Positions 1 through 64,000 of a stretch of DNA of 64,000 nt are shown here, in pieces. The stretch spans positions 124,001 to 188,000 of the forward strand of contig JAESPV010000027.1 of assembly GCA_016765495.1 (NCBI GenBank). The letters are read 5' to 3'. Origin of the DNA: Desulfocapsa sp. (GTDB lineage Bacteria; Desulfobacterota; Desulfobulbia; Desulfobulbales; Desulfocapsaceae). The position numbers and the translations under genes were made by a program. Every line of letters begins with the position of its first letter. The first letter of the stretch is position 1. The notes under the pieces were generated by a model. That model saw only the letters and a program-made list of their open reading frames with translations. It searched no databases and had not been told where the DNA came from.

Positions 1-2142
1 ATAGGGCTCTGCGATGGACTTGTATATGGTTTTACTTGCAGCATCACTTCCGCCAAACCGACTCTGATCTGAACAGAATATCTGTTCGTAATTTGATCCT
101 GTTGGCAATCCCATTTTATATCCGTAGAAGGTCTGTGGAGTAAAGTTTAATAAACACACCAGATGATCATCACGGTTTTTTGCATAACGGGTATAAGAGA
201 TAATAGAATTTTCCCGATCTTCAAGATCCATCCACTGAAATCCCTCCTGGCTGAAATCCTGTTCCCACAGGCTCGCATTATTTTTGTATAATGTGTTCAG
301 CTTTTCGAAAAATGTCAGCATCTCCTTATGTAATTCATTTTCATGCAAAAGATGAAAGTCCAGGCTATGTTTGCAATCCCATTCACGCCACTGACCAAAC
401 TCATTGCCCATAAATAAAAGTTTTTTTCCAGGATGCATCCACATACAGAGAAACAGGAGCCTGAGATTGGCAAATTTCTGCCAAAGATCTCCGGGCATTT
501 TATCAAGTAGCGATTTTTTTCCGTGTACAACTTCATCATGTGACAGCGGCAGGATAAAGTTTTCGGAAAAGGCATACATAATAGAAAACGTGAGGCTGTT
601 ATGATGGTACCTTCTGTAAATCGGGTCTTTTTCAAAATAATCGAGAATGTCATTCATCCAGCCCATATTCCATTTAAAACCGAATCCAAGGCCGCCTGCA
701 TCGGCAGGTTTTGAGACTCCGTAAAAACTTGTGGATTCTTCTGCGATCATCAGTGTGCCTGGGTGACGATCATACACAATTGAGTTGAGATGTTTGATAA
801 ATTCAATGGCTTCAAGATTTTCTCTTCCACCATAATTGTTTGGTAACCATTCGCCATCCTTTCGTGAATAGTCGAGATAAAGCATGGAGGCCACAGCATC
901 AACCCGTAATCCGTCTATGTGGTACTTGTCGATCCAGAATAGAGCATTGGCAATAAGAAAATTACTCACTTCTTTACGGCCATAATTGTAAATAAAGGTG
1001 CCCCATTCGGGGTGGGCACCTTTTCTGGGGTCGTCATGTTCATAGAGTGCTGTTCCGTCAAATCGAGCGAGGCTATGTGCGTCTTTCGGGAAATGAGCGG
1101 GAACCCAATCAAGAATAACACCAATACCTGCAGCATGACAGCTATCCACGAAAAACATAAAGTCTTCAGGTATTCCGTACCTGCTGGTCATACTGAATGG
1201 TCCGGTTATCTGGTATCCCCATGATTCATCCAGTGGATGTTCCATGACCGGCATGATCTCAATATGGGTAAATCCAAGCTTCTTTACATAGGGAATAAGT
1301 TTGTCGGCGAGTTCCTTAAAAGTGAGAAAGCGATCCGGGTTCTTAGGGTCGCGTTGCCATGATCCGGGATGCACTTCATAAATGGACATGGCACTATCGT
1401 AAGGATTTATGCTCTTTTTCGATTCCTGCCAATCCTGATCCTTCCATTGATAGTGGTCGAGATAGCGAACTATGGAAGCAGTCTTAGGTCGAAATTCTCC
1501 AAAAAATTGAAAGGGGTCAGATTTTTCAAGGATTTCACCCTGAGTAGTACGTATTTCAAACTTGTAAATTTCATTTTCGCCAATTCCCGGAAAAAAAAGT
1601 TCCCATATGCCAGAGTTGCCAAGACTTCTCATGGGATTTACTCTTCCATCCCAGCTGTTGAAGTTTCCAATCACCGAAACTCGGGTGGCAGATGGTGCCC
1701 AGACACGAAAAATCGTACCTTCAATTTGTGAATACATACCTGGATGTGCACCAATATGGTTATACAGTTCATAGTTGGTGCCAAAATTAAAGAGGAATCT
1801 GTCCTCTTCACTTAAGATGGGCATAAATCTGTATGGGTCATTGATTGTCTGTTCAACGCCATCGTTATAAGTGATTTTGTACTGGTAAGTATAGGGATCA
1901 AGGTCAGAATCATTGATTTTTTCACAATCAACGCATGCTTCAAAGATGCCTTCGTCGCGCACCTTTTCCATAGGGATTTCCTGACCATCGATAAGAAGTG
2001 CTACTGATCTGGCACTTGGCTGGAAACAGCGGATGGTTGCGGCAGAATACTTTCCTTTATCTGCGAAATGTACTCCCAGAATCTGAAAAGGATCATAATG
2101 TTCTGCACGGAGGAGACGGTCGATTTGTTCTTTTATTCCCAT
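1..2142 (-). CDS. glgB: 1,4-alpha-glucan branching enzyme, 3' end cut off by window
   Basis: GlgB makes the alpha-1,6 branches of glycogen by cutting an alpha-1,4 chain and re-attaching it. Reading the minus strand from ATG 2142 gives 714 residues without a stop up to the window edge; the family is about 720-740 residues long, so only the last few codons are missing. An N-terminal domain is followed by a CBM48-like module (roughly residues 125-215) and a GH13 barrel. The nucleophile lies in GLRVDAV (Asp about 415) and the acid/base in MIAEEST (Glu about 468); LPLSHDEVVHG is also typical. AGGGG lies 7 bases before the ATG. Other glycogen genes (glgX, glgP) lie at the far end of the window, so the pathway is split here. 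Confidence 0.95.
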   Translation of the reverse strand, partial: MGIKEQIDRLLRAEHYDPFQILGVHFADKGKYSAATIRCFQPSARSVALLIDGQEIPMEKVRDEGIFEACVDCEKINDSDLDPYTYQYKITYNDGVEQTINDPYRFMPILSEEDRFLFNFGTNYELYNHIGAHPGMYSQIEGTIFRVWAPSATRVSVIGNFNSWDGRVNPMRSLGNSGIWELFFPGIGENEIYKFEIRTTQGEILEKSDPFQFFGEFRPKTASIVRYLDHYQWKDQDWQESKKSINPYDSAMSIYEVHPGSWQRDPKNPDRFLTFKELADKLIPYVKKLGFTHIEIMPVMEHPLDESWGYQITGPFSMTSRYGIPEDFMFFVDSCHAAGIGVILDWVPAHFPKDAHSLARFDGTALYEHDDPRKGAHPEWGTFIYNYGRKEVSNFLIANALFWIDKYHIDGLRVDAVASMLYLDYSRKDGEWLPNNYGGRENLEAIEFIKHLNSIVYDRHPGTLMIAEESTSFYGVSKPADAGGLGFGFKWNMGWMNDILDYFEKDPIYRRYHHNSLTFSIMYAFSENFILPLSHDEVVHGKKSLLDKMPGDLWQKFANLRLLFLCMWMHPGKKLLFMGNEFGQWREWDCKHSLDFHLLHENELHKEMLTFFEKLNTLYKNNASLWEQDFSQEGFQWMDLEDRENSIISYTRYAKNRDDHLVCLLNFTPQTFYGYKMGLPTGSNYEQIFCSDQSRFGGSDAASKTIYKSIAEPY

Positions 2143-2422
2143 GGAAAACCCCTAATTTTAAGGTACTATTGACAAATGCTTCACTCTTTTTAGAGTAGCA
2201 AATCCTGGCCGTAAAACATAGGGCAAAATGGAAATGAAAAGGAATATATAGTAAAAAAGAATGCGGGGTACTATGCTCAGCGTATTTCGGCTCCCGTTCC
2301 CAATATCGAACACCTCTTGACCATAATCAAATAGATCTGTTAGTGTGAGAGGGCTTCACAATATAAAAAAAGGTTGGTGAGCGTCTTTCACGCTGTTTTG
2401 CTCTGCAGAAAGGTATAACTCA

Positions 2423-2998
2423 ATGGAACAGTCTAAAAAACCGATAATCGATTCACTGACAGGATCGTTTTTATTATCCACATTACAGATGCCTGATCTG
2501 CGCTTTGCAGAGCAGGTGATTTATATCTGCTCTCATAGCCATGAAGGAACGGTTGGAATAGCAATCAACAAGCCAAACCCGCAACTATCCTTAGAGGAAG
2601 TCCTTCTTACTAATGGCCTGCCGGTTCCGGAAAATTTAATTGCTCCTATTTATATGGGAGGGCCGGTAGAACCAAATGCTGCATTTATTCTCTATCAGTC
2701 AGATTATGCTACAGATAATCACATTGAGGTCAGTTCTACTGTATACATGTCCAGAGACACAAAAGTTCTTGAAGATATTGCCTATGGACGAGGGCCGGAA
2801 AAGTTTATTTTTGCAATAGGCTATGCAGGGTGGGGGCCTGGACAACTTGAACAGGAACTGATATCTCAGGGGTGGCTCACGATCCCTGCCGAGGATTCAA
2901 TTATTTTTGATGTTCCTGATGATGAGAAATGGAAACGGGCTGCGGCTCTTTATGGAATAGATATTTCCACTTATCAGGATTATATAGGAAATGCTTGA
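2423..2998 (+). CDS. YqgE/AlgH family protein (DUF179)
   Basis: This 191-residue protein has the marks of the YqgE/AlgH family: an N-terminal LTGSFLLSTLQMPD-like segment, GTVGIAINKP in the middle, YMGGPVEP and a late GYAGWGPGQLEQEL. The family is widespread in Gram-negative bacteria. A transcriptional role was proposed for AlgH in Pseudomonas, but the biochemical function is not established. An AAAGGT element precedes the ATG. It is the first gene of a plus-strand group with the cysteine-cluster gene at 3074 and rlmH at 3479. Confidence 0.92.
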   Translation: MEQSKKPIIDSLTGSFLLSTLQMPDLRFAEQVIYICSHSHEGTVGIAINKPNPQLSLEEVLLTNGLPVPENLIAPIYMGGPVEPNAAFILYQSDYATDNHIEVSSTVYMSRDTKVLEDIAYGRGPEKFIFAIGYAGWGPGQLEQELISQGWLTIPAEDSIIFDVPDDEKWKRAAALYGIDISTYQDYIGNA

Positions 2999-3073
2999 GT
3001 GCTTTAAAAGGTAGTAAAAGGAAGCTTTTTACGAACCTGGTAACCTTCAGTTGAAAAATATTTAAAACAAAAA

Positions 3074-3475
3074 ATGGCAAATATAAAAGATATATTTACA
3101 TGTACCCAGTGCGGCTATTGCTGCCATGGTGAAACAACAGTCTCGCTTGATGAAAAAGATCAGAAACGAATGGTTGAGGCTCTTGGGCTTTCCGTTGAAG
3201 AGGTAAGAAATAAATACTGGCGAGTAACCGGCAATGTTGTGCAGATGAAAACAGTTGACGGGAATTGTATTTTTTACGATGAAGGATGTATTGTTCATAA
3301 GGGGCGACCATGGCGATGTGCTCAGTGGCCGTTGCATCCATCAATGTTGTCTGACGAGAACAATTATAAGACTATCAGTGAATCCTGTCCTGGAATCAAC
3401 ACTGTGATATCCTACGAGGAGTTTTGTCAAAAATTGCAGGAACTCATGGACCAACAGATCATTATTCACTGTTAG
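3074..3475 (+). CDS. YkgJ-type cysteine cluster protein (putative Zn/Fe-binding)
   Basis: A 133-residue cytosolic protein of the CxxCxxCC family (YkgJ/UPF0153). The N-terminus carries FTCTQCGYCCHG (Cys about 10, 13, 16, 17), and later cysteines occur in CIFYDEGCIVH and RPWRCAQWPLHP, the usual set of metal-ligand candidates. The family is thought to bind zinc or an iron-sulfur cluster; its role is unknown. It ends 3 bases before the rlmH start, so the two are very probably co-transcribed and translationally linked. Confidence 0.85.
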   Translation: MANIKDIFTCTQCGYCCHGETTVSLDEKDQKRMVEALGLSVEEVRNKYWRVTGNVVQMKTVDGNCIFYDEGCIVHKGRPWRCAQWPLHPSMLSDENNYKTISESCPGINTVISYEEFCQKLQELMDQQIIIHC

Positions 3476-3478
3476 CCC

Positions 3479-3946
3479 ATGAAACTTGAACTGCCGTTTC
3501 TTGGAAAGACCAAAGATTCATTTATTGATCAGGGGATTAAAGAATACTCCGGTCGCTTGAAACATTATACAGGTCTGAATATAAGCGTCTTGAAAGTTAA
3601 AAGAAAGGAAAGCAGGACTGAGGAACAGCAGCGGCAGGAAGAGGGGCGTATGTTGCTTGGAGCTCTCCCTCCGGCGACTCTCAAGGTAGTCCTCGATTCC
3701 AGTGGTAAGCAGGTGAGTTCGGAGGGGCTTGCCGATCTTATTTCACGCTGGGAGCAGGAAGGGCGCAAACAGGCCGCATTTCTTATAGGCGGCCCTACGG
3801 GACACTCTTCAGAAGTGCTTGCGGAGGCGGATCTCCTGCTTTCTTTTTCCCGGATGACTTTCACCCACGATATGGTACGTCTGTTTCTTCTTGAACAGCT
3901 ATATCGGGCTTATACAATTAAGGCTGGCGAAAAATATCATAAGTGA
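3479..3946 (+). CDS. rlmH: 23S rRNA (pseudouridine1915-N3)-methyltransferase
   Basis: RlmH methylates pseudouridine 1915 in helix 69 of 23S rRNA using SAM, acting on 70S ribosomes. The 155-residue length equals the family norm. The SPOUT knot is visible in FLIGGPTGHS (about residues 101-110), in SFSRMTFTHDMVRLFLLEQL and in the C-terminal GEKYHK. It directly follows the cysteine-cluster gene with a 3-base gap. Function is assigned from the strong family signature. Confidence 0.95.
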   Translation: MKLELPFLGKTKDSFIDQGIKEYSGRLKHYTGLNISVLKVKRKESRTEEQQRQEEGRMLLGALPPATLKVVLDSSGKQVSSEGLADLISRWEQEGRKQAAFLIGGPTGHSSEVLAEADLLLSFSRMTFTHDMVRLFLLEQLYRAYTIKAGEKYHK

Positions 3947-4039
3947 CAGAACCTTAAAAATAGCCAAGGTTTGATCTGCTTTATTACTTCAACTCTCCCT
4001 GTAGTGCTCCTTTAGCCGCTCCGCCATGCTCTATCTTTT

Positions 4040-4474
4040 CTAATAACTTAAGTTCTTGTAATCAGTATCTAATAATCGACCAGCAACTACGGGTGGTTTA
4101 GCGACTGTTATGCCTTCGATGAGATCAGACTTAGACTTACCAACACTCGGCAGATACAGTGGACATATTTCTACTGATGCGCCCATCTTTAACAATGCAT
4201 TAAGCAGCTGTGTGGGCGATTTATCAGATGGTTTCATTATTTCTGTTTTGGTCGATCTTAGAGTAAGATCACCTGCAGAACCGCAAAGAACCATGTTTAC
4301 CTCTTTGCCATGTTTTTTTATAGTTTGTACAGATAGCACCATAGCCATCATTTGTGCCTGACGCTCAGAAGCTGTTATGAGAACATTCAAACCTTTGGCC
4401 TGGTCAGCACATACCGCTGATGAAAATAGCATAGATGCTACCACTAAAATAGACGATATAAATTTTTTATTCAT
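4040..4474 (-). CDS. Secreted DsrE-like protein
   Basis: A 144-residue protein with a clear N-terminal signal peptide (MNKK, hydrophobic stretch, cut likely after SSAVCA). The mature part resembles the DsrE/DsrF/YchN fold: a Rossmann-like start (LNVLITASERQAQMMAMVLS), VNMVLCGSAGDL with one cysteine and GASVEICPLYLPSVGK with a second, followed by LIEGITVAKPP. DsrE-fold proteins move sulfur or act in redox chemistry; here the protein would act in the periplasm. No sulfur-transfer partner is next to it. The homology is judged by eye, so the function stays open. Confidence 0.7.
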   Translation of the reverse strand: MNKKFISSILVVASMLFSSAVCADQAKGLNVLITASERQAQMMAMVLSVQTIKKHGKEVNMVLCGSAGDLTLRSTKTEIMKPSDKSPTQLLNALLKMGASVEICPLYLPSVGKSKSDLIEGITVAKPPVVAGRLLDTDYKNLSY

Positions 4475-4633
4475 AATTTAATAGACCTTTTTTGATAGGT
4501 GACAGGTAATTGCAAGGTGATTTCGTGTTGGACGCAAAAGCATTAGTAAATACATCATCATCAGATGATATGGTGAAATCAGTCTACTCGACCAATTATT
4601 ACTTGTTTTGTCCCCTTTATGATGCAAGGGCGT

Positions 4634-5236
4634 TCAAGCAAATGAATTTTTAATTACAACTTCGTCCAAATTCAATTGTCCCGGCCGAGGCCAGGGGTCT
4701 TTCGTTCCTTTACCAATTGCTATGAACATCGCGATCACATGATCATCTGGAAGTTTGATCAATTCTGCAACTTTTTCAAAATCAAAACCATCCATCGGAC
4801 ACGAATCATAGCCCATTGATTTTGCAGCCAGCATTAAAGTTTGAGCTGCAATACCGCAGGATCTCATGGCCTCATCTCTTTGAACTTGTTCTTTGCCACG
4901 ATAGTACTCATTAATGGCCGGGATCATGAAATCCTTAACTTCTTTGGCGGCCTTCACCCAATACCGGCCGGCTTGTTCCCATGCCATCAAATTTGCACAA
5001 AGCACAATGAAAAGTGATGTATCCGTTACCTGTGCCTGATCCCAGGAAACTTCCCTGATTTGCTTTCGCAGCTTTGGGTCAGAGACAACAACAAAACGCC
5101 AATTTTGAATATTAAAAGCAGTAGGAGACAGTAACGCTAACGAGAGGAGTTGCTGGATATCATCATCGGTCATCTGATGGTCTGGATCATACTGTTTTAC
5201 AGATCTTCGACCACGAATTGCTTCTTCAGTTTGCAT
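4634..5236 (-). CDS. Nitroreductase family protein
   Basis: A 200-residue FMN-dependent nitroreductase-like flavoprotein. The N-terminal RRSVKQYDP motif binds the FMN phosphate; LSPTAFNIQNWRFVVV and the late IAIGKGTKDPWPRP are family hallmarks. Such enzymes reduce nitro compounds, quinones or flavins with NAD(P)H; the natural substrate cannot be told from sequence. It lies 120 bases downstream of rubrerythrin on the same strand, but a strong hairpin at 5323-5352 separates them, so the transcript may be independent or attenuated. Confidence 0.88.
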   Translation of the reverse strand: MQTEEAIRGRRSVKQYDPDHQMTDDDIQQLLSLALLSPTAFNIQNWRFVVVSDPKLRKQIREVSWDQAQVTDTSLFIVLCANLMAWEQAGRYWVKAAKEVKDFMIPAINEYYRGKEQVQRDEAMRSCGIAAQTLMLAAKSMGYDSCPMDGFDFEKVAELIKLPDDHVIAMFIAIGKGTKDPWPRPGQLNLDEVVIKNSFA

Positions 5237-5322
5237 AGAGTCTCTCCCTTAAAGCGTGTGAAGTGTAAGCATGACAGCTATTGTGAAGCGCATCTTTTTT
5301 TTTAATACATTTCTTTTGGCCC

Positions 5323-5352
5323 ATCCCTGTTTACTGAGGAGTAAACAGGGAT
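5323..5352. terminator. Strong inverted repeat between rubrerythrin and nitroreductase
   Basis: ATCCCTGTTTACT (5323-5335) and its exact reverse complement (5340-5352) enclose a GAGG loop, giving a perfect 13-bp stem 8 bases after the rubrerythrin stop codon. There is no immediate U-run on the minus strand, so it may be a weak terminator or an RNA 3'-end stabiliser rather than a classical intrinsic terminator. Confidence 0.65.
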
Positions 5353-5359
5353 CACTTTC

Positions 5360-5941
5360 CTACCAGTTCTCACCAAGCAGTTCAAAATGGGACTGCGCGT
5401 GATCGCAGGCGGGGCATATATCAGGCGCTTCTTCACCTGTATGCAGATAGCCACAGTTTCGACAACGCCAGGTTGTGTTTTCTTTACCTTCCCTCTTAAA
5501 AACCTGTCCTGCTTTAATATTGGCAGCCAGGTCCCTGTAGCGCTTTTCGTGCTGTGTTTCAGCTACGGCAATGGACAAGAATACTGAAGAAATATCTGGA
5601 AAGCCCTCTTCCCTGGCAGTTTTGGCAAATCCCGGGTACATGATTGCCTGCTCGTATTCTTCTCCCGCTGCAGCAGCGAGCAAATTGTCAACGGTAGAAC
5701 CAATTACCCCGGCAGGAAATGAGCCAAGAACTTCCGCCTCTCCTCCTTCAAGCATTTTAAATAACCTTTTGGCGTGTTCCTTTTCCTGATTCGCTGTTTC
5801 CTCAAAGATATGCGATATCTGAACAAATCCATCTTCTTTAGCTTTTGACGCAAAATAGGTGTAACGGTTACGGGCCTGCGATTCACCAGCAAAAGCAGTG
5901 ATGATATTTTTTTCTGTCTGACTTCCTTTTAGTTGCACCAT
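5360..5941 (-). CDS. rbr: Rubrerythrin
   Basis: Rubrerythrin reduces hydrogen peroxide in anaerobes with electrons from rubredoxin or NADH-linked reductases. The 193-residue protein has an N-terminal ferritin-like four-helix domain (about residues 1-150) with diiron ligands in FAGESQARNRY, EETANQEKEHAKR and AVAETQHEKRY. A C-terminal rubredoxin domain follows, with its four cysteines in CRNCGY and CPACDH. Together with desulfoferrodoxin at 20013 it gives the cell a complete anaerobic superoxide/peroxide removal route. It starts 17 bases downstream of the Lon-like protease gene, suggesting one transcript. Confidence 0.96.
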   Translation of the reverse strand: MVQLKGSQTEKNIITAFAGESQARNRYTYFASKAKEDGFVQISHIFEETANQEKEHAKRLFKMLEGGEAEVLGSFPAGVIGSTVDNLLAAAAGEEYEQAIMYPGFAKTAREEGFPDISSVFLSIAVAETQHEKRYRDLAANIKAGQVFKREGKENTTWRCRNCGYLHTGEEAPDICPACDHAQSHFELLGENW

Positions 5942-5958
5942 TGTATACTCCTTCTTTG

Positions 5959-8403
5959 TTATGAATTCTCTTTATCTTCACCGAATTTAAACATCCCCTC
6001 GGCCAGTTCTTTCAGCTTTTTGTCCACAAGAAAATGTATACTTTTTTTAGGATAGTTACCATTTTTCGAACATTTACCAGCAGTCATACCTGTAAGGATT
6101 TCTATCCCCTCATCAATGGTTTTGACGGCATAGACATGAAATTCCCCTTTCTTAACCGAATCCACTACATCTTTCCGAAGCATCAAATCTGCAACATTGG
6201 TGGCCGGAATAAGCACGCCCTGCTCGCCGGTAAGGCCACTACTTTTACAACAGTCGTAAAAGCCTTCGATTTTAGCGTTGGCTCCACCTATAGCTTGAAT
6301 TTCTCCATTTTGATTAACCGATCCGGTTATTGCAATGTTTTGTTTAATGGGAACCTCGGACAAACTTGAAAGAAGAGCATATATTTCTGTGGATGACGCG
6401 CTGTCTCCTTCCACGCCTGAGTATGACTGCTCAAAAGCCAAGCTGGCACTGAGGGTCAGAGGTTTGTCCTGGGCAAATTTTTGCCGTAGATAACCGCTTA
6501 GAATAAACACACCTTTATTATGGATCGGCCCTGCAAGCTTTGCTTCCCGTTCAATATTAATTACACCCGCCTTACCCATGGAAGTCGTAGCAGTGATTCG
6601 GGACGGGCGCCCAAACATATAATCACCCAGCATGTACACGGACAATCCGTTGACTTGTCCAACAACACTGCCGGTGGTGTCAATCATCATACTGCCCCGA
6701 TCAATCATTTCCTGGATTTTTTCCTCAATCAGGTTTGAGCGATGAATATGTGCTTGTATTGCTTTGTCCACATGTTCTTCTCCAATCACTTTTGCATTCT
6801 TTTGGCCTGCCCAGTAATCTGCCTCCCGGATAAGATCGGTAATACGAGGAAAACTGGTTGAGATTTTTTCTTTACGACCGGTCATTCGAACGCTCTGCTC
6901 AACAAGTGCAGCAACTCCACTTTTATCAAAATCCCGCAGCTGTTCATCTTTTGTAATACTGCGGATAAACGCCGTAAATTTTGTGATAGAGTCATCCGTT
7001 TTGTTCATTGATTGGTCAAAATCCGCCCGGACTTTAAAAATCTCCGGCACATCCTCATCATAGTGGAGAAGAAGCTGATAGAGGTGTGGATCAGCCAGCA
7101 ATATAACTTTGATATCGGTCTCAATTGCTTCCGGTTTGATGCCTGATGAGCTAAACCAGTAGGCTGGATCAAAAGTCTGAATTTCCATCATTTTAGTCTT
7201 AAGCGCTCTTTTAAGCGCCGACCAGACACCCGGTTCAGTTAGCAGGTCATGCAAATTGAGGACTAAATATCCGCCATTAGCTTTTAAAAAGGATCCTACT
7301 TTGATCTTAGTGAAATCCGTCCGCCAGACACCGCGATTATCCACCACTCGTTCGATGGATCCAAAGAGGTTGCGGTAAGTGGGATAGGATTCGATAATGA
7401 TCGGTTGTTTTTTCTGTTCGGAATTGTCCACCAGCAAGTTGACCTGATAAGCCATAAAAGGATCACCTGGCTGTTGCATCATCGATATCATTTGTTCCTG
7501 CTGATTAGCTTGGGATTTAGTAAAGAAAATCCCAAGATTATCAGCAAGATTTTTCAGCATTGCGGCAAGATATTTCTTTGCCTCTTTTTGCGTATAATTA
7601 TTTAGAAGCGGAGCCATGTATTCCGAGGCGGTGGTAGTGAACGTATGTTTATCCGTCTCAATTCCTTTTTCCCGTACTTCTTTTTGGAGATCATTAATCT
7701 CAAAGAACATCTGGTCGATATCTTTTTTCAATTTCTTGAATTTTTTCTTAATATCTTTGTATTCAGCCTCAGGAAAGCGACCTTTTTTAACCATTTCCTC
7801 GAGATTATGGATGGGCATGGGTTCTTTATCAACAATCGGCATCAACTTCGGGCGCTGCATTGGATCGCTCTGCATGGAAACCAGTGTAAAACCTTGTTCT
7901 TCCACTCTCTTATTTAGGGCCTTAAAAAAAGCAAGACGCCGTTTCTCATACGCCTCCATAAGGGCTTTTTTTCTGGCAATATAATCCTGACTTTCGAAGA
8001 GAAGTGGTATTTCAGTTTTTAATGTTTTTATAAAGGCATGTACATCTTCTTTGAAACGACTGCCTATTCCTGCAGCAAAACGCAGAAGCAGGGGAGCTTC
8101 CGGATTCTTGAAATTATTGACATAGCAAAATTCACAGGGGGGCTTATTCTTTTTTGCGATCTGGTTAAGAAGCTTCTTTACTACATCCAGACGGCCACTT
8201 CGAGGTTGCCCGGTGACAAGAACATTATAACCTGGTTTGTCAATATCCATGCCAAAGCGGAATGCCTCAATCCCTCGATCCTGGCCAATAATTTCTTCAA
8301 GTGGCTCTATGTCATCGGTGGTGTCAAAGGGTAATGTGGAAAGGTCGAGTCGCCAACGTAATTCATCTATTTTCAACTCAGTGCGTTTTGGTAATGCTAC
8401 CAT
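5959..8403 (-). CDS. Lon-like (LonB/LonC-type) ATP-dependent protease
   Basis: An 814-residue cytosolic AAA+ protease of the bacterial Lon-related class, distinct from housekeeping LonA because it lacks the LonA N-terminal domain. The N-terminal ATPase part has a degenerate P-loop (GQPRSGRLDVV, about residues 64-74) lacking the usual lysine, and a long coiled helical insert. The C-terminal protease domain shows the Ser-Lys dyad: Ser in GDSASSTEIYALL and Lys in GANAKIEGFYD. Residues like GREAKLAGPIHNKGVFIL are typical of the family. Rubrerythrin and nitroreductase follow on the same strand and Hsp20 lies just upstream, so this is probably a protein-quality and stress cluster. Substrates are unknown. 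Confidence 0.88.
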   Translation of the reverse strand: MVALPKRTELKIDELRWRLDLSTLPFDTTDDIEPLEEIIGQDRGIEAFRFGMDIDKPGYNVLVTGQPRSGRLDVVKKLLNQIAKKNKPPCEFCYVNNFKNPEAPLLLRFAAGIGSRFKEDVHAFIKTLKTEIPLLFESQDYIARKKALMEAYEKRRLAFFKALNKRVEEQGFTLVSMQSDPMQRPKLMPIVDKEPMPIHNLEEMVKKGRFPEAEYKDIKKKFKKLKKDIDQMFFEINDLQKEVREKGIETDKHTFTTTASEYMAPLLNNYTQKEAKKYLAAMLKNLADNLGIFFTKSQANQQEQMISMMQQPGDPFMAYQVNLLVDNSEQKKQPIIIESYPTYRNLFGSIERVVDNRGVWRTDFTKIKVGSFLKANGGYLVLNLHDLLTEPGVWSALKRALKTKMMEIQTFDPAYWFSSSGIKPEAIETDIKVILLADPHLYQLLLHYDEDVPEIFKVRADFDQSMNKTDDSITKFTAFIRSITKDEQLRDFDKSGVAALVEQSVRMTGRKEKISTSFPRITDLIREADYWAGQKNAKVIGEEHVDKAIQAHIHRSNLIEEKIQEMIDRGSMMIDTTGSVVGQVNGLSVYMLGDYMFGRPSRITATTSMGKAGVINIEREAKLAGPIHNKGVFILSGYLRQKFAQDKPLTLSASLAFEQSYSGVEGDSASSTEIYALLSSLSEVPIKQNIAITGSVNQNGEIQAIGGANAKIEGFYDCCKSSGLTGEQGVLIPATNVADLMLRKDVVDSVKKGEFHVYAVKTIDEGIEILTGMTAGKCSKNGNYPKKSIHFLVDKKLKELAEGMFKFGEDKENS

Positions 8404-8469
8404 TGCTGACTCCTTAGTTTGAGGTTCCCAAAACCATTTTAATGTCTATGTTTATGTGTTAGTCATTAC

Positions 8470-8898
8470 TTAATCAGTGTCAATATGTATCCTTTTCATC
8501 ATGCCTCTCTGGTATTTTGGCATAACAATTTTAAGAATATTTTTCACAAAGGAAGCTCTGGTAATATTTGGATCGACCTTGCCGGGAAGCTTGATTGTTA
8601 TAGAAAAAGAGCCTCCCGGGGTCACTTCACCATTTTGCCAGACAATATCTCTCTGTCGCACTCCTATAATCTTGAGAGTATCTTCTGATACCGTGATCTG
8701 CAACTCACTTGAATCAAAAGTATATAGTTTACCCCGGACAATAATAGTGTCATTTGTTTCTTGAATATGAAAATCAGGTGGTATCGTGCAGGGAACGGTA
8801 GAACTGGGAAAGTCTCGACATATTTCTTCGAAAATATCGTTCAGTTCCTGCCGCATTTTCTTTATTTGTCTTTCCTGCCAAATAAGTAAATCAGGCAT
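8470..8898 (-). CDS. Hsp20/alpha-crystallin small heat shock protein
   Basis: A small ATP-independent chaperone of about 142 residues. The alpha-crystallin domain occupies about residues 40-135: it begins at PPDFHIQETNDTIIVRG, contains ITVSEDTLKIIGVR, and ends with ITRASFVKNILKIVMPK. The C-terminal IxI motif seen in many homologues is not obvious. I chose ATG 8898 because GGAGG lies 6 bases upstream of it; an upstream TTG at 8913 has no such site. Its long leader carries a structured element (8995-9078) that is repeated upstream of the redox operon at 21715. Confidence 0.9.
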   Translation of the reverse strand: MPDLLIWQERQIKKMRQELNDIFEEICRDFPSSTVPCTIPPDFHIQETNDTIIVRGKLYTFDSSELQITVSEDTLKIIGVRQRDIVWQNGEVTPGGSFSITIKLPGKVDPNITRASFVKNILKIVMPKYQRGMMKRIHIDTD

Positions 8899-8994
8899 AG
8901 TAGCCTCCAGCAAATCGTTAAGATGGGGTATCGATTTAGCTAAATTCCGTTTTTTATCTTTTGGGTTTCGGAATAAAAAAAATCCGGATCATCG

Positions 8995-9078
8995 TCTTTC
9001 AAAGGCAACCCGGCTGTCTTAAAAAAGATCCAAGGCTTTCCATCCTCGTCGTACGACGACTTTGGCTTTTTCTATGAA
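8995..9078 (-). promoter_or_regulatory. Structured 5' leader of hsp20, GEMM-like candidate riboswitch (copy 1)
   Basis: On the minus strand this leader starts TTCATAGAA and ends near TTGCCTTTGAAAGA. It matches the leader at 21764-21844 almost without gaps (about 60 of 84 positions by hand count). A P2-like hairpin TCGTC-GTAC-GACGA is followed by GGAAAGCC, then a P3-like arm TCT/AGA and AGCCGGGTTGCC. These resemble the 3' half of the c-di-GMP-I (GEMM-I) riboswitch, although GCAAAGCC is replaced by GGAAAGCC. Just downstream TTGGATC can pair with GATCCGG followed by eight U, a possible alternative terminator. Class and ligand are inference. Confidence 0.5.
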
Positions 9079-9100
9079 TTATTGCTTATGCTGTTTACCA

Positions 9101-9129
9101 AACATATAGCAGATTAAGATATGCGTCAA
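9101..9129 (-). promoter_or_regulatory. Sigma-70-type promoter of hsp20 leader
   Basis: Minus-strand TTGACG (9129-9124) and TATGTT (9106-9101) are separated by 17 bases. The same layout, with the same -10 and the same flanks (TCATCAG upstream, TTCATAGAA downstream), stands in front of the related leader at 21871-21899. Transcription would begin near 9094, leaving a leader of about 195 bases. Confidence 0.6.
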
Positions 9130-9513
9130 GAAGCTGATGAGAAAGTTCATCAAAAGAGAATTGGAAAAAGTGACCGGTTATATTAAGGATATCACATTCT
9201 CTTTAATGATATACAACAGCTAATCACTCCCGGGTGCAATACAAAATAGTGATGTGCTTTGCATGTTGTTAATTGGTGGATATGATAGATGTCTTGTTGA
9301 TGTTGAAGTTAGGCTGGCTAATTTTAAGGGGAGCTTGCAGGCAATTCGAAGCTGGGAACCTCAGTTGAACCATGACAAATTAAGTAATATAGAAAAAAGA
9401 AAAATGCTCGATGATCTATGTGGCACGGTTACTGGTTTACCCCCTTAAACTCACAACATAATGACCCCTATTTTCTTGATACAACAACGGAACAGCTTAC
9501 AAAAGATAAACCA
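9130..9513. other. Intergenic region, no supported gene
   Basis: This 384-base stretch separates the hsp20 promoter from the end of the sigma-54 regulator gene. It holds a 64-codon open frame on the plus strand (9254-9448) with no ribosome binding site or recognisable motif. I see no RNA gene or repeat. Confidence 0.4.
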
Positions 9514-10872
9514 CTAACACTCAATGTCCAGGTCTTTGAGCTTTTTCCAGAGAACCTTTCTACTAATACCCAGTTTGGCTGCAGCTTCAATTTTCCGTCC
9601 TTTGGTTTCCTCAATAGCCTTGAGAATCCTTTGTCTCTCATAGCACATAACACCTTCACTCAAGGGCATATCTTCCGTGATGCAAGGAAGGTCTTCGGCT
9701 ATTTTTCTGCATTCCGAAGGCAAATGTGTAACATGGATATGACTTCCGGTTGAGAGAAGAATAGCCCTTTCTATTGCGTTTTTGAGTTCTCTCACGTTAC
9801 CCGGATAGTCATAGGCAAGAAGGCTTTTATAGGCATCAGGAGAAATGTCGACCCCTTCTTTCCCATACTTAGCCGAATAGATTTTAAGAAAATGCTCGGC
9901 AAGAGTGGATATGTCTTCGCCTCTTTCCCGTAGCGGAGGTAACCGGATGGGAACAACATTGATCCTGTAAAACAGATCCTCCCTGAATGTCCGTTCCTCG
10001 ATAGCCTTTTTTAAATCCTTAGCCGTGGCAAAAATCGTTCTTACATCCACCTTGATACTTTTATGGCTTCCAAGCCTGGTAATTTCATGCTCCTCAAGTA
10101 CTCTGAGAAGTTTTGCCTGCAAGCTGAGGGGTAATTCTCCAATTTCATCAAAGAAAATTGTTCCTCCATCCGCAACTTCAAACTTACCTTTCTTCGCCTG
10201 AACAGCACCTGTAAAAGCACCTTTCTCATGACCAAAGAGTTCTGATTCAAGAAGATTTTCAGGAATGGCAGCACAGTTTATTTTCAGATATACCTTGTCC
10301 TTTCTCTGGCTCAAATTATGGAGAGCACTCGCTACAAGTTCCTTACCAGTACCGCTTTCTCCCTGAATGCGAACAGGAACATCGGTTGGAGCAATAGTGG
10401 CCAGGCGGTCAAAAACCGCCTTCATAGCAGAACTATCACCGATAAAATGCTCTGACTCACTTTTCCCCCTGACAGTCTCCCTGAGCTGGTCATTTTCAAG
10501 CTGGAGTTCTCGATAACGGAAATATCGGTCAACGACAATGAGAAGAGCCTCATTGCTGAAAGGCTTACTCAAATAATCAAAGGCGCCTTTTTTAATGGCT
10601 GAAACAGCAGTATTTATCTCCGGGTAGCCGGTAATGATAATAACACCTGTTTCAGGACATATTTCTCTGGCTTTGGATAGAATCTCCATGCCGTTCAATC
10701 CTGGCAGTCTGAGATCCGTTATAATCAGATCAAAGTTCTGCCTGGAGAGCATCGCCAGTCCCTCATTGCCATCCTCACATGATGTAACGTCATAGTTGGA
10801 AGCAATGAGCGAGTGGCTGACTCCAAGCCGCATTGAAAGCTCATCTTCTATAAGCAAAATATTGTGTGTCAT
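9514..10872 (-). CDS. Sigma-54-dependent response regulator (NtrC/AtoC type)
   Basis: A full-length 452-residue activator. Residues 1-120 form a receiver domain with phospho-acceptor Asp53 (LIITDLRLPG) and the conserved Lys in LSKPF. The AAA+ domain (about 143-370) has Walker A GESGTGKE (171-178), the sigma-54 contact loop GAFTGA (218-223) and Walker B TIFFDEIGE. A Fis-type helix-turn-helix ends the protein (EAAAKLGISRKVLWKKL). With the kinase (11945) and the PhnD-like binding protein (13389) it forms a three-gene signalling unit, interrupted by a decayed copy of itself (10977-11939). The target promoters are not evident in the window. Confidence 0.93.
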   Translation of the reverse strand: MTHNILLIEDELSMRLGVSHSLIASNYDVTSCEDGNEGLAMLSRQNFDLIITDLRLPGLNGMEILSKAREICPETGVIIITGYPEINTAVSAIKKGAFDYLSKPFSNEALLIVVDRYFRYRELQLENDQLRETVRGKSESEHFIGDSSAMKAVFDRLATIAPTDVPVRIQGESGTGKELVASALHNLSQRKDKVYLKINCAAIPENLLESELFGHEKGAFTGAVQAKKGKFEVADGGTIFFDEIGELPLSLQAKLLRVLEEHEITRLGSHKSIKVDVRTIFATAKDLKKAIEERTFREDLFYRINVVPIRLPPLRERGEDISTLAEHFLKIYSAKYGKEGVDISPDAYKSLLAYDYPGNVRELKNAIERAILLSTGSHIHVTHLPSECRKIAEDLPCITEDMPLSEGVMCYERQRILKAIEETKGRKIEAAAKLGISRKVLWKKLKDLDIEC

Positions 10873-10874
10873 GT

Positions 10875-10920
10875 TTATTTAGACTCCATGAGAAGAGAGC
10901 TGAAAGAAAAGTGTGGATGC
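10875..10920 (-). pseudogene. Remnant of the 3' end of a second sensor kinase gene
   Basis: The minus strand just before the regulator start reads HFSFSSLLMESK-stop, matching the NFIISLPLMES end of the sensor kinase at 11945. The DNA CTCATGGAGTCT here parallels CTCATGGAATCT there. It appears to be what remains of a duplicated kinase after an internal deletion that also truncated the regulator copy at 10977. The match is short but sits in exactly the expected place. Confidence 0.6.
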
Positions 10921-10976
10921 CTTTGTGGTTAAACAAAAGGAAAACAAGATTCTCGGTAATGGCTAACAGTTTGCTG

Positions 10977-11939
10977 TTATTTCCAGTCTTTTTCCAGTAA
11001 CGGAGGCAACTGAATGGGAATAACATTAATTCGGTAAAATAGATCCTCCCTGAATGTCCGCTCCTTAACAGCCTTTTTCAAATCTTTGGCCGTGGCAAAA
11101 ATCGTTCTCACATTCACCTTGATACTTTTATGGCTTCCAAGCCGACTAATTATTTGCTTATCAAGCACTGTGAGAAGTCGTGCCTGCAGGCTAAGGGGCA
11201 TATCGCCTATTTCATCAAAAAAAATGGTGCCGCCATCAGCAACTTCAAATTTACCTTTTCTTGTCTGAAAAGCCCCGGTAAAAAAACCTTTCTCATGGCC
11301 AAAAAGTACTGTTTCGAGAAGATCTTCAGGGGTGGCTGAGCAGTTTATTTTCAGGTACGGCTTGTCCTTTCTCTTACTCAAATTATGGAGAGCATTAGCC
11401 ACAAGCTCTTTGCCAGTGCCGCTGTTACCCTGAACCCAAACAGGAAGATCAGTTCGAGCAACAGTGATCAGGCGCTCAAGGAGTCTTTTCAGAGCGGAAC
11501 TCTCACCAACAAAATGGCTTGACTGGCTTTTTTCCCTAACATTTTCTCTGGGCAAATCGTTTTTAAGCTGAAGAGCTCGATAACGGAAATATCTTTCAAC
11601 AATATTGAGGAGGGCATCACTGTTGAAGGGTTTACTCAGATAGTTAAAAGCGCCTTTTTTTATGGCCGAAACAGCAGTATCTATCTCCGGGTAACCGGTA
11701 ATGATAATAATACCGGTTTCAGGGCATAATTCCCTGGATGCGGACAGGATCTCCATGCCGTTCAATCCCGGTAGCCTAAGATCCGTTATAATCAGATCAT
11801 AGTTCTGTTCAATAAGTGCCCTCAGCCCCTCATTGCCATCCTTACATGTTGTAACTTCATAGTCGGAAGCGGTAAGCAGGTGGCCCCCCCCAAGCCGTAT
11901 CGAACGTTCGTCTTCTATAAACAGAATAGTGTTTTTCAT
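10977..11939 (-). pseudogene. Truncated duplicate of the sigma-54 response regulator
   Basis: A 320-residue product that aligns with the regulator at 9514 from residue 1 to about residue 315, then stops at PPLLEKDWK. It has lost the end of the AAA+ domain and the whole DNA-binding domain. Asp53 and Walker A (GNSGTGKE) remain, but the sigma-54 loop GAFTGA has become GFFTGA and several other core positions have drifted (SATPEDLLETVLFGHE). It cannot bind DNA in the normal way and probably cannot activate sigma-54. It might still accept phosphate from the adjacent kinase and act as a sink, but simple decay is more likely. It starts 5 bases after the kinase stop codon. Confidence 0.8.
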
Positions 11940-11944
11940 ATTTG

Positions 11945-13417
11945 TTAAGATTCCATGAGAGGAAGGCTTATGATAAAGTTTGCTCCACGCCTCTTTGTTG
12001 ATTCAGCTTTGATGCGTCCACCATGCTGAGCAACAATAGATCGGCAAACGGCAAGCCCAAGCCCCGTTCCCTTCCCTGGATCCTTTGTGGTAAAAAAAGG
12101 ATCAAAGATTCTCTGCAAAACCTGAGGATCTATTCCGGGTCCGGTATCAGTTATCGAGACGTGGCACATGTCATTTTCGTTTGTCATTTCAAAAAAGAGG
12201 GTCCCTTGGTCACCCATGGCATGGACTGCATTAATTATAATATTGAGAAAAACCTGCTCGATCTTGGCCGGATCAACCGAAACCAACGGCATAACGGCAC
12301 AGGGTTTCCTGACGACAGTGATATTCTTTTTACTCAGAAAACTGTCCGCCAGTTTGAGGCTTGTATCCAGGATCGAATTTATAGAGGACGGTGTAATGGC
12401 GATTGGTGTTTTTCTTGAGAAATCAAGAAGCCCCTGTACCGTGGTCTGTATTTTGAGAAGTCCTGAATTGATCACCTCAATGTGCATCTTCCTGGACGCC
12501 TCATCCATATCACTCTCGGTGAAATTTTTAAAGCAGAGAACAACACCTCCGAGAGGGTTATTTATTTCATGAGCAACTCCCGCTGCCAGACTCCCAACTG
12601 TTGCCATTTTTTCTGTTTGGCACATGAGCTCCATGGTATTTTTCTGTTCCCGATTTGCCTCACGCAATCGTTTAATCATCCAGGAAAAACTTATCTGAAG
12701 TCTGCCTATCTCATCCTTCCGACGAGTTGATTCAGGGTAGTGGATATCCAGATTTCCCTTTTCGGTAATCTGGTCCATAGCTTTTGCCAAATTTACAAGA
12801 GGTGTGGCAAATGCTTTACCGGTAATACCAATAACAATCAATGATCCCAGAAGTACGAGGGATGTCATTATAAACATTTCGTTTCGCAGTGCCTTGACCC
12901 CTTTATTCACATCTTCCAACGAAAAACCAACCCGACAGACGCCCCAGTTTTTAGTACTTATTCTCAAGGGGGCAGCGACATCAACCATATCGCTGCCATT
13001 TGTATTCTTTAAGCGTTGTACTGTTATGAGCGTAGCCTTAAGGGCCTTTTTTGTTACCGGATCCGTATATACCTTTCCATACTCCCTGATATTACTGTGC
13101 GAGAGCACCTTGCCATCAGGGTCAAGGATAAGCAAATATATAATACGCTTGTCCTTGAGCATCATGTCTGAAACGTAGTAATCGAGATAATCTGTCATCC
13201 CCACATTTTCTACAAGACCGACCTCCTTGTAAACCAAGGCATTGGTGAAAATTACTCCTGAAATTTCAGCAATAGTTTTTGCCTGGTGAATTGCATCCTC
13301 GGTATAGAGCTTCTTTTCCCTTTGTATAATCAGGTATCCGAACAATCCTGCAAAAATAAAGATACAAAGAGAACTTATGAGAATAAACTTACTTTGAACA
13401 CTCAGAAAAAATTTCAT
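11945..13417 (-). CDS. Membrane sensor histidine kinase
   Basis: A 490-residue kinase with TM1 at about residues 9-31, a periplasmic sensor region of about 150 residues (single Cache-like: LLILDPDGKVLSHSN, MVDVAAPL), TM2 about 181-203, a HAMP linker (about 204-257) and a HisKA domain with His283 in GVAHEINNPLGG. The HATPase domain has N box NIIINAVHAM, DTGPGID and GKGTGLGLAV. It overlaps the 3' end of the PhnD-like gene by 29 bases and is followed 5 bases later by the truncated regulator copy, with the intact regulator beyond. It most likely phosphorylates Asp53 of the sigma-54 regulator; the signal may come through the binding protein. Confidence 0.93.
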   Translation of the reverse strand: MKFFLSVQSKFILISSLCIFIFAGLFGYLIIQREKKLYTEDAIHQAKTIAEISGVIFTNALVYKEVGLVENVGMTDYLDYYVSDMMLKDKRIIYLLILDPDGKVLSHSNIREYGKVYTDPVTKKALKATLITVQRLKNTNGSDMVDVAAPLRISTKNWGVCRVGFSLEDVNKGVKALRNEMFIMTSLVLLGSLIVIGITGKAFATPLVNLAKAMDQITEKGNLDIHYPESTRRKDEIGRLQISFSWMIKRLREANREQKNTMELMCQTEKMATVGSLAAGVAHEINNPLGGVVLCFKNFTESDMDEASRKMHIEVINSGLLKIQTTVQGLLDFSRKTPIAITPSSINSILDTSLKLADSFLSKKNITVVRKPCAVMPLVSVDPAKIEQVFLNIIINAVHAMGDQGTLFFEMTNENDMCHVSITDTGPGIDPQVLQRIFDPFFTTKDPGKGTGLGLAVCRSIVAQHGGRIKAESTKRRGANFIISLPLMES

Positions 13418-14318
13418 CGCTTCCTCTCAAGAGAACTCCTTTACTGGTCAGATATGAGGCCATGTTCCTGATTAGATCGTAGTCGGAATCAGTGACCCTG
13501 GAAAAACCAAACCGTATGTTGACATCCCACAGATTCATAACAGCCCTATGTGCAGGATTATCATAATCCAGGCCAAGGAGCGTATCTTCCAGAGATTGAA
13601 GCAGCTTAGAATCTATACCAGACCGAACGACAAGCAAAAAACCCGGTAACGAATCGGTCTTATCAATAACCTTTATCCCCATTTCTTGATACTTTCTGGC
13701 AACAGAATCGAGTACCACGCCCATATCAAAATTTCCCCTGAGTACCTCCCTTGCCACTGAATCATGGTACCTTAAATTTTTGTACGCGGCAAAATCTTCA
13801 AGGTGTATACTCTTCTTTGCATAGAGGTGATACAGAGGTGCAAGATTTCCGGAGGTGGAATGTTCAGATGCAAAAGCGAAACGTTTCCCCTTGATGTCCT
13901 GTATTTCTCTTATGGTATTGTTATCCGCTCTGGCAATAAAAGCTCCATGGTAATACGGCTTCCCGTCTGAATTCAAGGCAGCCAGAAATGGCTTGACACA
14001 GCCCGCTTTCCTGGCGGCAAGATATGTCTGTCCTCCCAGCATGGCAATATCTACAACACCATCTCTCAGCATCTTGATGACACTTAGATAATCCTGGCTT
14101 ATTTTCAGTTCAAAATTGTAGGGAGTAGTTTTGCTTAAATAATCCACAAACGGCTGGTAATTCTTATACATCACCAGTGGGTGATAAAGCGTGATTATCC
14201 CGAGATAAATAATTGGCGGTGTCAGTTCCTTCTCCTGTTGACTGGCTTCTGTCTCGGAGAATCCGACTACCTGAATCATAAAGGAGAGTACAATGATAAT
14301 GGCACAGTGACGGAGCAT
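13389..14318 (-). CDS. PhnD-like periplasmic binding protein (putative input module of the kinase)
   Basis: A 309-residue exported protein (signal peptide about residues 1-26) with the fold signature of phosphate/phosphonate binding proteins: YLGIITLYHPL, FVDYLSKTTPYNFELKIS, VDIAMLGGQTYLAAR, IKGKRFAFASEHSTSGNLAP. No ABC permease or ATPase is nearby; it overlaps the sensor kinase gene by 29 bases. That arrangement is known for three-component systems in which the binding protein presents a ligand to a kinase. The ligand is unknown: many such stand-alone PhnD-like proteins do not bind phosphonate. Confidence 0.85.
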   Translation of the reverse strand: MLRHCAIIIVLSFMIQVVGFSETEASQQEKELTPPIIYLGIITLYHPLVMYKNYQPFVDYLSKTTPYNFELKISQDYLSVIKMLRDGVVDIAMLGGQTYLAARKAGCVKPFLAALNSDGKPYYHGAFIARADNNTIREIQDIKGKRFAFASEHSTSGNLAPLYHLYAKKSIHLEDFAAYKNLRYHDSVAREVLRGNFDMGVVLDSVARKYQEMGIKVIDKTDSLPGFLLVVRSGIDSKLLQSLEDTLLGLDYDNPAHRAVMNLWDVNIRFGFSRVTDSDYDLIRNMASYLTSKGVLLRGSDEIFSECSK

Positions 14319-14606
14319 AGGTGTGTTTTTCCTTCCCTTAAAGAAAGGGTTTTGACGGGCCGCAACCTTTGTTCAGGTTCAACGCAGGGAATGTGAGGGA
14401 AAAGAAGAACTTTACGTTTCAGTGCAGTAGTCGATACAAGCTGTAATAAAAAACACGAATTTTAAAGAGCATTTATGAAAGTAACAACTTACATATCCCA
14501 CAAGGCACTTATCCTCCGATACTAAAAAGTTTCCGACTTGTCGGGTTGGAAATAATACTGACTCAGTTCGACAAGTAACTAATTTAATAATCCCGGTCAA
14601 GTGGTT
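14319..14606. other. Upstream region of the signalling operon, no gene
   Basis: This 288-base region between the PhnD-like gene and the universal stress gene shows short inverted repeats (for example CCGAC-TT-GTCGG near 14528) but no convincing -24/-12 promoter and no RNA gene. AAGGGAAGG precedes the PhnD-like start codon. Confidence 0.4.
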
Positions 14607-15059
14607 TCATCTGAGAATCATGGTGTTGCAGGCTGTTTGAGCGGTCACATTATCGGCAAGGGTTGCAAACCTGACTCTTTTACCTCTGACGGGATGCTGC
14701 CCCCCCATGATAATCAGATCAGCTTGAGCTTGTTTAGCAGCAGCCGCAATCTCCACTGCTACCTCCCCATGCCTGGAAATCAAGCTGTACTCCACATCCA
14801 GGGAGGCTGCCTTCCTGGAAAATTCGTTTATTATCTCCCTTGATGCGGCTTCAGCTTCCGAGATGACGTATGCAACAAAGCTATCCTTGCTCTCCCCACT
14901 CACCAGTTGATCCACATGACCGTAGTGACACAGGCTGTCATCGATAACGTGCACAACTGTTAAAGCTACACCACTGATCCTGGTTAAATACAGGGCGTGA
15001 TCTTCTGCTTTTTGGGCTGATTCTGAACCATTTGTTGCAAGAAGTATGTGCTTAAACAT
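14607..15059 (-). CDS. Universal stress protein (UspA family)
   Basis: A single-domain UspA-type protein of 150 residues. It begins MFKHILLATNGS and ends with a nucleotide-binding-like segment LIIMGGQHPVRGKRVRFATLADNV, where the usual G-2x-G-9x-G-S/T pattern is altered (GGQHPVRGKRVRF), so ATP binding is uncertain. ATG 15059 is preceded by AAGGAGAA, which decides the start over a longer reading from 15080. It lies downstream of the YeiH transporter and small peptide on the same strand, about 340 bases away. Confidence 0.88.
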   Translation of the reverse strand: MFKHILLATNGSESAQKAEDHALYLTRISGVALTVVHVIDDSLCHYGHVDQLVSGESKDSFVAYVISEAEAASREIINEFSRKAASLDVEYSLISRHGEVAVEIAAAAKQAQADLIIMGGQHPVRGKRVRFATLADNVTAQTACNTMILR

Positions 15060-15400
15060 ATAGATTCTCCTTAATCGCAATACTCAATTCTATCAGCTTT
15101 CACTTTTGTCTTCGTGCCAAGGGAATCCTGGGAATAAGTTATTTAATACGATTTTTATCGAAAATTGAGGAGTGTTTCACCCATACAATCTGGATGAAAC
15201 ACAGAGTTCAGTTAAAGAGTCGGAAAGGAATAAGTCATCGGAATATGCGCCATGATCTTGCTCATATTTAGCCAACCCGATTAAACAAAACCGCAGGCGC
15301 AGCAGGGCTACGTCGAGAGTTTTGTGATTGAGAAGTGGCTGAAGACGGCCTGAAGTATGGATGCAAAAACAATGTGTTATTTATTTTCGACTCCCGAGGT
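15060..15400. other. Intergenic region with one hairpin
   Basis: There is no supported gene here. A hairpin at 15172-15202 pairs GTGTTTCA-x-CCA with TGG-x-TGAAACAC (one mismatch, about 7-base loop). It is not followed by a U-run in either direction. It could end the YeiH transcript or serve as an operator. Confidence 0.4.
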
Positions 15401-15487
15401 TTATTTCAGAAAGACGGCAAGAATTACCATTGCTAGACCTATAAGACTTACCGAAATATCCTGCTTTCTTGTTTTTGATAGTGCCAT
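15401..15487 (-). CDS. 28-residue putative membrane peptide downstream of yeiH
   Basis: ATG 15487 is preceded by AAGGAG with 7-8 bases spacing, and the frame reads MALSKTRKQD followed by a hydrophobic helix (ISVSLIGLAMVILAVFLK) and a stop. The layout, a short positive N-terminus and one membrane-spanning segment, is typical of small membrane proteins. It follows the YeiH-type transporter gene by 57 bases on the same strand, so it may be a small partner of that transporter. I know of no named family for it. Confidence 0.6.
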   Translation of the reverse strand: MALSKTRKQDISVSLIGLAMVILAVFLK

Positions 15488-15543
15488 TTGTTTTTCTCCT
15501 TGTTTAAATGATTTTTCTATAAATTAATAAAAGAGTGATGGTA

Positions 15544-16638
15544 TTACATCAAGAGCATAACCACCGCCAGTGCCAGTCCAGCCTTAACAGTTGCGACAAT
15601 AAAACCCATGAGAAATCCAGACCATCCAGCAGCTTTCAGGTCGGCGAGTCTGGTTGTCAGACCGATACTTGCAAATCCGAGCAGAAATGCCCAATTCATA
15701 AAAACCTTCGCCTGGTGAATTTCCGGCTCGGTGAACATCCCCATGGTGTTAAGACAAACAATGAAAAGGAAACCAATTACAAAGAGGGGAAACTTGTCCA
15801 CGATCAGTTTGAACTTGTTAATTTTCACAATTTCTCCACCGGAAGCAGCTTCACGGCTTGCAGCCATAATGGCAAGCATCAGAACAACAAACGGTAGAAA
15901 AAGAACCCTGCCAATGTTATAAATTCCGGCGATTAGACCGGCTTCTTCACTATATGCAAAACCTGCAGCCAACACCTGGGCGGAATTGACGATACCAACC
16001 CCTGCAAAGGCTCCGTATTGTGCGTCGCTGAGGTTCAATGTTTTACCAATTATCGGAAAGACGAGTAGAGCCAGAAGCCCGAACATTAGTACCACGGCAA
16101 TGGAGTAAGCCATGTCCTTGTTTTTCGCCCCCACGGCGGGTGCAATGGCGATAGTGGCTGAAACACCGCAGACAGACAAACCAGAGGCAAGACAGGCTGC
16201 AAGGGCAGGAGACATTTTCAACTTCTTTCCGACCCACATCATGATAATTGCCGTACCAAAGAGAAAGATTGCAATATAAAGCAGTGCAGGGCCACCAACT
16301 TTAACTAATCCTGCCATGGAGTATTTCGCCCCCATGATAACGATACCTGTCTTGGTCAGAATAGTGGAAAATCGCAGGCCAGCTTCAAATATTTTCGGGA
16401 CTCCCACGGTATTTTTGACCATAATGCCAAACAGAATGGCAAGGATAAAATCTTTTAAAGAAAGATACGTTTTAAAAAGGGGGTACTGCTTAAGCCAGGG
16501 CGCTATAAAATATGCCGCCAAAGCCACACCAATCACCAATATCGCCCCCGGAGCACTCTCTGAAATTTCCTGTGCCAGGGATTTCTTATCGATAGTTGTA
16601 AATTCCAGTGGTGACTCTGCTAACTTTTGTTCTGCCAT
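15544..16638 (-). CDS. YeiH-type (UPF0324) putative sulfate exporter family transporter
   Basis: A polytopic inner-membrane protein of 364 residues with about ten hydrophobic segments. Family features include the repeated LKDFILAILFGIMVKN and GIVIMGAKYSMAGLVKVG regions and CLASGLSVCGVSATIAIAPAVGAKNKD in the middle. The family is annotated as putative sulfate exporters because some members associate with taurine or sulfur genes; direct transport data are scarce. ATG 16638 has GGAG 6 bases upstream, which favours it over an earlier ATG at 16650. A small membrane peptide is encoded just downstream. Confidence 0.9.
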   Translation of the reverse strand: MAEQKLAESPLEFTTIDKKSLAQEISESAPGAILVIGVALAAYFIAPWLKQYPLFKTYLSLKDFILAILFGIMVKNTVGVPKIFEAGLRFSTILTKTGIVIMGAKYSMAGLVKVGGPALLYIAIFLFGTAIIMMWVGKKLKMSPALAACLASGLSVCGVSATIAIAPAVGAKNKDMAYSIAVVLMFGLLALLVFPIIGKTLNLSDAQYGAFAGVGIVNSAQVLAAGFAYSEEAGLIAGIYNIGRVLFLPFVVLMLAIMAASREAASGGEIVKINKFKLIVDKFPLFVIGFLFIVCLNTMGMFTEPEIHQAKVFMNWAFLLGFASIGLTTRLADLKAAGWSGFLMGFIVATVKAGLALAVVMLLM

Positions 16639-16830
16639 CTTAATCTCCATGTGGTGTCTCTATAATTTTCCTTAATTCCGTATTCATAAACGAAGTGCCG
16701 GTAATTTCTCAAAATACAAATTGCTACCGAGGGGGCTCTTCCGGCCAACTTTGTATCCCATATTTCCAAAGGCCTTATCATTGTACCGAGCACAAAAAAA
16801 CAGGAAATCCTTGAAAATGTATGACAACAA

Positions 16831-17015
16831 GTTTGGGATTTCTACGATGAGTTGAAAACATACAAGGAAAGTCATTCTGAAAAGAGAGTCTTCTATTGCA
16901 AACAGCTTTTAATGATATTTTCACTCAGCACACTGACTTCCGACTTCTCAATCTCGCCCTGAAGCGTCTTGATGCCAATAAAATTGAACTCCTGTTAGTG
17001 CTTGCCGTACCTTAG
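16831..17015 (+). pseudogene. Relic of an IS66-like transposase (C-terminal part)
   Basis: The plus strand reads VWDFYDELKTYKESHSEKR in one frame, and after a frameshift near 16905, AFNDIFTQHTDFRLLNLALK and RLDANKIELLLVLAVP-stop in another. These match the stretch of IS66-type DDE transposases that precedes the HTNGSE catalytic glutamate, which is lost here. No inverted repeats or other IS parts are visible. It marks an old insertion next to the yeiH promoter region. The family assignment is from memory of the motif. Confidence 0.55.
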
Positions 17016-17228
17016 CAACAGGCATGCCAGTCTGACCATGGACGATTGTAAAACACCTCATGCAGTACAAAAAACTGTTTCGTGCTTTGGGTTCATTTCA
17101 TTTAACACTTAACTTTAGCATGATACAACGTAGTGTTTGTTGAAAGGAGATGGTTTCAATGAGGTTGAAAAAACTGGAGACGGACAAACAGAAGAACAAG
17201 AAACAGAATTGTTGCTTGTTCCATAGTA

Positions 17229-17254
17229 GTGATGTTCCCGAAGGGGAACATCAC
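17229..17254. repeat. Perfect 11-bp inverted repeat with GAAG loop
   Basis: GTGATGTTCCC and GGGAACATCAC flank GAAG. It lies in a 500-base stretch (17016-17524) between the transposase relic and the DUF6172 gene that otherwise shows no convincing gene. No U-run follows. It might be a relic end of a mobile element, an operator or an RNA hairpin. Confidence 0.5.
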
Positions 17255-17524
17255 CGCGAAAAACGTTCCCGACAGAGCACTGCTTTTCCCATGACCATTC
17301 CATGGCTTGCATTCGGCCCCGGATTAAAAGCAAAACATCGAACTTTAAAGATATACTGCGAAATACGCCCACCTTCCTTTTACATGGCAGAGTTGGCAAA
17401 CCAGCCAATGTGTGGTAAAGATTTTTCAGTAAAAACTTGTCAACAAGGGCCATCCCTTTTGACCATTTATCAGGATTCTGTAATACTACTTGAAGGATTT
17501 TTTCATATTTTAAAAAGGATACAA

Positions 17525-17818
17525 ATGAGGAAAATTTATAAATTGACCCACCCGAAAATTAAAGTCGATAGACTGGTGGAAGGTGTAAAACACGATGTTA
17601 AAAAATACGTTAAACGAGAGCGTAAAAAAGCGCTGCCGAAGGGCGTCGATTATTGGGATTTTGACTGTAAATTCGGCAATACGATTGAAGCGTTGCAGGA
17701 GATTCACCTTGCCGAGATGAATACGTATATTGATCAAGCCAAAGAGCAGCAGGTTGAGTCATTTTGTATTGAAATTCAAGTAAAGCCAGGGCACAGAATG
17801 AAAAAATCTGACACCTGA
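17525..17818 (+). CDS. DUF6172 family protein
   Basis: A 97-residue protein of unknown function that begins MRKIYKLTHPKIKVDRLVEG and carries a strongly basic helix (KKYVKRERKKALPKG) followed by YWDFDCKFGNT, all hallmarks of a small conserved family. AAAAGGA lies just upstream of ATG 17525. The same frame stays open back to 17150, but that part has no family character. Its stop codon overlaps an ATG for rsgA (TGATG), suggesting coupling to a ribosome-assembly GTPase. The basic character would suit an RNA-binding role, but this is inference. Confidence 0.75.
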   Translation: MRKIYKLTHPKIKVDRLVEGVKHDVKKYVKRERKKALPKGVDYWDFDCKFGNTIEALQEIHLAEMNTYIDQAKEQQVESFCIEIQVKPGHRMKKSDT

Positions 17819-18951
17819 TGACTTTGTCAGGTGACAAAGAACAGGGAATAACAGATGAACAGTCAGGGCGAAAAATGGGATGTATTTCCATGGAATTGAA
17901 AGAACTTGGAATGAATAGTTGGTTTAAGAACCATGCTCGTACATTCTGTGCCGATGAGCAACGAATAGCCAGGGTAACGGTGGTTGACAGGGGGCAGTAT
18001 ATTGTCATGTCTGAACATGGTGATGAACCTGCAAAGGCAACACGCAAATTCATGAAAGCAACCACGTCGTCCATTGATATGGCATGTGTCGGTGATTGGG
18101 TATGTATGGATAACCAGGACTCAGAAGAGTATGCGAGTATCCATGCTGTTCTGCCAAGGAAATCATTTCTGCGCCGTAAATCAGCAGGCAAGAGTACCAG
18201 GTTGCAGATGATCGCAGCAAATATTGATGTGATCTTCATTGCTCAATCGTGTCACTATGATTTTAATGTGAGTAGGCTTGAACGGTATCTGGTAATGGCG
18301 ACGGAAGGCCATGTTGTACCAGTAATTATTCTGACCAAAACGGATCTGGTGAGTACAGACGTATTGGAACAACTCATAACGGAAATTCGTGACGCAGGGA
18401 TTACCGCCAGGGTTATTGCTCTCAGTAATGTCACCGGTGCTGGCTTGAATCAGGTAAAAGAGAGCATGGGATGCGGGAAAACATACTGCCTTGTTGGTTC
18501 CTCAGGAGTTGGAAAGAGTACGCTCATCAACCAACTCCGAGGAGATGACACCTTGAGAACACAGACAGTAAGCACTTCCGGGGAAGGACGACATACGACG
18601 GTTCGTCGTCAACTTTTTGTTCTTGAGCAGGGTGCCATGTTAATAGATACCCCAGGAATGCGAGAGGTTGGTATTCTTGCCGTAAACGATGGGATGGATG
18701 ACAACTTTTATGATATCCATGATCTTGCTTTGCAGTGCCGATTTACCAATTGCGGCCACGGAAATGAACGTGGATGTGCAGTGTTGCAGGCAATTAAAGA
18801 GGGGGCACTGCACCTGGAACGTTATCAGAATTATGTAAAGCTCAAGACGGAATCAGAGATCAATGAGAATTTGAATTCTCATAAGAGCAACAAAAACAGA
18901 CCATCCGGCCGTGGTACTCATCATGTAAAAAAACGTATGAGTAAATCATGA
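17818..18951 (+). CDS. rsgA: Ribosome small subunit-dependent GTPase A
   Basis: RsgA is a circularly permuted GTPase that checks 30S subunit maturation. An OB-fold (about residues 45-105) precedes the permuted GTPase domain: G4 TKTD, then G1 GSSGVGKST, then G3 DTPGMRE. The C-terminal zinc knuckle is seen in CRFTNCGHGNERGC. The longest frame begins at 17818, overlapping the upstream stop codon, but family alignment favours ATG 17890 (MELKELGMNSWF); neither has a strong ribosome binding site. The 3' end overlaps the first possible truA start. Confidence 0.93.
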   Translation: MTLSGDKEQGITDEQSGRKMGCISMELKELGMNSWFKNHARTFCADEQRIARVTVVDRGQYIVMSEHGDEPAKATRKFMKATTSSIDMACVGDWVCMDNQDSEEYASIHAVLPRKSFLRRKSAGKSTRLQMIAANIDVIFIAQSCHYDFNVSRLERYLVMATEGHVVPVIILTKTDLVSTDVLEQLITEIRDAGITARVIALSNVTGAGLNQVKESMGCGKTYCLVGSSGVGKSTLINQLRGDDTLRTQTVSTSGEGRHTTVRRQLFVLEQGAMLIDTPGMREVGILAVNDGMDDNFYDIHDLALQCRFTNCGHGNERGCAVLQAIKEGALHLERYQNYVKLKTESEINENLNSHKSNKNRPSGRGTHHVKKRMSKS

Positions 18952-19784
18952 GGCCTAAAGACTGCCTCAAGTCTTCGATCCGGAATAACGAGAATAATAT
19001 GGGTAGAAAAAATAAACGACGCCGCTATAGACTTACACTTGAGTATGACGGCACCAATTTCAGCGGCTGGCAGAAACAAATGGATGCCAGGACTGTCCAG
19101 GGGGATGTACTGAAGGGTGCTGTGCGTGTTTTTGGTGAAGTCCCGATGGATCTTCAAGGCTGTGGACGAACCGATGCGGGAGTTCATGCTCTAGAATATG
19201 TGGCCCATCTTGAGGTCGTAGCTGATATCGGGCCGCATGAAGTTGCACGAAAACTCAATCAGACCCTGCCTAAAGATATTGCCGTAAAGTCAGTTGAGGC
19301 GGCGGGATTACGTTTCCATGCACGTCATAACTGTATAGCCAGAAGCTATATATATCAGCTCCGTACAGAAAAGTCGGCCTTTGGCAAACGGTATGACTGG
19401 TGGGTGCAAGCGGAGTTGGATCTGCCCGCTATGCAGCATGCCGGATCGCTGATGACAGGCATGCATGATTTTGCTGCTTTTGCCGAAAAAAAAGAGTTGA
19501 AAAAATCAACCAAGGTATTGATTCATAAAATTGAGGTTTTTACAGAGAAGGAAATTCTCAAGATCCGCGTTGTCGGGTCTCACTTTCTCTGGCATATGGT
19601 TCGACGGATGGTTGGAATTATGGTCGAGGTAGGATGTCACCGCCTGACGAAGGAAAATATTCAGAATATACTCGAAGGACATTCTGATGTTTTACCAGCT
19701 CATCATACTGCACCGGGCGCTGGCCTGTTTTTCGAGAAAGCCTTCTATGACAGTGAGGGACTGGCTGAATTTTTGAAGGAGTAA
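18948..19784 (+). CDS. truA: tRNA pseudouridine(38-40) synthase
   Basis: TruA converts uridines 38-40 of the tRNA anticodon arm to pseudouridine. The catalytic Asp lies in QGCGRTDAGVHA. Other family landmarks are YRLTLEYDGTNFSGWQ at the start of the domain, RFHARHNCIARSYIYQL and FLWHMVRRMVGIMVEVG. The first ATG (18948) overlaps the rsgA stop as ATGA; an internal ATG at 18999 (MGRKNKRRRY) matches the usual family start and may be the true one. It is the last gene of the DUF6172-rsgA-truA group. Confidence 0.95.
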   Translation: MRPKDCLKSSIRNNENNMGRKNKRRRYRLTLEYDGTNFSGWQKQMDARTVQGDVLKGAVRVFGEVPMDLQGCGRTDAGVHALEYVAHLEVVADIGPHEVARKLNQTLPKDIAVKSVEAAGLRFHARHNCIARSYIYQLRTEKSAFGKRYDWWVQAELDLPAMQHAGSLMTGMHDFAAFAEKKELKKSTKVLIHKIEVFTEKEILKIRVVGSHFLWHMVRRMVGIMVEVGCHRLTKENIQNILEGHSDVLPAHHTAPGAGLFFEKAFYDSEGLAEFLKE

Positions 19785-20012
19785 TTCCGATTTTGGTGTA
19801 AACCGGAAACGAGTGGAAGAAATACGGAAGAGATTATGTTCCGATGGGATTGCATCTTCAAGCTCCAGAATGACGCCTTGAAAGGTCCCAAAAATTTCCA
19901 GAAACCTTTAAAGAAAGTCACTCAGCAACCTTTTTTCAATGGTGCAATCTCAAAAAACCCAACAAAACAAATTGGTTCTCTTCCGTATAAGCATCAGTAT
20001 CCAGCAAGGGGT

Positions 20013-20390
20013 TTATCCCTTCCATAACCCATGCAGGTTACAGTATTCCCGGGCTGTGATTGAATCTGCATCAATCATAAAAACAGCTTCTGCGACCATG
20101 CCGGGACTCAGGAATTTTCGGAACACCCTGCCGTCTTCGGTACTTGCCTCAATCCATTCAATATAATGTTTTTCTTCCATTGGGTGAGGAACGCTGCCAA
20201 CCGAAATCTTAAATCCACCATCAATTTTTTCTACCACAGGTACATGCTTCTCTTTAGCTGCATCAACGGTATTCTCCTTAACATGAACCATGTTTTCTCC
20301 ACAACACACAAGATCACTTCCCCCTCCATGAAGCACTTCAACGATATTTCCACAGAGTTCACATTTATAGACCTGCATTTTCTCCGGCAT
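20013..20390 (-). CDS. dfx: Desulfoferrodoxin (superoxide reductase)
   Basis: This enzyme reduces superoxide to hydrogen peroxide in anaerobes without making oxygen. The 125-residue protein has both iron centres: an N-terminal desulforedoxin-like domain with Cys10, Cys13, Cys29 and Cys30, and the C-terminal neelaredoxin domain with His ligands in KHVP, SVPHPM and EKHYIEW, plus Cys and His in [14 protein letters not shown] precedes the ATG. It is the last gene of a four-gene minus-strand unit led by the structured leader at 21764; the peroxide made here could be handled by rubrerythrin (5360). Confidence 0.97.
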
Positions 20391-20463
20391 ACTACAACCT
20401 CCTGTTGGATTGATATTATAATTCTCTAGTCACACTGCTACACTACACGCTAAAAATCAGAAA

Positions 20464-21036
20464 CTACTGAATAAGTCGATAAGGATAAGCTCGCTTAGTC
20501 CATTGACTCACAGGATATTTATCCTGTAAGTGCTCATAAGCTTTTTTGAGCAGTTTTGGATCATTGGTACTTTTGTAAAGGCTGACCCCTTTCTGAAAAA
20601 TTGCTTCAGGGGCAGAATCACTTTCTGAGAAATCTGATATAATCTTTTCGTAACTGCTGAGCGCTTTTTTGAAATCATTGCCATTAAAATGCAGATTACC
20701 GATACCTAGCAATAGAGAAGGTATCAACTCCTCGGCGCTCATAAATCCCACCGTTCGATGATGTTCATTCCCTTCCTGGTCGAGAATGAGTAAAGTCGGT
20801 GTCCACGTTACTTTAAAGTCTGATGCCATTGGTTGCTGATCTGAGGCAACTTGTAAAGGAACTACGTTCTGATTTATAAAGTTACTAACTGCTTCGTTTG
20901 GATACGTACCCGCATCCATCTGTTGACAGCCAATTCATTGAGGGTTGAAAAAATCCAGGAAAATCGGCTTTCCTTCGCTTTTTGATCGTTCCAGTGCTTT
21001 GTCCAATTCTTTTTCCCAGTCAACTTTCTTTTGCAT
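20464..21036 (-). CDS. Selenocysteine-containing thioredoxin-like protein (UxxC), UGA at 20935-20937
   Basis: Reading through one in-frame UGA gives a 190-residue protein. It starts at ATG 21036 (GGAGG 8 bases upstream), and the UGA is codon 34 in FLDFFNPQ-U-IGCQQMD. This is exactly where thioredoxins have the first cysteine of CxxC, so the motif becomes UxxC. The following DFKVTWTPTLLILDQEG with its cis-Pro region confirms the thioredoxin fold; a TPR-like helical tail follows (about residues 120-190). A SECIS-like hairpin stands 24 bases after the UGA (20899-20918). Without read-through the gene would make a 33-residue stub. It sits in an operon with desulfoferrodoxin, so a thiol-disulfide or peroxide-linked role is likely. 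Confidence 0.88.
20899..20937 (-). promoter_or_regulatory. SECIS-like element for the UxxC thioredoxin
   Basis: On the minus strand UGA (20937-20935) is followed by 16 bases and then the 8-bp stem TGGATGCG/CGTATCCA (one G-U pair), closing a GGTA loop at 20910-20907. Bacterial SECIS rules call for an apical loop 16-37 bases after the UGA with a G among its first two bases; both hold here. Confidence 0.8.
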
Positions 21037-21096
21037 GGTTCATCCTCCGTTGTGCTTTGCTGAATTTTTAATTGAGCGCAGCAATTTTAGCATCCC

Positions 21097-21441
21097 TCAA
21101 AATTCTACTGGAGTGAAAAAGAATACAAACCTCCCTGTTTCAACATCCACCTTAAGGGTTGCACCGTGATTGAGTCCGTAAAGCACATACCCGGGAACGC
21201 CAGATGGATCATCGGATTCGGTGGCGTGTTGTGGTGATTCAAAATCACGATCCCGATCATACCATGACATCAGCATGTAATCCTCCATGTGCTTAACTGC
21301 CTCTACCTTTGCCAGTTCCATGGCTTCAAGGTAATCTTTTAATGGTACTTCGGGATTTAATCCAACAATGGTCACACCTGACAAGTCAGAATCAGGCTGC
21401 GTGCAGGTGAGCCCATCTGTTGCTGTAGTCACTTGTGTCAT
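21097..21441 (-). CDS. AF1514-like conserved protein of anaerobes
   Basis: A 114-residue soluble protein that resembles the AF1514 family (named after an Archaeoglobus protein). The conserved run is YMLMSWYDRDRDFESPQH, then VPGYVLYGLNHGATLKVDVE and a short hydrophobic end (RFVFFFTP). Function is unknown. It lies between the rubredoxin-like gene (40 bases upstream) and the selenocysteine thioredoxin (60 bases downstream) in what looks like one redox-defence transcript. The family assignment is from memory. Confidence 0.7.
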   Translation of the reverse strand: MTQVTTATDGLTCTQPDSDLSGVTIVGLNPEVPLKDYLEAMELAKVEAVKHMEDYMLMSWYDRDRDFESPQHATESDDPSGVPGYVLYGLNHGATLKVDVETGRFVFFFTPVEF

Positions 21442-21481
21442 TTTTTTACCCTTGAGATTGTGTTTCCATCAGTGTCCTTGT

Positions 21482-21715
21482 TCACAGTCTTGTATCAATG
21501 TTCCCAGGTCCTCCGCAGTCCGGTGTGTAGCAGGTGATATTTTTAAAATCACATTTCTCCTTGCACTCCGGACACTCTTCCGGCAAGGTGGCTGCGGTAA
21601 AAGTAAAAGCGCAGTTGCCGCATTTCCAATGGGTTAAATTACTATCCTCGGCAAGCATCCCATCTACTCCATTACCGCGTACTATAAATTCCGGTTTATG
21701 TCTTTCTGCTGTCAT
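21482..21715 (-). CDS. Small rubredoxin-like / zinc-ribbon protein
   Basis: A 77-residue protein beginning MTAERHKPEF. It has a metal-binding pair WKCGNCAFTF and ECPECKEKCDF, the usual two knuckles of a rubredoxin-like or zinc ribbon domain, plus a cysteine-bearing tail CYTPDCGGPG. AAGGGGA precedes ATG 21715, which I prefer to the longer frame from 21775. It is the first gene behind the structured leader (21764-21844) and heads the unit that ends with desulfoferrodoxin. It could be the electron donor for that enzyme, which is inference. Confidence 0.75.
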   Translation of the reverse strand: MTAERHKPEFIVRGNGVDGMLAEDSNLTHWKCGNCAFTFTAATLPEECPECKEKCDFKNITCYTPDCGGPGNIDTRL

Positions 21716-21763
21716 GATACATATCCCCTTTTTGGAAGAATTTTTAAAAAGCCGACTTGCCTC

Positions 21764-21844
21764 TATCAAAGTCAATCAGGCTATCTAATACAGACACAAG
21801 GTTTTCCGTTCCCGTCTCACAACAGCGTCTGCCTCTTCTATGAA
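21764..21844 (-). promoter_or_regulatory. Structured 5' leader of the redox operon, GEMM-like candidate riboswitch (copy 2)
   Basis: It shares about 71% identity by hand count with the hsp20 leader (8995-9078) over its whole length, with a single one-base gap. A P2-like stem CTGTT/GACGG closes a GTGA (GNRA) tetraloop, followed by GGAAAACC, a TCT/AGA arm and ATAGCC-TGATTGAC. Downstream, GCC-bulge-GACTT pairs with AAGTCGGC and runs into five U, a terminator-like shape. The similarity to c-di-GMP-I riboswitches is partial, so the ligand is uncertain. Confidence 0.5.
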
Positions 21845-21870
21845 CTGCTATCACTTGTATTGTTTATCAA

Positions 21871-21899
21871 AACATATGGCACAGTGTGGTGCGAGTCAA
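21871..21899 (-). promoter_or_regulatory. Sigma-70-type promoter of the redox operon
   Basis: Minus-strand TTGACT (21899-21894) and TATGTT (21876-21871) with 17-base spacing. Its flanks match the hsp20 promoter at 9101-9129, so promoter and leader look like one conserved module. Confidence 0.6.
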
Positions 21900-21918
21900 G
21901 ATACTGATGAAAAATTTC

Positions 21919-22971
21919 TTAACGGAAGTTGTCGTTAATGTCCTGTAACGCTTTGTTTCCAGGACAGAGTTCACTCTCGCTCATTACGTTCAACGGAGTT
22001 CTCGATGTATTCATAACAGCATGAGTGTCTTTGCTTTCAGGATCCAGATACAGAATACCGGTGAGGATGTGACTTTCCTCTTTTGCTTTTTCAAGTGCAG
22101 CAATGGCCGTACTTTTACGAGTAATGTCTGCATTGTCTTTAAGTTTACAAAGTTCGAGAGTGCTACCATCATGCAGGATGATCGGAGTTGTTGAACCATT
22201 CGTGTAGTCGGTGGTAATCTCCTGGCAGTATGGTATGAAATCGAAGGTGTGTGTTGCATCCATATGTTGACGAACCCAGGAATAGCTTTTTGTTGATGTC
22301 GGTACATTGTTAAAGGTTACACATGGGGATAGAATATCAAGAAATGCCAATCCGGTATGGGAAAAGGCGGCTTTTAGCATTGCAACGACCTGTTTCCTGT
22401 CGCCGGAAAAACCCCGAGCAACAAAACCGGCTCCGCCCTGAATCGCCATTTCACACAGATCAATAGCTTCCAGTGACACCTGGCGTCCCTTCTTCGTTTT
22501 CGATCCCTTGTCCGCTGTTGCCGAATCCTGGCCTTTGGTAAGGCCGTAGCAACCATTGTTCATGACAACATAGACCATGTTGAGGTTACGCCTGACAACA
22601 TGTGCAAACTGCCCCATGCCGATTGATGCCGTATCACCATCACCCGATACACCAAGATAAATAAGATCCCTGTTTGCCATATTGGCACCTGTTGCAACCG
22701 ATGGCATACGTCCGTGCACGGAATTAAAGCCATGTGAGTTACCCAGGAAATATGCCGGGGTTTTTGAAGAACAGCCGATACCGGAAAGTTTTACAATATG
22801 ATGCGGTTCGAGATCCATTTCAAAGCAAGCCGTAATAATAGCATTGCTGATGGAATCGTGGCCACAGCCGGCACAAAGTGATGAAATCGAACCTTCGTAA
22901 TGCTTTTTCGTGTATCCCAGGTTGTTTGTTTCGGCATCAGGATGGCGAACCGAGGGTCTTACATAACTCAT
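21919..22971 (-). CDS. 2-oxoacid:ferredoxin oxidoreductase, beta (TPP) subunit
   Basis: A 350-residue catalytic subunit that binds thiamine pyrophosphate and one 4Fe-4S cluster. CAGCGHDS and GIGCSSKTPAYFLG carry cluster cysteines; GVSGDGDTASIGMGQFAHVVRRN is the TPP-Mg motif and NNGCYGLTKGQDSAT follows. The start overlaps the alpha-subunit stop (ATGA). With the alpha subunit it would oxidatively decarboxylate a 2-oxoacid (2-oxoglutarate or a related acid) to its CoA ester, passing electrons to ferredoxin. Substrate choice cannot be read reliably from the sequence. Confidence 0.92.
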   Translation of the reverse strand: MSYVRPSVRHPDAETNNLGYTKKHYEGSISSLCAGCGHDSISNAIITACFEMDLEPHHIVKLSGIGCSSKTPAYFLGNSHGFNSVHGRMPSVATGANMANRDLIYLGVSGDGDTASIGMGQFAHVVRRNLNMVYVVMNNGCYGLTKGQDSATADKGSKTKKGRQVSLEAIDLCEMAIQGGAGFVARGFSGDRKQVVAMLKAAFSHTGLAFLDILSPCVTFNNVPTSTKSYSWVRQHMDATHTFDFIPYCQEITTDYTNGSTTPIILHDGSTLELCKLKDNADITRKSTAIAALEKAKEESHILTGILYLDPESKDTHAVMNTSRTPLNVMSESELCPGNKALQDINDNFR

Positions 22972-24821
22972 GCTTCATTCTCCTTTGCAGGAAGTGCGGG
23001 ATGCAGATTCTGCCTGCCATTAAGTAAAGATGTGTGGATCTGTTTGGTGATTATTGAGGCGGTTATGGGAAGCCCATTGAAATGGGTGACGGAGTCGAGT
23101 TTGCCGGGAGACACCTGGCATTCACTGGATAATAAAATTTTCATCTGTGAATCTCGATTTTGTTCAATAACGAAAACAAGATCATGCTGATTTATAAAAT
23201 CAAATACTTCTTCCTGAAAAGGGTATGCCAGTATTCGCATATCATTGATAGTGATGGATAACTCCGCCAATTGATCCAGTGCTTCGCGTGCAGCACTGGT
23301 TGTCGTTCCGAAATAAAGTGCGCCGATCTTTGATTTGTTATCTCTGATGGTAATTTCAGGCAAAGGCACAAGCCTACGCGCAGTTTCCCACTTCCTCATC
23401 AGTCGTTTCATTCCACGCTCGTAGGCCTGACTTTCTTCAGTATAGGCTGCATATTCATTGTGTGAGGTGCCACGGGTAACATAGGCCCCTTTTGTCGGGT
23501 GAGTACCGGGATAGGTACGATAGCAAATACCGTCCCCATCAATATCAAGATACCGTCCCCATGGTGTTTTAAGATTATCTAACTCTTTAGCACTCATCAC
23601 TTTACCATGATCATATTCCCGTTTATCATCCCAGTTAAGAGGTTTACAGAGATGAGTGTTCATACCGAGATCAAGGTCGCTCATGACAATGATCGGCGTC
23701 TGTAAGCGGTCGGCAAGATCAAAGGCATCTGCTGTCATCTGAAAACATTCATGGGGATCACTTGGAAAGAGTAGAACATTACGAGTATCGCCGTGGGATG
23801 CGTATGCCGATGCCAGCAGATCGGCTTGTTGGGTGCGTGTGGGCATGCCGGTGCTTGGTCCGCAGCGCTGTACGTTTACAAGTACAAGGGGAATCTCGGC
23901 AAAATAAGCAAGCCCGAGGAATTCGGTCATCAAGGAAAGCCCAGGTCCTGAAGTGGCTGTAAATGCGCGGGAACCACTCCAGCCAGCGCCAATGGCAATA
24001 CCAATGGCAGCCAGTTCATCTTCTGCCTGAATCACTGCAAAATTCTTTTTACCACTCTTCTTGTCTATCCGGTAACGGTTTGCAAAATACTCAAATGCCT
24101 CAACAACTGATGTTGAAGGAGTGATTGGGTACCACCCGACAACAGTTGCCCCTGCATATAGGGCTCCAAGGCCTGCAGCGGTATTTCCATCCATCATAAT
24201 TCGATCGCCAACGGCAGAACTTGGCTGGATTGAGAGATCGCAACTAGCCGGGTGGTGAGCGCGAGCATAGTTAAAGCCGATTTCAAGGGCTCGTATATTA
24301 GGTTCTGCCAGTTTTGGTTTTTTGCTGAATTGTTTGGTAATAGCCCCGGAAATAGCATCAAAGGAGATATCAAGCAGAAAGGCCACGGCGCCAATATAAA
24401 TGATATTTTTCAGCAGCTGCCGCAGTCGCGGATCGATAAATTCTTTATTGCAGATATCAGTCAATGGAATATCAATGTGCGTGAGATCCCGGCGCTGGAA
24501 TTCATCGGGTAATTGTCGTGTGGAATCGTATAAAAAATACCCTCCAGGCTCCACCATATCGTAATCCTGCTTAAAGGTCTGACCGTTTACCGCCACCATG
24601 AAATCAACACCACCCCGGCGGGCCAAATAACCTTTTCCGTTGATACGAACTTCATACCATGTCGGTAGCCCTTGAATATTTGAAGGGAAAATATTCTTTG
24701 GACTGATGGGAACGCCAAGGCGGAAAATCGTGTTGGCAAGCAGAGCGTTGGCGCTGGCGGATCCGGAGCCGTTCACATTGGCAAATCGGACAACAAAGTC
24801 GTTTACTCGCTTAATTTTCAT
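22968..24821 (-). CDS. 2-oxoacid:ferredoxin oxidoreductase, fused gamma-alpha subunit
   Basis: A 617-residue fusion: residues 1-190 are the gamma domain (VRFANVNGSGSASANALLAN, then GVDFMVAVNGQTF) and residues 200-600 the alpha domain (MMDGNTAAGLGALYAGATVVGWYPITPST, VIQAEDELAAIGIAIGAGWSGSRAFTATSGPGLSLM, GPSTGMPTRTQQADL). The fusion order matches KorA-type enzymes. It overlaps the neighbouring genes on both sides by 4 bases, so all three are translated together with the GltD-like flavoprotein. Long motifs here are quoted in pieces; all lie in the stated domains. Confidence 0.92.
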   Translation of the reverse strand: MKIKRVNDFVVRFANVNGSGSASANALLANTIFRLGVPISPKNIFPSNIQGLPTWYEVRINGKGYLARRGGVDFMVAVNGQTFKQDYDMVEPGGYFLYDSTRQLPDEFQRRDLTHIDIPLTDICNKEFIDPRLRQLLKNIIYIGAVAFLLDISFDAISGAITKQFSKKPKLAEPNIRALEIGFNYARAHHPASCDLSIQPSSAVGDRIMMDGNTAAGLGALYAGATVVGWYPITPSTSVVEAFEYFANRYRIDKKSGKKNFAVIQAEDELAAIGIAIGAGWSGSRAFTATSGPGLSLMTEFLGLAYFAEIPLVLVNVQRCGPSTGMPTRTQQADLLASAYASHGDTRNVLLFPSDPHECFQMTADAFDLADRLQTPIIVMSDLDLGMNTHLCKPLNWDDKREYDHGKVMSAKELDNLKTPWGRYLDIDGDGICYRTYPGTHPTKGAYVTRGTSHNEYAAYTEESQAYERGMKRLMRKWETARRLVPLPEITIRDNKSKIGALYFGTTTSAAREALDQLAELSITINDMRILAYPFQEEVFDFINQHDLVFVIEQNRDSQMKILLSSECQVSPGKLDSVTHFNGLPITASIITKQIHTSLLNGRQNLHPALPAKENEA

Positions 24822-26599
24822 GGACTATCTCCTGCCACAGCAGATTTGTAGACAAACTTGAGCATCTTCCAGGCGGCTGTGGGACAGCGTTCTGAGCAGA
24901 GACCGCAATGGAGACAGGCATTTTCGTCTTTAACCATAACTCTTCCCGTGGGCAGCACAGTTGAAACATAAAGATCTTGCTCCAAATTCTTTGCGGGAAT
25001 AGCAAGACTTTGGCGCAATTCATGTTCGTTAGCGTTTTCAATGAAAGTGATACAACTTGTCGGGCAGATATCGACACAGGCGTCACATTCGATACACAAG
25101 GATGCATCAAACACGGTTTGCACATCACAATTGTAACAGCGTTCGGATTCTGTTCTGCTGGTTTTGATATCAAATCCGAGTTCAACTTCCACGAGACGAT
25201 CTTTTAGAGATTTGGCTTTTGCAACGTGAGGAACCAGCTGGCGTGTATCGTCACTTATATGACTGTCATAAACCCAGTCGTGGAAATCGAGCTTCTGGTC
25301 ATCAAGGGTTACTTTGGGTTGCGGCCTGTCCTGCAGATCCCTGCCCCGACAATAGAGGTCAATGGAGATAGCCGCCTGGTGACCATGAGCCACTGCGGTA
25401 ATGACGTTTGCCGGGCCAAAGGCTGCATCACCACCGACAAAAACATTTTTGATATCTGTTTGTAAGGTGGACTTATCCAGGACTGGCAGACCACGTTTGG
25501 TAAATCTTAAGCCACTGTCTTCTTCAATCCATGGAAAGGCATTGAACTGCCCCACGGCTAACAAAACTTCATCACATTCCATATATACGGGTTCTTCTCC
25601 AGTAGGAATCAGCGAACGCTTGCCTTTTTCATCGTAGTGCGCCTCAACCTTCTCAAAACGCATGCCGACCAGAATTCCGTTTCTGATCACAAATTCCAGA
25701 GGAACATGATTTTCGACAATGGGAATATCTTCGCTGATGGCATCTTCTATTTCCCATTTTGAAGCTTTCATGTCTGCCCGGGGGCTGCGGACAACAACCT
25801 TTACGTCCTCTCCTCCAAGTCTTCTGGCAGTTCGACAGCAATCCATGGCCGTATTGCCACCGCCAAGGACGAGCACTTTCTTTCCCGTTTTCTCCACATG
25901 ATCGAAAACCACACCAGCCAACCATTCAATGCCAACAGAGATGGACGCATCGCCCTCCTGACGGCCTGGAAGATCCTGAAAGTCACGACCACGGGGAGCA
26001 CCAGTGCCAATAAAAATGGCATCGTACCCTTTACTGAGAATCTCTTTAAGACTTGTTACATAGTGATTAAATATGGTGTTTATCCCCATGTCGAGGATAT
26101 AGTTTACCTCGGTATTAAGTACTTCTTCCGGCAATCTGAAAGATGGCACCTGGCTACGCATGAAACCACCGGCTCTTGACTGATTGTCGAAAAGGTCGAG
26201 TTCGTAACCCAGAACTGCGAGATCACGGGCAACCGTCAGCGAAGCAGGGCCGCCGCCAATAAGTGCGACGCGTTTTCCATTCTTTTTTTGAGGGATTTTG
26301 GGTAACAGCGGCAGGATATCTCCACGAAAATCAGCGGCGACCCTTTTAAGTCTGCATATTGCAACAGGATCGCCCTCCACCCGTCCACGACGGCAGGCTG
26401 GTTCGCAGGGCCTGTCACAAATTCTGCCGAGAATACCGGGGAAAACATTTGATTCCCAGTTGATCATATATGCTTTGTTGTAGTCCCGATTTGCTATCAA
26501 GCGGATATATTCCGGCACAGGAGTGTGTGCGGGACATGCATATTGACAGTCAATTACTTTATGAAAATACGTATTATTCTTCGTTTCTGTGGGTTTCAA
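24818..26599 (-). CDS. GltD-like FAD oxidoreductase with N- and C-terminal iron-sulfur domains
   Basis: A 593-residue protein built like the small subunit of glutamate synthase. The N-terminal Fer4_20 domain has cysteines in CQYACPAHTPVPEY and GRICDRPCEPACRRG. An FAD Rossmann motif follows at about residues 110-140 (VALIGGGPASLTVARDLA) and an NAD(P) one at about 240-265 (VLVLGGGNTAMDCCRTAR). The C-terminus carries two 4Fe-4S motifs, CIECDACVDICPTSC and CLHCGLCSERCPTA. It is the first gene of the 2-oxoacid oxidoreductase operon, so it probably links NAD(P)H and ferredoxin pools to that enzyme. Confidence 0.9.
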   Translation of the reverse strand: MKPTETKNNTYFHKVIDCQYACPAHTPVPEYIRLIANRDYNKAYMINWESNVFPGILGRICDRPCEPACRRGRVEGDPVAICRLKRVAADFRGDILPLLPKIPQKKNGKRVALIGGGPASLTVARDLAVLGYELDLFDNQSRAGGFMRSQVPSFRLPEEVLNTEVNYILDMGINTIFNHYVTSLKEILSKGYDAIFIGTGAPRGRDFQDLPGRQEGDASISVGIEWLAGVVFDHVEKTGKKVLVLGGGNTAMDCCRTARRLGGEDVKVVVRSPRADMKASKWEIEDAISEDIPIVENHVPLEFVIRNGILVGMRFEKVEAHYDEKGKRSLIPTGEEPVYMECDEVLLAVGQFNAFPWIEEDSGLRFTKRGLPVLDKSTLQTDIKNVFVGGDAAFGPANVITAVAHGHQAAISIDLYCRGRDLQDRPQPKVTLDDQKLDFHDWVYDSHISDDTRQLVPHVAKAKSLKDRLVEVELGFDIKTSRTESERCYNCDVQTVFDASLCIECDACVDICPTSCITFIENANEHELRQSLAIPAKNLEQDLYVSTVLPTGRVMVKDENACLHCGLCSERCPTAAWKMLKFVYKSAVAGDSP

Positions 26600-26723
26600 G
26601 GGCTATTGTCTTTGTATAAGTAATAAATATTCAAATAGAAAAAGTATCCATGAAAAATGTGCTTGTACTTTTATTTGCCGATCAACTAAATAATGCACGC
26701 TGGACGGCAGAATTCGTTTTAGA

Positions 26724-26773
26724 TACTTAGTGCTAAGTACCAGCATACCGTATATTTGTTAAACGTTAAACAA
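26724..26773. promoter_or_regulatory. Two palindromic operator-like sites upstream of the oxidoreductase operon
   Basis: TACTTAG-TG-CTAAGTA (26724-26739) is a perfect 7-bp inverted repeat. Seventeen bases later TTGTTAAACGTTAAACAA (26756-26773) is a near-perfect palindrome that also contains a tandem GTTAAAC repeat. The 315-base region between 26600 and 26914 holds no gene. These are good candidates for binding sites of a dimeric regulator; none can be named. Confidence 0.5.
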
Positions 26774-26914
26774 TAATGCGTGACTTCGTAGAATGTGCGT
26801 CAACACAGTAAATTAAGTGAATATTATTCTGTTGGTACATGTTTTTTGCGACATGCAAATCCTTTTTTTGTAGCCAAAATCAAACGATACGATAAAGACG
26901 AAAAAGTTCCACCA

Positions 26915-27271
26915 TCAGACTGAAATTATTTCCCTGATAAGCTGCTTTAGTTCGTCAATCTCTTTACATTTGTTTATAGCTTCCGCATCAATGCTGAGGT
27001 TCAGGTCATTTCCTGATTTGAGAAAGATGGCCGGTAGTTCGACCTCTGTCTTGTATTTGTCTTTAAATTCATCTTTATGCAGAAATTCAAGAGGCAGATC
27101 AATTGTGTCAATGAACTTCCTCCATTCCTGTTTCATTCCAATCCCGGAAAAGGTCATGGCACAAAGATTACATTCATATGTCTTGGGGGAAAATAGTTTA
27201 TGCGCTGTATCGGTAAGCGTGTTGAACAATCCACTATCTGCATTGTAAACAAATATAAGAGTGTCACTCAT
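26915..27271 (-). CDS. Conserved small protein with CxxC motif, function unknown
   Basis: A 118-residue soluble protein that begins with a hydrophobic strand (TLIFVYNADSGLFNTLTD). A CNLC motif at residues 34-37 sits in TYECNLCAMTFSGIGMKQEW, followed by LPLEFLHKDEFKDKY and VELPAIFLKSG. The pattern suggests a small alpha/beta fold with a redox or metal-binding cysteine pair. I do not recognise a named family. An AAGGAG-like element (aggagat) precedes its start codon, supporting translation. It stands alone between the 2-oxoacid operon and GMP reductase. Confidence 0.7.
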   Translation of the reverse strand: MSDTLIFVYNADSGLFNTLTDTAHKLFSPKTYECNLCAMTFSGIGMKQEWRKFIDTIDLPLEFLHKDEFKDKYKTEVELPAIFLKSGNDLNLSIDAEAINKCKEIDELKQLIREIISV

Positions 27272-27662
27272 GATTATCTCCTTACTTAGTTGGAATCTCT
27301 GTTTTGAAAAATCCTGAAGGTGTCTTTCACTCTAATCATTTAAAACTATTTTCGCAGATATCGTATGCTCGATTCTGCATGGATGATGCCAGATACCTGA
27401 TGACTGATTGTACCATTTAGTCGTGTCGACTGGCAACTCCTTACAAGTTTTTTGCATTTAAGCGAGTATCCAGCCATAAGACTATTTAGTTTTTCACGAA
27501 CGTGTTTGGAAAAGCTTGTATAGATTACAAATGGATAAGGTAGCAATTTTGACTTAATGGTACTATGCTCCTCTTTTATAGCGGTGGCACGAAATAAGGC
27601 TAATCGATGTGAGGAAACGTTAGGTTTCGTTACGAGTTTGACAAACAAATAAAGGAGACAAT
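27272..27662. other. Upstream region of guaC with a hairpin at 27609-27633
   Basis: No supported gene lies in these 391 bases. Just before the guaC ribosome binding site, GTGAGGAAAC and GTTTCGTTAC pair at 9 of 10 positions around a GTTAG loop. It could shape guaC translation or transcription; it does not match the purine riboswitch pattern I know. Confidence 0.4.
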
Positions 27663-28682
27663 ATGGGGGAAGCTATTACTTATGATGATGTACTGCTTGT
27701 ACCATCCTACAACCATTGGGAATCGCGCCGGGTTGTTGATATATCCATGATTGATAAAAGCGAAAAATTAAAATTGAGCTTACCAATCATGACGTCTAAC
27801 ATGGATACCATCACCGAAAGTGAGATGGCTAATTACATTGGCAAAAAAGGGGGTGTTGGTGTTTTGCACCGATTCATGAGCATCGATGACAACGTGGCCA
27901 TGTTCAAAGCTTGCAAATTTCCCACCTTCGTTTCTATCGGGTGTGCAGAAGCCGATTTAATTAGGGCCGACGCATTAAAGGATGCGGGAGCAAATTTCTT
28001 CTGTATTGATGTGGCACATGGCCACGCTAAATATGTGGGCCGGACCCTAGGGCATCTACGGGATCTGGTGGGTAAGGATGCCTGTATAATGGCCGGGAAC
28101 GTGGGCACCTATGCCGGGGCGGACTACCTGGCCTCCTGCAGTGCAGATATTATTAAGGTCGGTATCGGCGGCGGATCAGTCTGTACCACCCGAATCAAGA
28201 CCGGTTTTGGCGTACCCAATCTTACCGCCATCAAACATTGCGCACGTGTGGATCGATCTATAGTTGCCGATGGTGGCATTCGCACCTCGGGAGATATTGT
28301 CAAAGCACTGGCCTTTGGGGCCGATTTCGTCATGGTTGGCAGCATGCTGGCCGGTACCCGTCCCACACCTGGCTCCACAATGACCCGCACAGATAGGGAC
28401 GACAATGAAAGCCAGGTAAAGGTTTACCGGGGTATGGCGTCCAGCGATGTCCAGGATGAATACCATGGGGGCATGGCTGAATGGAAAACCGCAGAAGGTG
28501 TTTCCGTGGATGTGCCCTATCGCGAGGATGAAGACCAGATTGTTGCCGATATCGTGGGCGGATTGCGATCCGGCCTCACCTACGGCGGAGCCAGCACTAT
28601 CGGGGAACTTCAGCGTAAACTCGATTATATTCATATTTCGACTGCGTCAAAGACGGAGAGCATGCCTCATCGACTGCTTTAA
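27663..28682 (+). CDS. guaC: GMP reductase (IMPDH/GMPR family)
   Basis: A 339-residue TIM-barrel enzyme lacking the CBS pair of IMP dehydrogenase. The catalytic cysteine lies in GGGSVCTTRIKTGFGVPNL, followed by ADGGIRTSGDIVKALAFGADFVMVGS and by YRGMASSDVQDEY. The short length and the CTTR-KTG-G pattern point to GMP reductase, which converts GMP to IMP with NADPH, rather than to IMP dehydrogenase. AAAGGAGA lies 6 bases before the ATG. The gene looks richer in G+C than its neighbours, which might mean transfer, but this was judged by eye. Confidence 0.85.
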   Translation: MGEAITYDDVLLVPSYNHWESRRVVDISMIDKSEKLKLSLPIMTSNMDTITESEMANYIGKKGGVGVLHRFMSIDDNVAMFKACKFPTFVSIGCAEADLIRADALKDAGANFFCIDVAHGHAKYVGRTLGHLRDLVGKDACIMAGNVGTYAGADYLASCSADIIKVGIGGGSVCTTRIKTGFGVPNLTAIKHCARVDRSIVADGGIRTSGDIVKALAFGADFVMVGSMLAGTRPTPGSTMTRTDRDDNESQVKVYRGMASSDVQDEYHGGMAEWKTAEGVSVDVPYREDEDQIVADIVGGLRSGLTYGGASTIGELQRKLDYIHISTASKTESMPHRLL

Positions 28683-28865
28683 GCTGGAGACTCTTGGGAA
28701 AATCAATAACAGGTTTTCTTTTCAAATGAAAATTTGCCCAGTTGGATCAATCTTGAACAGAATTTCCAATAATTATTAGAGTGTAGGCTTGGCTGTGCGG
28801 TAGAGTGTTCTTACTCTTGGCTTTGTTTGGAGTCGATATGAAATATCGAGAATTCTAAAGAGTGC

Positions 28866-28909
28866 TTGACAAACGACATTGCACGTGTGAGTATGAGCAG
28901 ATGGTCATA
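28866..28909 (+). promoter_or_regulatory. Promoter and ArsR-type operator of the metal-permease operon
   Basis: TTGACA (28866-28871) and GAGTAT (28889-28894) are spaced by 17 bases. An imperfect palindrome TATGA-8-TCATA (28892-28909) overlaps the -10 element, the position expected of an ArsR/SmtB repressor site. The transcript then has a leader of about 125 bases with a small hairpin (TAGGCC-GACT-GGCCTA near 28927-28942) before the arsR start. Confidence 0.55.
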
Positions 28910-29033
28910 TGTGCAGTCAGCAACATAGGCCGACTGGCCTAGGTATGAACGGGAAAACCGGGGTAAGTGTCCTGGTTATATTTGTAACCTTCTTATTTTT
29001 CTTGTTACAGGTTTTATGGAGTAAGGTATTAAT

Positions 29034-29387
29034 ATGAAAGAAGATCAATGTAAATGCCGTATTATTCATGCAGATCAGGTGGAAGCTGCCCGAAAATCAG
29101 CATTGGCTGGTGACGAAATTGAGTTGTTATCCCAGACGTTTAAAGCGCTTGGTGATCCCAGTCGGTTGCGAATTTTAACAGCGCTTGAAAAACAGGAGAT
29201 GTGTGTCTGTGATCTGGCTGCGTTGCTTGCTATCAGTGAGTCTGCTGTGAGCCATCAATTAAGGTTGTTGCGGACAATACAGCTTGTAAAAAACAGAAGA
29301 GCAGGAGCAGTCCTTTACTATTCTCTGGATGACACTCATGTAAATGTTTTAATTGGGACTGCTTTGGAACATGTAAGAGAAAAATAG
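29034..29387 (+). CDS. ArsR/SmtB family metal-responsive repressor
   Basis: A 117-residue winged-helix repressor. The DNA-recognition helix is seen in LLAISESAVSHQLRLLRTIQLV. The metal-sensing motif is the ELCVCDL-like MCVCDLAA in helix 3, typical of arsenite, cadmium or zinc sensors. A further cysteine pair sits at the N-terminus (QCKCRIIH). It is followed 33 bases later by a metal permease, so it most likely represses that operon until metal binds. The preceding palindrome at 28892 is the probable operator. Confidence 0.92.
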   Translation: MKEDQCKCRIIHADQVEAARKSALAGDEIELLSQTFKALGDPSRLRILTALEKQEMCVCDLAALLAISESAVSHQLRLLRTIQLVKNRRAGAVLYYSLDDTHVNVLIGTALEHVREK

Positions 29388-29420
29388 AAAGAAAGACTTT
29401 GTAATGCAGAGAGTGTGACA

Positions 29421-30605
29421 ATGGAAGTTTTACAAAAAATCATTTTTGCAATATGGGATATCCTTCTTGATTCCTCATTTTATATTTTAATGGGTATACT
29501 TATTTCCGGATTATTGAGAGTTATTCTAAGTCCGACAGTCATTTTCAATCATCTTGGAAAAGGGCGCTTTATGTCAGTTGTTAAGGCTGCTCTGTTTGGT
29601 GTTCCGTTGCCGCTCTGATCATGCGGTGTGTTGCCGGCGGCAGCATCATTAAAGAAACAGGGGGCAAACAAAGGGGCGACGACGGCTTTTCTTATCGCAA
29701 CACCTGAATCGGGGGTTGATTCAATTGCTATAACCTATGCTCTGCTTGATCCTATCATGACTGTTGTCCGTCCTGTGGCCGCATTTATCACTGCAATTAG
29801 TGCCGGTTTTCTGGAAAATAGTATTAATAGACCTCAGCAGGAAGAACTCTCTCCTTCAGCTCTTGCCTGCCCCGTCGATAATTGCTGTGATGGTATTGAT
29901 TGTGATCCGAAAGAACATCGGAGACATCATACTGTCTTCGAAAAGATAGTGGCCGGCCTGAAGTTTGGAGTAGGGGCGGTCTGGGGAGATATCGCTCTAT
30001 GGTTTTTTGCTGGATTAATAATCGCCGGTACTATAACTGCAATTATTCCTGATGATATTATGGCCAGATATTTAGGTGGCGGACTTCATTCAATGTTGAT
30101 TATGCTGGTTGTCGGTGTGCCAATCTATATCTGTGCCACCGCCTCAACACCGGTTGCAGCAGCACTCATACTCAAGGGTGTCAGTCCTGGAGCGGCCCTG
30201 GTCTTTCTGCTTGCGGGACCGGGTACAAATGTGACTTCTTTGACGACTATGTATGGAATTCTTGGTCGAAAAGCGACATTTCGATATCTTATTGTCCTCT
30301 CTGGTTTTGCGTTGGTATTTGGTTTACTGGTTGATCGGATATATTTGTTCTTTGGTATTGTACCGACGGCTGTCCTGGGAGAAGCAGCAAATATAATTCC
30401 CCATAGTATAAAACTGTCAGCAACGATTCTTTTGCTGTTGATCTCAATTAAACCTGTTGTCGGGTGGTTGAAAACAAAGATCTTCAGAAGGAAAGAAAGG
30501 AAAGTCGTTTTAAGTGGTTTTCCTGTGCCCATAAAGAAAGAAAACCAAAACAATACAGACCATGGTGGCCATGATCATGATAATTGTGGGTGTGATCAGC
30601 ATTGA
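29421..30605 (+). CDS. Selenocysteine-containing SO_0444-type metal efflux permease, UGA at 29616-29618
   Basis: ATG 29421 and the downstream frame to 30605 are one gene of 394 residues interrupted only by an in-frame UGA at codon 66. The text around it is GVPLPL-U-SCGVLPAA, where family members carry PLPLCSCG. The protein has about eight membrane segments in two DUF318/ArsP-like halves (second half GVPIYICATASTPVAAALI), a cytosolic loop with CPVDNCCDGIDCD and a His/Cys-rich tail (HGGHDHDNCGCDQH) suited to Zn, Cu or another soft metal. A SECIS-like hairpin begins 11 bases after the UGA. It lies behind an ArsR repressor, consistent with metal-induced efflux. Confidence 0.88.
29616..29645 (+). 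promoter_or_regulatory. SECIS-like element for the metal permease
   Basis: After UGA (29616-29618), TGTTGCC (29629-29635) pairs with GGCAGCA (29639-29645) around a GGC loop whose first base is 18 bases past the UGA; one pair is G-U. The spacing of 16-37 bases and a G in the first two loop positions agree with bacterial SECIS rules. Confidence 0.75.
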
Positions 30606-30640
30606 TACTGGCCGAAGTTGAAAACCGGACACCACTTACC

Positions 30641-31294
30641 TTATTGGTTTCGATGTTTAACAGATAGGCGCTTTCGTTTTTGAAGAAGGTCGATGTAATA
30701 TCCATTAACCTTTCCAATGAGATTGTGCGTCTCTTTGTAAGGAGCCGGTTGTCCCTTTTTTAAATCTTTATGGTATTCGCCAGCATTCCAGGCCGACAAA
30801 ACAAGCTCTAACTTTCCATTAAATTTGTAATTATACTTTGAGATCAAATAGCATGTCAGAAGGATATTGACGGCTGGATCAAAGAGATCCTCTTTTTGCA
30901 GGTGATACAGTTTCTGCCGGTTAAGACCGGGGAAGTTGAATTTTGATCTTGAAAGCTCAAGAGCTGCCTGCTTCCCGGTTGGAAAAATGATTTGACCAAG
31001 CCCCATTGCCCCTTTTGGTGAAACAGCTTTGGGGTTAGCACTGGATTCTGCAAGGATTAAGGCGCGGATGAAATCGGGACTGACCTTATGGTGTCGTCTG
31101 AAAAAAGTGTACTGAGCATATTTGTTTATAAGCGTATTGTAGGGTACAAGACGTTTCATTGCCAGAGGGCTGACTTCAAGGTTTGCGTATTTTTGTATTG
31201 ATTGCTTGAGCTGAGAAGCAAAACAGGGGGCGCAAAATAACACTAAAAAAATGAAAAACAGAAAAAGATGTGCAGGAAAGTAATTTTTTTTCAT
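30641..31294 (-). CDS. Lytic transglycosylase (SLT domain)
   Basis: A 217-residue exported murein hydrolase that cleaves between MurNAc and GlcNAc. The signal peptide covers about residues 1-26 (hydrophobic run ending PCFA). The SLT domain has the catalytic Glu in FIRALILAESSANPKAVSPKGAMGLGQI (quoted region about residues 74-101; Glu in ILAESS), then LLTCYLISKYN and LSAWNAG. It begins immediately after the M18 aminopeptidase stop codon on the same strand. No lipobox was seen, so it is probably soluble periplasmic. Confidence 0.88.
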   Translation of the reverse strand: MKKNYFPAHLFLFFIFLVLFCAPCFASQLKQSIQKYANLEVSPLAMKRLVPYNTLINKYAQYTFFRRHHKVSPDFIRALILAESSANPKAVSPKGAMGLGQIIFPTGKQAALELSRSKFNFPGLNRQKLYHLQKEDLFDPAVNILLTCYLISKYNYKFNGKLELVLSAWNAGEYHKDLKKGQPAPYKETHNLIGKVNGYYIDLLQKRKRLSVKHRNQ

Positions 31295-32602
31295 TTACGA
31301 TACAACTCTGGGCAAGGCAGCACATGAATAAAAGTGGGCAATGGTCTGGTAAAGCATATAGGGATCCTGGCTCCCGATTGTCTCCCGAATGGAATGCATT
31401 GCAAGGCTTGGAACACCCAAATCGACAGTTTGTATTCCAAGGTTTGTAGCTGCAATGGGACCAATTGTTGATCCACAGGCCAGGTCATTATTCATAGCAA
31501 ATTCCTGGACTGGAATGTTAAGTTTTCCTGCAATCATCTTGTATATTGCAGCTGTTTTGCTGGTGGTGGCATATCGTTGATTGGCATTATGTTTAATGAC
31601 CGGGCCATGATTTAACATGGGCAAATGCTCAGGGTCATGTTTCTCTGGGAAGTTTGGATGCACCGCATGTGCGTTATCCATTGAGAGAAGACAGGATTGA
31701 TGAAGGAGTTTACTCCGGAGTGATGCCTCAGGTATGAGTCGTTCCAGGACTGTAGAGAGGAAATTTCCCTTGGCTCCTGCAAAGCTGGCTGAACCGATTT
31801 CTTCATGATTACTGCATAGGAAAAGTGAATTTTCTTCTGTACCACCATTAAGTATTGCTTTGATCCCTATGAAACAACTGACGAGATTGTCTAATCTTCC
31901 TGCTGCAATAAAGTCATTATTTAAACCTATAAATTGCGGAGGGTTCGTGTCATAACAAAACAGGTCAAAACCAAGTATTTTGCAAACTACCAGGTCCGGA
32001 TATTCGTTTTTTATCTGCTGAAGAAGAATTTCATCAAAAGAAATCTCTTTTTCAACGGTTTGACAAATAAGTGGATATAGATGCTTTTGTTTTTCAATGC
32101 TATGGTCTTTGTTGGCATTCCTGTCAAGGTGGATGGCAAGGCTGGGAATGATGGCCACGGGTCTTTTAAAATCGATGACACATGTTCTTAACGTGTCATT
32201 ATCAGCGAGCACACTAACACGCCCACCAATGCCGAGGTCACGGTCAAACCATGTGGCAAGGAGTGGTCCGCCATACACCTCTACGCAAAGCTGTTGCATG
32301 GCCTCACTGCTTTTTAATGGGTTGGGTTTTATTTGAAGTGATGGACTGTCTGAATGAGCAGCTGTCATCCGCCACGCCTTTTTCATTGGAAGATTTTCTG
32401 CCAGTTTAATCCCAATAATTGTACCATTGTCACGAATACAGTAATATCCATTGCTACTCCCTATCTCCCAGTCTCTATCCTCATGAAGGGCTGTGAAGCC
32501 TGCCTCCTGGAAAGCGTTTTTCAGGTATTCAGTTGTGTGAAAAGGAGTAGGGCACTTTTGTAAAAAGTCGAAAAATTCTTTATTAAATTGCTTAGAGTTC
32601 AT
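31295..32602 (-). CDS. apeB: M18 family aminopeptidase
   Basis: A 435-residue cytosolic zinc aminopeptidase of the M18 (aspartyl aminopeptidase) family. Metal ligands are visible in MTAAHSDSPSLQIKP (His and Asp), GRLDNLVSCFIG (Asp), CSNHEEIGSASFAGAKG (Glu pair) and SMDNAHAVHPNF (Asp/His). The C-terminal VDLGVPSLAMHSIRE supplies the last His. Members remove N-terminal acidic or neutral residues from peptides. Next gene is the lytic transglycosylase at zero spacing, so the two are likely co-transcribed. Confidence 0.93.
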   Translation of the reverse strand: MNSKQFNKEFFDFLQKCPTPFHTTEYLKNAFQEAGFTALHEDRDWEIGSSNGYYCIRDNGTIIGIKLAENLPMKKAWRMTAAHSDSPSLQIKPNPLKSSEAMQQLCVEVYGGPLLATWFDRDLGIGGRVSVLADNDTLRTCVIDFKRPVAIIPSLAIHLDRNANKDHSIEKQKHLYPLICQTVEKEISFDEILLQQIKNEYPDLVVCKILGFDLFCYDTNPPQFIGLNNDFIAAGRLDNLVSCFIGIKAILNGGTEENSLFLCSNHEEIGSASFAGAKGNFLSTVLERLIPEASLRSKLLHQSCLLSMDNAHAVHPNFPEKHDPEHLPMLNHGPVIKHNANQRYATTSKTAAIYKMIAGKLNIPVQEFAMNNDLACGSTIGPIAATNLGIQTVDLGVPSLAMHSIRETIGSQDPYMLYQTIAHFYSCAALPRVVS

Positions 32603-32814
32603 TGTGTCTATTATTTAGAAAAGGATTAAGGGGAGAGGTTTATGACATCATCAGAAAGTGTCAAGGCATTCCGGATATATGGATAGGCTTGCGAACTGTA
32701 TGGTTGTGGGGCGTCTTGTTGCATAATAGGTGGACGCAAAGAGTGAGTGGATACCTGTAAAGTCTATAACTTGGAGATATAAAAATAAATATCTGGTTGT
32801 AAAAGGGAGATAGC

Positions 32815-33828
32815 TTACTGATATTTCTCTTTTAGATTGTAGAGTTTGTCAAGGTATATCTCAGATCCTTTTAAGGAATATCCTCCGGACTCCATTTCAG
32901 AAATCAGCATATTAACCGCCGGTCGTAATGAGATACCATGTCGGTTGTTGTTCTGAATGTTTGCCTGATCAACAAGAAGAATAGCGTAATAGGTGACGAC
33001 CATCCGTGACAAGGAATCACGTCTAAAAAGATAGAGTCGTCCCCCCATGGTATTGAGAAAAAAACAGGCATATTCATAAAGTGCATCTTTATCAATATTA
33101 CCATAACTGGTCATGCTGCATTCGGGGGTGGTGACCAGCAGGTAATAATCAGAAAGTATCTGCTCCAGACTGGCTTTTTCATGATCAAGGATTCCTTTCA
33201 TCATCAGGATGTTGTTCTTTCCTGAAACTCGAAAAAAATGGGCGGTATTTTTAAGAATTGTATAAAGATCATCGGATTCTCGTGTGACCTGCGGCGGATT
33301 AGCAAGCAGTTTTGTGACCAGTTCTGTGAAGTGGGCTTTACTTGATGGGGAAAACTTATAAGCAGCCATATAGGGCTGGTTATCAAGATGGTGATAAAAT
33401 GCATCCAACTGTTTTTCAGATGTATCACAGATGGAATTGTTTTTAGGGACAGAGTCTTTTTGTTGAAGTACTTCCTGCGCAATATGCGGTTTGCCAGTTT
33501 CTTCGAAGGATTTTACATCTGTTTGTTCGGATGAAACCGCGAGAATTAATAAATCTGACTCGATATCAACTGAACTCGCACTTTGACCAAATGGATCAAC
33601 AAACTCTTTTCCTGTATCATTCGTTGCTTTTTTCTCAGAAGGGGATGGTATCCGTGGAGCTGTCTCTTCTGGTGCTGTTTGAACTTGAGAGGGTAATTTT
33701 GAATCTGAATAGTAAAAGCCAAATCCGCCGATGGCACAAACCAGTAAAGCTGCAAGAATAGATGGAATAAGCCAGGATTTAGGTTTTGCAGGAGGAGATT
33801 TCTGTTTTTTTTCTTTAGAAGGATTCAT
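32815..33828 (-). CDS. Membrane-anchored protein of unknown function
   Basis: A 337-residue protein with a basic N-terminus (KEKKQKSPPAKPK), one transmembrane segment (about residues 19-41) and a low-complexity acidic linker to about residue 140. A folded, mostly helical C-terminal half of about 190 residues follows (from QLDAFYHHLDNQPYM to the end). That half recalls a TPR-like or helical-hairpin domain, but I see no diagnostic motif. It would face the periplasm. No operon partner is adjacent. I do not recognise the family. Confidence 0.75.
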   Translation of the reverse strand: MNPSKEKKQKSPPAKPKSWLIPSILAALLVCAIGGFGFYYSDSKLPSQVQTAPEETAPRIPSPSEKKATNDTGKEFVDPFGQSASSVDIESDLLILAVSSEQTDVKSFEETGKPHIAQEVLQQKDSVPKNNSICDTSEKQLDAFYHHLDNQPYMAAYKFSPSSKAHFTELVTKLLANPPQVTRESDDLYTILKNTAHFFRVSGKNNILMMKGILDHEKASLEQILSDYYLLVTTPECSMTSYGNIDKDALYEYACFFLNTMGGRLYLFRRDSLSRMVVTYYAILLVDQANIQNNNRHGISLRPAVNMLISEMESGGYSLKGSEIYLDKLYNLKEKYQ

Positions 33829-33959
33829 TTAAAGAACCGTTTGAAGGATATTTAATAGTAGATATCACCCGACAATGGTACCTCAACCACCCTTCAAAGT
33901 CACGGTATATAACTCTGTCGTACGTTCTATTATATTTCCAGTACGATTTAGATTTCCAC

Positions 33960-33988
33960 TTGACTAGAAACGGCTAAAGCACTATTGT
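33960..33988 (+). promoter_or_regulatory. Sigma-70 promoter of ppaC
   Basis: TTGACT (33960-33965) and TATTGT (33983-33988) with 17-base spacing lie about 80 bases before the pyrophosphatase start codon, the first gene reading rightward in this region. Confidence 0.6.
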
Positions 33989-34066
33989 TCCCAACAATTT
34001 AATAGCAGGTAAGCAATCCCAAAATGGGGTATATTTTATTAATAAATTTTGTACGGAGGAAACACA

Positions 34067-34996
34067 ATGACAATTTTCGTAACGGGTCACTCTAATCCTG
34101 ATACCGATTCAGTTACTGCAGCCATCGGTCTCGCTGCTCTTTTGAATGCACAGGGCCAGGATGCTAAAGCCTGTATGCAGTCTTCTCTCGCAGAACTTAA
34201 TCCTGAATCAACTGTTGTTTTGGAGAAATTTGGTCTTACTGCCCCTGAGAAGATGATGGATTGTGCTGGTAAAACTGTTGCTCTTGTTGATTTTAGTGAT
34301 ATCGGACAGGGCCCTGCAGGTATGACTGATGCTGAAATTGTAGCCATCGTCGATCATCATAAAGTGGGTGATGTAACAACCAATCAACCTATTCTTGTTC
34401 GTGTTGAGCCTGTGGGCTGTACCGGAACTGTGTTGAACAAAATGTATAAAGATGCTGGCGTTGCTATTGCTAAAGATGTGGCTGGTGGACTGCTCTCAGC
34501 TATCCTTTCTGACACCGTTAATTTCAAATCCCCCACCTGTACTGATGATGACAAGGCAGCTGTTGCTGAGCTGAAAGTTACTGCTGGTGTTGATGATACC
34601 GATGCTCTTTTCATGGATATGTTGAAAGCAAAATCTTCGGTTGCTGGAGTTCCTGCAAAAGATCTTCTTTTCCGTGATTACAAAGATTTCGATATGAAAG
34701 GTAATAAAATTGGCATTGGCCAGCTTGAGCTTGCCAGTCTTGATCAGGTTGAAGCTATTCGTTCTGATCTTCTTGCAGCTGCTCAGGAAGTAAAAGCTGA
34801 CGGACGCCACTCTGTGCTTCTTATGCTCACCGATGTCGTTAAAGAAGGAACACAGCTGGTTGTTGTTTCTGATGATGAAGCACTTATCGAAGGCGCTTTT
34901 GGAGGAAAATTAGACGGAACTTCCATGTGGGTTGATGGTATGATGAGCCGTAAAAAACAGGTAGTACCCGATCTGCAGAAAGCATTTGGTTGCTAA
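34067..34996 (+). CDS. ppaC: Manganese-dependent inorganic pyrophosphatase (class II)
   Basis: It hydrolyses pyrophosphate to phosphate in the cytosol. The 309-residue DHH-family protein carries all six expected metal ligands: His8, Asp12 and Asp14 (GHSNPDTDS), Asp75, His97 (VDHHKVG) and Asp149 (LSDT), with the C-terminal SRKKQVVPDL that binds substrate. The usual DHN motif after Asp75 reads DFSD here, so the conserved histidine is Phe76. GGAGG lies 6 bases before ATG 34067, which rules out the longer frame from 34049. Strong promoter and terminator suggest high expression as a single gene. Confidence 0.95.
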   Translation: MTIFVTGHSNPDTDSVTAAIGLAALLNAQGQDAKACMQSSLAELNPESTVVLEKFGLTAPEKMMDCAGKTVALVDFSDIGQGPAGMTDAEIVAIVDHHKVGDVTTNQPILVRVEPVGCTGTVLNKMYKDAGVAIAKDVAGGLLSAILSDTVNFKSPTCTDDDKAAVAELKVTAGVDDTDALFMDMLKAKSSVAGVPAKDLLFRDYKDFDMKGNKIGIGQLELASLDQVEAIRSDLLAAAQEVKADGRHSVLLMLTDVVKEGTQLVVVSDDEALIEGAFGGKLDGTSMWVDGMMSRKKQVVPDLQKAFGC

Positions 34997-35034
34997 ATGT
35001 AACTGGGACCATATAGCTTTCTAAAAGCTATTTG

Positions 35035-35074
35035 AAAGGTGTTTTTGGAGAATTCCAAAAACACCTTTTTTTTT
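35035..35074 (+). terminator. Intrinsic terminator of ppaC
   Basis: AAAGGTGTTTTTGGA (35035-35049) pairs perfectly with its complement (35054-35068) around GAAT and continues into a T-run to 35074. A second small stem, ATAGCTTT/AAAGCTAT (35013-35031), precedes it. Confidence 0.95.
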
Positions 35075-35191
35075 GAATACAGTCAAACACGTTATTGTGC
35101 TGTTTTCCAACGTTCAGTGTCGTAAACCCTGCTTGTCTCTGCTCTCAAACGTTTGTCGTAAATAAGAAAACGTGACCTGAATAGAGGTCTC

Positions 35192-36514
35192 TCATACATT
35201 GTTTTTTCTCTGTTGCAGGATGGCTTGCCACTTTTGTAAACGATCTTTAATCAGTGCTTCATATCCCCGGGTTGAGGGGGTATAAAAATGTTCAGATTGG
35301 ATTCCAATGGGTAAGTGATCTTGAGCAACCAATGCTCCATCGCAATCATGGGCATACCTGTAATCTTTTCCGTAATTGAGATCCTTCATTAATTTTGTTG
35401 GTGCATTGCGTAAGTGTAGCGGTACGGGAAGTGATCCCGATTTGTGAATACATTTTCTAACTTTTGATTCGGCAGTGTAAAGACTGTTACTTTTAGGGGC
35501 TGTCGCGAGATAGGTAACGGCCTGAGCAATTGCTAATTTTCCTTCCGGCAGACCGAGTGTATGATAGGCGTCCCTGCAGGACATTGTATGAACCAATGCT
35601 TGTGGGTCGGATAGTCCGATATCTTCAGAGGCAAAGCGAATCAGGCGTCTACATATATATAATGGATCTTCTCCTGATTCGAGCATTCTGTAGAGCCAGT
35701 ATAGGCTGCCATCCGGATCAGAATCTCGAAGACTCTTATGGAGTGCTGAGATGAGATTGTAATGCTCTTCACCACCTTTATCATATCGAAGCAGGGATTG
35801 TTGTGCTGCTTCTATGATATCTTCTTTTGTTATTATGCCAGGTGTGTCGGACTGCGTTTTCATACGATGAAGAATGATTGTTGCTGCAATGTCGAGAGTA
35901 TTAAGCCCGTTTCGTGCATCTCCGTCGGCAAGTTCTGATAATATTTCCAGGCTGTTGGAAGCAAACGTGAGGCCATGTTTGCCAAGACCATGTTCCCTGT
36001 CATTAAGGGCACGGTCCAGTATGATAGCGAGGTCTTTTTTGCTCAGGGATTCAAGAATTAATACCCGACAACGGGAAAGAAGGGGGGCAATCACCTGGAA
36101 TGAAGGGTTTTCGGTTGTGGCACCGATAAGAGTGAAGAGGCCGCTTTCCACATGGGGAAGAAGAGCATCCTGTTGACTCTTGTTGAAGCGATGAATCTCA
36201 TCGATAAAGAAAATGGTGCCGCGTTGTTCAGTGGCAAGTGATTTTTCAGCCTGAGCTACAATCTTGCGTACTTCTTTTACACCGGATAAAACAGCTGAAA
36301 AATAAACAAAATGAGCTGTAGTTGATCGTGCAAGAATCCTGGCAAGTGTTGTTTTTCCTGTTCCTGGGGGTCCCCAGAGAATCAGAGATGGAAGAGTGCC
36401 TGATTCCAGCATACTGTCCAGGAGTTTTCCCTTTCCAAGGAGATCTTTCTGGCCAACGATATCGTTGAGCGATTGCGGGCGCATACGTTCTGCTAATGGT
36501 CTTTGAGTTTTCAT
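35192..36514 (-). CDS. rarA: Replication-associated recombination protein A (MgsA/RarA)
   Basis: RarA is a clamp-loader-like AAA+ ATPase that acts at stalled replication forks. The 440-residue protein has Walker A WGPPGTGKTTLA, Walker B IFFIDEIHRFNKSQQDALLPH, sensor 1 GATTENPSF and the C-terminal tetramerisation region (HNLISALHKSLRGSD-like, here YNLISALHKSLRDSDPDGS). It begins MKTQRPLAERMRPQSL, the usual start. It stands alone, facing the pyrophosphatase gene tail to tail. Confidence 0.95.
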   Translation of the reverse strand: MKTQRPLAERMRPQSLNDIVGQKDLLGKGKLLDSMLESGTLPSLILWGPPGTGKTTLARILARSTTAHFVYFSAVLSGVKEVRKIVAQAEKSLATEQRGTIFFIDEIHRFNKSQQDALLPHVESGLFTLIGATTENPSFQVIAPLLSRCRVLILESLSKKDLAIILDRALNDREHGLGKHGLTFASNSLEILSELADGDARNGLNTLDIAATIILHRMKTQSDTPGIITKEDIIEAAQQSLLRYDKGGEEHYNLISALHKSLRDSDPDGSLYWLYRMLESGEDPLYICRRLIRFASEDIGLSDPQALVHTMSCRDAYHTLGLPEGKLAIAQAVTYLATAPKSNSLYTAESKVRKCIHKSGSLPVPLHLRNAPTKLMKDLNYGKDYRYAHDCDGALVAQDHLPIGIQSEHFYTPSTRGYEALIKDRLQKWQAILQQRKNNV

Positions 36515-36755
36515 AAATTTTACATTCCTGAAACAGGAATCGTGAAGAGTTAAAAGACTCCAAATTATTATAAGAAAGCAAGTTGAGAGAAAAAAGATCG
36601 ATGTTTCCCTATGAATACTATTAAATAAATCATCAATACCATAAAGAGAGAAAAAAGAAATCTAACCCTTGAAAGCAGATATTGAGGATGATACTATTTA
36701 TTAAACATACTGTTTTGATCTTGCAAAAAACAATTTAACTTCACGAGTATTCCAC

Positions 36756-38321
36756 ATGTCTTCTAAAAAGATCCTTGTCATAGATGGAAAGGAATCAATT
36801 TCAGATACATGCCGCATGGCGCTTGATAACATCGGCTACGAGGTGTTTTGCGCCTATGGTGGTGAACAAGCCATTGAAATGGCAATGCTTGTAAAGTTTA
36901 ATCTGGTAATAGTTGATGCCATGCTTCCAGGGAATAACGTCAATGATACCTTTGATGTTATCAGGCAGGCTGACCCCGAACTCATAGGATTGTTGGTTGT
37001 CTGTCATGCTGATATGGATATGGTTGTTAAGGCAATGAACCATGGTTTCAGCAGAGTTCTTGAGGCACCTCTCAACACCACTGAGCTTGTGAAAGCCGTT
37101 CAGGAAGCATTTGCACTTTCGGCGCTTCGTGAAGAAAATAGCCGCCTTCAAACAATGCTTCCTTTATATAAACTTGGTGAGAAATTTATTGCTGCTACAT
37201 CTCTAAAGGAGGTTTACGAGCTGCTACTCGATGCTATAAGTCTGCAGATTAATGTGCCAGCCATATCTGTTATGATGTTTGTAGAGGAAGATGAGTGCAT
37301 GCGTGTTGTAGCATCGCGAGGAATGGATGAAGCAGTAGCTCGCAAAGTAGCAGTGAAATCAGGCGAACAGATTGCAGGATGGGTTTATGAACATGGGGAA
37401 GCTGTGATTTTAAACAGAGAGAGTCAGGAAAATTCTCCACTTTCAAAATATCTTCAACGATCTGAAATAACAGCTTCTATTTCTTTTCCGCTTGTGGGGA
37501 GTGAAAAAAAAATATTGGGAGTTATTAATATCAGCCAGACGGCAGAAGAGGTCGTATACAGTCAATCTGACCTTGAAATGTTGTCTGTGATTTGCGGCCA
37601 GGCCATCATGGCTCTTGAGAATGTTACATATATGGAAGGGCGTGAGGAAAACGCTCGTACCCGCGCTTTGTTTGAACAGTATGTTGCCCCGGAAGTTGCA
37701 GAAATTCTACTTAGTTCCGGTAAAAGCTTTATGGAGCTAGGTGGGGTGAAGAATCTCAGCCTTCTCTTTGCCGATATTAGAAATTTCACCATGGCTGTAC
37801 AGCATCTTTCACACCATGACATCCATCTGTTTCTTACGGAATTCTTCGATCTTTTCTCCGATGTAGCCTTCTCATGGAAAGGAACCCTTGACAAATTTAT
37901 GGGTGATGCGGCACTGGTTGCATTTGGCTCACCCATGGAACTGGAGAAACCTTCAGAAGCTGCCATTTATACAGCTGTAGAGCTTGCTTTGGGCTTTGAA
38001 GAGTTACGAAATAAATGGCTGAAGAAGTCTGATGTATTTAAAAATCTTGGCCTTGGGATCGGAGTCAGCAGGGGAGAGGTCTTTCATGGAAATGTCGGCT
38101 CTTCAAGAAGACTTGACTATACGGTTGTTGGGACTGAGGTAAATATTGCCCAGCGTATTGCATCGTTAACGGAATCAGGGAAGATTTTAATCACCGAGGC
38201 GGTTTATAATGATGTAAAAGAAGTATTCCCCATCCAGGACGAGGCGTCAAGAAAAATACGGGGACTTGAGCATGAAGTAAAACTGTACTCCATACAGGCA
38301 GATTTAGTGACACTTCCCTAA
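36756..38321 (+). CDS. Response regulator with GAF and class III adenylate cyclase domains
   Basis: A 521-residue cytosolic signalling enzyme. Residues 1-120 form a receiver domain with Asp54 (VDAMLPG), residues about 150-290 a GAF domain, and residues about 325-515 a class III cyclase domain. The catalytic metal aspartates lie in LLFADIRNFT and FMGDAALVAFG, the adenine-specifying Lys in LDKFMGD and the transition-state Asn/Arg in VVGTEVNIAQRIA. The expected product is cAMP. Phosphorylation and a small ligand would both tune it. A cyclic-nucleotide binding protein is encoded downstream at 41130. Confidence 0.92.
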   Translation: MSSKKILVIDGKESISDTCRMALDNIGYEVFCAYGGEQAIEMAMLVKFNLVIVDAMLPGNNVNDTFDVIRQADPELIGLLVVCHADMDMVVKAMNHGFSRVLEAPLNTTELVKAVQEAFALSALREENSRLQTMLPLYKLGEKFIAATSLKEVYELLLDAISLQINVPAISVMMFVEEDECMRVVASRGMDEAVARKVAVKSGEQIAGWVYEHGEAVILNRESQENSPLSKYLQRSEITASISFPLVGSEKKILGVINISQTAEEVVYSQSDLEMLSVICGQAIMALENVTYMEGREENARTRALFEQYVAPEVAEILLSSGKSFMELGGVKNLSLLFADIRNFTMAVQHLSHHDIHLFLTEFFDLFSDVAFSWKGTLDKFMGDAALVAFGSPMELEKPSEAAIYTAVELALGFEELRNKWLKKSDVFKNLGLGIGVSRGEVFHGNVGSSRRLDYTVVGTEVNIAQRIASLTESGKILITEAVYNDVKEVFPIQDEASRKIRGLEHEVKLYSIQADLVTLP

Positions 38322-38555
38322 TCACCGCTTGTCTTTTAGCTGTGTCACCTGAAAGTCCATGTTGTCAATCCTGACAATGTCAGCAGCAACCAGTTTTCTT
38401 CCACGGCGTGTTTCCAACGCACCATTAACCAGTACTTCGCCTTCTGTTATTCTTATCTTTGCTTCAAGTCCATCCTGAACAACATTGGCAAGTTTTAAAA
38501 ACTGGCTTAATCGTATTGGTTCTTTTCTGATGTGGACGGCTGTGATATTTCGCAT
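38322..38555 (-). CDS. S4-domain RNA-binding protein (YbcJ-like)
   Basis: A small protein of about 77 residues consisting of one S4 RNA-binding domain: RLSQFLKLANVVQDGLEAKI, then GEVLVNGALETRRGRKLVAADIV. The family includes E. coli YbcJ and ribosome-associated S4 proteins; the exact RNA target is unknown. I place the start at ATG 38555 (MRNITAVHI); the frame is open to 38645, but the extra part has no family character, and neither start has a clear ribosome binding site. The stop lies back to back with the cyclase gene's stop. Confidence 0.8.
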   Translation of the reverse strand: MRNITAVHIRKEPIRLSQFLKLANVVQDGLEAKIRITEGEVLVNGALETRRGRKLVAADIVRIDNMDFQVTQLKDKR

Positions 38556-38795
38556 TTTATTAGATGTTGACCAAATAGTTTTGTTCTGGAATACAATAAG
38601 AAAAGATGATGCCCCAGAGAATAATGTTTTAATTGCAAACACCATAATAAACGTTGTTCAGAAACATTCAACTACGTGTTAAATAAAAATAGTAGAGTAT
38701 AGAAGCCAGGTAGATGATTTATGAAAACGCTTATGGTAGAGTGATTCAAAGTATTTTTTAAGGCTAATTGCGTATCTATTTTTTAGAGGTGAATA

Positions 38796-40250
38796 ATGAA
38801 ATTACAGGATCCCGCCCTTTTCAGGCAGGAATGTTATATCAATGGAGAATGGCTTGGATCAGGCGAATCTATAGAGGTTAATAATCCTGCGGACAATTCT
38901 ATCGTTGGAACAGTTCCATCACTTGGTGCCAGAGATACCCAAAATGCTATAAGGGCTAGTCAGCAGGCATTTGTTCTCTGGAGCAAACTTACAGCCAAAG
39001 AACGTTCCGAGTATTTAAAAAAATGGTTTGCCTTGATTGTTGAGCACAAATCAGATCTTGCCAAAATCATGACAACTGAACAGGGTAAACCTCTTGTTGA
39101 GGCCGAAGGTGAGGTTCTATATGGTGCCTCCTATGTGGAGTGGTTTGCTGAAGAGGCAAAACGTGTATATGGCGATACCATCCCCATGTCTCAGAAAGGG
39201 AAACGAATTGTAGTTCTCAAGGAACCTATAGGTGTGTGTGCAGCGATTACTCCATGGAATTTCCCCTCAGCCATGATTACAAGAAAAGCATCACCCGCAC
39301 TTGCTGCAGGGTGTACAGTGATTGTGAAGCCTGCCGCTCAAACGCCATTTTCAGCATTGGCACTTGCAGAACTTGCCCACCGTGCTGGAATTCCTAAAGG
39401 CGTTTTCAACGTTATCACCGGTCCTGCAAAAGAAATAGGAGCAGTGCTTACATCCAGTGATATTGTTCGTAAGTTGAGTTTTACCGGATCCACTCCTGTC
39501 GGAAAAAAATTAATGGCGGCCTGTAGTGAAACCGTGAAAAAAGTTTCTTTGGAACTTGGCGGTCATGCACCATTTATCGTTTTCAACGATGCAGATATAG
39601 ATGCAGCTATTGTCGATGCTGTAGCATCCAAGTATAGAAATTCCGGTCAAACCTGTGTTTGTGCCAATCGATTTATTGTGCAGGAAGGTGTGTATGAACT
39701 ATTTGCAGAAAAATTAACCCAAGCTGTGAAAAAGCAGTTGAGAGTCGGCTCCGGCTTTGACGCAGGTATGAATCAGGGGCCGTTAATTGATTTAAATGCT
39801 GTTATTAAGGTTGAGGATCAGATACGGGACGCGGTGGACAAAGGGGCAAGAATTCTTGCAGGCGGTAAACGTTCTGGGGATAGTGGGTTCTTCTTTGAAC
39901 CAACTATTCTAGTGGATGTGACCAGTGATATGAAAATTGCAAAAGAGGAAACCTTTGGTCCGGTTGCTCCCCTTTTTATTTTTAAAGAAGAAGCAGAAGG
40001 TGTCGCCATGGCCAATGACTCAGAATATGGTCTCGCAGCGTATTTTTTCAGCCGTGATATGGGGCGTTGCTGGAGAGTAGCAGAAGCTCTTGAGTATGGA
40101 ATGGTAGGGGTAAATACTGGGGTTCTTTCATCAGAAGCGGCACCTTTTGGCGGAATGAAAGCGTCGGGGATTGGCAGGGAAGGTTCAAAGTATGGCATTG
40201 AAGAATATCTGGAAATTAAATATATGTGTGTAGGCGGGATTGATGCTTAA
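38796..40250 (+). CDS. gabD: Succinate-semialdehyde dehydrogenase (ALDH superfamily)
   Basis: A 484-residue aldehyde dehydrogenase that would oxidise succinate semialdehyde to succinate with NAD(P)+. The catalytic Cys is in GQTCVCANRF and the general-base Glu in LELGGHAPFIVF; ITPWNFPSAMITRK and SFTGSTPVGKKLM are the cofactor motifs. The C-terminal GGMKASGIGREGSKYGIEEYLEIKYMC is typical of the GabD branch (quoted as motif landmarks: GGMKASGIGREG and EEYLEIKYMC). No GABA transaminase is adjacent, so the source of substrate is unclear. Confidence 0.92.
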   Translation: MKLQDPALFRQECYINGEWLGSGESIEVNNPADNSIVGTVPSLGARDTQNAIRASQQAFVLWSKLTAKERSEYLKKWFALIVEHKSDLAKIMTTEQGKPLVEAEGEVLYGASYVEWFAEEAKRVYGDTIPMSQKGKRIVVLKEPIGVCAAITPWNFPSAMITRKASPALAAGCTVIVKPAAQTPFSALALAELAHRAGIPKGVFNVITGPAKEIGAVLTSSDIVRKLSFTGSTPVGKKLMAACSETVKKVSLELGGHAPFIVFNDADIDAAIVDAVASKYRNSGQTCVCANRFIVQEGVYELFAEKLTQAVKKQLRVGSGFDAGMNQGPLIDLNAVIKVEDQIRDAVDKGARILAGGKRSGDSGFFFEPTILVDVTSDMKIAKEETFGPVAPLFIFKEEAEGVAMANDSEYGLAAYFFSRDMGRCWRVAEALEYGMVGVNTGVLSSEAAPFGGMKASGIGREGSKYGIEEYLEIKYMCVGGIDA

Positions 40251-40434
40251 TAATTGCCAGGTTGGAAATGGAAGCAACAGTCAATTGTCAGTTTTTAGAA
40301 GATAATCTCCCGTTATCGCACAAAATCCTCGACAAAACCTTGATACTGAATTACCTCATTTAGACTGATAGCGCTGTAAGCAAATTTGTTTATTAAAACA
40401 GGCCGGAAAGCTGTTAACTTGAAAGATTGGAGAA

Positions 40435-40944
40435 ATGATGATGAAAAACGAAAAAAGAGAGAATAAGAGCTTTGTGTTCGGTTTGATTATAGTAGCTTCC
40501 ATTGCGCTTTCCGGTTGTATTGGTGGAGTAGACACCAGTTCCACAGCCATGTCTATTAGTGGTGATGAAAGCTATGCTCCTTTAGCCAGCACTATTGGAA
40601 ATTATGAGGATATTGAGCTGCCAGTTGAAATGAAATACTCCAATAAAAACAGTATATCTATTCGTACAGACTCTTTTCGTGGTGGAATTATTCATTACAA
40701 GGGAAGGGTGGAGGTTCATTCTTTAAAAGATTTTATCATTGCTTCCATGAAGAAGAATAAGTGGAAACTTGCCGGTGAAGTCTCAAGTTCCCACGTGATC
40801 CTTGCTTTTACTAAACCCAACAAAACCTGTATGATGAATATCGAACCTAATGGTCCCTTATCCGATACCACTCTCACCATGTATGTTACAGTGGATGTAA
40901 CGGCTTCCAAGGCCCTGAATGCCTTCGGTGAGCCTATTCAATAA
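40435..40944 (+). CDS. Small lipoprotein, function unknown
   Basis: A 169-residue lipoprotein precursor: basic start, hydrophobic run and lipobox LSGC with the lipidated Cys about residue 28. The mature part includes DIELPVEMKYSNKNSISI, FRGGIIHYKGRV and MKKNKWKLAGEVSSSHVILAF. It looks like one of the small alpha/beta outer-membrane lipoproteins with a single compact domain, but no family name is secure. Three ATG codons stand in a row; GGAG fits the third (40441) best. A terminator follows. Confidence 0.8.
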   Translation: MMMKNEKRENKSFVFGLIIVASIALSGCIGGVDTSSTAMSISGDESYAPLASTIGNYEDIELPVEMKYSNKNSISIRTDSFRGGIIHYKGRVEVHSLKDFIIASMKKNKWKLAGEVSSSHVILAFTKPNKTCMMNIEPNGPLSDTTLTMYVTVDVTASKALNAFGEPIQ

Positions 40945-41021
40945 GTTGAAAGATAAGGAGCGCGCACGTAATACACTCGACTTCTTTCGTCCCTGTTTCT
41001 AACCGCCCTGATACAGCAGCC

Positions 41022-41059
41022 AGCCGTTAGCCCAATTGTTCTAATGGCTAACGGCTTTT
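41022..41059 (+). terminator. Terminator after the lipoprotein gene
   Basis: AGCCGTTAGCC (41022-41032) and GGCTAACGGCT (41046-41056) form a perfect 11-bp stem with a 13-base loop, followed by TTT. The short T-run makes it a moderate intrinsic terminator. Confidence 0.75.
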
Positions 41060-41129
41060 GCGCATAGTTCACGGTACACACTCTTTTTTTCCACTGAGTT
41101 TGATCGTTAAAACGGTACATCAACAACAG

Positions 41130-43502
41130 ATGGAAATTGATATAGACAGACAAAAAGAAGCTCAGAAAACAACAAAACAGCTTCTCGAGCATGAAGAACG
41201 ACAACGTGCTAAACGCCGTATGTTGAAGCTTGTGGCCATGCTAAACACGGGCAATCACGAGGCTCTGTTTAATGATGAGTTAGTTGGGGGACTGTCTGCT
41301 CTTATCTCTACATATTATGAGGACGGTGACAGGGAATGGATAGCTACATTATTTGAAAAGCTTGGGGAATATACCTGTAGTGAAGATTCCCAGGTACGAG
41401 AACGTGCTCTAATGGCACTTAGTTTGTGTATGGCTGGTCTTCAGCAGCAGAAATACTATAATAGTATAAAAATTATCACAGACATCCTACTTCGATGGCT
41501 TCGAATAGAGACCACCTTTCTTTCAGTTTGTGGTACTGTTTGTCGACAATTACAGGAATATGGAGTCAGAGTGCTTGAAGAAGGTTTATGGGGAGAGTGT
41601 GAATATCTTCTTGAAATTTTCCATCAAATCCAGTCGGGAATCTTAGAAAAGAATAATGCTATCAAGAGTATTGTAAGCAGATCCCAGGAAGCAATGGCCA
41701 CCGTTTATCTTCTTGAAGAATTAACCCTTGTCTGTTTACACGGGCATGGGAGTAGACGTCAACAAGCCGAAAAAATACTTATCCACCTTGGCCGTAAAGC
41801 AACCATCCATCTTCTTGATACCCTGCTTTCCAGTAAAGAAAGAGAAGACAGGCTTCGTTTAATCGGCATTGTCCCTGCCACAGGTTATGTTGCTGTTGCA
41901 GTGTTCAAAGACTATCTTCAAAAAGATCTACCATGGTACGGAGTCAGAAACATCATTCTGATGATCACCGCAATGGATAATGAGGAACTTATCCCATTGA
42001 TAATGCCATGTCTTGAAAATGAAGATATTCGTATTCAACAACAGGTTATTGATTGCATAAGTGAGGTCGCAGAAACAAATCAAGGAGCGTATCTCCTAGA
42101 GGCTCTGCCTATTGTAGATGATGAATTAAAACCTGGTCTGGTTGGCTATATTGGGCAATTGGGAGAGTCGGGCAGAACGGAAGCTTTTCTTGATTTATTA
42201 TCACAGCGCGATTCTTTCTCTCCGGCTGTTAATGATAAACTCTTGCAGAGTCTAGCTGTTCAGGTTCGTTTGAGTGACTCAATACGCGCTGTTAATCTCC
42301 TTGAAATGATACTCGAGGAGCGTAAAGGACAAATTTGTCCCAAAGATGATCCGGTGGCGAAGGTAGTACATCAGACCCTGCATATCCTTAAACCTCGTTT
42401 AATTAAAAAAGATCATGCTAAAAAATCTCAGCAGCAAAGCCCTGATACTGGCATCAAATCAGTTTCTTTTGCTGGCGACCCTGCACGCGTAAACCTTACC
42501 ACAAGAGACAGTCAACGAATTACTGAAGAAGTCACAACCTTGCTTGGCAGGAACAGGACAACGGAAGCCAGCCAGTTGCTGTATGAAAAATGTATAGAAG
42601 CAGCGAGGGGAAAACAATTTGAACTAGCTGAATTGTTACGAGACCGTATCCTTGAGGTTGACCCCAATGCACTGGCAGAGGCTATTAAAGCTGATGAAAT
42701 CATAGAGGAGGAACAGTCTTCTACAATCTCACGTAGTCATATCAGCATCTGGCAGGATTTGTATGATTCTATGACAACAGAAGAGTTTAATGCACTGTAT
42801 TATACATTGGATAACGTGGAATATGCCTCCGGTACCGTCATTGTTGAGCAGGGTGCTAACAATCCTATGCTCTATTTTGTGAATTCTGGAAATGCCAGGT
42901 TGACATATTGGCGTGGAAATGAAGAAATATTTATAAAAAAAATAGGCCCCGGAGAAATAATTGGTGCTGAACCTTTTTTTGATGTTTCTCTCTGGACTGT
43001 CTCCCTTAGTGCATTCGGAAAGACCGACGTGCAATCCCTTGAGAGAGAGGGTTTTCTTAAATTGCTTGATACGTTTCCAGGGTTGAAACCATGTCTCATC
43101 GATTATTGTCTTAAATCCGAGGCATTACCTGATCTTCTTGAAAGCTCGGGTGAGGATAGAAGACAGCATCCCAGGTATCCTGTGAAATTAATTGTGAAGC
43201 ATACTTTGCTAAATGAATCAGGTAAAAACAGCCCGAAGAGTTTCAAGGGGAAAATTGCAGATATCTCTGCAGGAGGCTTATCTTTTTGTATCAGGATCTC
43301 CCGTAAAGAACATGCCAGGTTGTTGCTCGGACGAGGGATTAAAACCTCGTTGTTTGAACCTGGAGGAAAAGGAATAGATTGTATAGGTCGTATTGTTGCT
43401 GTTCGTCAGCAGGATTCTTTAAGCAACGATTATTCTGTACATGTTCAGTTTAATGAGCCAGTTTTGGAGTCTCTGGTTAAGAGTATAATAAACAGTAATT
43501 AG
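41130..43502 (+). CDS. HEAT-like repeat, cyclic-nucleotide-binding and PilZ domain protein
   Basis: A soluble protein of about 790 residues. The N-terminal 430 residues are helical repeats of HEAT type (for example IPLIMPCLENEDIRIQQQVI). A linker leads to a cyclic-nucleotide-binding domain at about residues 560-680 (SGTVIVEQGANNPMLYFVNSG, then GPGEIIGAEPFF). A C-terminal PilZ domain starts at about residue 690 with RRQHPRYPV (RxxxR) and continues to DISAGGLSF, the two c-di-GMP contact motifs. ATG 41130 replaces a TTG start at 41058 that lies in the terminator tail. It probably reads both cAMP and c-di-GMP; the output partner is unknown. Confidence 0.88.
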   Translation: MEIDIDRQKEAQKTTKQLLEHEERQRAKRRMLKLVAMLNTGNHEALFNDELVGGLSALISTYYEDGDREWIATLFEKLGEYTCSEDSQVRERALMALSLCMAGLQQQKYYNSIKIITDILLRWLRIETTFLSVCGTVCRQLQEYGVRVLEEGLWGECEYLLEIFHQIQSGILEKNNAIKSIVSRSQEAMATVYLLEELTLVCLHGHGSRRQQAEKILIHLGRKATIHLLDTLLSSKEREDRLRLIGIVPATGYVAVAVFKDYLQKDLPWYGVRNIILMITAMDNEELIPLIMPCLENEDIRIQQQVIDCISEVAETNQGAYLLEALPIVDDELKPGLVGYIGQLGESGRTEAFLDLLSQRDSFSPAVNDKLLQSLAVQVRLSDSIRAVNLLEMILEERKGQICPKDDPVAKVVHQTLHILKPRLIKKDHAKKSQQQSPDTGIKSVSFAGDPARVNLTTRDSQRITEEVTTLLGRNRTTEASQLLYEKCIEAARGKQFELAELLRDRILEVDPNALAEAIKADEIIEEEQSSTISRSHISIWQDLYDSMTTEEFNALYYTLDNVEYASGTVIVEQGANNPMLYFVNSGNARLTYWRGNEEIFIKKIGPGEIIGAEPFFDVSLWTVSLSAFGKTDVQSLEREGFLKLLDTFPGLKPCLIDYCLKSEALPDLLESSGEDRRQHPRYPVKLIVKHTLLNESGKNSPKSFKGKIADISAGGLSFCIRISRKEHARLLLGRGIKTSLFEPGGKGIDCIGRIVAVRQQDSLSNDYSVHVQFNEPVLESLVKSIINSN

Positions 43503-43627
43503 AAACGGCTTATTTAATTATATCGGGAAATTTAAAATTGTGGGAATCCTTCCCATGTTAGATACCAGAGACCGATACCTAACACTTAATACACAAATAC
43601 ATTCTGCCCACAGAGCAGCACGTTCTT

Positions 43628-44641
43628 ATGTACATTTCCGCCGATACAGTAATTCAAGAAGCAAAACCTTCTAATCGTTTAGAAAGAATCCTTCCGGTTT
43701 TAGAATGTCAGCCTCCGCTTGCTCTTGCCCCCATGGTAGGTCTGTCCCATTCTGCTCTTCGTCTTCTCATTCTTGAGCTTGGTGGAGTCGGGTTGTTTTT
43801 CAGTGAAATGCTCTCAGTAATGAGGCTTCCAATTGAGAATGAAATTGTCTCGCCTTTTCTTTGCCGAACTCCTGAGGAATCCCCATTTTTTTATCAGATT
43901 TTTGCAGGTCCCAATCAGGATATTATCCCGGCAGTTGAACGGTTGCACCTGTTGAATGCTCAGGGGATTGATTTAAACCTGGGATGCCCAGCTCCTGTGT
44001 TGCGAAAGCAAAGGGCAGGAGCTTTTATGCCGTTTGACAGTGTACGGACAACCATTGCTACCTTAAGGGCTGCTACCCACCTTCCGATTAGCGCTAAAAT
44101 ACGCCTTGGAAAAACACTTGATAAAAAAGCGTTACTTGCTTTTTGTAAAATGCTGGAAGACGGGGGAGTCAATTTGTTGACTGTTCACGGTCGGTTACAG
44201 GGGGAAAAGTTTTGTCGAAAGCCCCGTTGGGATTGGATTGGAAAAGTAAAACAGGCAGTTACTATACCTGTGTTGGCAAATGGTGGTATATTCAGTGTTT
44301 CTGATGCAAAAAAATGTCTTGAACGTTCGGGTGCTGATGGATTAATGATTGGCAGAGGTGCTGTTTGTAAGCCATGGTTGTTTGCAGAAATTGCAAGAGA
44401 TGTTTATCATTCGTCCAGTGTACCTGAGATAAATATCCCTGATATTTATTTTCGTTTTATTGAATTGCTGCAGGATCGGTTTTTACCGGAACGTCGTTTG
44501 GGGAGATTGAAACAGTTTACCCATTATTACAGCAGTAATTTTCTTTTTGGGCACCATTTGGCGTCAGGTGTTCAGAATTGTCGAACCCTTGATGAGGCAG
44601 CCGAAACGGCCATGAGTTTTTTCAATAAAATACAGGAGTGA
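43628..44641 (+). CDS. tRNA dihydrouridine synthase
   Basis: A 337-residue FMN enzyme that reduces uridine to dihydrouridine in tRNA with NADPH. The N-terminal LALAPMVGLSHSALRLL replaces the usual PMAGVTD, and GIDLNLGCPAPVLRKQRAGAFM holds the catalytic-Cys region. LTVHGRLQGEKF and ANGGIFSVSDAKK complete the barrel motifs, and GADGLMIGRGAV-like SGADGLMIGRGAVCKPWLF ends it. The closest type (DusB or DusC) is not certain. It ends 4 bases before the phasin-like gene. Confidence 0.9.
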   Translation: MYISADTVIQEAKPSNRLERILPVLECQPPLALAPMVGLSHSALRLLILELGGVGLFFSEMLSVMRLPIENEIVSPFLCRTPEESPFFYQIFAGPNQDIIPAVERLHLLNAQGIDLNLGCPAPVLRKQRAGAFMPFDSVRTTIATLRAATHLPISAKIRLGKTLDKKALLAFCKMLEDGGVNLLTVHGRLQGEKFCRKPRWDWIGKVKQAVTIPVLANGGIFSVSDAKKCLERSGADGLMIGRGAVCKPWLFAEIARDVYHSSSVPEINIPDIYFRFIELLQDRFLPERRLGRLKQFTHYYSSNFLFGHHLASGVQNCRTLDEAAETAMSFFNKIQE

Positions 44642-44645
44642 TTGT

Positions 44646-44948
44646 ATGATTGATTTACTAAAAAAAACATTATTAACAGGAATTGGTGCTGTTGCTCTTA
44701 CTAAAGAAAAAATAGAAGCAATTGCAAAAGAATTTGTGGAAAAAGGAAAAATTACAGAACAGGAAGGAAAAGCATTGGTTGAAGATTTGGTTGCCCGTTC
44801 TGAGGAATCCCGCCTGGAATTCCAAAAGCAGGTTGAAGACAAAGTAGAATCAGTTATGAAAAAGATGAACCTTGCAAAACAAAGTGAGCTTGATGTCTTA
44901 AGGGACGAACTTGAAGAAATACGTAATTCCTTGAAAGATAAGGAGTAG
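44646..44948 (+). CDS. Phasin-like coiled-coil protein
   Basis: A 100-residue protein that starts MIDLLKKTLLTGIGAVALTK and continues as a charged helix with heptads (KEFVEKGKITEQEGKALVED and ESVMKKMNLAKQSELDVL). The pattern is that of small phasin-superfamily proteins, which coat polymer granules or simply form coiled coils. No polyhydroxyalkanoate genes are near. It directly follows dus with a 4-base gap. Confidence 0.8.
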   Translation: MIDLLKKTLLTGIGAVALTKEKIEAIAKEFVEKGKITEQEGKALVEDLVARSEESRLEFQKQVEDKVESVMKKMNLAKQSELDVLRDELEEIRNSLKDKE

Positions 44949-44960
44949 CGGGAAACTGTT

Positions 44961-44997
44961 CAGCCCCCCGTATTCGCTGAATGGAATATGGGGGCTG
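44961..44997. terminator. Hairpin between convergent phasin-like and helicase genes
   Basis: CAGCCCCCCGTATTC and GAATATGGGGGCTG pair almost perfectly around an 8-base loop. It sits between convergent genes with no strong U-run on either side, so it may work as a bidirectional but weak terminator. Confidence 0.6.
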
Positions 44998-45052
44998 ATC
45001 TCAGTATCTACCTTTCCATGCGTACAGCACAGTATACTGCAAGGTTCATGTG

Positions 45053-46762
45053 TTATCTGCGAGCTTTACGCTGAAAGCTTCCTTTTCGTTTTCCTTGGTA
45101 TGCTTTTTTTGCAGGAAGGGCTCTGGCAACTTCGATAGAGACCGTTTTGCCGTTGATTTCTGATTGTTGAAAGGCACTTAAGACCTGTGACGTATATCTG
45201 CTGTCCACTTCAAGAGTAGCAGAGTTTCTTAAGATTTCTATGCGACCAATCTTTATCCGACCCACATCCTGGATTTCGTTTATTTTCCCAATTAATCCTT
45301 GAGGTATAATCCCCTGCCGTCTGCCAACATTGAGACTAAACGTGGTGTACTTCTGTTTAGGACGCGAATCACGGAGTGTATCTTTTTTATTTCTGTCTTT
45401 TCTTGCTCCCTGCTTTGCCATATCTGTGACATTCAGATCAGAGGCATTCTTGTAATATTCCAGAAAACGGTTGAACTCCAAAGAGAGAAAACGTTTTATT
45501 AGATCATCACGATCCAAGTGAGCAAGTTTTTCTGAGATGTCATCATACAATGGAGAAATCTGATCCTCATTCACCTGTACGTTGTTCACCTCATCAATAA
45601 GGTTGACTAACTGTTTATTGCAAATCTGCCCCCCTGTGGGGATCAAACATTTAATAAACTTTTTCTGGATTTTATTCTCGATTTGCCTGAGTTTATACTG
45701 TTCATTGGCTGCCAGAATGACAATGGCAGTTCCTTTGCGCCCTGCACGTCCTGTACGACCACTTCTGTGGGTATAGGCAGCGGGTTCATCGGGAAGATTA
45801 TAGTTGATGACATGGGTGAGATCAGTAACATCAAGTCCACGAGCTGCAACATCGGTGGCAACCAGGATCTGAATATTTTTGCAACGAAACTTACCCATCA
45901 CTTGGTCACGCTGTGCCTGAGAGAGATCTCCATGCAGAGCGTCAGCATTGTACCCATCCTGAATAAGCTTACCGGCAACATCATGGGTTTCACGTCTGGT
46001 TCTGCAAAAAATAATCGAGTAGTTATTAGGGTTGTTATCTACGATTCGTTTCAGAGCCAGATACCTGTTGCGTGGATGAACCAGGTAAAACTCATGTCGA
46101 ACATTTTCAGCACCGGCATTTTTGGTTCCAATAGTGAGTTCTACTGGATTTGACATATACTTTCTGGCAATCATGGCAACTTCTTTTGGCATGGTTGCGG
46201 AAAAGAGAAGGGTGTTTTTCTCTTTAGGGGTGTGGGCAAGAATTTCGGTCAGGTCATCTTTAAAACCCATTTGCAGCATTTCATCGGCTTCATCAAACAC
46301 GACATAATTAATGTGTGAAAGATTGATTGCCTTACGGTTCAATAGATCTTTTAAGCGGCCTGGAGTCGCAATAACTATTTGTACTCCTCTGCGCAGACTG
46401 TTCATCTGCTGGTCGATACGGGTACCCCCATAAACTGATAAGACAGAAAGTTTTGGGATATATTTTGCTAAGGCCTTAATGTCATTTGCTACTTGAATAC
46501 AAAGTTCACGGGTAGGGCAGAGAACCAGGCCCTGAGTATGTTTTTTTGCAGGGTCTGCCCAATGGATAAGAGGAATTCCAAAGGCTGCCGTTTTTCCGGT
46601 TCCTGTTTGTGCGAGACTCACAAGGTCAACCTGTTCCTTGAGCATCAGTGGGATTACTTTTTCCTGAACAGGTGTTGGTTGCTTAAATCCCAATTCTGAG
46701 ATGCCTTTCAAAATAGAGTCGTCAATGCCCAGGTCTTCAAATGATGTCATAATTTTTTCCAT
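45053..46762 (-). CDS. deaD: DEAD-box RNA helicase (DeaD/CsdA-like, with DbpA RNA-binding domain)
   Basis: A 569-residue ATP-dependent RNA helicase acting in ribosome assembly and cold adaptation. The helicase core has the Q motif (GFKQPTPVQEKVIP), AQTGTGKTAAFG, PTRELCIQV, VFDEADEML, FSATMP and HRSGRTGRAG. A C-terminal DbpA-like RNA-binding domain follows (LNVGRRQGIIPQGLIGKINE, about residues 470-545), then a basic tail GKRKGSFQRKARR. A long leader of about 220 bases precedes it, as is usual for cold-shock helicases. Confidence 0.93.
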   Translation of the reverse strand: MEKIMTSFEDLGIDDSILKGISELGFKQPTPVQEKVIPLMLKEQVDLVSLAQTGTGKTAAFGIPLIHWADPAKKHTQGLVLCPTRELCIQVANDIKALAKYIPKLSVLSVYGGTRIDQQMNSLRRGVQIVIATPGRLKDLLNRKAINLSHINYVVFDEADEMLQMGFKDDLTEILAHTPKEKNTLLFSATMPKEVAMIARKYMSNPVELTIGTKNAGAENVRHEFYLVHPRNRYLALKRIVDNNPNNYSIIFCRTRRETHDVAGKLIQDGYNADALHGDLSQAQRDQVMGKFRCKNIQILVATDVAARGLDVTDLTHVINYNLPDEPAAYTHRSGRTGRAGRKGTAIVILAANEQYKLRQIENKIQKKFIKCLIPTGGQICNKQLVNLIDEVNNVQVNEDQISPLYDDISEKLAHLDRDDLIKRFLSLEFNRFLEYYKNASDLNVTDMAKQGARKDRNKKDTLRDSRPKQKYTTFSLNVGRRQGIIPQGLIGKINEIQDVGRIKIGRIEILRNSATLEVDSRYTSQVLSAFQQSEINGKTVSIEVARALPAKKAYQGKRKGSFQRKARR

Positions 46763-46990
46763 ACTGATTAAAGGAAGGAACTGGAACGAAATAAGTTGAG
46801 CATGTCACGCCGCAATATTTCTGCCACCTGTGCTTGAAAAAAGGGCAAGTGAGATGTTCAAGTTGTTTCGTGTACGTTCCTAAGTGCTGAAATAAAAAAA
46901 ACTGCGCAATTCCAATCAGGACGGTTTGCACAGTTGATATGAGGTTCTTGTGATGCGAACAAGAGTGGTAATAAATTCTTCTGCGCCTGT

Positions 46991-47018
46991 ATTCTAGGTA
47001 GTATTACGAATAAAGCAA
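46991..47018 (-). promoter_or_regulatory. Candidate promoter of the DEAD-box helicase gene
   Basis: Minus-strand TTGCTT (47018-47013) and TAGAAT (46996-46991) with a 16-base spacer. Transcription from here would give a leader of about 220 bases before ATG 46762. Confidence 0.45.
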
Positions 47019-47054
47019 GTGCTTTTTTCGATTGGTTCGAGAAGCAAAAAGAGA

Positions 47055-48644
47055 TTATCGGCTGAATCTTTCGCGGATTTTAGATGTTACACTGTTTAAC
47101 TCCTGTAGTTTCATAAAGTGAAGAAGAGTTATATATAAAGTGGAAGCTACAACAATTTGGGCAGCAAGTACTATGCAAGCCTGCAAGAGTCCTCCATTTA
47201 ACTGCGCCGTAAGGAAACTTCTGCTCCATAGCAGAAGGAGTGCCATCACTGCTCCTGACGCAGCAATTTTGCCAAGAGCTTTGAAGAGATAACTGACAGA
47301 ATAGCCTCCGGTCTTGATATACAGCACAACACTCAGGAAGAGAAAATTAAGAATCATTGAGCAGGAAGTAGAAAGGGCGATGGCCAGATGTTGAAATTTC
47401 TCGATGGTAAAAGTAATAATCAGGATATTAGCTCCAACAGCAATAAATGAGGCGAAAAGTGGATACTTTGTATCTTCCAGGGCATAAAAAACAGGCACCA
47501 GAATTTTATTTGATGAGTAGGCAAAAAGACCGATTGCATACAAAATAAGTGCATTTGCCGTTGCGCTGGTGTCAAAAGCTGTGAAGGCTCCACGTTCAAA
47601 AATTATATGGATAATTGGTTCTGCAAGGATCATAAGGCCAATACTTGCTGGGATAGTTAAGCTGAAAACCATAGTAAGTGATGAAACCATGGTCTCCTTC
47701 ATTCCATTGATATCTTTTTTTGCAGCATGTTTGGCAAGAACTGGCATGGCGGCAATTGCAAGGGCAACTCCAAAGATGCCAATAGGAAGTTGTACCAGAC
47801 GAAAAGCGTAGTTAAGCCAGGAGACAGAGCCTTCAACACAGGATGATGCAAAATTGGTATTGATGAAAATATTGATCTGTGTTGGGGAGAGACCGATTAT
47901 TGCTGGAATCATGAGGGTTATGATACGTTTTAGTCCCGGATCTTTTATACGTAAACGTGGAGTGAATTTGAATCCGCATTTTAAGAGGGCAGGGAACTGA
48001 ACCATAAGCTGAAGGGTTCCGCCAATTAACGTACCTATGGCCATGCCTACAATGGCAGGATGACCAAATTTAGGCAGAATAAAGGCAAGGCTTACACCGC
48101 CGACAATGGAGCCGAGGTTGAAAAAAGCGGAAGCCATGGCGGGTACGAAAAACTTTCCTTTGGAGTTGAGGATACCCATAACAACCGCAGCGAGTGAAAT
48201 GACCACCAGAAATGGTAGCATGATACTGGTGAGCAAGATGGTAAGCGCTGTTTTTCCTTCAATTGCAGAAAAATCAGAGGCTAGAAGATTAACCAGAGGT
48301 TCTGCAAAAAAGATACCCACCAGGGTGAGTAGGGATAGTAGAATTCCAAAGAAAACCAAAACATTAGAGGCTAGTTGCCAGGTCTCTTCCCTGGTACGAT
48401 TCGTGTCGTAATCTGTGAAAACCGTTATGAATGCGGCAGATAATGCTCCTTCAGCAAAAAGATCCCGAAGCAGATTTGGAATACGAAAGGCGACAACAAA
48501 AGCATCATAAGCCATCCCAGCACCGAACATTCCGGCAAAGATTTGTTCTCTTACAAGACCGAGAACGCGACTGCACATCACTGCAATAGAGACGGTGGCG
48601 GCAGATTTTGCGATTTTGCCACTCTGTTTTGCTTTGTTTTTCAC
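47055..48644 (-). CDS. murJ: Lipid II flippase MurJ (MviN)
   Basis: MurJ moves lipid II across the inner membrane for peptidoglycan synthesis. The 529-residue protein has about 14 membrane segments. Family landmarks are SRVLGLVREQIFAGMFGAG near the start (with the functional Arg residues), FRIPNLLRDLFAEGALSAAF and the later SLTMVFSLTIPASIGLMIL. It ends 290 bases upstream of the helicase gene on the same strand but probably has its own transcript. Confidence 0.95.
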   Translation of the reverse strand: MKNKAKQSGKIAKSAATVSIAVMCSRVLGLVREQIFAGMFGAGMAYDAFVVAFRIPNLLRDLFAEGALSAAFITVFTDYDTNRTREETWQLASNVLVFFGILLSLLTLVGIFFAEPLVNLLASDFSAIEGKTALTILLTSIMLPFLVVISLAAVVMGILNSKGKFFVPAMASAFFNLGSIVGGVSLAFILPKFGHPAIVGMAIGTLIGGTLQLMVQFPALLKCGFKFTPRLRIKDPGLKRIITLMIPAIIGLSPTQINIFINTNFASSCVEGSVSWLNYAFRLVQLPIGIFGVALAIAAMPVLAKHAAKKDINGMKETMVSSLTMVFSLTIPASIGLMILAEPIIHIIFERGAFTAFDTSATANALILYAIGLFAYSSNKILVPVFYALEDTKYPLFASFIAVGANILIITFTIEKFQHLAIALSTSCSMILNFLFLSVVLYIKTGGYSVSYLFKALGKIAASGAVMALLLLWSRSFLTAQLNGGLLQACIVLAAQIVVASTLYITLLHFMKLQELNSVTSKIRERFSR

Positions 48645-48939
48645 TTATGATCAGGAAGTTGATATCTGTAGGGATTGAGGGTGCATGCGTTTTTTGATAA
48701 TACCGTTTTTTGTTTTCCATTGCCACAGAAAGTAGTGTTCTTTTCCCACTTTAAATTATTTGGCTGGAATGCGTCTGGAATGATCGAACATCCTTGACTT
48801 TCATTGGTGATATTGAATATATGAGTACTGGTTTTATTCGTTATTATCTTCGTTGTTATCTGAATTTGATTAAGAACTCAGATTCTTTCGGGATAAGGTC
48901 CTTGTTTTTTTGCGGGGCGTAATTTTCAAGGAGGTTTGC

Positions 48940-50997
48940 ATGCAGGATATCAGTAAGATAAGAAACATCGCGATCATTGGACATGGTAGTTGTGGAAAAA
49001 CTTCTTTGGCTGAGGCCATGCTGTTTACGGCAGGTAAGATCAATCGTCTTGGTAAAGTTGATGACGGAAGTTCCGCGCTTGATTTTGAAGACGAAGAAGT
49101 GCAGCGTAATATTTCAATTAACACCTCCTTTCACAATTATTCCTGGAAAAAGCATGATGTTTTTCTTATGGATACTCCTGGTGACGATAATTTTATTAAT
49201 GAAACGTTCATGGCAACGCAGGTTGCTGATGCCGCAGTTTTTATTGTCGGAGCAGTACTTGGTGTTAAAGGACAGACAATAAAATTTGCAGACTTTATTG
49301 TAGACAGATCTCTTCCATCCCTCATCATGATTAATAAACTTGATCGTGAACGTGCAGACTTTACCCGCACCATTGATCAAATTAATGAATCCCTTCCTTT
49401 AACTCCCGTTATTTTGCATGTACCCATTGGAGAAGAGGAAAACTTTAAAGGGCTTGTTGATATTATGAGCAACAAAGCCTATCTCTTTGATGAAAAGGGA
49501 AGTGGCTCCGTTATTGAAACTGAAATTCCTGATGATCTTGCAGATACTGTTTCCAGATATCGTGAAACATTGATGGAGAAGGTTGCTGAAACCGACGATG
49601 ACCTGATAGAAAAATTTTTGGAAGATGGCGAACTCTCAATGGATGATCTTACCGCCGGTTTGAAACAGGGTGTTGCCCGGGGACGTATTGTTCCAGTCTG
49701 TGTTGGAGCAGCCACACATAATTATGGTACCACTCCATTGCTTGATATGATTAACGTTACTCTTCCATCGCCAGCGGACAGAGCACCCATGATGGGTGTT
49801 GATACCGCAGGTGAGCCCATTGAAAGAATGCCTCTCGCTGATGAAAAGTTTTCAGCGCAGGTGTTTAAAACAATGGCTGATCCCTATGCCGGGCGTTTGA
49901 CTCTATTTAGAATTTACTCAGGTACTCTTTCAGGAGACTCGTTTTATAACGCCAGTAAAAAAACTGAAGAGCGTTTCGGCCATCTTTTTATCCCAGAAGG
50001 AAAGGAGCAACGACCGATTGACAACGCAGGCCCTGGAATGATAGTAGCCGTTGCAAAATTAAAAGAAACGACAACCGGTGACACTCTTTGTGATGCATCA
50101 GCCCCCATCATATATGATGAACTTGATGTGATGTCTCCAGTGATTTCATTTGCTATTACTGCAGCACAGGGGGATGAAGAAAAAGTCTTCTCTTCCATTA
50201 CCCGGATGCTTGATGAAGATCTCACGCTTAGACTTACAAGAGAGGCCCAGACTGGAGAAGTACTTCTGTCCGGTGTCGGGAAAGTACATCTTGATGTTGT
50301 TGGAGCTCGCATTAAACGCAAATTTGGGGTGCAGATGGCTCTCAGTGTTCCCACGATTCCCTATAAAGAGACCATACGTGGTACTGCAACAGTCCAGGGG
50401 AAACATAAAAAACAGAGTGGCGGGCGTGGACAATTTGGTGATTGTACCATAGAAATTGCTCCTAATAATGGAAACGGTTTTGAATTTGAGGATAAAATTG
50501 TTGGCGGTGCTATTCCACAGCAATATCGTCCTGCTGTAGAGAAAGGCATCATTGAGGCCATGGAAAAAGGAGTCCTTGCCGGCTATCCGGTCGTGGATAT
50601 CAAAATCACGTTGATAGATGGATCGTTTCATAATGTTGATTCATCTGAGATGGCTTTCAAAATTGCTGGTTCCCTGGCCTTTAAAAAAGGGGCACAGGAA
50701 GCAGGCCTTGTTCTACTTGAGCCATTCATGGATATGACCATAATGGTAGGAAAAGAGCATGTCGGTGATGTCATGGGTGATTTGAATTCCAGGCGTGGAA
50801 AAGTTATGGGGATGGACTCAGCCAATGGGCGTGAGGTGATTAATGCCCAGGTTCCACAATCTGAAGTTCTTCTTTATGCAGTTGATCTCACGGCAATGAC
50901 TGGCGGCCTTGGCAAATTTACTCTTGCTTTTTCTCACTACGAAGAAGTTCCCGCTCAGATTGCGGATAAAATTGTAGCTGCACGGACAGCAGCATAG
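48940..50997 (+). CDS. Elongation factor G-like translational GTPase (EF-G2 type)
   Basis: A 685-residue five-domain EF-G relative. G1 is GHGSCGKT (residues 14-21) and G4 NKLD. G3 reads DTPGDDNF (Asp78-Gly81): the catalytic His that follows DTPG in EF-G and EF-Tu is Asp82 here, and the switch-I RGITI motif is RNISI. Domain IV and the C-terminal part (GGRGQFGDCTIEI, MGDLNSRRGKVMGM) are normal. AAGGAGG 6 bases before ATG 48940 decides the start over 48910. Such paralogues are less well understood than FusA; the ribosome-recycling or specialised role is uncertain. It precedes a mog gene closely. Confidence 0.9.
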   Translation: MQDISKIRNIAIIGHGSCGKTSLAEAMLFTAGKINRLGKVDDGSSALDFEDEEVQRNISINTSFHNYSWKKHDVFLMDTPGDDNFINETFMATQVADAAVFIVGAVLGVKGQTIKFADFIVDRSLPSLIMINKLDRERADFTRTIDQINESLPLTPVILHVPIGEEENFKGLVDIMSNKAYLFDEKGSGSVIETEIPDDLADTVSRYRETLMEKVAETDDDLIEKFLEDGELSMDDLTAGLKQGVARGRIVPVCVGAATHNYGTTPLLDMINVTLPSPADRAPMMGVDTAGEPIERMPLADEKFSAQVFKTMADPYAGRLTLFRIYSGTLSGDSFYNASKKTEERFGHLFIPEGKEQRPIDNAGPGMIVAVAKLKETTTGDTLCDASAPIIYDELDVMSPVISFAITAAQGDEEKVFSSITRMLDEDLTLRLTREAQTGEVLLSGVGKVHLDVVGARIKRKFGVQMALSVPTIPYKETIRGTATVQGKHKKQSGGRGQFGDCTIEIAPNNGNGFEFEDKIVGGAIPQQYRPAVEKGIIEAMEKGVLAGYPVVDIKITLIDGSFHNVDSSEMAFKIAGSLAFKKGAQEAGLVLLEPFMDMTIMVGKEHVGDVMGDLNSRRGKVMGMDSANGREVINAQVPQSEVLLYAVDLTAMTGGLGKFTLAFSHYEEVPAQIADKIVAARTAA

Positions 50998-51013
50998 GTT
51001 GGTACATATCACA

Positions 51014-51520
51014 ATGGATCTGGATACAGCTCGATTTTCTTTTGGTGTTCTTACCATGAGTGATAAGGGGTCGCGGGGAGAGCGTGAAGATACAAGCGGC
51101 CCCTATCTTTTGCAGACATTGCAGGATTTAGGGTATCAACAAAAAGCCTATGCGATTGTTCCTGACCAGGTGGAGTCTATACAAAAAACGCTTATTGCCT
51201 GGGTGGATGACGAAAAAGTTGATCTTATCATTACCACCGGTGGAACAGGTGTTGCGCCAACAGACGTGACACCTGAAGCCATGGTGGATGTGATAGAGAA
51301 GGATATCCCTGGAATGGCTGAGGCCATGCGGGCTGAAAGTTTGAAAAAGACACCTAATGCTGTTCTTTCTCGCGGGCGTGCCGGGATTCGTGGCAAGTCT
51401 CTGATTATTAATCTTCCGGGAAGTGAAAAAGCAGCAAGAGAGAATCTTGCTGTGCTGCTGCCGTGCCTGGCACATGCTCTTGACAAGATACACGGCGGTA
51501 CAAGTGATTGTGGCGTTTAG
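51014..51520 (+). CDS. MogA/MoaB family molybdenum cofactor protein
   Basis: A 168-residue protein of the molybdopterin adenylyltransferase family. It has the molybdopterin-binding GGTGVAPTDVTPEA motif, IPGMAEAMRAES, and NLPGSEKAARENL near the C-terminus. It would attach AMP to molybdopterin before metal insertion. ATG 51014 is preferred over TTG 50999. It begins 17 bases after the EF-G-like gene, so both are likely on one transcript. MogA and MoaB cannot be told apart here. Confidence 0.9.
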   Translation: MDLDTARFSFGVLTMSDKGSRGEREDTSGPYLLQTLQDLGYQQKAYAIVPDQVESIQKTLIAWVDDEKVDLIITTGGTGVAPTDVTPEAMVDVIEKDIPGMAEAMRAESLKKTPNAVLSRGRAGIRGKSLIINLPGSEKAARENLAVLLPCLAHALDKIHGGTSDCGV

Positions 51521-51531
51521 CGTTTAGTGTT

Positions 51532-52611
51532 TTACTCGTCTCCTTTCACTTTGCGTCGTTCAAAAAGTAAATTTACCTGCTCTTCACCTTCCTGCTGAGC
51601 AGTGATTTCACCTATCAGAAAAGCATCTTCGCCATGGGCGTTGAAAAGGTGGATGATATCTTCAACTTTATCTTCATCCACCGCAACCATCAGGCCAATT
51701 CCCATATTAAATGTTCGGTACATTTCCCCTGGGGAAACATGTCCTTTTTCGGCAAGAAAACTGAATATAGGTTGGGCATCCCATCGACTTGTGAAAATCT
51801 CAGCCTTACATCCTGCAGGAAGGATGCGTGGAATATTGTCAACAAATCCGCCTCCGGTATTATGAACAATCCCGTTTAATTTGAAACTTCTCAGTACGGA
51901 AAGGACTGACTGAACATAAATTCTTGTTGGTTTTAAGAGTTCTTCACCAAGTGTACAGCCAAGTTCGTCAATGTATTGATCTACATTAAAATCATGATCA
52001 GTGAAGCAGATTTTGCGAACCAGAGAAAAGCCATTGGAGTGTAGTCCTGATGATCTAAGACCTATGATCTTATTCCCAACATGAATTTCAGAGCCGTCGA
52101 TCAGCTCATCCCTATCACCTATGCCAACGACAAACCCTGCAAGGTCGTAGTCGCCCGTTTTATACAAACCTGGCATCTCAGCGGTTTCTCCGCCGACAAG
52201 CGAGCATTGAGATTGGATGCAGCCTTCTGCAATTCCTTTTACAACCTCAGTTGCAACATCGAGATCAAGCTTTCCGACAGAATAATAATCAAGAAAACAG
52301 AGAGGTTTTGCGCCACACACAATAATGTCATTGACGCACATGGCAACAAGATCAATCCCTATTGTGTCATGTTTCTTGCAGCGTTTTGCAATCTCAAGTT
52401 TTGTTCCAACACCATCGGTGGATGTAACAAGAATAGGTTGTTTGTACCTGTCAGTATTAATGGCAAAAAGACTTGAAAAACCGCCGATGTCATTTAATAC
52501 GCCAGGTTGATGAGTGGAAGCAACAATGTCTTTTATTCCATTGACAAATGCATTTCCCTTGTCTATGTCAACACCGGCTTCACTATATTTTGATTGTTTT
52601 GTTTCGCTCAT
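51532..52611 (-). CDS. purM: Phosphoribosylformylglycinamidine cyclo-ligase
   Basis: PurM closes the imidazole ring in purine synthesis, using ATP to make AIR from FGAM. The 359-residue protein has YSEAGVDIDKGN at the start, STDGVGTKLEIA, DLVAMCVNDIIVCGAKPLCFLDY, SLVGGETAEMPG, GLRSSGLHSNGFSL and HNTGGGFVDNIPR, all conserved in the family. It is a single gene convergent with mog (12 bases between stops). Confidence 0.96.
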   Translation of the reverse strand: MSETKQSKYSEAGVDIDKGNAFVNGIKDIVASTHQPGVLNDIGGFSSLFAINTDRYKQPILVTSTDGVGTKLEIAKRCKKHDTIGIDLVAMCVNDIIVCGAKPLCFLDYYSVGKLDLDVATEVVKGIAEGCIQSQCSLVGGETAEMPGLYKTGDYDLAGFVVGIGDRDELIDGSEIHVGNKIIGLRSSGLHSNGFSLVRKICFTDHDFNVDQYIDELGCTLGEELLKPTRIYVQSVLSVLRSFKLNGIVHNTGGGFVDNIPRILPAGCKAEIFTSRWDAQPIFSFLAEKGHVSPGEMYRTFNMGIGLMVAVDEDKVEDIIHLFNAHGEDAFLIGEITAQQEGEEQVNLLFERRKVKGDE

Positions 52612-52758
52612 TTTTTTTTATTGTATGTGCTTGATATGAGTTGTTGGAAAAAATTTATTTTATAGTAGTAATTGTCTTGTTAAATAGCAAGAGCCTAGGC
52701 CATTCTGTTTTAGAAGAGCTCTCTTGTGGTAATATACCAAATCGTCAGGGAAAGAGTT

Positions 52759-52956
52759 ATGAAAATGTTGTTATTATTGATGGGGATGGTATTGATTCTT
52801 GAGGGAATGCCCTATGTGGTCTTTCCGGAATCAATGCGTGACTGGTTAAGAAAACTCAGTGAAATGAAAACCGAACATTTGCGAATGGTTGGCCTCTTCT
52901 CCATGTCCATAGGGTTGATACTATGCTGGCTTGTGCAGCGTAGTAACTATTTTTAA
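52759..52956 (+). CDS. DUF2065 family small membrane protein
   Basis: A 65-residue protein with two membrane segments (MKMLLLLMGMVLILEGMPYV and LFSMSIGLILCWLVQ). The conserved FPESMRDWLRKLSEMKTEHLR-like linker (two pieces: FPESMRDWLRKL and EHLRMVGL) marks DUF2065. The family is often found near hfl genes in other bacteria; its function is not known. AGGGAAAGAG precedes ATG 52759, so the longer frame from 52726 is not favoured. Confidence 0.85.
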   Translation: MKMLLLLMGMVLILEGMPYVVFPESMRDWLRKLSEMKTEHLRMVGLFSMSIGLILCWLVQRSNYF

Positions 52957-52975
52957 AGAATACTTAACAGCGTCA

Positions 52976-54199
52976 TTATTGCTGTAAAATAAATAAATGT
53001 CCCCTTACCCATTCCCCTTTTTCCTGTCTCAGATCCGATAGTTTATGGTCGATAATTGTCCATCCTGTCTGTTTGCATAAGGTTTTAATGTATTTTTCCG
53101 AGTGGCCAAATCGTCCTGTTTGTTTCAGTTTAAACTTTTTGTTACTGTTGTTTCCTGCTTCTTCAACAGAAAAAAGTAAAAGCCCGGATTTTTTAATTAC
53201 GGTACAGCATTCTTTAAAAACAGCTTCAAGATCACCCATGTAGGTGAAAACATCCGCCGCCACAATAAGGTCACATTTTTGCGTGTTTGTTTGAAGAAAA
53301 CTGATGATGTCATCTTTCATGAGTGTGTCGTAAATGTTTTTTTCTCCAGCAACATCAAGCATCTTTTGTGAAATATCCATACCAATAAGTTCACTGCAGC
53401 ACTTTTTAAACTGTTCCCCGGCCAGCCCTGTTCCACAGCCAAGGTCAAGACAGGTGGTTTGCACTACTCCATGAAAATGATCACAGTAGAGTTCATACAA
53501 AGCGGTGGGCGTTTTGTATTGTAGGTTTTCAATAAGGCTGTGTTCAAAATCATCGGCATAAGTATCAAATACCGATTCCACATATTCAAGAGGAACAGTG
53601 TCAGGAGTCACGCCCGTGAGGGAACATAGCATATGCTGCGCAGCCAGATGTTCCGGATTTAATTTGAGCAGCTGACTATAGAGAGCTTCCGCCTGTTTCA
53701 TATCCCCTGATTTATGACACAGATAGGCAAAGTTATTGAGGCTTGACTGGTGGGATGGAACCTGCGAAAGAATAGTCTCATATATACGACTGGCTTTAGG
53801 AAAATCCTCCAAATCCTGGTAACAAAGTGCAAGGTTGTACAAAGTATCTACTGTGGTATCGCCGGCTTTACAAGCATCTTCAAAGGATTTCGCTGCATCA
53901 GTAAACCTGAGTAATCGTCTGAAATTCAAACCTCGATTATAATGGATATCCGGGTCTTCAGGAGCGTTAGTGACAGCTTTTGCATAATGTGATGCAGCTT
54001 TTGAAAAATCTTTCAGCCCAAACCATGCAAGACCGCAATTAAAATGGAGCAGGGGGGAGTCTGGGATGAGAGTCAGCAACGTATCGTAGGCAAGCAGTGC
54101 ATCCTCAAGTTTCCCTGCCTCTTGAAGAGTATAGGCGTGAGAAAATAGTTTTTTCAACTCTTCTGGATTAAATTGTGAGTCACTGTTTTTTGTGTTCAT
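52976..54199 (-). CDS. TPR-repeat SAM-dependent methyltransferase
   Basis: A 407-residue cytosolic protein. The N-terminal 190 residues are about five TPR repeats (for example PLLHFNCGLAWFGLKDFSKA and IHYNRGLNFRRLLRFTDAAK). Residues about 230-400 are a class I methyltransferase with motif I LDLGCGTGLAGEQF, IGMDISQKMLDVA and DLIVAADVFTYMGDL. The substrate is unknown; TPR-linked methyltransferases of this kind often act on proteins or sugars. It stands alone, convergent with the DUF2065 gene. Confidence 0.9.
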   Translation of the reverse strand: MNTKNSDSQFNPEELKKLFSHAYTLQEAGKLEDALLAYDTLLTLIPDSPLLHFNCGLAWFGLKDFSKAASHYAKAVTNAPEDPDIHYNRGLNFRRLLRFTDAAKSFEDACKAGDTTVDTLYNLALCYQDLEDFPKASRIYETILSQVPSHQSSLNNFAYLCHKSGDMKQAEALYSQLLKLNPEHLAAQHMLCSLTGVTPDTVPLEYVESVFDTYADDFEHSLIENLQYKTPTALYELYCDHFHGVVQTTCLDLGCGTGLAGEQFKKCCSELIGMDISQKMLDVAGEKNIYDTLMKDDIISFLQTNTQKCDLIVAADVFTYMGDLEAVFKECCTVIKKSGLLLFSVEEAGNNSNKKFKLKQTGRFGHSEKYIKTLCKQTGWTIIDHKLSDLRQEKGEWVRGHLFILQQ

Positions 54200-54353
54200 G
54201 AAAATTAAATTCAGGAAAGTGCAGGAATCGAGTAAATCAAATTGACGGAATTGTTCTGTTGAATGTATTATGTAGCGTTTATGTAAAAGTAAGTCAAGTT
54301 TGTGCGTCTTTAAAAAAAACTCAATTCAAGAGTCTATTCAACTGGTGGTGGTA

Positions 54354-55736
54354 ATGGGGAAGATTGAAAAAAAAGAACTTATTGGAACCGAAGGAAAACT
54401 TTTGCTGGACATGATCCGCAGACTAAACCATCGAAATGCCAGTGATAACCTCCTTAAACTGATCACAAAAACACATCCTGCCGACACAGCTTGGGTTTTC
54501 AGACATCTTTCTGAGATTGAACGTGATGAAGTTTTTAAGATTATGGCTCAAACAGATCAGGTCGGTGAGTTTTTAAGCGAACTTGATGAATCTGTTATGG
54601 TTTCACTGGTGAAAAATCTTAGCCCCAAGTTTATGGCAGATATTATCAGTGAGATGGCCTCAAATGATGCTGCGGATATCATCGAAGCCTTACCCGATGA
54701 ATTCGGTGCTGAAATTCGCGCTGAAATGGAACAGGAAGATCGTGAGGAAGTTGATGAACTTCTTCAATATCATCCTGAAAGTGCAGGTGGACTCATGTCG
54801 CCAAACTTCATGAACCTTGACGAAGAGTTAAGTGTTGGTGAAGCAATTGCCAAGGTGCAAAAACGCAGTGAAGAAAAAGAGATGGTCTTTTATCTCTACA
54901 TCACATTTGGTGATGGTAAACTTGCAGGGGTTGTTTCACTTCGTGAATTGATTACCAACCCACCGGATAAACAGCTCAAAAATATAATGCGGGAAAATGT
55001 TCTGTCAGTATCAATAGACACTGATCAGGAAGAAGTTGCCCATGTGATTTCCCAGTATAATCTTCTTGCAGTACCTGTTGTTGATGCAAATTACAGGCTG
55101 GTCGGCATTGTAACCGTCGATGATATCATTGATGTTATGCGTGAAGAGGCCACCGAAGCTTTTCTGCAGATGGCCGGTGCCGGTAAGGATCGTGAAATTC
55201 TTTTAAAATCTACCTCTGAAAATGTAATTCTTCGTGCCCCCTGGTTATTTGCATCCTGGATTGGTGGTGTAATGGCCCTTTTTATTATTGGTTCGTTTGA
55301 AAAAGAACTGACTCAGGTACTTGCCCTTGCTTCCTTTATACCTATTATTATGGGTATGGGGGGCAATATAGCCACTCAGTCATCCACCATTGTTGTACGA
55401 GGTATGGCCACGGGCCGCATAAACATGGAAGATTTTCGAAAGATTATCTTCAAAGAGATGAGAGTGGGAATTATTCTCGGTATTCTCTATGGTGGATTCC
55501 TCGGAGTGCTCGCATATTTTGGCTATGCAGAGCCAAAACTTCTTGGGCTGGTGGTAGGGCTTTCGATATTCTTTTCCATGGCGATGGCAGCCACCATAGG
55601 CACGATTATTCCGTTAATTTTGAAACGTTTTGATATTGATGCAGCCATTGCTACAGGGCCATTTGTCACAACCGCCATTGATATTCTTGGTGTTCTGGCT
55701 TATTTTATGATTGCGAAGTTTTTTCTAAACCTATAA
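54354..55736 (+). CDS. mgtE: MgtE-type magnesium transporter
   Basis: A 460-residue inner-membrane Mg2+ channel. The N-terminal cytosolic N domain (about residues 20-130) contains the SEMASNDAADIIEALPDE and YHPESAGGLMSPNF segments. The CBS pair (about 135-255, with VVDANYRLVGIVTVDDIIDV) senses Mg2+, and five membrane helices form the C-terminal third (MGMGGNIATQSSTIVVRGMATG, AIATGPFVTTAIDILGVLAYF). ATG 54354 begins MGKIEKKE; an upstream TTG start at 54300 is less likely. It is followed at 20 bases by an HtrA-type protease. Confidence 0.94.
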   Translation: MGKIEKKELIGTEGKLLLDMIRRLNHRNASDNLLKLITKTHPADTAWVFRHLSEIERDEVFKIMAQTDQVGEFLSELDESVMVSLVKNLSPKFMADIISEMASNDAADIIEALPDEFGAEIRAEMEQEDREEVDELLQYHPESAGGLMSPNFMNLDEELSVGEAIAKVQKRSEEKEMVFYLYITFGDGKLAGVVSLRELITNPPDKQLKNIMRENVLSVSIDTDQEEVAHVISQYNLLAVPVVDANYRLVGIVTVDDIIDVMREEATEAFLQMAGAGKDREILLKSTSENVILRAPWLFASWIGGVMALFIIGSFEKELTQVLALASFIPIIMGMGGNIATQSSTIVVRGMATGRINMEDFRKIIFKEMRVGIILGILYGGFLGVLAYFGYAEPKLLGLVVGLSIFFSMAMAATIGTIIPLILKRFDIDAAIATGPFVTTAIDILGVLAYFMIAKFFLNL

Positions 55737-55756
55737 CTTTTTTGAGATTAAAAATT

Positions 55757-56869
55757 ATGATCAGGTCTCAAACAGGCAAGGTATCACCACTTGCTATAAT
55801 TATTATTCTTCTTCTCGGGTTTTTTCTTCTTTTTCAACCTTTCGAGAGGCGGCTCTTTGATTCCACGGCCACACCACGTGCTATTACCGCAAGAGGTGAT
55901 CTTGCCCAGGATGAGCAAAACACCATAGAACTATTTAAATCTATTTCTCCATCTGTTGTGTATATCACCACAATAGCTTTACGAAGAAATATGTTTTCAT
56001 TGAACGCAGTCGAGATTCCTCAAGGAACAGGATCAGGTTTTATCTGGGATAAGGATGGACGAGTTGTTACAAATTACCATGTAATTAGTGATGCAAATCG
56101 AATAGAAGTGACCATGGCAGATCATAGCACATGGAAAGCTGTACTTGTGGGCGCTGCCCCTGATAAAGATCTTGCTGTTTTACAAATTGATGCTCCGGCA
56201 CATCTCTTACAGCCAATACCCGTCGGTGAATCTGTCAATTTGCAGGTCGGACAGAAGGTTTTCGCTGTGGGAAATCCATTTGGACTCGATCAGACAATAA
56301 CATCGGGAATTATTTCAGCACTGGGTCGGGAGATTACCGCAATTACTGGAAGGAAAATACGGAATATGATTCAGACCGACGCTGCCATTAATCCCGGGAA
56401 TTCAGGCGGACCACTACTGGATAGTGCAGCACGCTTAATTGGTGTGAATACTGCAATATATTCACCATCAGGGACATATGCAGGTATTGGCTTTGCTGTC
56501 CCTGTGAGTGAAGTTAATCGTGTGGTTCCACAACTTATCCGGAGTGGAAAACTTATTCGTCCTGGGATTGGTGTCACACTTGCCGATGCACGGCTTGTAA
56601 AACGATTGGGTATTGAGGGTGTTTTAGTACTCGGTGTACAAGCCGGAGGGCCTGCACATAAAGCCGGTCTCCGCCCGACACAGCAGTTCTCCAATGAAAT
56701 TGTGTTAGGTGATATTATAACAGCTGTCGCTGGCCGGCAAGTACGATCCTGGGACGATATCCGAACAGAACTTGAGCGGCATAGTGTAGGAGATAAAGTC
56801 ATAATAGACATTATAAGAGACGGGACGGGAGAGAAACTGCTAATGGAACTGTCTGCCCTTGCTGAATAA
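55757..56869 (+). CDS. HtrA/DegP-type periplasmic serine protease
   Basis: A 370-residue protease with one N-terminal membrane anchor (about residues 8-28), a trypsin-like domain and one PDZ domain. The triad is visible as His in VVTNYHVISDA, Asp in DKDLAVLQID and Ser in NPGNSGGPLLD. GQKVFAVGNPFGLDQTITSGIIS is the activation region. The single PDZ domain and anchor resemble DegS-type proteins rather than DegP. ATG 55757 lies 20 bases behind the mgtE stop, so the two are probably co-transcribed. Confidence 0.92.
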   Translation: MIRSQTGKVSPLAIIIILLLGFFLLFQPFERRLFDSTATPRAITARGDLAQDEQNTIELFKSISPSVVYITTIALRRNMFSLNAVEIPQGTGSGFIWDKDGRVVTNYHVISDANRIEVTMADHSTWKAVLVGAAPDKDLAVLQIDAPAHLLQPIPVGESVNLQVGQKVFAVGNPFGLDQTITSGIISALGREITAITGRKIRNMIQTDAAINPGNSGGPLLDSAARLIGVNTAIYSPSGTYAGIGFAVPVSEVNRVVPQLIRSGKLIRPGIGVTLADARLVKRLGIEGVLVLGVQAGGPAHKAGLRPTQQFSNEIVLGDIITAVAGRQVRSWDDIRTELERHSVGDKVIIDIIRDGTGEKLLMELSALAE

Positions 56870-56892
56870 ATAGAAGGGTAAATTATTTTCCC

Positions 56893-59004
56893 TTATCTGC
56901 TTTCACAGACAACAACACTATTGGATTTTACCCGAATTGTTTTGCCGGTAATGGGTTGTTGTCTTTCTACTTCGACCAGATCTTTTTGGTTGGAGCGGGC
57001 GGTGTCCACTGCCAGATGCCAATTCTCTTTGGTAAGCAGTGGCAACTCCATGGTGACATCTTTCTGAGACATATTGAACATAATGTGCAAATCTTCCTCA
57101 TCAGGTTCCACTCTACTTAAGGTACAGGCAAGTATCCTGGACTCAGAATTGTCCCACCCCGGTTTGTTTAAGGTGGCACCATGCCAACTGATATCTGCCA
57201 TTGTTCTATCTTCAGGTTTTGTTCCATGGAGAAACCTTTTTTGCATAAGGGAGGGATGGCGCTTACGCAGGGCGATCATGCCCTTTGTGAAACAGAACAT
57301 TTCCTTATTCTTTTCGAGCAGGCTCCAGTCTGTCCAACTCAATTCATTATCCTGGCAGTAGCAGTTATTATTGCCCTGCTGACTGCGCATAATTTCGTCT
57401 CCGGCAAGGATCATGGGTACGCCCTGGCTGAGCATAAGTATGGCCATGAAATTCTTCACCTGTTTTTGTCTAAGTGCTGTAATTACGGGGTCATCAGTGG
57501 GGCCTTCTTCGCCATAATTCCTACTGTGATTGTGATTGTCACCGTCACGATTAGCTTCTCCATTCGCCTCATTATGTTTCTCGTTATAGCAGACCATATC
57601 ATAAAGAGTGAAGCCATCATGACAACTGATAAAATTGATGGAACTGGTGGGTTGTCGTCCCGAACTCTGATAGAGGTCACTGGAGCCGGTCAATCTGGTG
57701 GCAAACTCGGGAACAAGTCCCGGATCACCTTTTACATATTGCCGGATCAAATCACGATAACGTCCATTCCATTCTGCCCAGCGATAACCGGGAAAGCCGC
57801 CTACCTGATATAAACCACCTGCATCCCACGCTTCAGCTATAAGCTGGGTGTGGCTGAGAATATGGGAGAATTCTATGTTCCAGATCACGGGAGCATGATA
57901 CATTGGAGCACCGTCTTCTCCCCGTGCAAGAATTGAAGCCAGATCAAATCTGAAGCCATCTATATGGAACTCTCTGACCCAGTATTCAAGAGAATGGATG
58001 ATAAAACGGGCCACCAGTGGATGATTGCAGTTTACAGTATTCCCACAGCCGCTATAATTTTTATAAATACTGCGATCATGCTCTTCGAGGTGATAAAAAT
58101 CACGGTTCATCAGTCCCTTGAAATTAATAATAGGGCCATCGATTCCGCCTTCTGCTGTATGGTTAAACGCCACATCCAGAATAACGCTGATCCCTGCTTT
58201 ATGTAATGCTTTAACCATATCACGAAATTCATCTCTGTGGTTCCCGGACAACGGATCAATACAGTACCCGGCATGGGGACTAAAAAAAGAATGGGTGGAA
58301 TAACCCCAATAATTCTGAAGACCAAGATCTCGTGCATTATCAGGAAGATCTTGGCTATCGAAGGCCATCACCGGTAAAAGCTCCACGGCGGTCACTCCAA
58401 GATCCTGTAAATAAGGAACCTTTTCTATAAGTCCAGCAAAGGTTCCTGGATTGCTTACCTTTGCTGAGGGATGACGTGTAAATCCTCCAACATGGAGCTC
58501 ATAAATGATGTCTTTTTCACAGGGGTGATGCAGAGGTGTATCTCCTTCCCAGTCGTAGTCGCTTTCCGGTATAACCATTGCCCGCATAGAGGTGGCACCG
58601 GTCTCTTGTTTCGAATCGCGGTTATACTTTCTTTTCCATACAACATCGGTCACTGCCTTGGCCCATGGATCTAATAATTCAACGGAAGGATCAAACCGGT
58701 GGCCGGAATCACCGTTATCAGGGCCATCAACTTTCCAGGTGTATGAGAATTTCTCTTTTCCGGTCATGCCTTCCACAAAGACATGCCAGAAGAAAAAGTT
58801 TCGATTCACCACCGGATCAAGGTCAATGGTCTGAAATGGACTGCTGGAGTCGGGTTTCTCATAAAGAAGAAGCTGAACGGCGGTAGCATGTCTTGAAAAA
58901 ATACAGAAGTTTGTGCCGTCAGCAGAAACGGTGGTACCTGTAGGATAACGATGGCCGATATTAGTTGAGTAGGGTTTCATATGGTAATGTTTCGTAGCAT
59001 TCAC
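56893..59004 (-). CDS. glgX: Glycogen debranching enzyme (isoamylase type)
   Basis: GlgX cuts alpha-1,6 branches left on glycogen after phosphorylase action. The 703-residue protein has a CBM48-like N-terminal module (PTGTTVSADGTNFCIFSRHA) and a GH13 barrel: VILDVAFNHTAEGG, HIDGFRFDLASILARG with the nucleophile Asp, LIAEAWDAGG with the catalytic Glu and NFISCHDGFTLYDMV. A second possible start lies at 58980 (MKPYSTNIGHRYP). It reads in the same direction as zwf and glgP, 79 bases behind zwf, and so belongs to one carbohydrate cluster. Confidence 0.95.
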   Translation of the reverse strand: MNATKHYHMKPYSTNIGHRYPTGTTVSADGTNFCIFSRHATAVQLLLYEKPDSSSPFQTIDLDPVVNRNFFFWHVFVEGMTGKEKFSYTWKVDGPDNGDSGHRFDPSVELLDPWAKAVTDVVWKRKYNRDSKQETGATSMRAMVIPESDYDWEGDTPLHHPCEKDIIYELHVGGFTRHPSAKVSNPGTFAGLIEKVPYLQDLGVTAVELLPVMAFDSQDLPDNARDLGLQNYWGYSTHSFFSPHAGYCIDPLSGNHRDEFRDMVKALHKAGISVILDVAFNHTAEGGIDGPIINFKGLMNRDFYHLEEHDRSIYKNYSGCGNTVNCNHPLVARFIIHSLEYWVREFHIDGFRFDLASILARGEDGAPMYHAPVIWNIEFSHILSHTQLIAEAWDAGGLYQVGGFPGYRWAEWNGRYRDLIRQYVKGDPGLVPEFATRLTGSSDLYQSSGRQPTSSINFISCHDGFTLYDMVCYNEKHNEANGEANRDGDNHNHSRNYGEEGPTDDPVITALRQKQVKNFMAILMLSQGVPMILAGDEIMRSQQGNNNCYCQDNELSWTDWSLLEKNKEMFCFTKGMIALRKRHPSLMQKRFLHGTKPEDRTMADISWHGATLNKPGWDNSESRILACTLSRVEPDEEDLHIMFNMSQKDVTMELPLLTKENWHLAVDTARSNQKDLVEVERQQPITGKTIRVKSNSVVVCESR

Positions 59005-59083
59005 GGTAAAAAGGTTTCCAGGAATTTCGTAACTATAGCGCTATAATTTCCATCTTATGATTAATACCAGGATGATTACTCCG

Positions 59084-60547
59084 TTACTCTTCCCACTCCC
59101 GTCCATCACGGGCCAGTAAAGCTACCGAGGCAACCGGTCCCCAGGTACCTGCAGTGTACTGTTTAGGCGGCTCATTGGATTGTTTCCAACCATTCTGAAT
59201 GGTGTCAATCCATTGCCAGGAGCGTTCAACCTCATCCCGACGGATAAAAAGAGACTGGTTGCCGTGCATCGTTTCAAGAATGAGTCGTTCATAGGCATCA
59301 GCCACACGTTCTCCCGTGAAAGCATCTGAAAAGCTCAAATCCAGTACGGTTTTTTGTAGCTTGATGCCTTTACCGATACCGGGAATTTTATTCATCATTT
59401 CAATTTCAACACCTTCATCGGGTTGTAAACGTATAATGAGTTTGTTGTGTGGAATGTTTTTGTAACTGTCTTTGAAAATATTGTGGGGAAGCCGTTTAAA
59501 ATTAATGACAACCTCGGAGCGCTTGGCTGTCAATCGTTTTCCGGTACGCAGATAAAAAGGGACATCGGCCCAGCGCCAGTTGTCGATATCAACTCGCAGG
59601 GCGACAAAACTTTCCGTTGTGGATTGTGGATTGCCACCATCTTCCTCAAGATAGCCGGGAACAGCCTGCCCCTTGATAAAGCCTGCTGTATACTGTCCAC
59701 GAACGGTTTTTTCTTCAATAGTGTCAGCGGTTATGGGGCGTAGTGCTTTAAGAACCTTCAGCTTTTCATTGCGAATTGAATCACCATCCATATTAACCGG
59801 CGGTTCCATTGCCACCAGGGTCAGGATCTGCATCAGGTGGTTTTGCACCATATCCCGTGTTTGACCTGATCCGTCAAAATATCCCCATCGACCTTCTATT
59901 CCAACTTCTTCTGCCACGGTAATCTGGACATGATCTATGGTGTTATGATCCCAGTTGGTAGTAAAGATGGAATTTGCAAAGCGCAGAGCCAACAGATTCA
60001 TAACAGTTTCTTTACCAAGATAATGGTCTATGCGATATATCTGCTCTTCGGTAAAGACTTTGGCCACGGTGTCGTTAATTTCCCGAGAAGTTTCAAGGTC
60101 ACGACCTATGGGTTTTTCAAGCACTACCCTTGTTTCCTGAGTGACAATATTTGCATGGGCAAGTCCTTTACAAATATCGTCAAAAAGAAAAGGAGCAACT
60201 GAAAAATAGTTTATTAATATCCGTTTTTCCTGGTCAATCACTTCTCCCAGACGTCTGTATTCATCGGGTAAATCCAGATTGATAAGGACATAGTTGAGGC
60301 GTGCAAGCAAGCGTTCTACCACTGCCTGGTCAAGCTCTTCCTTGACAAAAGTTTCAAGGTTTTCCCGCATTTTGGCAACAAAATCGTCCCGGCTGAGTTC
60401 GTGGCGGGCTACTCCGATTATACGGGTATCCTTGTCCAGTAGGCCAACCTTGTCAAGTTGATACAGAGACGGAAGCAGTTTACGCCTTGAGAGATCACCG
60501 AGCACACCAAAAATTGTAAAGTCACATGCTTTTTTATCACCACTCAT
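59084..60547 (-). CDS. zwf: Glucose-6-phosphate 1-dehydrogenase
   Basis: Zwf oxidises glucose-6-phosphate to 6-phosphogluconolactone with NAD(P)+. The 487-residue protein shows the dinucleotide motif FGVLGDLSRRKLLPSLY, the catalytic site RIDHYLGKETVMNLL, and the substrate site region FYLRTGKRLTAKRSEV. The ATG overlaps nothing but stands 2 bases behind the glgP stop, so translation is probably linked. The next step enzyme, Pgl, is encoded just upstream of glgP. Confidence 0.97.
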   Translation of the reverse strand: MSGDKKACDFTIFGVLGDLSRRKLLPSLYQLDKVGLLDKDTRIIGVARHELSRDDFVAKMRENLETFVKEELDQAVVERLLARLNYVLINLDLPDEYRRLGEVIDQEKRILINYFSVAPFLFDDICKGLAHANIVTQETRVVLEKPIGRDLETSREINDTVAKVFTEEQIYRIDHYLGKETVMNLLALRFANSIFTTNWDHNTIDHVQITVAEEVGIEGRWGYFDGSGQTRDMVQNHLMQILTLVAMEPPVNMDGDSIRNEKLKVLKALRPITADTIEEKTVRGQYTAGFIKGQAVPGYLEEDGGNPQSTTESFVALRVDIDNWRWADVPFYLRTGKRLTAKRSEVVINFKRLPHNIFKDSYKNIPHNKLIIRLQPDEGVEIEMMNKIPGIGKGIKLQKTVLDLSFSDAFTGERVADAYERLILETMHGNQSLFIRRDEVERSWQWIDTIQNGWKQSNEPPKQYTAGTWGPVASVALLARDGREWEE

Positions 60548-60549
60548 GG

Positions 60550-63084
60550 CTATCCTTCCTCTTCATTTCTTTTGCCTTGGGGGGTAAATAGGACACCATT
60601 TTGGGGCAGTCGTTCCCATTTCAGTTCAACCGGAGATGCCTTAACATCCCAAATTTTTCTACTGTAATCCATAATTGATCTGTCTGAAGAGAATTTACCC
60701 ATCCGGGCAACATTTAAGATGGACATTTTTGTCCAACGACTTTTATCCAGGAAGGTCTTTCCAACTTTGTCCTGACAATCAAGATAGTCCTGATAATCAG
60801 CAAAGAGTGTGTACTGGTCATTATAAAGTAATGAGTCGACCAGTGGACGGAACAGTTCCCGATCACCTTGAGAGAAATGACCCGATGCGATAAGATCAAT
60901 AACCTGTTTCAGTTCATCATTACTGTTGTAATAATCTCTGGGGTTATACCCGGAGGCCCGGAGCTTCATAACTTCGTCTACATTGAGACCAAAGAGAAAA
61001 AAGTTTTCCGCCCCGACTTCTTCACGAATTTCTACGTTAGCACCGTCAAGAGTACCAATGGTCAGCGCTCCATTCATGGAAAACTTCATATTGCCGGTAC
61101 CGGAGGCTTCCATGCCTGCCTGGGAAATCTGTTCAGACAGGTCGGTCATGGGGTAGACAATATGGCCTATTTTAACATTATAATTCGGAATAAAAAAGAC
61201 CTTGAGTCGATCACGAACATCTGGATCATTATTCACCACCTGGGCCACAGAAGTGATAAATTTAATCATCCGTTTAGCCATAAAATAGCCGGGTGCTGCC
61301 TTGCCACCGAAAACAAAAAGGCGGGAAGGCATCTGTATATCCGGATTAGCTTTAATGCGGTTATACAGAGTGATGATGTGGAGTACATTTAAATGCTGGC
61401 GTTTGTATTCATGGATTCGTTTGACCTGGACGTCGAACATGGCACATGGATCGATAACTTGATTTATTTTGCTAAAAATTATGTCTGCAATGTCCTGTTT
61501 ATTCTCTTCTTTTACTTTGCGCCAGGCATCACAAAATGCAGTATCATCGACAAAATTTTCAAGTGATTTCAGCTCATCAAGATTGGTAAGCCATTTCTCA
61601 CCAATGGCTCCAGTTATCAGGCTGGTCAAACGTGGGTTACTCACTGCAATCCAGCGCCTTGGGGTAACACCATTGGTGACATTACGTATTTTACCGGGGT
61701 ACATACTATTCCAGTCGGCAAGAACATGTTTACGTAATAGATCCGTATGCATGACAGCCACACCGTTAATGGCTTTTGAACCAATACAGGCAAGGTTTGC
61801 CATCCGGATATATCTTGGGCCGGACTCATCGATAATGGACATCCTGCTCAGACGACCTTCGTCACAGGGATATTTGATTCGTACCTCATCAAGGAAAAGC
61901 CTGTTTATTTCAAAGATGATTTCCAGATGGCGAGGCAACAGGTTGTTAAACAGGTCAATCTGCCATTTTTCCATGGCTTCGGGGAGAAGGGTGTGGTTGG
62001 TGTAACATAGAGTCTTACGGGTTATTTCCCAGGCCTTGTCCCAATCATAGAGATGAACATCCATCAATAAACGCATAAGTTCCGGTACCGCAACGGATGG
62101 ATGGGTATCGTTCAGTTGAGCTGCAAAACCATCATAGAAATTGTCCAGTGACTCATTCATGAACAGGTGGATGCGGATCATATCCTGCAGAGAACAGGAA
62201 ACAAAAAAGAACTGCTGTTCCAGGCGCAGTTGTTTACCCTGAAACTGTTCATCGTTGGGGTACAATACTTTAGTGATAGTCTCGGCCTTCATTTTATCTT
62301 CCACTGCGCCGTAATAATCACCGGTGTTAAAATCTGCAAAATCAAAGGAGACTGGAGCTTCAGCGCTCCACAAGCGAAGCACGTTAATATTGTTGACTTT
62401 GTAACCTGGAACAGGGGTGTCGTAGGGAATTCCGGTGATAACCCGGGCAGGAATCCAGCGGGTTCTCCGGTTGCCCTGCTCGCAATGATATATTTCGGTA
62501 TGGCCGCCGAATCCGACGTCACAGGACCTGTCAGCTTTTTTAATTTCCCAGGGATTTCCCGGGTGCAGCCAGCGGTCGCTCAGTTCTTTTTGCCAGCCGT
62601 CAACGATTTCCTGATCAAACATGCCGTACTCGTAGCGAATACCATAGCCGATGGCAGGGATTTGCTGTGAGGAGAGCGAGTCAAGATAACAGGCGGCCAG
62701 CCTTCCTAGTCCACCATTGCCCAGACCTGGTTCCTCTTCATGGTTGATAAGTTCTTTTAAATCCAGGCCGCTTTCCCTGGCAGCCTGTTCAAAGTCATCA
62801 TAGAGGCCAAGATTAACCAGGTTGTTGTGAAGGTGTGGACCCATGAGAAATTCTGCAGAAAGATAACAGACTATCTTGGAGTCTTTTTCGAATAGTGCTT
62901 CAACTGAATTGACAAAGAGGTGCTGCATCCGATCCCTGAGAGTATAGGACACTGCAAGATAGTAATCATTCAAGGTAGCTGTTCTGGTGGTAACCCCCTG
63001 TTTGTAGAAAATATTGTAGGCAAAGGCTCTTTTAAGCTTTTCTATACGTTCCTTACGAGTATTGCTTTTGTGTTGAGAGCTCAT
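60550..63084 (-). CDS. glgP: Glycogen/starch phosphorylase
   Basis: GlgP releases glucose-1-phosphate from the ends of glycogen chains. The 844-residue PLP enzyme has GNGGLGRLAACYLDS near the N-terminus, NGVTPRRWIAVSNPRL in the middle, VKRIHEYKRQHLN, and the PLP-lysine region EASGTGNMKFSMNGALTIGT with the Schiff-base Lys in GNMKFSMNG. AAGGAGACG directly before ATG 63084 rules out the longer frame from 63165. It lies between pgl and zwf, so stored glycogen can feed the oxidative pentose phosphate route through phosphoglucomutase. Confidence 0.97.
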   Translation of the reverse strand: MSSQHKSNTRKERIEKLKRAFAYNIFYKQGVTTRTATLNDYYLAVSYTLRDRMQHLFVNSVEALFEKDSKIVCYLSAEFLMGPHLHNNLVNLGLYDDFEQAARESGLDLKELINHEEEPGLGNGGLGRLAACYLDSLSSQQIPAIGYGIRYEYGMFDQEIVDGWQKELSDRWLHPGNPWEIKKADRSCDVGFGGHTEIYHCEQGNRRTRWIPARVITGIPYDTPVPGYKVNNINVLRLWSAEAPVSFDFADFNTGDYYGAVEDKMKAETITKVLYPNDEQFQGKQLRLEQQFFFVSCSLQDMIRIHLFMNESLDNFYDGFAAQLNDTHPSVAVPELMRLLMDVHLYDWDKAWEITRKTLCYTNHTLLPEAMEKWQIDLFNNLLPRHLEIIFEINRLFLDEVRIKYPCDEGRLSRMSIIDESGPRYIRMANLACIGSKAINGVAVMHTDLLRKHVLADWNSMYPGKIRNVTNGVTPRRWIAVSNPRLTSLITGAIGEKWLTNLDELKSLENFVDDTAFCDAWRKVKEENKQDIADIIFSKINQVIDPCAMFDVQVKRIHEYKRQHLNVLHIITLYNRIKANPDIQMPSRLFVFGGKAAPGYFMAKRMIKFITSVAQVVNNDPDVRDRLKVFFIPNYNVKIGHIVYPMTDLSEQISQAGMEASGTGNMKFSMNGALTIGTLDGANVEIREEVGAENFFLFGLNVDEVMKLRASGYNPRDYYNSNDELKQVIDLIASGHFSQGDRELFRPLVDSLLYNDQYTLFADYQDYLDCQDKVGKTFLDKSRWTKMSILNVARMGKFSSDRSIMDYSRKIWDVKASPVELKWERLPQNGVLFTPQGKRNEEEG

Positions 63085-63407
63085 AACGTCTCCTTGAGAG
63101 TGAGGTTTTCTCTTCTTTATCAAAATAAATGAAAATGTTGGAGAATGTATCCATAAATTTGGCAAGGAATAAAGTCATTACTCATTGGCTAAGTAGTGTA
63201 GTTTAAAGAAACTATGAGGTGTAACTACGTACAAAATGCAACAAATTTCTGCAGGTCGACTGGCGCAGTTGTCTTCTTCATACGCAATCCAGTCAAACCG
63301 TGAAAATGTTCGGTGCTCTGTGAGTAGTTACGGAATATAAATAATATCAGCACCATTGTTTGGCAGTTCGCAACGTGTTCGATTTCTTTATGCATAAGCA
63401 TTATCTC
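63085..63407. other. Intergenic region between pgl and glgP
   Basis: These 323 bases hold the glgP ribosome binding site at the left end and no supported gene. I saw no clear promoter, terminator or repeat in the rest. Confidence 0.4.
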
Positions 63408-64000
63408 TTATTTTGCCCAGTAGATCTTGAAATTGTTTTTTTGTTTTTGTGTCTGATTTCTCAGAATAAAACGAATAGGCATTTCTTCCATGAGCCCCTC
63501 ACCAAATGCCTGTTCCAGTACATCTTTTTTGTTCTGTCCGGTAATATGAAGAATAATCTGTTTTGATTCAAGAATTACTGGAAGGGTCAGAGTCATTCGT
63601 TCATGGGGTGCTGTAACAGGAGCAATACCCACACAAATTTTTCCTGAGTGCATATCCGTTGCCAGGGGAAGTTTAGCGGCTCCCGGAAAAAGAGATGCTG
63701 TATGCCCATCATTTCCCATACCAAGGAGTAACACATCAAAGGGGCGATTGATCTTTTGTAACTGTTTGGCGGATTCTGTTTCTCCCTCACTGGCAGTTCT
63801 TGCGGAATTCTTCATGCCAGTAAAGAGAGCAACCGCAGCGCTATTTTGCAGAAGGTGTGTTCTTACCAGATTTTCATTGGAGTCGGGATCAGTCGGGCTG
63901 ACCCAGCGCTCATCGACCAGAGTAATGGTAACGTTTTCCCAGGGTAGATCGATGGTGGAGAGACTTTTAAAAAGTTGAACAGGTGTTGAACCACCAGACA
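63408..64000 (-). CDS. pgl: 6-phosphogluconolactonase, N-terminus beyond window
   Basis: Pgl hydrolyses 6-phosphogluconolactone, the product of Zwf. The minus-strand frame is open from the window edge (64000) to 63408, about 197 residues of a protein usually about 230-250 long. SGGSTPVQLFKSLS, LVDERWVSPTDPDSNE and LLLGMGNDGHTASLFPG are the family motifs, and HERMTLTLPVI follows. It lies about 320 bases upstream of the glgP start on the same strand. The start codon is outside the window. Confidence 0.95.
   Translation of the reverse strand, partial: SGGSTPVQLFKSLSTIDLPWENVTITLVDERWVSPTDPDSNENLVRTHLLQNSAAVALFTGMKNSARTASEGETESAKQLQKINRPFDVLLLGMGNDGHTASLFPGAAKLPLATDMHSGKICVGIAPVTAPHERMTLTLPVILESKQIILHITGQNKKDVLEQAFGEGLMEEMPIRFILRNQTQKQKNNFKIYWAK

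Follow-up and report, generated by a model that had tools for sequence, protein, structure and literature searches.

A c-di-GMP-I-family leader, probably a terminator-coupled riboswitch, before an hsp20-lonB-rubrerythrin gene row in Desulfocapsa sp., and its diverged cassette copies

The window, i.e., the whole stretch of 64,000 nucleotides from Desulfocapsa sp. analysed here, contains two rows of genes on the minus strand, each preceded by a promoter-leader cassette of about 150 bases, which lies at 8975-9129 (copy 1) and again at 21746-21899 (copy 2); a third copy, designated C27:3915, was found elsewhere in the genome. The features are as follows, in window coordinates unless stated otherwise.

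9101..9129, minus strand: copy 1 promoter-like boxes TTGACG-17-TATGTT, with a homologous upstream stretch at copy 2
9001..9076, minus strand: copy 1 c-di-GMP-I (GEMM-I) aptamer with G20, C21-G46, A47, C92 and U44; RF01051 49.7 bits
8975..9013, minus strand: predicted copy 1 terminator, 5' arm CCGGGTT at 9013-9007, 3' arm GATCCGG at 8990-8984, T-run at 8982-8975
8470..8898, minus strand: Hsp20/alpha-crystallin family protein, with which the copy 1 row opens (Pfam HSP20 29.3 bits, cut-off 20.8)
5959..8403, minus strand: LonB-like protease (Pfam AAA_32 and LonB domains over cut-off)
5360..5941, minus strand: rubrerythrin (NCBIfam NF045767 283.2 bits, cut-off 200)
4634..5236, minus strand: nitroreductase family protein (domain match)
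21871..21899, minus strand: copy 2 promoter-like boxes TTGACT-17-TATGTT (box scan)
21768..21843, minus strand: copy 2 diverged GEMM-I-like leader with A22 opposite G45 and A92; P3 broken at 3 of 10 pairs
21746..21782, minus strand: copy 2 hairpin resembling a terminator (-10.3 kcal/mol, five T), which overlaps the 3' arm of the aptamer
21482..21715, minus strand: small rubredoxin-like protein, with which the copy 2 row opens (Pfam RUBY_RBDX 26.4, just under the cut-off of 26.5)
21097..21441, minus strand: DUF5619 protein (domain match)
20464..20919, minus strand: thioredoxin-like/TPR protein (TPR_6 over, Thioredoxin_2 just under cut-off)
20013..20390, minus strand: desulfoferrodoxin (TIGR00320 192.9 bits, cut-off 146.9)
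G000:C27:3915-3991 (L005 1501-1577), minus strand: third cassette copy, C27:3915, with U20, A46 and G47

The hsp20 gene starts with an ATG at 8898, with GGAGG ahead of it, and the NCBIfam labels of Hsp20, LonB and the rubredoxin-like protein scored below their own cut-offs. Judging by strand and spacing, the nitroreductase gene would also belong to the copy 1 transcript. The window further contains tandem response-regulator genes at 9514-10872 and 10977-11939 (both minus strand), with repeated DNA blocks of 300 nt at 82% and 160 nt at 77% lying 1067 bases apart; the 320-aa protein is shorter than the 452-aa one at the C-terminal end.

The repetition of the module at 8995-9129 at a distance of 12.7 kb, which was noticed in a preliminary description of this DNA, was confirmed by the local alignment of 321-base stretches of both copies, with a score of 126 against a maximum of 39 in 500 mononucleotide shuffles. 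The interval as first drawn ended too early at 8995, since the terminator 3' arm and the T-run fall just beyond it. The leaders share 61 of 89 alignment columns with one gap (48 of 84 ungapped), which is near the some 60 of 84 positions counted by hand, and TTCATAGAA begins at 9078 in copy 1 and at 21844 in copy 2. The boxes with the 17-base spacing were likewise found at both copies (9129-9101 and 21899-21871, minus strand); the scanned stretches hold 3 and 2 promoter-like sites, respectively, where shuffled sequence has 1.6 and 0.6 on average, and the boxes alone are thus little proof. Over the 75 bases that precede the aptamers, the alignment of copy 1 with copy 2 scored 55 and that with C27:3915 scored 32 (0 of 300 shuffles as high in both cases), and that of copy 2 with C27:3915 scored 30 (1 of 300). 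A promoter-leader cassette is common to all three, which stand on a single 389 kb contig of a genome bin with an estimated contamination of 7%. A BLAST search with the copy 1 module gave matches in 24 of the 93 family genomes; outside the own genome, these start at query base 59 at the earliest, i.e., in the leader and without the promoter, so that among the 93 genomes the promoter part of the cassette was observed in this one only.

At the curated Rfam cut-offs, the sole match in the window was RF01051 at 9001-9076 on the minus strand, with 49.7 bits against the cut-off of 35 (E 1e-6 for the 64 kb window), which bears out, for copy 1, the earlier proposal of a candidate GEMM-I/c-di-GMP-I-like riboswitch; of the related GEMM models, the variant family RF03167 (c-di-GMP-I-GGC) gave 51.0 bits, below its cut-off of 59. 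The model R2, made of 38 aptamers with copy 1, copy 2 and C27:3915 left out, gave 61.1 bits for copy 1, all three copies being in the training set of the model R1. Copy 1 keeps 16 of the 18 aptamer pairs and has a minimum-energy fold similar to the aptamer; all three ligand-contact bases, G20, A47 and C92, are present, in the numbering of Vc2. These bases contact c-di-GMP in Vc2, where mutation of G20 lowers the binding 30,000-fold, according to PMC4744006. With the three bases present, c-di-GMP is the predicted ligand of copy 1.

The membership of copy 1 in the c-di-GMP-I (GEMM-I) family is well supported; its standing as a fully working switch is less so, as U44 and the weak terminator count against full function. 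Position 44 is C in 97 of the 99 elements compared (the 95 aptamers described below and 4 of the MAG Desulfobulbaceae AUK272), the sole other U being that of C27:3915, and G83 was found in 99 of 99, with which U44 of copy 1 could still wobble. The interhelical pair 44-83 is presumably C-G in Vc2. It is called universally conserved in PMC4744006. Copy 1 also has G-G where the closing pair of P2 is expected, and a non-GNRA tetraloop, GUAC, unique among the 99 elements.

The core of copy 1, GGAAAGCC, in which the pair 21-46 is C-G instead of G-C, had been regarded as odd for GEMM-I. The difference is real, but it is no pointer to a new ligand, being a coordinated flip and the usual state in this genome and family: in a non-random sample of 95 aptamers, 72 carry G20-C21-C22 with G45-G46-A47, 18 the classical G20-G21-C22 with G45-C46-A47, and 2 C21-U22 with A45-G46, and the remaining 3 are C27:3915, copy 2 and L025, the last two having been read by eye (L025 at its 3' side). 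The three core states imply that positions 21-46 and 22-45 change together. The GGAAAGCC core as a mark of a new ligand class was rejected, since the flipped pair is the commonest. The sample comprises 6 aptamers of this genome and 89 from the family matches listed (29 from given loci and 60 picked, the first 44 of these from the genus of the window), the 93 family genomes having 272 matches in all.

The covariation looked for among homologous leaders was found. In 41 aligned aptamers, including copy 1, copy 2 and C27:3915, 96.9% of the cells of an 18-pair structure pair, and changes on both sides occur at 11 pairs in 70 cells, against a shuffled mean of 15.1 (0 of 500 as high) in a test inflated by the kinship among the 41 rows; the controls with slid partners, which keep this kinship but favour a structure taken from the consensus, gave 3 to 15 cells. 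P2 and P3 are thereby covariation-supported among the 41 sequences. The preliminary description had the paired arms kept while bases change, which holds only in part for these two copies: 16 of 18 pairs are present in copy 1 and 13 in copy 2, with P2 mostly intact and P3 not. Further copies in relatives, also expected there, are plentiful: RF01051 matched above cut-off in 56 of the 93 family genomes, own included, with 272 matches in total, under stricter filters by which weak copies in relatives may escape. As a separate observation, eight almost identical aptamers that share the P2 CTTTGA/TCAAAG and a GCAAA 3' end, as if recently multiplied, occur among those fetched from three genus genomes, in counts of 4 (L043, L045, L046, L048 of G006), 1 (L056 of G007) and 3 (L074, L075, L076 of G018). 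G006 and G018 contain 21 and 22 GEMM-I matches per genome, and several of those fetched precede exported-looking or repeat proteins.

The terminator suspected earlier can form, but through the P3/P1 3' arm and not, as was thought, by taking the P3 5' arm: CCGGGTT, inside the aptamer, pairs with GATCCGG, which is followed by A and eight T, in a weak hairpin of -8.4 kcal/mol. The hairpin of C27:3915 has -17.8 kcal/mol, and the median is -22.9 kcal/mol over those of the 99 elements that have one. A hairpin before a T-run pairing into the last 18 aptamer bases was found in 76 of the 99 elements versus 216 of 990 shuffles of the downstream sequence, and the flipped 21-46 pair goes with it: C21-G46 elements have such an overlapping terminator in 71 of 78 cases, the classical G21-C46 ones mostly not (3 of 19), and the others, copy 2 and C27:3915, in 2 of 2. 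At copy 1, all that a simple terminator scan listed on the minus strand was a stem of 5 pairs at 9048-9031, inside P3 and before another T-run, and at copy 2 it listed nothing; its loop limit of 8 makes it omit the long-looped hairpins of both copies. As the aptamer and the terminator are mutually exclusive, a ligand that stabilises the aptamer would make copy 1 an ON switch.

In the whole genome, RF01051 scored over cut-off at the elements of contigs C21 (67.1 bits), C24 (64.7) and C7 (63.0) and at copy 1. Below the cut-off are C27:3915 with 27.5 bits and, at chance level, C7:176200 with 16.0 and C27:227378 with 14.4 bits, two places that match or exceed copy 2 (14.3 bits, E 6.4, likewise chance level); at the same lax E-value, 8 of 14 control genomes gave some RF01051 match and 0 of 14 one over the cut-off. 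With the model R1, six elements of this genome came up, including copy 1, copy 2 and C27:3915, in addition to two places at 13.4 bits (E 3.4); the model R2 gave copy 2 22.1 bits (E 4.6e-4 over 114,564 bases). Copy 2 and C27:3915 are relatives, not members, of RF01051. Copy 2 keeps 13 of 18 pairs, the five broken ones being 22-45 in the Vc2 numbering, the P3 alignment columns 42-72, 45-70 and 47-68, and the closing pair of P2, which is also absent from copy 1 and C27:3915. Hence the earlier view of copy 2 as a candidate riboswitch did not survive, as it does not qualify as a working aptamer, and an equal second riboswitch was rejected in view of the 13 of 18 pairs, the broken P3 and A92. It reads as a decayed paralogue of the copy 1 cassette in which a terminator-like hairpin has remained. 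C27:3915 keeps 15 of 18 pairs and has 38.9 bits with R2. No gene of at least 60 aa was found on its strand within 160 bases, and the first ORF behind it is antisense to a Na/H-exchanger gene. Ahead of it stand an 84-aa gene, a gene of the DsrC family (71.7 bits against a cut-off of 24.9) and a 67-aa ORF; a convergent Na/H-exchanger-TrkA_N gene faces it.

These states of the copies would also agree with all three cassettes being decaying relics, with a copy 1 that does not switch and whose weak terminator simply lowers basal expression. U44, the G-G in P2, the non-GNRA loop and the weak terminator of copy 1 fit such a decay, as do the plainly decayed copy 2 and C27:3915 with U20, G47 and no gene of at least 60 aa on its strand within 160 bases. 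However, copy 1 scores above the Rfam cut-off with 16 of 18 pairs and all three contact bases intact, and its minimum-energy fold is near the aptamer, which makes this explanation rather unlikely, though it deserves to be taken seriously.

It is a good deal less probable that the cassette lineage has drifted to another ligand (cGAMP, or a linear or modified dinucleotide), with copy 2 and C27:3915 as specificity variants. The contact positions differ among the copies (A92 in copy 2; U20 and G47 in C27:3915), and the Rfam variant family RF03167 exists. GEMM-I forms with G20A or G20A/C92U bind cGAMP or c-di-AMP, as given in passages of PMC7288161 and PMC6274999. On the other hand, P3 and the pair 22-45 are disrupted as well by the changes in copy 2, which a switch of ligand would not require; neither for copy 2 nor for C27:3915 was an orthologue found that would show conservation (BLAST, and stretches near homologous genes in other genomes), and copy 1 itself carries the c-di-GMP base set. 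As for the cyclases, the genome gave 17 GGDEF matches, of which two are pieces of one domain and one has stops. At the site in the GGDEF domain that decides for cGAMP synthesis, D (the c-di-GMP type) was read in 14 of the 14 domains readable by script, one of them in a stretch with stops. One of the three unreadable ones, L190 (G000:C32:22757-23074), has a GGDDF motif, a further point for another ligand, with D by eye at the same site. A GGDDF enzyme is an active second cGAMP synthase of Geobacter, according to the abstract of PMC8835794, so that with L190 cGAMP has some possibility in this organism, c-di-GMP being favoured. That the repeat is a mere duplicated promoter region, with a chance or passenger likeness to GEMM-I, has next to no probability: the promoter and the stretch before it do belong to the repeat and copy 2 alone is at chance level with RF01051, but for copy 1 the notion is refuted by the Rfam match at E 1e-6 and the covariation, and the 272 family matches and the BLAST matches elsewhere, which cover the leader and not the promoter, also argue against it.

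The genes behind the other elements of this genome are diverse. The gene behind the C21 element has a weak likeness to the sll1863 stress family (25.5 bits, cut-off 35) and no Pfam match, the one behind the C24 element encodes a purple-acid-phosphatase-like protein, and the one behind the C7 element a sigma-54-type regulator (models below cut-offs). Among ten picked downstream proteins of other genomes, there were four universal stress proteins, two of cytochrome c families, two cNMP-binding proteins, one molybdopterin oxidoreductase and one sulfite reductase (dsrA), and many further ones looked exported by eye; the automatic picking of downstream genes is rough, with 5 of 95 aptamers left without a gene and some picks doubtful. 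This genome is thus not the only one to have stress genes under GEMM-I. The dsrA case (L026, G028:C184) has a GEMM-I aptamer at 503-575 (plus strand), 185 bases upstream of a second, divergent dsrA at 761-1996 (plus strand; TIGR02064 493.7 bits, cut-off 392.85), which scores 87.1 bits with R2 and is in its training set. No GEMM-I was found at five further divergent or second dsrA copies (G037, G043, G052, G053, G056), and GEMM control of dsrA as a family-wide rule was dropped, the element standing at 1 (G028) of 38 dsrA stretches (30 given loci and 8 fetched, of 87 dsrA matches).

The tie to hsp20, called unusual from the start, was observed in this genome only, hsp20 itself having turned up, at E 1e-10, in a single one of 20 genus genomes, namely the window's own. 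A thioredoxin-TPR protein like that of the copy 2 row occurs at 19 places in 18 of the 93 family genomes, own included, and no riboswitch was found near its homologues at the 18 places in other genomes (L106-L123), nine of these genomes being covered also as longer stretches (L144-L152); a match in L151 (E 0.23) was taken as chance. The rubredoxin-like protein occurs at 5 places in 5 of 20 genus genomes, and none of the genes in the four others (L100-L103) had a riboswitch nearby. Thus, the regulon has no conservation beyond this genome and, loosely, AUK272, the sole hsp20 relative found in the named genome collection, which may lack entries for the window's own genome or for very close ones. 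In AUK272, the rubredoxin-like, DUF5619 (cut short), thioredoxin-TPR, hsp20 and lonB genes stand in one row, with an 84-aa gene, a 64-aa ORF and a ferredoxin upstream, the 84-aa gene being 67% identical to the one near C27:3915. The rubredoxin-like gene of this row (L104 437-837) has an in-frame TAA, and this and the shortened DUF5619 may be sequencing error or decay. A GEMM-I element (R1 80.3 bits) stands in the same orientation as the row, about 0.7 kb ahead of the 84-aa gene and separated from it by one ORF or more; its orthologue is the C21 element (95% identity; upstream score 86) rather than the copy 1 cassette. The window's genome has pieces of the row at three places, each accompanied by a cassette: copy 1 immediately precedes hsp20, copy 2 immediately precedes the rubredoxin-like gene, and C27:3915 follows the 84-aa gene at a distance of some 830 bases, two ORFs lying in between. 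The simplest reading, from one relative only, is that the row may have broken up in the window's genome with the cassette copied; a fusion in AUK272 is a possible alternative. A wider version, in which the cassette was copied to the pieces of a breaking stress row, with c-di-GMP control kept or once kept over heat-shock, protease and oxygen-defence genes and the copies by now divided into working, orphaned and ligand-site-altered ones, one of them possibly moving to another ligand, is tentative and somewhat doubtful.

On balance, copy 1 is probably a c-di-GMP-I riboswitch with a transcription-terminator platform, and copy 2 its decayed duplicate. Transcription would start behind the TTGACG/TATGTT promoter, and the leader would fold into an aptamer of about 76 bases. 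With c-di-GMP bound, the P3/P1 3' arm would be held in the aptamer and the RNA polymerase would read on into hsp20, lonB, rubrerythrin and nitroreductase, presumably co-transcribed; with no ligand, CCGGGTT would pair with GATCCGG as the terminator. Copy 1 would thus probably turn on a set of stress and oxygen-defence genes, and copy 2 would probably serve at most as a leaky attenuator or a plain leader for the rubredoxin-like and desulfoferrodoxin genes. The element is ordinary and of a kind already known; the gene control by copy 1 is unusual, and the interest lies in the regulon and in the series of three cassettes in three states. If true, c-di-GMP, best known for surface life, would be tied to proteostasis and oxygen defence in an anaerobe, a presumed sulfate reducer, and three paralogous cassettes in one genome would offer a natural series of a riboswitch copied, orphaned and altered.

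Among the open PMC papers listed, by titles and abstract openings and with most subscription papers missing, no link of c-di-GMP/GEMM riboswitches to rubrerythrin, universal stress or heat-shock genes was found, and no open PMC paper was found to mention riboswitch, c-di-GMP and Desulfobulb together. PMC7865049, on C. difficile biofilm, contains both "c-di-GMP riboswitch" and "rubrerythrin", and in the sulfate reducer O. alaskensis G20 one c-di-GMP-I riboswitch stands before norR, according to PMC11124144. As for c-di-GMP-I-GGC (RF03167), its cut-off of 59 is exceeded by 3 of this genome's 6 elements (70.9, 68.6 and 61.0 bits); the consensus has G47, unlike copy 1, which with A47 and 51.0 bits falls outside the family. 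This variant is said to have been defined by Weinberg et al. in 2017, and its name presumably refers to the G at position 47. The GEMM-Ib (3',3'-cGAMP) switch of Geobacter (PDB 4YAZ) shares C at position 21 with copy 1 and differs at position 20, which is A in the cGAMP type and G in copies 1 and 2 (U in C27:3915). Among the 95 aptamers, A20 occurs only in L025 (G038:C3:335868-335963, minus strand); an AUK272 element, L170 (G093:C80:17927-18010, plus strand), also has this base of cGAMP-type GEMM-Ib switches. Positions 20, 21 and 47 correspond to A14, C15 and A41 of 4YAZ. These three are named among the ligand contacts in PMC7288161. Geobacter GEMM-Ib has a terminator platform, and expression falls without ligand, as reported in PMC6456294, and the ON direction predicted for copy 1 would be in line with it. 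With the RF01051 family, copy 1 shares the P2/P3 architecture, G20, A47, C92 and the downstream terminator platform; it differs in C-G for G-C at 21-46, U44, the G-G in P2, the GUAC loop, and in the heat-shock and oxygen-defence genes that stand behind it.
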